Positions 1 to 22,016 of a DNA stretch of 22,016 nt are shown in pieces (the first letter of the stretch is position 1; each line of letters begins with the position of its first letter). The translations under genes and the position numbers were made by a program. The notes under the pieces are model-generated. The model ran no database searches, had not been told where the DNA came from, and was given only the letters and a program-made list of their open reading frames with translations. Source of the DNA: Lachnospiraceae bacterium (lineage in GTDB: Bacteria > Bacillota_A > Clostridia > Lachnospirales > Lachnospiraceae); assembly GCA_017652545.1 (NCBI GenBank), contig JAGCAV010000377.1, positions 1 to 22,016 of the forward strand, read 5' to 3'.

Positions 1-506
1 ACCGTCTCCCCCGTCGCGCGAAGCGTAGTGGCATACATCTGGCTGAAAGCAAACGGAAGCAGGCCTGCGTACATGATCAGGAGGTACTCCTTCGCGTAAC
101 GCATCGTCATAGCCGCATCTCCCACTCCCCCGTCGCTGTGCAGATAAAGGGAGATCAGCTGCCCGGAAAAAAGCTTGAGAATGCACAGTCCCGCGGCTGT
201 AAGCAAAAAGGAAAAGATCACCTGCAGACGCACGGTCCCCCGGATCTTTTCCTCATCGCCTTTTCCATAATACTGTGCCGTAAAGATCCCGATGCCTGCA
301 AGGCCGCCCAATACGCAGAGATTGTATACAAACAGAAGCTGATTGACGATCGCCACTCCGGACATGGTGTCCGTCCCGACACGTCCGACCATAATGTTGT
401 CGAGCATGCCCACAACATTCGTGATCGCGTTCTGGAGCATGATCGGAAGCACGATCCGGAATGTTTTCCGATAAAACTCTTTCGTCCCGAATACGGCTGT
501 TTTCAT
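1..506 (-). CDS. MATE family multidrug/metabolite exporter, partial (3' end outside window)
   Basis: This is the N-terminal 168 codons of a MATE (multi antimicrobial extrusion) transporter, which moves organic solutes out through the membrane using a Na+ or H+ gradient. The start ATG (506-504) overlaps the TGA stop of the preceding transketolase gene (ATGA), so translation is probably coupled. The protein opens MKTAVFGTKEFYRKTFRIVL and then shows the family pattern PIMLQNAITNVVGMLDNIMV with VGRVGTDTMSGVAIVNQ. Further hydrophobic helices follow (LLFVYNLCVFGGLAGIGIF-like, then an AQYYGKGD loop, then FSFLLTAAGLCIL). AQYYGKGD and the TTLRATG segment near the window edge are typical of MATE proteins. 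A full protein would be about 450 residues. The substrate cannot be read from the sequence. Its place at the end of a sugar-catabolic operon suggests export of an aglycone or by-product, but this is inference. Confidence 0.9.
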   Translation of the reverse strand, partial: MKTAVFGTKEFYRKTFRIVLPIMLQNAITNVVGMLDNIMVGRVGTDTMSGVAIVNQLLFVYNLCVLGGLAGIGIFTAQYYGKGDEEKIRGTVRLQVIFSFLLTAAGLCILKLFSGQLISLYLHSDGGVGDAAMTMRYAKEYLLIMYAGLLPFAFSQMYATTLRATGET

Positions 507-1444
507 GCTTTCTTTCTACCTAAAAGTTCCTTTGCCTTTGACACGATCCCGTCGCTTCCCATCCCGAGCATTTCGAACACGGAGGCATCATCCCCATTCG
601 GAACATCTTCGTCCGGGATGCCCATGATCGTCATCGGCACAGGTAGGCGCTGGGAAAGGACCTCACTGACCGCTCCTCCCAGACCGCCGTAAAGGCTGTG
701 CTCTTCCACTGTGAGAATGCACCCGCATTCCCCGGCCAGTTCAATGACAGCCTCCTGATCCAGCGGCTTGATGCTGTGCATATCGATCACAGAAGCGTGA
801 ATGCCTTCCGCTTCCAGTTTCCGGGCCGCCTCAAGCGCCCTCCAGACCATCTGTCCGCAGGCTACGATACCGATATCCTTTCCATCCCCGTGGCGGATGG
901 CTTTTCCGATCTCAAACCTGGTCCCCTTCGGATAAATGACCGGTACCGCCCCTCTGCCCACACGTACATACGCGGGAGACTCTGTCTGCAGAAAAGCGTC
1001 AACCAGTCCTTCCATCTGCACGGCGTCGGACGGGATCTCAACGATGAGATTCGGTATGGCACGCATAAGGGCGATATCCTGCAGGGAATGATGGGTCGCG
1101 CCAAGCGCCCCGTAGCTGATACCGCCGCTGATGCCTATGATCTTCACATTATTGTGAGAGTAAGCCACATCCACCTTGACCTGCTCTGCGCTCCTCATAC
1201 TGTAGAAACTGGCGGGACCGATGGCAAACACCTTTTTTCCCATAGCCGCCATGCCGCCGGATACCGTAACGGAATTCTGTTCCGCGATCCCCATCTCCAC
1301 GAACTGTCCCGGGAGTTCTTCGGGATAAGGTCCCAGGGAAGCCGACCCTCTGGAATCAGTGCAGACGACCACAATGTCCCTGTCCTTCTTTGCTTCTTCC
1401 AGTATCTTTTTGGAGAATGCGCCTCTTAATGTCTCTTTTTCCAT
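503..1444 (-). CDS. Transketolase, C-terminal half subunit (pyrimidine-binding and C-terminal domains)
   Basis: This 313-residue protein is the second half of a split transketolase. It carries the TPP pyrimidine-binding domain (about residues 5-170) and the C-terminal transketolase domain (about 190-305). The catalytic glutamate that activates TPP is expected at E55 in the MGIAEQN motif. Other family segments are ISGGISYGALGATHHSLQDIA and VEEHSLYGGLGGAVSEVL. Together with the upstream subunit it should transfer a two-carbon ketol unit between sugar phosphates in the cytoplasm. The start ATG overlaps the TAA of the N-terminal subunit by one base (TAATG), and a GGGAGGAG site lies 8-10 bases before it. 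It ends in an ATGA overlap with the MATE gene. The context (isomerase, sugar kinase) suggests a dedicated catabolic transketolase, like the two-subunit apulose-4-phosphate transketolase, rather than the housekeeping enzyme. Confidence 0.93.
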   Translation of the reverse strand: MEKETLRGAFSKKILEEAKKDRDIVVVCTDSRGSASLGPYPEELPGQFVEMGIAEQNSVTVSGGMAAMGKKVFAIGPASFYSMRSAEQVKVDVAYSHNNVKIIGISGGISYGALGATHHSLQDIALMRAIPNLIVEIPSDAVQMEGLVDAFLQTESPAYVRVGRGAVPVIYPKGTRFEIGKAIRHGDGKDIGIVACGQMVWRALEAARKLEAEGIHASVIDMHSIKPLDQEAVIELAGECGCILTVEEHSLYGGLGGAVSEVLSQRLPVPMTIMGIPDEDVPNGDDASVFEMLGMGSDGIVSKAKELLGRKKA

Positions 1445-2277
1445 TATGCCAGCTCCTCCCTGTATTTTTTCAGGTCTTCCTTCATCTGCCCGAACTGCTC
1501 AGCCGTCGGCGTTTTGTGATGCCATGACGCCTGGTTTTCCGCGCAGAACAGGCCTTTTCCCTTTATTGTATTGGAAATGATACAGGTGGGCTTTCCCTCA
1601 CAGCGGCTTTCAAGCGCCGAACGGATCTGCCGGTGATCGTGACCGTCAATTTCGATCACGTCAAACCCGAACGCCTCTGCTTTGGCTGCCAGGTTTTCCA
1701 GCGGCATGACATCCTCCGTGTTTCCGCTGATCTGGAGATGATTTCTGTCCACGATCCAGGTCAGGTTGGTGAGAGCGAATTTGCCCGCGCTCATGGCTGC
1801 TTCCCAGTTGCTGCCTTCTGCCAGCTCTCCGTCACCGGTCATGACAAACACCCGGTTGTCCCTTCCATCCATTTTCAGCGCAAGAGCCATGCCGGTTCCA
1901 AGTCCCAGTCCATGTCCGAGAGAACCCGTGTTGGCTTCCACACCCCTCACCTTCTTTGTCGGGTGTCCGCCCAGCTTTGCCCCGGGCCTGCCGAACTGAT
2001 CCAGATCCTCCTGACCGATGTACCCGTACCGGTTAAGGATCGCATAGAGGGCTTCGGCAGAATGACCTTTGCTGAGGACGAAATAATCCCTGCCATCCCA
2101 TTCCGGATTCTTCGGATCATGTTTCATATAGTCAAAAAGGTTTACAAGAACATCCGTCTCGGACAGATCTCCTCCGATGTGTCCTCCCCCGCCGGAGATA
2201 ATGATTTCCACCGTCTTCTCACGAATATCCGCGGCACGTAATTTCAGTTCTTTTTCATGTTCCGGTGTCAGATCCAT
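1444..2277 (-). CDS. Transketolase, N-terminal half subunit (TPP diphosphate-binding)
   Basis: This 277-residue protein is the first half of a split transketolase and binds the diphosphate and Mg2+ of TPP. Visible family motifs are GGGGHIGGDLSETD (about 29-42), LSKGHSAEALYA (68-79), the NTGSLGHGLGLGTGMA segment (116-131), and the metal-binding GDGELAEGSNWEA (148-160) followed by DRN (177-179). An in-frame extension reaches position 2466, but I chose the ATG at 2277. A strong GGAAGGAGG site stands 6 bases before it, the protein then begins like the family (MDLTPEHEKELKLRA), and the extension only reads through the upstream kinase gene. The start overlaps the kinase stop by 23 bases, and the stop overlaps the partner subunit's start (TAATG), which indicates tight operon coupling and equal dosage of the two subunits. 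Confidence 0.93.
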   Translation of the reverse strand: MDLTPEHEKELKLRAADIREKTVEIIISGGGGHIGGDLSETDVLVNLFDYMKHDPKNPEWDGRDYFVLSKGHSAEALYAILNRYGYIGQEDLDQFGRPGAKLGGHPTKKVRGVEANTGSLGHGLGLGTGMALALKMDGRDNRVFVMTGDGELAEGSNWEAAMSAGKFALTNLTWIVDRNHLQISGNTEDVMPLENLAAKAEAFGFDVIEIDGHDHRQIRSALESRCEGKPTCIISNTIKGKGLFCAENQASWHHKTPTAEQFGQMKEDLKKYREELA

Positions 2278-3769
2278 TTTTTCCTCCTTCCCCAAGCAAA
2301 AGGCAGACCGCTTCCTTCCATCCGTCCAGCCTGCGTTTCCTTTCCTCAGCAGACATGGACGGCGTATATTCCCTGTAGGAAAGTGCGTCGAAAACACGTT
2401 CATCATACAGTCCTGCTGCCAGTCCTGCTGCATAGACCGTTCCAAGCACCGACAGCTCCTCGGCATCCGGTATCCTGATGCCTGCCCCGGAGATGTCGCT
2501 CTGGAACTGCATCAGATAGTCATTCCGCGTCGGGCCTCCGTCAACGCAGAGCCTGTCGATCTTCAGCCCGGTATCGCTGCGCATGGCCTCCAGCACATCC
2601 GTGATCTGGTAGGCGATGCTCTCACAGGCGGCTTTGACCAGCTCTTTTTTCCCGGTTGTCCTGCTCATACCGCAGATCAACGCCCTGACGTCATTCTTCC
2701 ACCATGGAGCGCCCAGGCCCGAGAAGGCAGGAACAAGATATGTCGTATCCTGAGGATTCGCTTCCTTCGCCAGCTCTCCGGTCTCTCCCGGCGAACTGAT
2801 CAGCTGAAGATCATTTTTCAGCCAGCTGATCACAGCGCCTGTATAATTGATGTTTCCCTCCAGCACGTAGGAGGCTTTTCCTCCGATCTTCCATGCCAGG
2901 GAGGTGGCCAGGCCATGGGCGCTGCGTATGAACTCTCCTCCGATATTCAGCATGACGGACGATCCGGTTCCGTAGGTCGCCTTCACACCGCCGGTCTCCC
3001 TGCAGTTATGGCCGAACAGGGCACCGTGGGAATCGCCCAGGACCGCGTGGATCGGGATCGGCTGCGGCAGATACCCTTCCAGATCCGTCCGGCCGAAATC
3101 CGCATCGGAATCCGTGATCGCCGGCAGAGCTTCCGGAGGGATGCCGAACCACCCGCAGATGGTCTCGTCCCACTTCAGCTCCCTCAGGTTCATCAGCTGC
3201 GTCCTGCTGGCATTGGAATAATCGGTCCTGAATGATTTTCCGCCTGTCAGGCGGTACAGCAGATAGGAATCCACGGTACCCAGCGCCAGTTCCTTTTTTT
3301 CTGCGGCTTCCCGCACCCTTTTTTCATTTTCAAGGAGCCAGGCCATCTTGGAGGCGGGGAAAAACGGAGACAGCTTAATGCCTGTCCTGGCGTATATCTC
3401 ATCCTGACAGTGAAATCTTTCTTCTATGGCTTCACAGAGTCCGGCAGCTCTGGCGCACTGCCAGACAATGGCATCGGCGAGAGGCTTTCCGTCCTTCCTG
3501 CTCCACGCCGCTGTGGTTTCCCTCTGGTTGGTAAGCCCCAGGCACCGGATCTTTGTCTTATCTATGCCGGTCTTCTCAATGACATCCTTCAGTACCAGAA
3601 GGGCATTTTCCCAGATCTGGGTCAGGTTGTGCGACACCCAGCCGTCACTGCTGATCAGCTGATCATGTGGCCTGTCAGCCCTTCCGACGATCAGGCCGGC
3701 ATCGTCCACCAGGACGCCTTTGGTCCCCTGCGTACTCTGGTCTATGCCAAGAATATAAAAGTCACTCAT
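2255..3769 (-). CDS. FGGY-family carbohydrate kinase, glycerol-kinase-like
   Basis: This 504-residue cytoplasmic kinase phosphorylates a polyol or ketose with ATP. FGGY motifs appear in order: GIDQSTQGTKGVLVD (8-22, phosphate 1), NQRETT (81-86), the DAIVWQCARAA segment (99-109), FRTDYSNASRTQLMN (180-194), GDSHGALFG with the likely catalytic base D246, the adenosine-site YGTGSS (266-271), and VDGGPTRNDYLMQFQSDI near the C-terminus. Overall it resembles glycerol kinase more than xylulokinase. However, GlpK's GDQQAALFG reads GDSHGALFG here, and the substrate-site Tyr of DPYF is Phe (SPFF), so the substrate is probably not plain glycerol. The start at 3769 was chosen because AGGA lies 8 bases before it; an upstream ATG at 3787 has no good site. 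The gene sits between a sugar isomerase and a split transketolase, so the product is probably a ketose phosphate for the transketolase. Confidence 0.9.
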   Translation of the reverse strand: MSDFYILGIDQSTQGTKGVLVDDAGLIVGRADRPHDQLISSDGWVSHNLTQIWENALLVLKDVIEKTGIDKTKIRCLGLTNQRETTAAWSRKDGKPLADAIVWQCARAAGLCEAIEERFHCQDEIYARTGIKLSPFFPASKMAWLLENEKRVREAAEKKELALGTVDSYLLYRLTGGKSFRTDYSNASRTQLMNLRELKWDETICGWFGIPPEALPAITDSDADFGRTDLEGYLPQPIPIHAVLGDSHGALFGHNCRETGGVKATYGTGSSVMLNIGGEFIRSAHGLATSLAWKIGGKASYVLEGNINYTGAVISWLKNDLQLISSPGETGELAKEANPQDTTYLVPAFSGLGAPWWKNDVRALICGMSRTTGKKELVKAACESIAYQITDVLEAMRSDTGLKIDRLCVDGGPTRNDYLMQFQSDISGAGIRIPDAEELSVLGTVYAAGLAAGLYDERVFDALSYREYTPSMSAEERKRRLDGWKEAVCLLLGEGGKNGSDTGT

Positions 3770-3824
3770 ACGACAATTCCTCATCATTCATTCATGACAT
3801 ATGAAGCTGAGACAGGACCCGGCA

Positions 3825-5249
3825 TCACACCTCGTCAAACACGACATCCTCGCCGTGAAGATATGCTTTGACCTTCTCTTCGATCGGATCATACAGATCC
3901 GGCTTTACACCGATGTACTTGCAGGCTTCATAAACGACGGGGACCACATCTCCATGGATAGCGGCCACATGATGAATGTACGGGCCTTCCACGATCTTTG
4001 CCTCCAGGCGTTTCAGGTTTGCCACCTCCACCCACACATAGGTCCCTCTTGTCCACGGACCTTCAATGCCTTTTGCATGTCCAAGAAGAATGGAATACTC
4101 TCCGTCGTCACCGTCAAAGCGGATCAGGCTCATGGGCCCGTGCTTCGCCTCCGCGGACACGGCTCCATTCTGCGGGAACGCGACCGGCACGCAGATCGTG
4201 GGTTTTTCCTTTGCCACGGAGATCGGCCATGGTCCGCAGTGCTGCAGCAGTTCGCCGTTGTCATTGTCAGGGTGGCGCACGGTCCAGTCTGAGAACATGA
4301 CCCTGTTCTCATTCATGGACGCCGCCTCGGCGATCAGCTGGGAAACGGCACCATGGATATCCGTCTCGCAGACGACCGGAATTCCCTCTTCATTGAGCAG
4401 CGCATTGGCGGCACAGGGCATGATATGGATCTCATCCTGCAGGGCGTTCCAGCACTGGATGGCGATCGCGTTGCAGCCATACTTTTCCGCGAGTTTTTTC
4501 ATGGCCACCTTCAGGCAGGCCACATTCTGGAGATATTCTTCGGAAATATCGCAGGTCATATTCTCATGACAGTAGTCGACGACCTGCTTCACCTCCGTCT
4601 TTTCTTCCTTCCACTTTCTCATTTCGGCGTAGAGCTCCGGAAGCGGAATGGGTGAGAGCTGGATATTGAATTTCTCCAGCAGTTCGCCTTCATTGCACAT
4701 CGTGCTCCAGAAATCAAAGGGCCTGGGGCCGATCTGGAGAATGCGGATATGGCGGAATGTCCGCACGACGTTGCAGACCGCCAGGAAATCCCGGATCCCT
4801 CTTTCAAATTCCGGATCCTCCAGATTGCAGTTGTTCATATAGGTAAAGGGCACCTTAAAGCGGCGGAGGACCTTGCCTGTCGCAAAAAGGCCGCACTGGG
4901 AATCCCTCAGTCTCATGCCCTTCTCATCAGGCCGCTCGTCTCTTGGTCCCCAGAGCAGCACCGGCACGCCGAGCTCCTTCGCAAGCCGTGCACATTCATA
5001 CTCAGTGCCGAAATTGGCATGGGGAATAAACAGTCCGTCCACCTTTTCAGCCTTGAATTTGGCTGTGATCTTTTCCAGGCCTTCATCATCGAACAGAAGG
5101 CCCTCGTCGTTGACATCCGTGATATCCACAAAATCAATGCCGAGCTCCCTGAGCCTGTCGGCGATCAGTCCCCTGAACTCAAGCGCTGCAGGCGCACTGA
5201 AAATACTTCTTCTTGTTGGCGCGTAGCCGATTTTAATCTGAGCACTCAT
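3825..5249 (-). CDS. L-fucose/L-arabinose isomerase-like protein (aldose-ketose isomerase)
   Basis: This 474-residue protein belongs to the L-fucose isomerase-like superfamily, whose members interconvert an aldose and a ketose with a divalent metal. The N-terminal half shows IKIGYAPTRRSIFSA and DGLFIPHANFGTEYE. The C-terminal half carries CWNALQDEIHIMPCAANALL (about 266-285) and VVCETDIHGA (292-301), where E295/D297 are candidate metal ligands. WTVRHPDND...HCGPWP (about 322-342) and a histidine-rich PYIHHVAAIHGD near residue 435 follow. It is shorter than the roughly 590-residue FucI, as is usual for the divergent family members. A ribosome site AAAGGA precedes the ATG by about 10 bases. It lies 55 bases upstream of the FGGY kinase and two genes upstream of the transketolase pair, so it should supply the ketose to the kinase. 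The substrate is not readable; L-fucose itself is unlikely because no fuculose-phosphate aldolase is present. Confidence 0.82.
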   Translation of the reverse strand: MSAQIKIGYAPTRRSIFSAPAALEFRGLIADRLRELGIDFVDITDVNDEGLLFDDEGLEKITAKFKAEKVDGLFIPHANFGTEYECARLAKELGVPVLLWGPRDERPDEKGMRLRDSQCGLFATGKVLRRFKVPFTYMNNCNLEDPEFERGIRDFLAVCNVVRTFRHIRILQIGPRPFDFWSTMCNEGELLEKFNIQLSPIPLPELYAEMRKWKEEKTEVKQVVDYCHENMTCDISEEYLQNVACLKVAMKKLAEKYGCNAIAIQCWNALQDEIHIMPCAANALLNEEGIPVVCETDIHGAVSQLIAEAASMNENRVMFSDWTVRHPDNDNGELLQHCGPWPISVAKEKPTICVPVAFPQNGAVSAEAKHGPMSLIRFDGDDGEYSILLGHAKGIEGPWTRGTYVWVEVANLKRLEAKIVEGPYIHHVAAIHGDVVPVVYEACKYIGVKPDLYDPIEEKVKAYLHGEDVVFDEV

Positions 5250-5271
5250 TGAACCAGTCCTTTCTTATATA

Positions 5272-6387
5272 TCAAAGTTTTCCCAGCTGCTCTGCCATCT
5301 CCGCCATGGCAGCAGGTACGGCGAGGCTCTGCGGACAGTGATCCGTGCAGGCGCCGCATCCGATACAGGCTGAAGGCTGTTTGTCGCTCATCAGTCCTTT
5401 CAGGTTGATGAGCCGCCACGGCCCGTCATTCTTATAATCATTATATGCGATGAGAAGGCCGGGTATGTCAAGCTCCATGGGACAGTTGGGCGTACAGTAA
5501 CGGCATCCGGTGCATGGCATGGAGACACTGCTGCGCAGGATCCGGGCAGCTTCCCGGATCCATTCCCGTTCCTCATCGGTCACATCCGGCCGTCCGGAGA
5601 AGGTTCTGACATTGTCTTCCATCATGGCTGTGTCCCCCATGCCGGAGAGCACCACATGGACCCCCGGCAGAGACTTGACCCACCGCATGGCCCATGAAGA
5701 CAGGCTTGCCTGCTCATCCTTCCCCTTCAGAAATGCAGCTGCCTCCTCATTCAGTTTTGCCAGCAGACCTCCGTGCACCGGCTCCATGACAATAACCGGA
5801 ATCCCCGCCTTTTCCAGCATCTCATAGAGCGCACGCTGATTGCCGTATTCCCAGTCATAATAGTTGAGCTGGATCTGCACGAAATCCCAGGTATGGGCGG
5901 CAAGCATCTTTTTCATATTCTCTACGCTACCATGGAAGGAGAAGCCAAGAAAACGGATCTTTCCCTGCGCGCGCAGCGTCTCGAAATAGTCGATACAGCC
6001 GCAGGACAGTATGTCGTCAACAAAATTGTCCTGGATGCCATGGAGCAGGTAAAAATCGATCCTGTCCATCCCGAGCCTGTCCAGCTGCTCCGCAAACTGT
6101 GCACGGTAATCCGGCTGCGCCTGGAAATTGAACTTGTCCGCCACATAAAAACTGTCTCTCGGATACTTTGCCAGTGCTTTGCCTGCAAAAACCTCCGACT
6201 GGCCATTATGATAGATATAGGCTGTGTCGTAATAATTGATTCCGGCTTCCATGGCCGCGTCAATGATCGCCTGGCCCTTTTCGTAATCAATGGAACCGCC
6301 GTCCTCCGCGTTCAGCAGCGGCAGCCGCATGTTTCCCATACCCAGTCTTGAAAGCTTTACGCCGTCCCTGAATTCCTTATACTGCAT
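5272..6387 (-). CDS. Aldo/keto reductase with C-terminal 4Fe-4S ferredoxin domain
   Basis: This 371-residue protein has an aldo/keto reductase TIM barrel followed by an iron-sulfur tail. Barrel motifs are SRLGMGNMRLPLL near the start, DTAYIYHNGQSE with the expected catalytic tyrosine, VADKF with the lysine, and FYLLHGI with the histidine. The tail has two cysteine clusters, CTGCRYCTPNCP (from about 292) and CIGCGACTDHCP (from about 341), each of the CxxCxxCxxxCP type that holds a 4Fe-4S cluster. Such proteins are common in anaerobic Clostridia and are probably NAD(P)H or ferredoxin linked. I chose the ATG at 6387 because AGGAGG stands 7 bases before it; the upstream in-frame start at 6414 reads through that site. 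It lies between the rhamnosidase (39 bases away) and the isomerase (22 bases), so it may reduce a sugar, an aldehyde by-product or a keto group on an aglycone. Confidence 0.9.
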   Translation of the reverse strand: MQYKEFRDGVKLSRLGMGNMRLPLLNAEDGGSIDYEKGQAIIDAAMEAGINYYDTAYIYHNGQSEVFAGKALAKYPRDSFYVADKFNFQAQPDYRAQFAEQLDRLGMDRIDFYLLHGIQDNFVDDILSCGCIDYFETLRAQGKIRFLGFSFHGSVENMKKMLAAHTWDFVQIQLNYYDWEYGNQRALYEMLEKAGIPVIVMEPVHGGLLAKLNEEAAAFLKGKDEQASLSSWAMRWVKSLPGVHVVLSGMGDTAMMEDNVRTFSGRPDVTDEEREWIREAARILRSSVSMPCTGCRYCTPNCPMELDIPGLLIAYNDYKNDGPWRLINLKGLMSDKQPSACIGCGACTDHCPQSLAVPAAMAEMAEQLGKL

Positions 6388-6426
6388 TCTGCATCCTCCT
6401 CTCCCGCCGGTCACCGGCCACTGTCA

Positions 6427-9144
6427 TTATATCAGAAAACTGTATTTCCCGCTGCCAAGCAGGGCTGTTCTTTTCCCGAGCACCACCTCGGCCGTCGTAT
6501 TTGCCGGGATCTCAACAGAGACTGCCGTATGCCCGTCCGCGATCTGCCAGTTTACACAGGCAGTCCCGTATGGGGTTTCTTCTCTGACACAGGCGCTTGT
6601 CAGTCCATGTCCGAAATGCGGCTCGATCCGGATCTTTCTGTATCCCGGAGCCGCCTCATGAAGGCCTCCGATATAGCGATACATCCACTCTCCCACGCAT
6701 CCGAACGCGTAATGGTTATAGCTGTAGGTACTGACTGTGCCATCCACTCCTGTGGCGCCCCAGCTTTCCCACATGGTCGTGCCGCCTCGCAGGACCTCAT
6801 ACAGCCATCCCGGGCAGTCCTCCTGGAACAGAAGCGTGTAAGCCAGATCTTCCTGTCCGTTATCACAGAGGACATCCATCAGAAAAGGAACGCTTAAAAA
6901 ACCTGTGTCAAGCCTGTCACCGTTTTCATGGATCATCTCACACAGCCTCTGTACCATCTTCGGACGGATCTTTTCCGGTACCAGGCCCATCTGCAGCGTG
7001 ATCACATACACCCCCTGCAGGTCCGCATCCATGGATCCGTCCTCATGGACATACTCTTCCATATATGCCTCACGGATCTTCCGGTAAAGATCTTTATAAT
7101 ACCGGGCATCTTCCTCTTCCTGCAGGATCTCTGCCGTTTCCGCCATCATCAGCGCGCTGAAGCCGTAATAGGCCGGCGCAACATACCGCATGGTCTTATA
7201 CGCCGTTTCATTCATGGCAGATGCATCCGGGTTGCCCAGCACCATGCTTGGAACCAGCCAGTCCCCGAAATGGAAATCCGTACTCCACAGATAGCGATCC
7301 CGGGCCCGGCGGTCTGCATCCCAGGTCTCGTACCCTTCCGGATGCGCATTTTCAGCCCTCCCCCGGATATAATCAAGCCATTTTTTCATGGCGTCATAGT
7401 TATCCCTGAGGATACGGATGTCGCCGTATGCATGGTATATGGTCAGCGGGACACGGAGAACGGCATCTCCCCACCCGCTGCTCGTGTCGGAACCGAGGTT
7501 TCTTTTCAGAAAAGTTGCGTAGGCTTTCAGATAGGGAACGATCATCGGGATCTCTCCCCCCGCCATCTGCTCGGCGCGCACATTGGCCATCCAGGACGTA
7601 AGGAAGGCGTCCGCGTTTCTGAGGAAGCAGAATGTCGGGGCATAGGCCATGATGTCGCCTGTCCAGCCGGCTTTCTCACGCTGCGGACAGTCCGTCGGGA
7701 TGGAAATGGAGTTGGACACCTGTGACCACCAGATGTTGCTCTGCAGCTGGTTGATCCGTGGATCACTGGTCGTGAAAAAGCCTGTATCATCCATCTCACT
7801 GGCAAAAGTCCATACCCGGAACTGGTCCACATCCATCTCCCCCGGCCAGCCGGAGATTTTCACATAGCGAAACCCGTGATACGTAAATGAAGGACGGTAA
7901 GTCTGTGTCCCCTCCCTGGTCACATACCAGTCAGTCTGTTCCTTATTCACATTCAGGATATTGTTGTAAAAATTACCCTCCCTGTCCAGGACCTCGGAAT
8001 GCTCGAGGATGATCGTCCGGCCTGCCTGCGCTGTCAGCGTGATCTCAAGCTGCCCTGCCAGAACCTGACCTGTATCCAGGACGATCTCACCCTTTGGCGT
8101 CCTGATGATGCGCTCCGGGGTAAAAATACGCAGGGGTCGTACCGGCGCAGCGATCTGAGCCGTTACAGCTGTCTTATCATAGTTCTTTCGCAATACGGGC
8201 GTCCAGTGACTGTCGTCGAAGAGCGGCATGTCCCAGCCATCCATCTCGAGACGGGCGTCATAACGCTCACCGACGAACAGGTCTGAGAAAATGACCGGTC
8301 CGGTGGAAGAAACGCCATTTTCTGCCGTCACGGTCTGGACCGTGCCATCCGTATATTCGATCCTGGCATCCAGCAGCAGGCCGATCGTGTTTCCATACTG
8401 GCAGCTGTCACCCGTTGTCCCCACCCGGCCTGTCCACCATCCGTCTCCGATGCAGATACCGATTATGTTGTCTCCGTGAAAGAGCAGTTGTGTCACGTCA
8501 TATGTCTGGTAGAACAGGATCTTATGGTATGCACTGTTCTCCGGGGCAAATTCCCGGTCATCCGGTCTTGCTCCGTTGACGGTAAGCCGGTACAGCCCAT
8601 GGGCGGTCGCATAGACGCGGGCTCTTTTGACAGGTTTGCTGCAGGTAAACGGCACACGGATGTATTGGGCCGGCCTGAACTCGTGAAAGTCACGCTCTTC
8701 TTCATTTCCTGATGCGAGAGCATCTCCTTCCCGGTTTATATCCACCGTAGACGGAGTCGGTTCCTGTACAGGCTCGATCCAGGAAGACACAAAAGGAATC
8801 CCCATCCGCCCCGTCTCAAAACGGCCTGAGAGAAATGCCTCATGGCCCTGATTGTCCCAGACAGTCAGGCTGACACGATAAGGCGTCATCGGCTGCGGGA
8901 CAAAGCCCTCCGGGACGACCTCAATGCTCTGGTCTGTAACAATGCGTCCGGTATCACAGATGACCGCATCGTTATTCTCTCCATCCATAGAGGATACACA
9001 CAGACGGTATGCCTCCTGTATGACATTGCAGGCATGACTGTGAAGCTTCCATGCAAACCGCGGGCAGGCGCAGTCAATGCCAAGAGGAGAAGACAAATGT
9101 TCAACGGTCAGATCAGACAGCCAGAGTGTATCCAGTGTTCTCAT
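6427..9144 (-). CDS. GH78 family alpha-L-rhamnosidase, cytoplasmic
   Basis: This protein of about 905 residues belongs to glycoside hydrolase family 78, inverting enzymes that release terminal alpha-L-rhamnose. N-terminal beta domains (about 1-430) include the family segment FRPAQYIRVPF and the GICIGDGWWTGRVG loop. The (alpha/alpha)6 barrel follows, with DCPQREKAGWTGD (485-497). Its D485, E490 and D497 match the spacing of the conserved acidic residues of GH78, and the GGTTMWESWG motif carries the general acid or base glutamate at about 793. A C-terminal beta domain ends the protein. There is no signal peptide, so it acts inside the cell on imported glycosides. The ATG at 9144 is preceded by AAAGGAG at 6 bases; a TTG two codons earlier would overlap that site. 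It follows the AraC regulator by 44 bases. No rhamnose isomerase, kinase or aldolase gene is in the window, so released rhamnose must be handled elsewhere or the true sugar differs. Confidence 0.93.
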   Translation of the reverse strand: MRTLDTLWLSDLTVEHLSSPLGIDCACPRFAWKLHSHACNVIQEAYRLCVSSMDGENNDAVICDTGRIVTDQSIEVVPEGFVPQPMTPYRVSLTVWDNQGHEAFLSGRFETGRMGIPFVSSWIEPVQEPTPSTVDINREGDALASGNEEERDFHEFRPAQYIRVPFTCSKPVKRARVYATAHGLYRLTVNGARPDDREFAPENSAYHKILFYQTYDVTQLLFHGDNIIGICIGDGWWTGRVGTTGDSCQYGNTIGLLLDARIEYTDGTVQTVTAENGVSSTGPVIFSDLFVGERYDARLEMDGWDMPLFDDSHWTPVLRKNYDKTAVTAQIAAPVRPLRIFTPERIIRTPKGEIVLDTGQVLAGQLEITLTAQAGRTIILEHSEVLDREGNFYNNILNVNKEQTDWYVTREGTQTYRPSFTYHGFRYVKISGWPGEMDVDQFRVWTFASEMDDTGFFTTSDPRINQLQSNIWWSQVSNSISIPTDCPQREKAGWTGDIMAYAPTFCFLRNADAFLTSWMANVRAEQMAGGEIPMIVPYLKAYATFLKRNLGSDTSSGWGDAVLRVPLTIYHAYGDIRILRDNYDAMKKWLDYIRGRAENAHPEGYETWDADRRARDRYLWSTDFHFGDWLVPSMVLGNPDASAMNETAYKTMRYVAPAYYGFSALMMAETAEILQEEEDARYYKDLYRKIREAYMEEYVHEDGSMDADLQGVYVITLQMGLVPEKIRPKMVQRLCEMIHENGDRLDTGFLSVPFLMDVLCDNGQEDLAYTLLFQEDCPGWLYEVLRGGTTMWESWGATGVDGTVSTYSYNHYAFGCVGEWMYRYIGGLHEAAPGYRKIRIEPHFGHGLTSACVREETPYGTACVNWQIADGHTAVSVEIPANTTAEVVLGKRTALLGSGKYSFLI

Positions 9145-9188
9145 GTGCAACTCCTTTCATCGAAATCAGACAAATGCTGATGACCTGC

Positions 9189-10415
9189 TCAGGCAGGTCT
9201 CCGGCTCTCTCTGTATTTCTTCGGTGTCATACCCACGTAGCTCTTGAAGACCTTTGTAAAATAACTCTGATCCTCAAATCCGCACAGGTTGCCGATATCC
9301 ACGATTTCCAGACTGCCGTCAGAGAGCAGCAGCCTGCTCTTTTCGACGCGTATCCGGTTGATATAGTTGAAGACAGACTCACCGGTCTCCCGCTTAAAGA
9401 TCTGGCACAGATAGTTCCTGCTTAAGTTTACCTGCCCGGCCAGCTCGTCAAGCGTGAGCTTCTCCTGATAGTGTTTACCGATATACCACTTGATCCGGTA
9501 AATGGTCTTCGCATGCCTGGACCGGTCCTCCGCAAAGGATGTACGGATAAAGCGCTGCATGACCGTGGACAGCCATGCGCTCAGATCCTCGATCGACGAG
9601 AACAGTTCAACCTGCCTGACGCTGCCGCGCATCAGGATATCGATCTCCTGTTCATCGGCTCCCGCATCCAGAGCCGCCCTCGAGATCACGATCAGAAGTT
9701 CCCTGATCCTGGGTTTGATTTCCTCAAGGCTTGTATTGTTTGCCACATAAATATAGGCAAGGATCTGGTTCAGAACGGTCTGCGCGTGTTCCCTGTCCGA
9801 ATGCCGGATTGCCAGGCGCAGCTCCCTCTCCTGCAGGATCGGATAATTATAGTAGTCCGTCTGTGCATGCGTTTTCATTTTCTCGGCATAGACCTGATTC
9901 AGGAATGATTCCTGACTGAACAGGTAGCGGCCTGCCTTTCCGTACACGTCGCCGGAAATCCCGGAGGCGACCGAAAGCATGATCCGGGACAGGCTCTGCA
10001 CCACTTCAGGCGGATAACACGGTCTTGGCGCCACGATCCTGCGAAGTTCGGCGTCAGATATTCCCACAAGAATATCCTCCATACTTCCCATACAGAGCGG
10101 ACCTGCCGCGATTCCTCCTGCCAGATTTCCCTCATGGTCCGAGACATAGGCACATACCATGACCATCTCAAGGTCGCAGAAAAAAATATACAGCCCGTCC
10201 CACCGGTAAGCCTCCCGCATCCCTCTCAGAAAGGCCCGGCGTCCGTGGCAAAGCGCATGCAGATGCCTCTCACATGTTTCACACAGATCGATGCTCTCCT
10301 GCTCCTGAAAATACAGTTTCTCTTCTGACAGATCCACCCCGGCGCAGGCGATCCCCGTGAGAGTCTTCAGATGACGGCAGTACTCCTCGATTTTTTGCAG
10401 CAATGCTTTTTCCAT
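9189..10415 (-). CDS. AraC-family transcriptional regulator with PocR-like sensory domain
   Basis: This is a 408-residue DNA-binding regulator. Residues about 1-170 resemble the PocR ligand-binding domain, with a cysteine cluster C45, C48 and C56 (DLCETCERHLHALCHG), a YIFFCDLEMVMVCAYV strand region and a GGIAAGPL segment. The C-terminal 100 residues form the AraC double helix-turn-helix: LTLDELAGQVNLSRNYLCQI is the first helix pair, IVDIGNLCGFEDQSYFTKVF the second, and GMTPKKYRE the signature end. It is the first gene of the catabolic operon, 44 bases before the GH78 gene, and lies just after the intrinsic terminator of the methyltransferase gene. It probably senses a sugar or sugar phosphate and controls this operon. 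The start has a CGGAGA site about 8 bases upstream. No confident -35/-10 pair was found in the 58 bases between the terminator and the start. Confidence 0.92.
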   Translation of the reverse strand: MEKALLQKIEEYCRHLKTLTGIACAGVDLSEEKLYFQEQESIDLCETCERHLHALCHGRRAFLRGMREAYRWDGLYIFFCDLEMVMVCAYVSDHEGNLAGGIAAGPLCMGSMEDILVGISDAELRRIVAPRPCYPPEVVQSLSRIMLSVASGISGDVYGKAGRYLFSQESFLNQVYAEKMKTHAQTDYYNYPILQERELRLAIRHSDREHAQTVLNQILAYIYVANNTSLEEIKPRIRELLIVISRAALDAGADEQEIDILMRGSVRQVELFSSIEDLSAWLSTVMQRFIRTSFAEDRSRHAKTIYRIKWYIGKHYQEKLTLDELAGQVNLSRNYLCQIFKRETGESVFNYINRIRVEKSRLLLSDGSLEIVDIGNLCGFEDQSYFTKVFKSYVGMTPKKYRESRRPA

Positions 10416-10468
10416 GACTATTCTCCGGCAGTTTGTCTTTTAGCAGTACACCCCAGTCAGAATCCCCG

Positions 10469-10510
10469 GAAAACAAAAGAAGCGCCAGTGCACTTCCTGT
10501 ACACTGACGC
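10469..10510 (-). terminator. Intrinsic terminator of the methyltransferase gene
   Basis: In the minus-strand RNA, 12-base arms (10499-10510 and 10482-10493) pair around the 5-base loop AGGAA, followed at once by TTCTTTTGTTTT. Two of the twelve pairs are G-U wobbles in minus-strand RNA but would be C-A mismatches in plus-strand RNA, so the structure is directional and fits the gene ending at 10542. Confidence 0.85.
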
Positions 10511-10521
10511 ACTGTTCAGGC

Positions 10522-10535
10522 TATAGTCAACTATA
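10522..10535. promoter_or_regulatory. Short inverted repeat TATAGT-TG-ACTATA
   Basis: A perfect 6-base inverted repeat with a 2-base centre lies 6 bases after the methyltransferase stop and before the terminator hairpin. It also contains a TTGACT that resembles a -35 box, but no matching -10 follows at 16-18 bases. It may be an operator or only a chance palindrome. Confidence 0.3.
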
Positions 10536-10541
10536 ATCGCT

Positions 10542-11570
10542 TCACGCGATCAGGTCAAGCAGCCTCTGTCTGTAATAGTAAGAATGAACCGTATCAAAAA
10601 AGGCATCGATGTTTTCAAATTCTGTCAACGGGGGAATATCACATCCCGACGAGACCATAAAGTTTCTGTAGCGTCCGCATGCTTCCAGCAGACGGACGGT
10701 GGCATTGCGTACAGACTGAGGCGTACCGTTGCGGAATTGTTTGGCAGGGCTGACATTGCCCATGGCAATACAGTCTTCCGGGATCAGTTTCATCATCTGA
10801 GCCATATCAATGGAATCTCCGAAGTGGAAGACCCGGCAGCCCGTATCCAGAATGGTATCGATCAGCTGGATCGTATAGTTCCCGCAGTTATGATAGATAA
10901 TGAGAAAGTTCTGATCCTGCAGCGTTTCCACGATCTCCCTTACATACTCTGTCGAGAACTCCTGCGCAAGCTGCGGAGAGAGGACCCCGGCAAGCGGTTC
11001 CGCCATGATCACTCCCTGCGCCCCGATCTCCTTGTAGGCTTTCACATACTCCAGCAGGAAATCCGTCACCTTGCGCAGTACGCTGTGGACCAGCTCCGGT
11101 TCCTCATAGCAGAGCATCATGATCTCATTGATGTCCATCAGCCTTCCGGCCAGGGAAAACGGGCCGGTGCAGCCGCCGAACACCGGGCGGTCCGTGATCA
11201 GCTTCATCGCCTTTTTGGTTCCTTCCACATAGATTCCGGTCCGGCCATCCCCTACCTTCGGGATCTTCAGCTTTTCGACATCATCCTCATCCTCTATGAT
11301 CCTTCCGATGATCGTGGGAACCTCATCGGCCTGATACACGGTGCGGGAGCCGAAAGCCTCCGCCTCCACAGACAGATCCATAAAGCTGGGCACACCCGGC
11401 ATATCATACTTGTCGGCCAGCATCTTCATGCCCATGGCCTGATAATTGCTGTTCGTGACCAGCTCCTTGACCGTCACGTACAGCAGCTGCACGCTGGGGA
11501 AGGAAAGCAGCGGAAATGCCTTCCTGTCTTCCAGATAAATCATCCTCTCAATCCATTTGTACATATTCAT
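10542..11570 (-). CDS. Uroporphyrinogen decarboxylase (URO-D) family protein, MtaA/MtbA-like methyltransferase
   Basis: This 342-residue protein has the HemE/URO-D TIM-barrel fold, which also covers zinc-dependent corrinoid:thiol methyltransferases such as MtaA and MtbA. The zinc motif is kept: H227 and C229 in IIYHNCGNY, and C310 in VSSGCDIPP. This points to methyl transfer rather than porphyrin decarboxylation. Other family segments are FGGCTGPFSLAGRLM (131-145), VIMAEPLAGVLSPQ (187-200) and GDSIDM (251-256). The length equals that of MtaA-type enzymes. No corrinoid protein or reactivation enzyme is seen in the window. The gene is transcribed alone, with AGGAGG 8 bases before its ATG, an AT-rich leader upstream and an intrinsic terminator downstream. 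Next to glycosidases it could act on methyl groups of O-methylated sugars or aglycones, or it may be unrelated one-carbon metabolism. Confidence 0.82.
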   Translation of the reverse strand: MNMYKWIERMIYLEDRKAFPLLSFPSVQLLYVTVKELVTNSNYQAMGMKMLADKYDMPGVPSFMDLSVEAEAFGSRTVYQADEVPTIIGRIIEDEDDVEKLKIPKVGDGRTGIYVEGTKKAMKLITDRPVFGGCTGPFSLAGRLMDINEIMMLCYEEPELVHSVLRKVTDFLLEYVKAYKEIGAQGVIMAEPLAGVLSPQLAQEFSTEYVREIVETLQDQNFLIIYHNCGNYTIQLIDTILDTGCRVFHFGDSIDMAQMMKLIPEDCIAMGNVSPAKQFRNGTPQSVRNATVRLLEACGRYRNFMVSSGCDIPPLTEFENIDAFFDTVHSYYYRQRLLDLIA

Positions 11571-11719
11571 AAGACAGCCCTCCTGACAGGTTCTATCTTA
11601 TGCATGCCATTTTAGAATATATAGTATGATATTCTTCTTTTTATAATTATATTAAGCGTTTTGGAATGTCGGTCTGCTTCAAATGCAGTCTCCGCTCTGC
11701 CGTTTCTGCGCCGGAGCAT
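11571..11719 (-). promoter_or_regulatory. AT-rich leader and presumed promoter of the methyltransferase gene
   Basis: This 149-base gap is sharply AT-rich from about 11605 to 11660, unlike the surrounding coding DNA. On the minus strand it holds TATAAT at 11651-11646 and another A/T-rich run ending TATATATTC, so a promoter is likely, but no convincing -35 box fixes which -10 is used. No T-tract terminator was seen after the GH31 stop (11720), so read-through from that gene is possible. Confidence 0.55.
11614..11635. promoter_or_regulatory. Inverted repeat AGAATAT-N8-ATATTCT, candidate operator
   Basis: A perfect 7-base inverted repeat with an 8-base spacer lies within the AT-rich leader of the methyltransferase gene, about 45 bases before its start codon and close to the candidate -10 elements. 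The geometry suits a dimeric repressor site. The regulator is unknown, and AT richness raises the chance of random palindromes. Confidence 0.4.
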
Positions 11720-13708
11720 CTATGCGCGTGCGCGAATCCTTTGAAAGACCGGCAGCGTATCCAGCGGGGCCGGCACAGTTTGCCAGCTGCCGCCCGGGAA
11801 CACCTCATCCCCGATGCAGTATGTCCAGTCTGCCCCCTCCGGAAGGTAGACCCTTCTCTCCCGCTCTCCGGCGTGCAGGACCGGGGCAACAAGGTATGCA
11901 TCCCCGAACATATACTCATCCTCGATCAGCCAGGCCGCCTCATCGTCCGGAAATTCGTAGAACAGCGTGCGCATGACCGGACTGCCCATCCTGTGAGCCT
12001 CCTGCATCAGTGTGCGGATATAGTCACGCATCTCCTCGCGGATCCGCAGGTATTTCGTGCAGATCTCATAGACTTCTTCCCCGTAGCTCCAGACCTCATT
12101 CGCTGCGCCGGACCGGCACGACGCGCCGCCGCCTTCACCCAGCTGCGGCTGTCTCGGCTCACGATCGCCGTGCAGACGCATGACGGGACAGTATGCGCCC
12201 CACTCGAACCACCGGACAAACAGCTCGCGGAACTGAGGATCATCCGGATTTCCTCCGTGGAAACCGCCTATATCCGTCGTCCACCACGGAATACCGGCCA
12301 TGCCCATGTTCAATCCCGCAGCAAGCTGATTTCGCATGCTTTCAAAACTGGATGCGATATCCCCCGACCAGACCAGCGCCCCGTACCTGGCACTTCCGGC
12401 CCACGCGCACCGAAGCAGGTTCACGACCTGTGTCTGCCCTTCCGAGGTCATGCCATCATAAAACGCCTTCGCATAACAGAGGGGATAGATGTTTCCGATC
12501 TCCAGGTCTGTCCCCATGTGGTACCTGTAATTGTCAAACTCGTAGAGAGAATACTCCGGTTCGGCCTCATCCAGCCAGAAAATGTGAATACCTTTGTCGT
12601 AATAATGCTGCTTCACTTTCTGCCATACATATTCCCGCGCTTCGGGGTTTGTCGCGTCAAAATGAATGGTCGTTCCCTGAAAATCCAGTCCGCACCGGTA
12701 CCCCCGGTCAGTCCTGATCAGGTATCCCTTCTCCAGCATTTCCGCGTAGTTTTCACTTTCCCGGTCCACTGTCGGCCAGATGGAGACCATCAGCCTGATT
12801 CCCATCGAATCCAGCTCCCGGACCATGCCTTCGGGATCCGGCCAGAAGACCGGGTCAAACTTCCATTCGCCCTGTCTGGGCCAGTGGAAGAAATCCACAA
12901 CGATCACATCCAGCGGCAGGTTCCGCCGCCGGTACTCACGGGCGACGGAAAGCAGTTCCTCCTGGGTCTGATAACGCAGCTTGCACTGCCAGAAACCAAG
13001 TCCGTATTCCGGCATCATCGGAACGGTGCCGGTCACGGCGGCATAGGCATGCAGGATCTGTGCCGGCGTATCGCCCGCCACAAACCAGTAGTCCAGCAGT
13101 TTCGTACTGTATGCCTCAAAGCTCATGACATTCTTCCCGAACACGGCTCTGCCGACGGCCGGGTTGTTCCAGAGCATGCCATATCCAAGGGAAGACAAAA
13201 AGAAGGGCACGCTCGCCTGGGAGTTTCTCTGTGCCAGTTCCAGGTCTGTCCCCTTCAGGTTCAGATATCTTTGCTGATACTGCCCCATTCCATAGATCCG
13301 CTCCTGCTCATCCAGCGATTCAAAACGCATGGTCAGATGATAATCGCCGGACCGGACCGGTGCAAATTCCCGCCCCTCAACCTCCAGCGCGCTGCAGGAC
13401 GGATCTGTCACATCCCGCCTGTTGCGCCAGAACTCCTCGAGCAGGGTGGTTCCGTCCTGCCGGACCATACGAAGTTTTCCGGCCGCTGTGATCTGAGCAG
13501 TCAGTATTCCGTTTGTGATGCTTCCCCCGCTCTTTGTGATCACGATCTTCGGTTCAACCCCTGCCGGCTTAAGCAGCGCCATATCCTCTTCAGGCATCGC
13601 GGCGCATTTTGTGGCACGTACCCGGAGCGCATTCTCCCCCCAGGGTTCGATCCACATCTCCTCTGCATCAAACCGGAAAACCAGCCGGCCTTTACATTCG
13701 TATATCAT
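11720..13708 (-). CDS. GH31 family glycoside hydrolase, probable alpha-xylosidase, cytoplasmic
   Basis: This 662-residue protein belongs to glycoside hydrolase family 31 (retaining exo-alpha-glycosidases: alpha-glucosidase, alpha-xylosidase, alpha-galactosidase). The N-terminal beta domain (about 1-230) leads to the (beta/alpha)8 barrel. Barrel motifs are MPEYGLGFWQCKLRYQT (232-248), VDFFHWPRQGEWKFDP (271-286), the nucleophile D380 in IFWLDEAEPEYS, and the acid/base D450 in LVWSGDIASSFESMRNQLA. GIPWWTTDIGGFHGG and VMRLHGDREP follow. WLDEAEPE and the HWPRQGEW loop recall bacterial alpha-xylosidases, but the specificity is inferred. There is no signal peptide, so it acts in the cytoplasm. GGAAGGAG lies 6 bases before the ATG, and the gene starts 18 bases after the GH127 stop, which suggests co-transcription with GH127 and the binding protein. 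Confidence 0.9.
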   Translation of the reverse strand: MIYECKGRLVFRFDAEEMWIEPWGENALRVRATKCAAMPEEDMALLKPAGVEPKIVITKSGGSITNGILTAQITAAGKLRMVRQDGTTLLEEFWRNRRDVTDPSCSALEVEGREFAPVRSGDYHLTMRFESLDEQERIYGMGQYQQRYLNLKGTDLELAQRNSQASVPFFLSSLGYGMLWNNPAVGRAVFGKNVMSFEAYSTKLLDYWFVAGDTPAQILHAYAAVTGTVPMMPEYGLGFWQCKLRYQTQEELLSVAREYRRRNLPLDVIVVDFFHWPRQGEWKFDPVFWPDPEGMVRELDSMGIRLMVSIWPTVDRESENYAEMLEKGYLIRTDRGYRCGLDFQGTTIHFDATNPEAREYVWQKVKQHYYDKGIHIFWLDEAEPEYSLYEFDNYRYHMGTDLEIGNIYPLCYAKAFYDGMTSEGQTQVVNLLRCAWAGSARYGALVWSGDIASSFESMRNQLAAGLNMGMAGIPWWTTDIGGFHGGNPDDPQFRELFVRWFEWGAYCPVMRLHGDREPRQPQLGEGGGASCRSGAANEVWSYGEEVYEICTKYLRIREEMRDYIRTLMQEAHRMGSPVMRTLFYEFPDDEAAWLIEDEYMFGDAYLVAPVLHAGERERRVYLPEGADWTYCIGDEVFPGGSWQTVPAPLDTLPVFQRIRARA

Positions 13709-13726
13709 CCCTGTCTCCTTCCGCTG

Positions 13727-15706
13727 TCACTCATGCAGCCACACACGCATTTCATTTTCTCCCCGGTTGGCCCATGCATAGTAGGGGATCAGCCGGATCT
13801 TCTGCGGACTGTAGTGAAAAGCACTCCGGCCTGCTGTGTACAGACCTGTCTGCTGTGAAGTCAGCCGCAGCCCCTCACACTCGATCATGCCTGTTCCGCC
13901 CAGCAGATCATCCTCCCAGCTGTAATGCAGAGGCGCGTCCTCCGGCAGATACAGGTTGTGCAGGTCCGCTCCGTTGTCCACTTCCTCCGCGCAGAACACC
14001 TGCGGTCCCCTGCAGACGGCGACCTGCCGCGCATCCGCAGATACTTTCGGGTTTGCGTACCATCTTTTCGGTGTCATCTCCAGATCAAGCCCGATCACAT
14101 GCCCGCCCGGTTCCAGGGTCAGGTACCAATAGCCGTCCCGTATCGCTGTTCCGGAAGCATGTGTGCCGTCATGCCAGGACAGTATCTTCTGTCCGTTAAG
14201 CCATCCGCTTCCTCCCTCCGCCCAGCCGGGAATCCGAATTCCGATCCGCCTGCTCTGTGCGCCTTCCCGGCGGACCCGGATACAGATCTTTCCGGAGCGG
14301 GGATAGTCTGTCTCCATCTCCAGATCCGTCCTCCCGTCCGGATCATCGATGCGCAGCCGGGAGGCGATAAACAGATTGACCAGGATCTGTTCCTGTTCCG
14401 CCAGACAGATATACTGCTCCAGAGATGTCAGGAGCCTGGCAAGGTTGGGCGGACAGCAGGCACAGCCCAGCCACTGGGGACGAACACATTTCACATGGCT
14501 CTTCCCGGGGTCCAGGCGGGATTTCGCCGGAACAGCCTCCAGGGGGTTGACATAGAAAAAATGCTGCCCGTCCAGGGCCATGCCCGCAAGCACCGTATTG
14601 AAGAGGGCGCGCTCCATCACGTCAGCATATTCTGCCCTCGGAGCCAGACGAAGCATCTGTGAGGCAAAGAACACCAGCCCGACGGAGGCACAGGTCTCGC
14701 AGTACATGGTATCGTTGGGCAGGTCATAGTCCAGCGTAAAGGCCTCTCCGGTTACGGTCGAACCGATGCCGCCGGTAATGAACATCCGCCGGTCCACCAG
14801 GTTTCTCCAGATCGCTTCACAGGCGCGCCGCGCGTCTTCATCCCCCGTGGAGGCAGCCAGATCGGCCATGGCTGTACACAGATAGACCAGCCTGACGGCA
14901 TGGCCTTCGGCACTCCTTTGTTCCACAGCCGGTGCCTGGACCTGATAATATTTCAGCGGGAACCGGTTCAGTCCGCCGATAATGGGGCTGCCCCCATCCT
15001 CCCGGATCAGTCTGTCAAACAGGTCAGGATCCTGTCCCCGCTCATGAATAAAGAAGGCAGCCAGCTTCAGATACCTTGCCACGCCGGTCAGATGATACAG
15101 CTTCAACAGGCCGATCTCGACTTCCTCGTGTCCGTCGACAGCCCGCAGCTTACCCTCCTCCGTTCCGAAAACAGCTTCAAGATGATCAGCAAGCTTCACC
15201 GCCGTCTCCAGTACCAGCCGGTTTCCCGTTGCCGTATGGTATGACACGGCCGCCTCCAGGAAATGACCGGCGCAGTACAGCTCATGGCTCTCGCCAAGAC
15301 GTCTGTAGCGGCGGTCCGGTTCCCTGATCGTAAAATACGTGTTCAGATAGCCGTCCGGCTGCTGGGCGGCAGCGATCAGCTCCACCACACTGTCAGCCTG
15401 TGCCCGCAGCTTCTCATCGGGTGTCTCCCGCAGGGATCCGGCAACCGCCTCCAGCCATTTATACACGTCGCTGTCCTGGAATACCCATCCGTAATGATCC
15501 CCTTTCGCTCTCCCGGCAGCGATCCGGAAATTCTCGATCGCGTGGCTCTTCTCGCTGGGGATCCCCGGATCATCCCGCTCCTTCTCGATCGTGATATCCG
15601 CCCGGTCATTCAGCACATCCCACTGATAGGGGATCATTTTTACGCGAACCAGCTTCCGGGTGTGACCCCAGAAGCTGTCCGTAATGGTTATCTGCATTTT
15701 CTGCAT
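13727..15706 (-). CDS. GH127 family (DUF1680) beta-L-arabinofuranosidase-like enzyme, cytoplasmic
   Basis: This 659-residue protein matches glycoside hydrolase family 127, zinc-dependent enzymes whose nucleophile is a cysteine. All catalytic positions known from Bifidobacterium HypBA1 are visible with nearly the same numbering: acid/base E321 (TVTGEAFTLD), zinc ligands E337 and C339 (YCETCAS), and C417/C418 (GCACCPPNLARL), where C417 is the expected nucleophile. The (alpha/alpha)6 barrel fills about residues 10-440, and beta-sandwich domains follow. The known family activities are beta-L-arabinofuranosidase and the release of aceric acid from rhamnogalacturonan II. No signal peptide is present, so the substrate must be imported. 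The start at 15706 has a CGGAG site about 10 bases upstream. It lies 37 bases after the binding-protein gene and 18 before GH31. Confidence 0.93.
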   Translation of the reverse strand: MQKMQITITDSFWGHTRKLVRVKMIPYQWDVLNDRADITIEKERDDPGIPSEKSHAIENFRIAAGRAKGDHYGWVFQDSDVYKWLEAVAGSLRETPDEKLRAQADSVVELIAAAQQPDGYLNTYFTIREPDRRYRRLGESHELYCAGHFLEAAVSYHTATGNRLVLETAVKLADHLEAVFGTEEGKLRAVDGHEEVEIGLLKLYHLTGVARYLKLAAFFIHERGQDPDLFDRLIREDGGSPIIGGLNRFPLKYYQVQAPAVEQRSAEGHAVRLVYLCTAMADLAASTGDEDARRACEAIWRNLVDRRMFITGGIGSTVTGEAFTLDYDLPNDTMYCETCASVGLVFFASQMLRLAPRAEYADVMERALFNTVLAGMALDGQHFFYVNPLEAVPAKSRLDPGKSHVKCVRPQWLGCACCPPNLARLLTSLEQYICLAEQEQILVNLFIASRLRIDDPDGRTDLEMETDYPRSGKICIRVRREGAQSRRIGIRIPGWAEGGSGWLNGQKILSWHDGTHASGTAIRDGYWYLTLEPGGHVIGLDLEMTPKRWYANPKVSADARQVAVCRGPQVFCAEEVDNGADLHNLYLPEDAPLHYSWEDDLLGGTGMIECEGLRLTSQQTGLYTAGRSAFHYSPQKIRLIPYYAWANRGENEMRVWLHE

Positions 15707-15743
15707 CTGCTCAGTACTCCGTAAATTTGTCCGTTCTCACGCC

Positions 15744-16943
15744 TCACTCTGCCAGGATCTCATCAATCGTTGCCTGCGCCTCCGCGGCTGCGTCAGCCGG
15801 CTCGCTCTCGCCGGTGATGACCTTGTTGAAGGCAAGGGAGATGGCATCGGAGATGCTCGGCCAGTTGGGCAGCGGGCCCCTGGCATTGGCATACTGCATT
15901 TCTTCGACGAATGCTTCGTAAACCGGATCTCCTTCAAACTGTCCGTCCGCGATGGTGGAGTCGGCGGAGATATAGCCCATCGCATTCATCATATACAGGC
16001 ATGTATCCCTGCTGGTTGCGTATTCCAGGAACTTGATGGCTGCTTCCTCGTTGCCGCCCGCGATCACCGCGTAGTTCTCGCCGCCAAGTCCGGAGGCCTG
16101 CTGTGCATCCTGGGGGATCGGCGCCACATTCCACTTCAGATCCGGAACTTCACCGCGCATGGTCGGGATCTGCCAGGTTCCGTTGATCATCATGGCAAGG
16201 TTCTCCGCGATAAACTGATGCATGGTATCGCCCTGTGTCCAGTTGATGGCTTCCTTGGTCATCGCGCCTGCATCGACCAGCTCCTTGATAAAGGTCATGG
16301 CCTTGATGCCGCCCTCGGAGTTCATCTCGTACGCGGTGGCGCCGGTCGACCATACCCAGGGCAGGAAGTTGAAGGTTCCTTCCTCATTCTGCAGGCTGCT
16401 GAACGCGAAACCGGAAACCGTATCTGTTGTGGTCGCTTTTGCGACTTCCAGCAGTTCATCCCATGTCGTGGGCACTTCGCAGCCGGCTGCCGCCAGCATG
16501 TCTTCATTATAGAACAAAAGCAGATCATTGCTGCCGAAGGGCACACCGTAGAGCCTTCCGTCCAGCGTGCAGGAATTGATCGGTCCCTCATAGTAGGTGC
16601 TCACATCGAAGCGGTCCGTCAGATCCGCGAAGATTCCCATGGCCGCATAGGCAGCGTGATCGGGATTGTCCAGAATGACCAGATCCGGCAGCTCATCAGC
16701 AGAGGCGCCGATGGAAAGCTGTTTTTTGAAATCAGCGAAGGGAACATACTTCGCTTCCACTGTAATGCCTTCCTGTGAACCGTTGAATTCGTCGATAATG
16801 TGGGCCAGCGCTTCCTGATGCCCGACTGTCTCCCAGTAATACCAGATCGTCACATCCCCGGAAGCTTCCTCTGCAATGGCGTTCCCCGCCAGCAGGGCGC
16901 CGGCCAGAACAGAAACAGCAAGTAATGAAGCTATTTTCTTCAT
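15744..16943 (-). CDS. ABC transporter extracellular sugar-binding protein (family 1), lacking the lipobox cysteine
   Basis: This 399-residue protein is a MalE/UgpB-type solute-binding protein of the CUT1 class. Family segments are VTIWYYWETVGHQEALAHII after the signal, PDLVILDNPDHAAYAAMG, and the GRLYGVPFGSNDLLLFYNEDML hinge region. The signal peptide reads MKKIASLLAVSVLAGALLAG and is followed by NAIAEEASG. A normal Gram-positive lipobox would be L-A-G-C, but here the +1 residue is Asn, so lipid anchoring cannot occur at this site. An AIA|E signal peptidase I cut is possible instead. I chose the ATG at 16943 because AGGAGG stands 9 bases upstream and the signal peptide then begins properly; in-frame codons back to 16991 lie in the leader. 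It has its own promoter, heads a unit with GH127 and GH31, and must serve the permease pair encoded upstream. Confidence 0.93.
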   Translation of the reverse strand: MKKIASLLAVSVLAGALLAGNAIAEEASGDVTIWYYWETVGHQEALAHIIDEFNGSQEGITVEAKYVPFADFKKQLSIGASADELPDLVILDNPDHAAYAAMGIFADLTDRFDVSTYYEGPINSCTLDGRLYGVPFGSNDLLLFYNEDMLAAAGCEVPTTWDELLEVAKATTTDTVSGFAFSSLQNEEGTFNFLPWVWSTGATAYEMNSEGGIKAMTFIKELVDAGAMTKEAINWTQGDTMHQFIAENLAMMINGTWQIPTMRGEVPDLKWNVAPIPQDAQQASGLGGENYAVIAGGNEEAAIKFLEYATSRDTCLYMMNAMGYISADSTIADGQFEGDPVYEAFVEEMQYANARGPLPNWPSISDAISLAFNKVITGESEPADAAAEAQATIDEILAE

Positions 16944-17025
16944 AAGAACAGACCTCCTATCAAACATACATGCGTTTTTATGCAAATACACATTGGCTGA
17001 TCAGACCTTGTTTTGTGATATCTGT

Positions 17026-17054
17026 ATTATATATTTCTCCGTTCCCGGTAAAAA
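17026..17054 (-). promoter_or_regulatory. Promoter of the binding-protein/GH127/GH31 unit
   Basis: On the minus strand a perfect TATAAT (17031-17026) is preceded by a 17-base spacer and a weak -35 (TTTTTA, 17054-17049). The weak -35 fits activator dependence. The shared 26-base motif lies upstream at the same distance as in the permease promoter. The leader to the ATG at 16943 is about 75 bases. Confidence 0.65.
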
Positions 17055-17067
17055 CTCAAAAAAACAC

Positions 17068-17093
17068 GAAAAAGGGGGAAAGTTCTAAAGTGT
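17068..17093 (-). promoter_or_regulatory. Candidate YesN-type regulator site (copy 2)
   Basis: The minus-strand 26-mer, given in two parts, is ACACTTTAGAACT then TTCCCCCTTTTTC. It matches the copy upstream of the permease genes (20747-20772) at 22 of 26 positions. Its TTTAGAA begins exactly 35 bases before the -35 box in both promoters. The TAG of TTTAGAA is also the stop codon of the sensor kinase gene (17087-17085), so the site overlaps coding sequence. Confidence 0.6.
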
Positions 17094-18824
17094 GTTGGCT
17101 GACTCTGCCGGATAGATCAGTGTGATGGCGGTTCCCTGCCCCGGCTCGCTCGCTATATCAAAGGTTCCCAGCCCGCCGGTATACATTCTGAACCGGGTGA
17201 TGGCATTGTGAAGGCCCATATGTTCCTTTTCCTCTCCGAAGGCGGTACCGTCGTTCTCCCGGATCCGCTGCAGGACATCAGGCGGGATGCCCTTCCCGTT
17301 GTCCCGGACGACGATGCGGATCATATTCCCCTCACGGGTTATGATCACATCCAGCACATACCGGCCCTGCTCCGAGCCGAACCCGTGAATGATGGAATTC
17401 TCCACGAACGGCTGCAGCAGGAGCTTGTGGATCTTCTCCTCCATCAGCTCGGGCTCCACATGAATGTTGCAGACAAACGTGTTCTTCAGCCTGTACTGCT
17501 GCAGATAGACATAGCGCTTCAGCCACTCGATCTCATCCCGGATGGGCACCTCGCTTCCGTAGTCCGTGATCGCGTACCGCAGGATCGTAGCCAGGGAGTT
17601 GATCGCATTGCTGATATCAAACGCGTCCTTTTCAATGGCCATCCAGTTGATGGTATCCAGGGTATTGTACAGGAAATGCGGATTGATCTGCGCTTCCAGC
17701 GCCTTCAGCTCGGCCTGGATCCGCTTCTCGTTTGCCTCCCTCTCCTTCTCCTGGGCATTCTCCAGCTTTGTGACGGACCGGTTGAATTCCTCTGCCACCG
17801 TGTCCAGCTCCGCGGGCCTGTCCTCATCTTCCGGCACCCGCACGCTCAGATCCCCGCTTCCCACCTGCTGCATGTATGTGACCACACGGTTTACGGAAGA
17901 AACCAGCCTGCCGGTCTGGCGCAGCACCAGCATGACGGCAACCAGAACAGCCGTAAGACAGATGCCCGCGATCAGACCCAGGTTCCAGGTAAGGGTACGC
18001 CCATAACGGCTCTGATCCGTTACGCTGACGATCTTCCATCCAAGGGCCTCATCCGTATAGGTGTAGATTCCGGACTTTGTCAGCTCCTGATCCATATGCT
18101 CTCCGATCCGGCTCTTGTCCGGATGCGAGATGACCCGTCCGTCCTCTCCCAGCAGACAGCAGTAATCCGTCTGTCCGTCCCCGGACGCATTCAGAAGCAG
18201 CGTATCGCCAAGCAGCGATTCATCCAGGCTGATCACGATGATCCCGCACTGCTTTTCCAGGTTCCGGTAATCGATGATCCTGTGGGCAATGTGGAAAAGG
18301 TAGTAGTCACTGCCCGCGAAACGGGTCGCGTATTCCGTGGGAAAATAGTGGTACCGGCTGTCGGAGGAGATCTGCCGGTACAGTTCTTCCTTCGGGAGTG
18401 AGAAATGATCCAGCCAGGGGTTCTCATAGGTGGCCGAGGTGATGCGGTGACAGGTGATCATCATGTCGTTTTCGGTGATGACCGTAATGGCCCGGATATA
18501 ATCCCTGCTGTTCATCACAGCACTCAGATACCGCCGCATCTGATTCACAGTTACGGCGGTATCCTCATCCCGGCTGAGTTTGTCTGTCCAGGAAACCATG
18601 CTGTCATCCGTATACATCTGGAGCAGGATATCCCTGCAGGCTTCCAGACGCAGGTTCATGTTCTGATCCGCCTGCTCCAGGCTCATCTGCATCATGACCC
18701 GCGTATTGTTCTGAATAAGCTGAAAGGTATTGTACAGCAGAATGACCGTGATCAGCAGGATCGGCACGATCGACGTAAGCACAAAGATGCGGATCAGATT
18801 CCTGCTCAGACTTTTCTTCCTCAT
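17085..18824 (-). CDS. YesM-type sensor histidine kinase
   Basis: This 579-residue membrane kinase senses an extracellular signal and phosphorylates the YesN-type response regulator encoded upstream. A transmembrane helix (about 9-32) is followed by a large extracytoplasmic sensor region (about 33-278, Cache-like), a second helix (about 279-302), a HAMP linker (about 303-355), and a coiled segment. The HisKA_7TM/His_kinase domain has H383 in the INPHFLYNTLD motif. The ATPase follows, with QPFVENSIIHG (471-481) and DNGKGIP (508-514). This arrangement is the YesM/LytS class, usually paired with AraC-type regulators for oligosaccharide uptake in Firmicutes. The ATG at 18824 has AGGGGA about 8 bases upstream. 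It lies 58 bases after the second permease, so it is probably co-transcribed with the transporter, and the receptor may sense the same sugar or the loaded binding protein. Confidence 0.94.
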   Translation of the reverse strand: MRKKSLSRNLIRIFVLTSIVPILLITVILLYNTFQLIQNNTRVMMQMSLEQADQNMNLRLEACRDILLQMYTDDSMVSWTDKLSRDEDTAVTVNQMRRYLSAVMNSRDYIRAITVITENDMMITCHRITSATYENPWLDHFSLPKEELYRQISSDSRYHYFPTEYATRFAGSDYYLFHIAHRIIDYRNLEKQCGIIVISLDESLLGDTLLLNASGDGQTDYCCLLGEDGRVISHPDKSRIGEHMDQELTKSGIYTYTDEALGWKIVSVTDQSRYGRTLTWNLGLIAGICLTAVLVAVMLVLRQTGRLVSSVNRVVTYMQQVGSGDLSVRVPEDEDRPAELDTVAEEFNRSVTKLENAQEKEREANEKRIQAELKALEAQINPHFLYNTLDTINWMAIEKDAFDISNAINSLATILRYAITDYGSEVPIRDEIEWLKRYVYLQQYRLKNTFVCNIHVEPELMEEKIHKLLLQPFVENSIIHGFGSEQGRYVLDVIITREGNMIRIVVRDNGKGIPPDVLQRIRENDGTAFGEEKEHMGLHNAITRFRMYTGGLGTFDIASEPGQGTAITLIYPAESANTL

Positions 18825-18882
18825 AACCGATTCCCCTGTACGATACCGGCCAGCCTCACTCCGTTTCTGTCCGTGCGTACCC

Positions 18883-19731
18883 TTACCCCTTCACAGCGCC
18901 GTTGGTCATGCCGGCGATGATGTACTTCTGCATGAAGATGAAGATCAGTGTGACGGGAATGATCGTCACGATGGCAAACGCAGCCAGATAACTCCATCTT
19001 GTCCCGTACTGCCCCATGAAATTGAAGATCCCGGCCGTGATGGGACGCTTCTGCTGGTCCAGGATGAACGTCATGCCATAAGCCAGATCTCCCCATCCGT
19101 ACAGGAAGGAAAAGATCGCACAGACGATCACGCCGGGCTTTGCGATCGGGACCAGCACCCGCATAAAGGCACTGAAGCGGTTGCATCCGTCTATATAGGC
19201 CGCTTCCTCCAGTTCTTTGGGCACCGAAGCGAAATAGTTTTTCAGGATCAGCACCGAGAACGGAATGCCGATCGTCGCGTCGGCAAGGATCGCCGCCCAC
19301 CAGCTGTTGTACACATGCATCTTCTTGAACATGATAAACATCGGCGTAAGCAGAACGGACACCGGCAGCATCTGCGTGACCAGGAAGCCCAGAAGCATGG
19401 CATTCCTCCCACGGAACCGGTATCTGGCTATGGCGTAGGAGGCCGGGACCGCCAGGAGCACCGCGATCAGCATGGCTCCGGCGGAGATCAGGAAGCTGTT
19501 GCCAAAGGACTGGAACATATTGAAGTCCCCGGTCTCCACCTGCGCCGCGTAGGATTTCGTGTTCAGCACATGCGGATAAAATGTCGGCGGATATTGGAAG
19601 ATCTCCTTCTCCGTTTTCAGGGAGGTGATCAGTGTCCAGAACAGCGGGAACATCAGGACCGCCAGGATCAGCAGCGCCGCAATGCACAGCAGCACGTTTT
19701 TTCTTCCGGTCAGTTTTTTCTCTTCGCCCAT
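18883..19731 (-). CDS. Sugar ABC transporter permease, inner-membrane subunit 2 (AraQ/MalG type)
   Basis: This 282-residue permease is the second membrane subunit of a CUT1 importer. It has about six hydrophobic helices, beginning with VLLCIAALLILAVLMFPLFW (13-32). The EAA loop that contacts the ATPase reads ELEEAAYIDGCNRFSAFMRV (about 173-192), and the C-terminal QKYIIAGMTNGAVKG ending is typical of the MalG/AraQ class. The ATG at 19731 overlaps the TGA of permease 1 (TGATG), and AGGGGAGG lies 7 bases before it; a GTG one codon earlier is the less likely start. No ATPase gene is in the window, so a shared MsmK-type ATPase is expected to power it. Confidence 0.94.
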   Translation of the reverse strand: MGEEKKLTGRKNVLLCIAALLILAVLMFPLFWTLITSLKTEKEIFQYPPTFYPHVLNTKSYAAQVETGDFNMFQSFGNSFLISAGAMLIAVLLAVPASYAIARYRFRGRNAMLLGFLVTQMLPVSVLLTPMFIMFKKMHVYNSWWAAILADATIGIPFSVLILKNYFASVPKELEEAAYIDGCNRFSAFMRVLVPIAKPGVIVCAIFSFLYGWGDLAYGMTFILDQQKRPITAGIFNFMGQYGTRWSYLAAFAIVTIIPVTLIFIFMQKYIIAGMTNGAVKG

Positions 19732-20630
19732 CACTCTTCCTCCCCTCTCATGGTGATCCGCAGATACAGAATGCCGACCATAAGGAGAATGACCAGCAGC
19801 ATATTTGCCACGGCAGACCCCACACTGTAATTGAACAGTTCAAACGACTGTTTATAGGAGTAAGTGGACAGAAGATGCGTCGAATTCACCGGTCCTCCGC
19901 TTGTCATGACATAGACCAGATCGTACACCTTAAAGGTATAGATGAAGCCCAGCACAAGGACCGACTCGATCGTGTGGCGCAGGAGCGGGACCGTAATGCG
20001 GAAGAACGCCTGCCTTCCGTTTGCCCCGTCGATGGCCGCGCTTTCATACAGGTCCTGCGGAATGGTCGTCAGGCCGGTGGAGATCAGGATCGTATTGAAC
20101 GGGATGCCGATCCAGACGTTCGCCATGATCACCACCAGCATCGCCGTCCGGGAACTGGTGAGCCATTCTATATTCTTTGAGATGAGGCCGGCGGAACGCA
20201 GAAAATAATTGACCACGCCGATATCCGTCGCGAACATCAGCTTGAAGATCAGCGCCGTCACCGTCATGGGAATCATCCAGGGGATCATCAGCAGACCCCT
20301 CACCGGCTTCGCGACCGAAAAATTCTTGTTGAACAGGACTGCCAGCGCGAATCCGATCAGGAACTGAAACACCAGACATGATATCGTAAACACCAGCGTG
20401 TTCTTCAGCGCCCGCAGAAATACATCATCGTGAAACAGTTTCACATAGTTTTTCAGACCGATAAAATGCTTTGTGCCGCGCGACAGATTTGCAACCGTCA
20501 CATCCTGCAGGCTGAGAATGATGTTGCTGATGATCGGGTATCCCACAAAGACCAGCATGTAGATGAATGCCGGCAGCGCAAACAGCAGCCCGATATTGTC
20601 ATACCGGAAAAACCGTTTGATCCTGTCCAT
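19731..20630 (-). CDS. Sugar ABC transporter permease, inner-membrane subunit 1 (UgpA/LplB type)
   Basis: This 299-residue permease is the first membrane subunit of a CUT1 oligosaccharide importer. It begins MDRIKRFFRYDNIGLLFALP, with a first helix at about 14-40 and six helices in all. Its EAA loop reads LYESAAIDGANGRQAFFRIT (194-213). The ATG at 20630 was chosen because GGGAGG lies 6 bases before it; an in-frame start at 20702 would lie beside the -10 box of the promoter. It heads the transcription unit permease 1, permease 2, sensor kinase, and its stop overlaps the start of permease 2. Its promoter carries the putative regulator site, and the leader contains a strong hairpin. Partner proteins are the binding protein at 15744-16943 and an unlinked ATPase. 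Confidence 0.94.
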   Translation of the reverse strand: MDRIKRFFRYDNIGLLFALPAFIYMLVFVGYPIISNIILSLQDVTVANLSRGTKHFIGLKNYVKLFHDDVFLRALKNTLVFTISCLVFQFLIGFALAVLFNKNFSVAKPVRGLLMIPWMIPMTVTALIFKLMFATDIGVVNYFLRSAGLISKNIEWLTSSRTAMLVVIMANVWIGIPFNTILISTGLTTIPQDLYESAAIDGANGRQAFFRITVPLLRHTIESVLVLGFIYTFKVYDLVYVMTSGGPVNSTHLLSTYSYKQSFELFNYSVGSAVANMLLVILLMVGILYLRITMRGEEE

Positions 20631-20651
20631 GATATGCCTCCCTTCTGATGT

Positions 20652-20676
20652 CTGCACGGGCCCGGCTGCCCTGCAG
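20652..20676 (-). promoter_or_regulatory. Strong hairpin in the 5' leader of the permease mRNA
   Basis: The leader RNA can fold CTGCA plus GGGC against GCCC plus TGCAG, a 9-pair GC-rich stem with one bulged G and a 6-base loop. It ends about 10 bases before the GGGAGG ribosome site of permease 1. There is no following T tract, so it is not an intrinsic terminator; it may stabilise the mRNA or tune translation. Confidence 0.45.
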
Positions 20677-20704
20677 TCTGCCTGATCTGTTCCTTCTGCC
20701 AAAG

Positions 20705-20733
20705 ATTATAAGACAGGTCTTTGCCGCTGTTGA
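20705..20733 (-). promoter_or_regulatory. Promoter of the permease/sensor kinase unit
   Basis: On the minus strand TCAACA (20733-20728, 4 of 6 to TTGACA) and a perfect TATAAT (20710-20705) are separated by 17 bases. The leader to the permease ATG at 20630 is about 70 bases. The shared 26-base motif lies just upstream. Confidence 0.7.
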
Positions 20734-20746
20734 GAAGAGAAGTCTT

Positions 20747-20772
20747 GAAAAGGGGGGACAATTCTAAACTGT
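20747..20772 (-). promoter_or_regulatory. Candidate YesN-type regulator site (copy 1)
   Basis: The minus-strand 26-mer, given in two parts, is ACAGTTTAGAATT then GTCCCCCCTTTTC. It lies 8 bases after the response regulator stop codon. It matches the copy before the binding-protein promoter at 22 of 26 positions, and both are 35 bases (TTTAGAA to -35) from their promoters. The predicted position, roughly -48 to -73 from the transcription start, suits an AraC-type activator. Confidence 0.6.
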
Positions 20773-20780
20773 TTTTCCTC

Positions 20781-22016
20781 TTACCGATGGGTTTTCCGGT
20801 AATTCGTCGGCAGCAGGCCGGTCACCTCCTTGAAGACCTTGCTGAAGTATTTTGGATCCGCATACCCGCTCTGCTCCGCGATCTCATAAAGCTTCAGGCT
20901 TGTCCCGCACAGAAGCTCCTTGGCTCTGGAGATTCTGTAATTCTTCAGATATGTACTGAACGTAACCCCCATCTCCCTGTGGAACAGAGTGCCAAGATAT
21001 TCCGGTGTCATGTTCAGCCGGTTTCCGATCTCTTCCAAAGTGATCCCGGTCTGATAGAATTCATGAATCATGCTCTGTACACGCTTCACGGTCAGGTGCG
21101 TGATGCTCTCATCCTCATTTTCTGCCCTGATATGTGAAAGGAGCATTTCCGCTGCCTCCGCCAGGTCGCAGCGCCGCTTCGCGTTCATGATTCTGCTGAG
21201 CAGTTCCTGCTGGTCAAGCTTTCCGGTGTCCAGTCTGCCGATCTCCTTCGCCATACCGATCACAGCCCAGAGAAAACGGACATAGCTTTCCTTGATCTCC
21301 TTCGGCGCATAGACCTTCCCGTCCCGGAAAGAATTCTGAAAGCGCTTCAGCAGATCCCGTACCCTTGGCATCTCATCCGCGCAGACAGCCATCCGGATCT
21401 GCGTCTCCAGCTCGATCGGGTACACACAGGATGTCGTCTGGATCCGGGTGATCTTCGGATAGAAAATGATGACCCCGTCATCCAGTGAGATATTCCACTC
21501 CAGGTATGGGAAGAGTTTCAAAAAGCTCTCATACAGGTCTTCAGGCCCGCCGGCCTGTGTCCATCCCACAGCGATCTGCTGTGGTGTGCCCTCCAAAATC
21601 TGCATCTGCAGCCACCGCTCCAGGTCAGATGCATCCTCCACACCATACACGACGCCCACCATGCAGCCGCGGATCTCCTGCTCAGGGATCACGAAGGAAA
21701 TACCGGGATAGCAGGACAGCATATGCCTGAAAAACCGCCGTACTTTTTCGTTCCTGTCCTCTCCTGTCTCGCCGGTATACACACACAGAATGCACAGGGG
21801 AGACTCCGGCTCCACACCGTATTGACGCGCAAGATAATCCAGAAGCGCCGCGTCCGGCTTTGACCGTCCGGAGATCAGGCTGTGAAGCACTTCCTCCAGT
21901 GTTCCTGCCTGACGCGGTTTCTCCTGCCGGTCCCTGGCCAGCTGCTCCTCAACATTCTCCAGTGCCTGCAGAAACTCTCCGTAGGCGATCGGCTTGAGAA
22001 GATATTCCGTAACGCC
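20781..22016 (-). CDS. YesN-type response regulator (receiver + AraC HTH), 5' end outside window
   Basis: The gene runs off the right edge, and 411 residues are visible. The first visible residues, GVTEYLLKPIAYGEFLQAL, are the end of a receiver domain with the conserved lysine-proline (KP) pair that follows its last strand, so the phosphorylated aspartate lies outside the window. A middle region of about 270 residues is typical of long YesN proteins. The C-terminal AraC domain carries ITLEEIGNRLNMTPEYLGTL and KLYEIAEQSGYADPKYFSKV as its two helix-turn-helix units, and it ends TGLLPTNYRKTHR. A GTG at 21890 could be mistaken for a start, but the open frame continues upstream with receiver sequence. 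It should be phosphorylated by the YesM-type kinase at 17085-18824 and activate the permease and binding-protein promoters. Confidence 0.93.
   Translation of the reverse strand, partial: GVTEYLLKPIAYGEFLQALENVEEQLARDRQEKPRQAGTLEEVLHSLISGRSKPDAALLDYLARQYGVEPESPLCILCVYTGETGEDRNEKVRRFFRHMLSCYPGISFVIPEQEIRGCMVGVVYGVEDASDLERWLQMQILEGTPQQIAVGWTQAGGPEDLYESFLKLFPYLEWNISLDDGVIIFYPKITRIQTTSCVYPIELETQIRMAVCADEMPRVRDLLKRFQNSFRDGKVYAPKEIKESYVRFLWAVIGMAKEIGRLDTGKLDQQELLSRIMNAKRRCDLAEAAEMLLSHIRAENEDESITHLTVKRVQSMIHEFYQTGITLEEIGNRLNMTPEYLGTLFHREMGVTFSTYLKNYRISRAKELLCGTSLKLYEIAEQSGYADPKYFSKVFKEVTGLLPTNYRKTHR

Follow-up and report, generated by a model that had tools for sequence, protein, structure and literature searches.

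Class II operators of the AraC family (AraC I1-I2 and its relatives) consist of two tandem half-sites, the downstream one placed at the -35 position of a promoter whose own -35 element is weak. For the YesN regulator of the TCS09 system of Streptococcus pneumoniae, a candidate motif containing AATTC and stretches of C and T has been described (PMC11034029). In Clostridium (Ruminiclostridium) cellulolyticum, XydR, an AraC-type response regulator encoded next to a kinase, gave gel shifts with regions upstream of carbohydrate-enzyme genes (PMC3572039). The regulators listed for loci of Roseburia and E. rectale include AraC-CheY response regulators, with no operator reported in the part of that paper drawn on here (PMC5320581).

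The DNA analysed here, referred to as the window, is a stretch of 22,016 nucleotides from a Lachnospiraceae bacterium (contig JAGCAV010000377.1). Its minus strand encodes, in order, a response regulator, a permease, an ORF in the position of a second permease, a YesM kinase, a sugar-binding protein, a GH127 enzyme and a GH31 enzyme, and beyond these a URO-D family gene, a PocR-AraC-type regulator and then GH78 and sugar-catabolic genes (Table 1). The full-length ortholog of the response regulator in the nearest relative (L001) consists of a receiver domain and HTH_18. The enzyme families make fragments of solanaceous-type xyloglucan, or another oligosaccharide carrying alpha-xylosyl and beta-L-arabinofuranosyl groups, a plausible substrate of the system.

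Table 1 Features of the window
Feature	Coordinates	Strand	Remarks
Putative operator, binding-protein promoter	17050..17092	-	43 columns of the alignment; TTTAGAACTTTCCCCC from 17089 as upstream box, ...TTTTTTTGAGTTTTT as downstream box; 26.1 bits, held-out matrix; kept in orthologs
-10 TATAAT, binding-protein promoter	17026..17031	-	58 nt from operator start; spacing fixed at 57/58 in relatives
Putative operator, permease promoter	20729..20771	-	43 columns of the alignment; TTTAGAATTGTCCCCCC from 20768; divergence in the downstream half; 9.7 bits, held-out matrix
-10 TATAAT, permease promoter	20705..20710	-	58 nt from operator start
YesN-type response regulator, C-terminal 411 aa	20781..22016	-	N-terminus past window edge; HTH_18, HTH_AraC; proposed binder
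ABC sugar permease 1	19731..20630	-	Heads permease-permease-kinase unit; ATG 20630 from ribosome-binding site and 900-bp L001 ortholog
ORF in second-permease position	18821..19687	-	No Pfam match at E 0.001; role by position alone
YesM-type histidine kinase	17085..18824	-	dCache, HAMP, His_kinase, HATPase
Sugar-binding protein	15744..16943	-	Likely start ATG 16943, with ribosome-binding site; solved relative 4qrz, 220 bits
GH127 beta-L-arabinofuranosidase-like enzyme	13727..15706	-	3' of binding protein; solved GH127 beta-L-arabinofuranosidases, 617 bits
GH31 alpha-xylosidase-like enzyme	11720..13708	-	Best solved relative MeXyl31, 865 bits
PocR-AraC-type regulator	9189-10415	-	Second AraC-type gene of window

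An earlier note on this DNA had pointed to two minus-strand 26-mers, ACACTTTAGAACTTTCCCCCTTTTTC at 17093-17068 and ACAGTTTAGAATTGTCCCCCCTTTTC at 20772-20747, and a re-reading of the sequence confirmed that they match at 22 of 26 positions. The note had also judged coincidence improbable, and the counts agree with it. When all 26-mers of the window were compared with one another, two pairs reached at least 22 matches, of which this was the only same-strand pair, the other being on opposite strands. A consensus pattern of the two copies with up to three mismatches occurs in the window only at 17068-17093 and 20747-20772 (0.01 expected from shuffles), a search that is circular because the consensus was built from the same two copies. 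A matrix made from relatives only, with the window and L001 left out, gave the site at 17089 a score of 26.1 bits and that at 20768 one of 9.7 bits, against a top score of 7.1 bits in 300 Markov resamples of the window and 1.0 bits at the next separate window position, shifted registers of the first site being set aside. The same scan of the window confirmed the claim that the motif is absent from the catabolic operon and the methyltransferase (URO-D) gene. The TAG of TTTAGAA at 17087-17085 is also the stop codon of the kinase gene.

Relatives of the locus were found in named public genomes by alignment of the YesM kinase (26 of 120 proteins listed), and the best 80 of 514 loci were used; these are mostly labelled Lachnospiraceae, with some MAGs under other labels. 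A loose 16-base pattern with up to two mismatches gave 73 matches, among them the two of the window; many were followed at 57 or 58 nt by a TATAAT-like box, and some were clearly background. A 43-column matrix was then trained on the regions 5' of the binding-protein and permease orthologs, and 115 of 166 such regions (the window's two included) scored above 14 bits; those without a site were chiefly permeases inside units led by the binding protein, starts placed too far upstream, or contig ends. Among 2,826,692 control positions (reversed or complemented), none exceeded 14 bits, five exceeded 12 bits and ten exceeded 10 bits, the maximum being 13.8 bits. Applied to whole loci, the trained matrix identified 142 sites. 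The earlier note had held that absence of the motif from orthologous loci with close YesN homologs would speak against its reading; the element is present in 79 of these best 80 of 514 loci. The exception, L009, is a 3.9-kb contig with no site in the 161 nt available after the kinase; the sequence covered does not take in the upstream region of its permease.

Held-out tests with a threshold of 8 bits gave the same picture. A matrix trained on permease promoters recovered 47 of 48 binding-protein promoters from loci in which kinase and regulator are non-adjacent (median 26 bits) and 23 of 28 from loci in which the kinase adjoins the regulator (median 25 bits), and a matrix trained on binding-protein promoters recovered 43 of 49 permease promoters (median 29 bits); the sets were disjoint in sites but not in alignment register, which came from joint training. 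The corresponding reversed-sequence controls passed in 5/48 (maximum 10.1 bits), 0/28 and 0/49, so that 8 bits is a lenient threshold.

Alignment of the relatives also revised the extent of the motif. The 26-mer, which had been taken as the whole motif, is the upstream half of a conserved element of ~40 bp, WTTAGAnnnTTCnnCCTTTTTnAGnTTTnTyGnGTTTT, which is followed ~19 nt on by TATAAT and spans from about -70 to -32, reaching the -35 position, when the first T of TATAAT is counted as -12. Of 91 distinct sites, 75 have a -10 box with no more than one mismatch at one of two distances, 57 nt (59 sites) or 58 nt (16 sites); at any other offset tested (44-70), such a box begins in at most five of the 91. 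For all 142 sites, a TATAAT-like box lies at exactly 57 or 58 nt in 107, and the remaining 35 either have no -10 within one mismatch at these distances or stand at a contig end. The 57 and 58 classes seemingly differ by one base between the halves, a comparison for which the test box is present in only two sites of the 58 class.

The promoter spacing that the earlier note had described as shared was confirmed: in both window promoters a perfect TATAAT lies 58 nt past the first T of TTTAGAA. The -35 hexamers placed 17 nt from it are poor, TTTTTA and TCAACA matching TTGACA by eye at 3/6 and 4/6 positions, respectively. Because neither window promoter has a good -35, an activator is likely to be needed. 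The element reaches -35 at a fixed distance from the -10 box where the -35 itself, as judged in the window, is poor, an arrangement like that of class II AraC-type sites. Its two halves resemble direct repeats set ~19-20 bp from each other, with column correlations of 0.39 at lag 19, 0.38 at lag 17 and 0.34 at lag 18, values that are weak and do not set the lag sharply. A terminator or palindrome was rejected because of poor inverted symmetry (best column correlation 0.22).

Two gene orders account for most of the 80 loci. In 42, as in the window, the regulator is followed by the permeases and kinase and then by the binding protein; in 30, the kinase adjoins the regulator and the binding protein and permeases follow. 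The remaining eight comprise seven with the regulator outside the locus stretch and one with another order. The element lies 5' of the binding protein in both orders and 5' of the permeases in the first. In the second order, a weaker element lies 5' of the kinase, exceeding 8 bits in 15 of 29 cases where the kinase and regulator head their own unit, and none of 51 internal kinases has an element above 8 bits. It is rare 5' of the regulator (1/41, L007), and in L091 a further site precedes a receiver-domain gene at the contig start. The element is, on this distribution, a mark of the predicted heads of transcription units. The position of the element 5' of transport and kinase units in both gene orders fits the expectation that these are the targets of the linked two-component system, and from unit heads in both layouts it could raise the kinase, which would give positive feedback through the sensor.

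The sites are concentrated at this one locus. The nearest relative's genome has exact matches at the two locus sites alone, and a wide regulon there was rejected because eight further matches with three mismatches did not exceed the 12 of the reversed-pattern control. Eight further genomes were scanned with a stricter family pattern derived from these relatives. Of its 16 matches, 13 fall at the orthologous locus; the reversed pattern had one match. Extra matches in L105 and L106 lie inside ORFs and were taken as chance. The extra match in L100, between GH29-like and GH39-like genes and 6 kb from the orthologous site, has a TATAAT at 56 nt and scores 13.9 bits, and is probably a real site. PF06580, a family that also takes in LytS-type kinases, has 38 and 19 matches in two genomes, and we scored 38 regions covering 40 of these 57 matches, the 17 left out all being in G006. 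Of the two orthologous loci among the regions, one scored 40.9 bits and the other 41.7 bits; the region of the second also contains the 13.9-bit glycosidase site. In the other 36 regions the best scores were 13.1 bits in one and at most 7.6 bits in the rest. A 16-kb stretch of Subdoligranulum plasmid OY725838.1, which has 55 bp in common with the kinase gene, contains no site (best score -12.4 bits). The regulon thus looks local: most genomes have one to three close sites, which lie at the orthologous locus. The description of the motif as a YesN-type regulon signature is borne out by its presence at orthologous loci and its specificity to the loci of this regulator, with the amendment that the regulon is local and the element longer.

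Linkage, specificity and conservation together strongly suggest that the YesN-type regulator is the binder of the predicted operator. A YesN-type regulator with at least 38% identity is encoded in 73 of the 80 loci, the other seven having the regulator outside the locus stretch. Across 74 orthologs (those of the 73 loci and the window), residues T, E, Y, G and H of recognition helix 1 (columns 51, 53, 54, 56 and 60) are kept in 71-74, and Lys103 near the second recognition helix is kept in all 74. The same helix columns vary in 28 YesN-like ORFs from two genomes (two of which are orthologs), except Tyr54, which is not ortholog-specific because it is present in 23 of the 28. The highest-scoring non-orthologous DNA-binding domain, that of L135 (43% identity in the domain), is accompanied by the best non-orthologous site (13.1 bits), located 5' of an ORF with a lipoprotein-like start.

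It is quite unlikely that the element is instead the operator of another regulator, either the PocR-AraC-type protein or an unlinked factor, with the linkage to YesN being coincidental. The window does contain that second AraC-type gene, and covariation between motif and regulator does not point to YesN: columns of the kinase, permease and binding protein score higher at the top than those of the DNA-binding domain. Because these other locus proteins score as high or higher, shared descent swamps the signal, and covariation was dropped as support for YesN binding. However, PocR-type relatives are present in only 4 of the 80 loci (L006, L073, L078 and L080), against 73 for the YesN-type regulator, and in other genomes the element stays with the YesM-YesN pair.

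We place at roughly 80% the probability that the element is a dedicated YesN operator activating the transporter and kinase units from a -35-proximal position, the 26-mer being the upstream part of this ~40-bp operator for the linked response regulator. We infer a pathway in which the YesM kinase would sense the oligosaccharide and bring about phosphorylation of YesN, and a dimer of phosphorylated YesN would occupy two tandem half-sites, TTAGAnnnTTCnnCC and, ~19-20 bp on, nAGnTTTnTyGnGTTTT. Because the downstream half-site ends at the -35 position, YesN could make up for the absent -35 contact and recruit RNA polymerase by class II activation. Two units would be switched on, one comprising the binding-protein, GH127 and GH31 genes and the other the permeases and the kinase, and a kinase within an activated unit would amplify its own signal. 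The extension of the downstream half into the -35 region would also suit a repressing operator, at which YesN or another factor would keep RNA polymerase out in the absence of the sugar, but we consider this very unlikely, since both window promoters are without a good -35, which fits a need for an activator, and AraC-type regulators are mostly activators. Chance or other constraints (the stop codon of the kinase gene, T-tracts or an intrinsic terminator) can be dismissed almost entirely: the stop codon does supply the TAG of the first copy and T-rich promoter regions do lift matrix scores (in one control, 5/48 regions passed 8 bits when reversed), but different upstream genes precede the same element in the two layouts, the palindrome is poor (0.22), none of the 2,826,692 control positions exceeded 14 bits (ten exceeded 10 bits; maximum 13.8) and the held-out recoveries (47/48, 23/28 and 43/49) speak strongly against it.

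The preferred reading, activation by YesN, is that of a well-supported candidate for a new operator of a known regulator type. The 40-bp predicted operator, represented by 91 distinct, rigidly spaced examples, provides a ready matrix for regulon prediction and a clean footprinting target, and the set could serve as a basis for reading specificity from recognition helices. In open-licence full-text literature we found neither a description of the motif nor a comparable operator published for Lachnospiraceae, and among the titles listed there for TCCCCCTTTTT none is about such a promoter. To our knowledge, the sequences of class II AraC-family operators are unrelated to the element, whose half-site lag of ~19-20 bp, weakly supported, is to be set against theirs. 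XydR resembles the proposed regulator in being an AraC-type response regulator next to its own kinase and binding upstream of carbohydrate-enzyme genes, and those common sequences in Table 3 of that paper that were compared are unlike TTAGAnnnTTCnnCCTTTTT (PMC3572039). The nearest published resemblance that we found, compared by text description, is the pneumococcal YesN motif: in the present consensus, TTC (often ATTC) is followed by a C-rich block and then by TTTTT, whereas the input target there is ccdA-1 of a redox operon, and section 17 of that paper gives no fixed promoter spacing, unlike the element here (PMC11034029). A further possibility, which we think less likely than not, is that a single operator design is common to the YesN-type response regulators of Firmicutes, with variants set by the recognition helices of each subfamily; it would comprise TTAG, TTC, a C-rich block with a T-run, a second half at -35 and rigid -10 spacing. 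PF06580 kinases are numerous in such bacteria, as the counts of 38 and 19 in two genomes indicate, and if the shared design were true, sequence alone could reveal the operators of the many YesMN-ABC systems that are still uncharacterised, two further members being the pneumococcal AATTC/C/T motif and the paralog in L135.

Where the kinase and regulator genes adjoin, as in the second gene order found among relatives, a weaker copy of the predicted operator often lies directly 5' of the kinase gene, with 14 such sites scoring above 12 bits (14 loci between the fetched regions L055 and L079). These weaker putative copies suggest that the kinase-regulator pair is autoregulated in this layout. In the window, the TTTAGAA of the binding-protein operator includes the TAG stop codon of the kinase gene. 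The kinase gene also carries a 55-bp segment that is a 96% match to a Subdoligranulum plasmid, and no operator site was found in the plasmid stretch scanned.

Positions of the features in the window and in relatives' loci
Source	Position	Strand	Feature
Window	10542-11570		URO-D family gene, between glycosidases and PocR-AraC-type regulator
Window	17085-17089		Operator overlap with kinase stop codon
Window	17662-17716		Plasmid-matching segment of kinase gene
L024	7694-7738		Paired operator copies
L100	1501		Likely extra operator site
L135	2582	-	Site of 13.1 bits

Near a contig end, the paired copies of L024 start 44 bp apart. The likely extra site in L100, which shares its genome with L080, has a GH29-like gene on one side and a GH39-like gene on the other; 6 kb separate it from the main site, and a TATAAT occurs 56 nt from the start of the extra site. 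The regulator of L135, whose DNA-binding domain is the top-scoring one among non-orthologs, belongs to a different kinase-regulator system, and the site at this locus precedes an ORF with a lipoprotein-like start.
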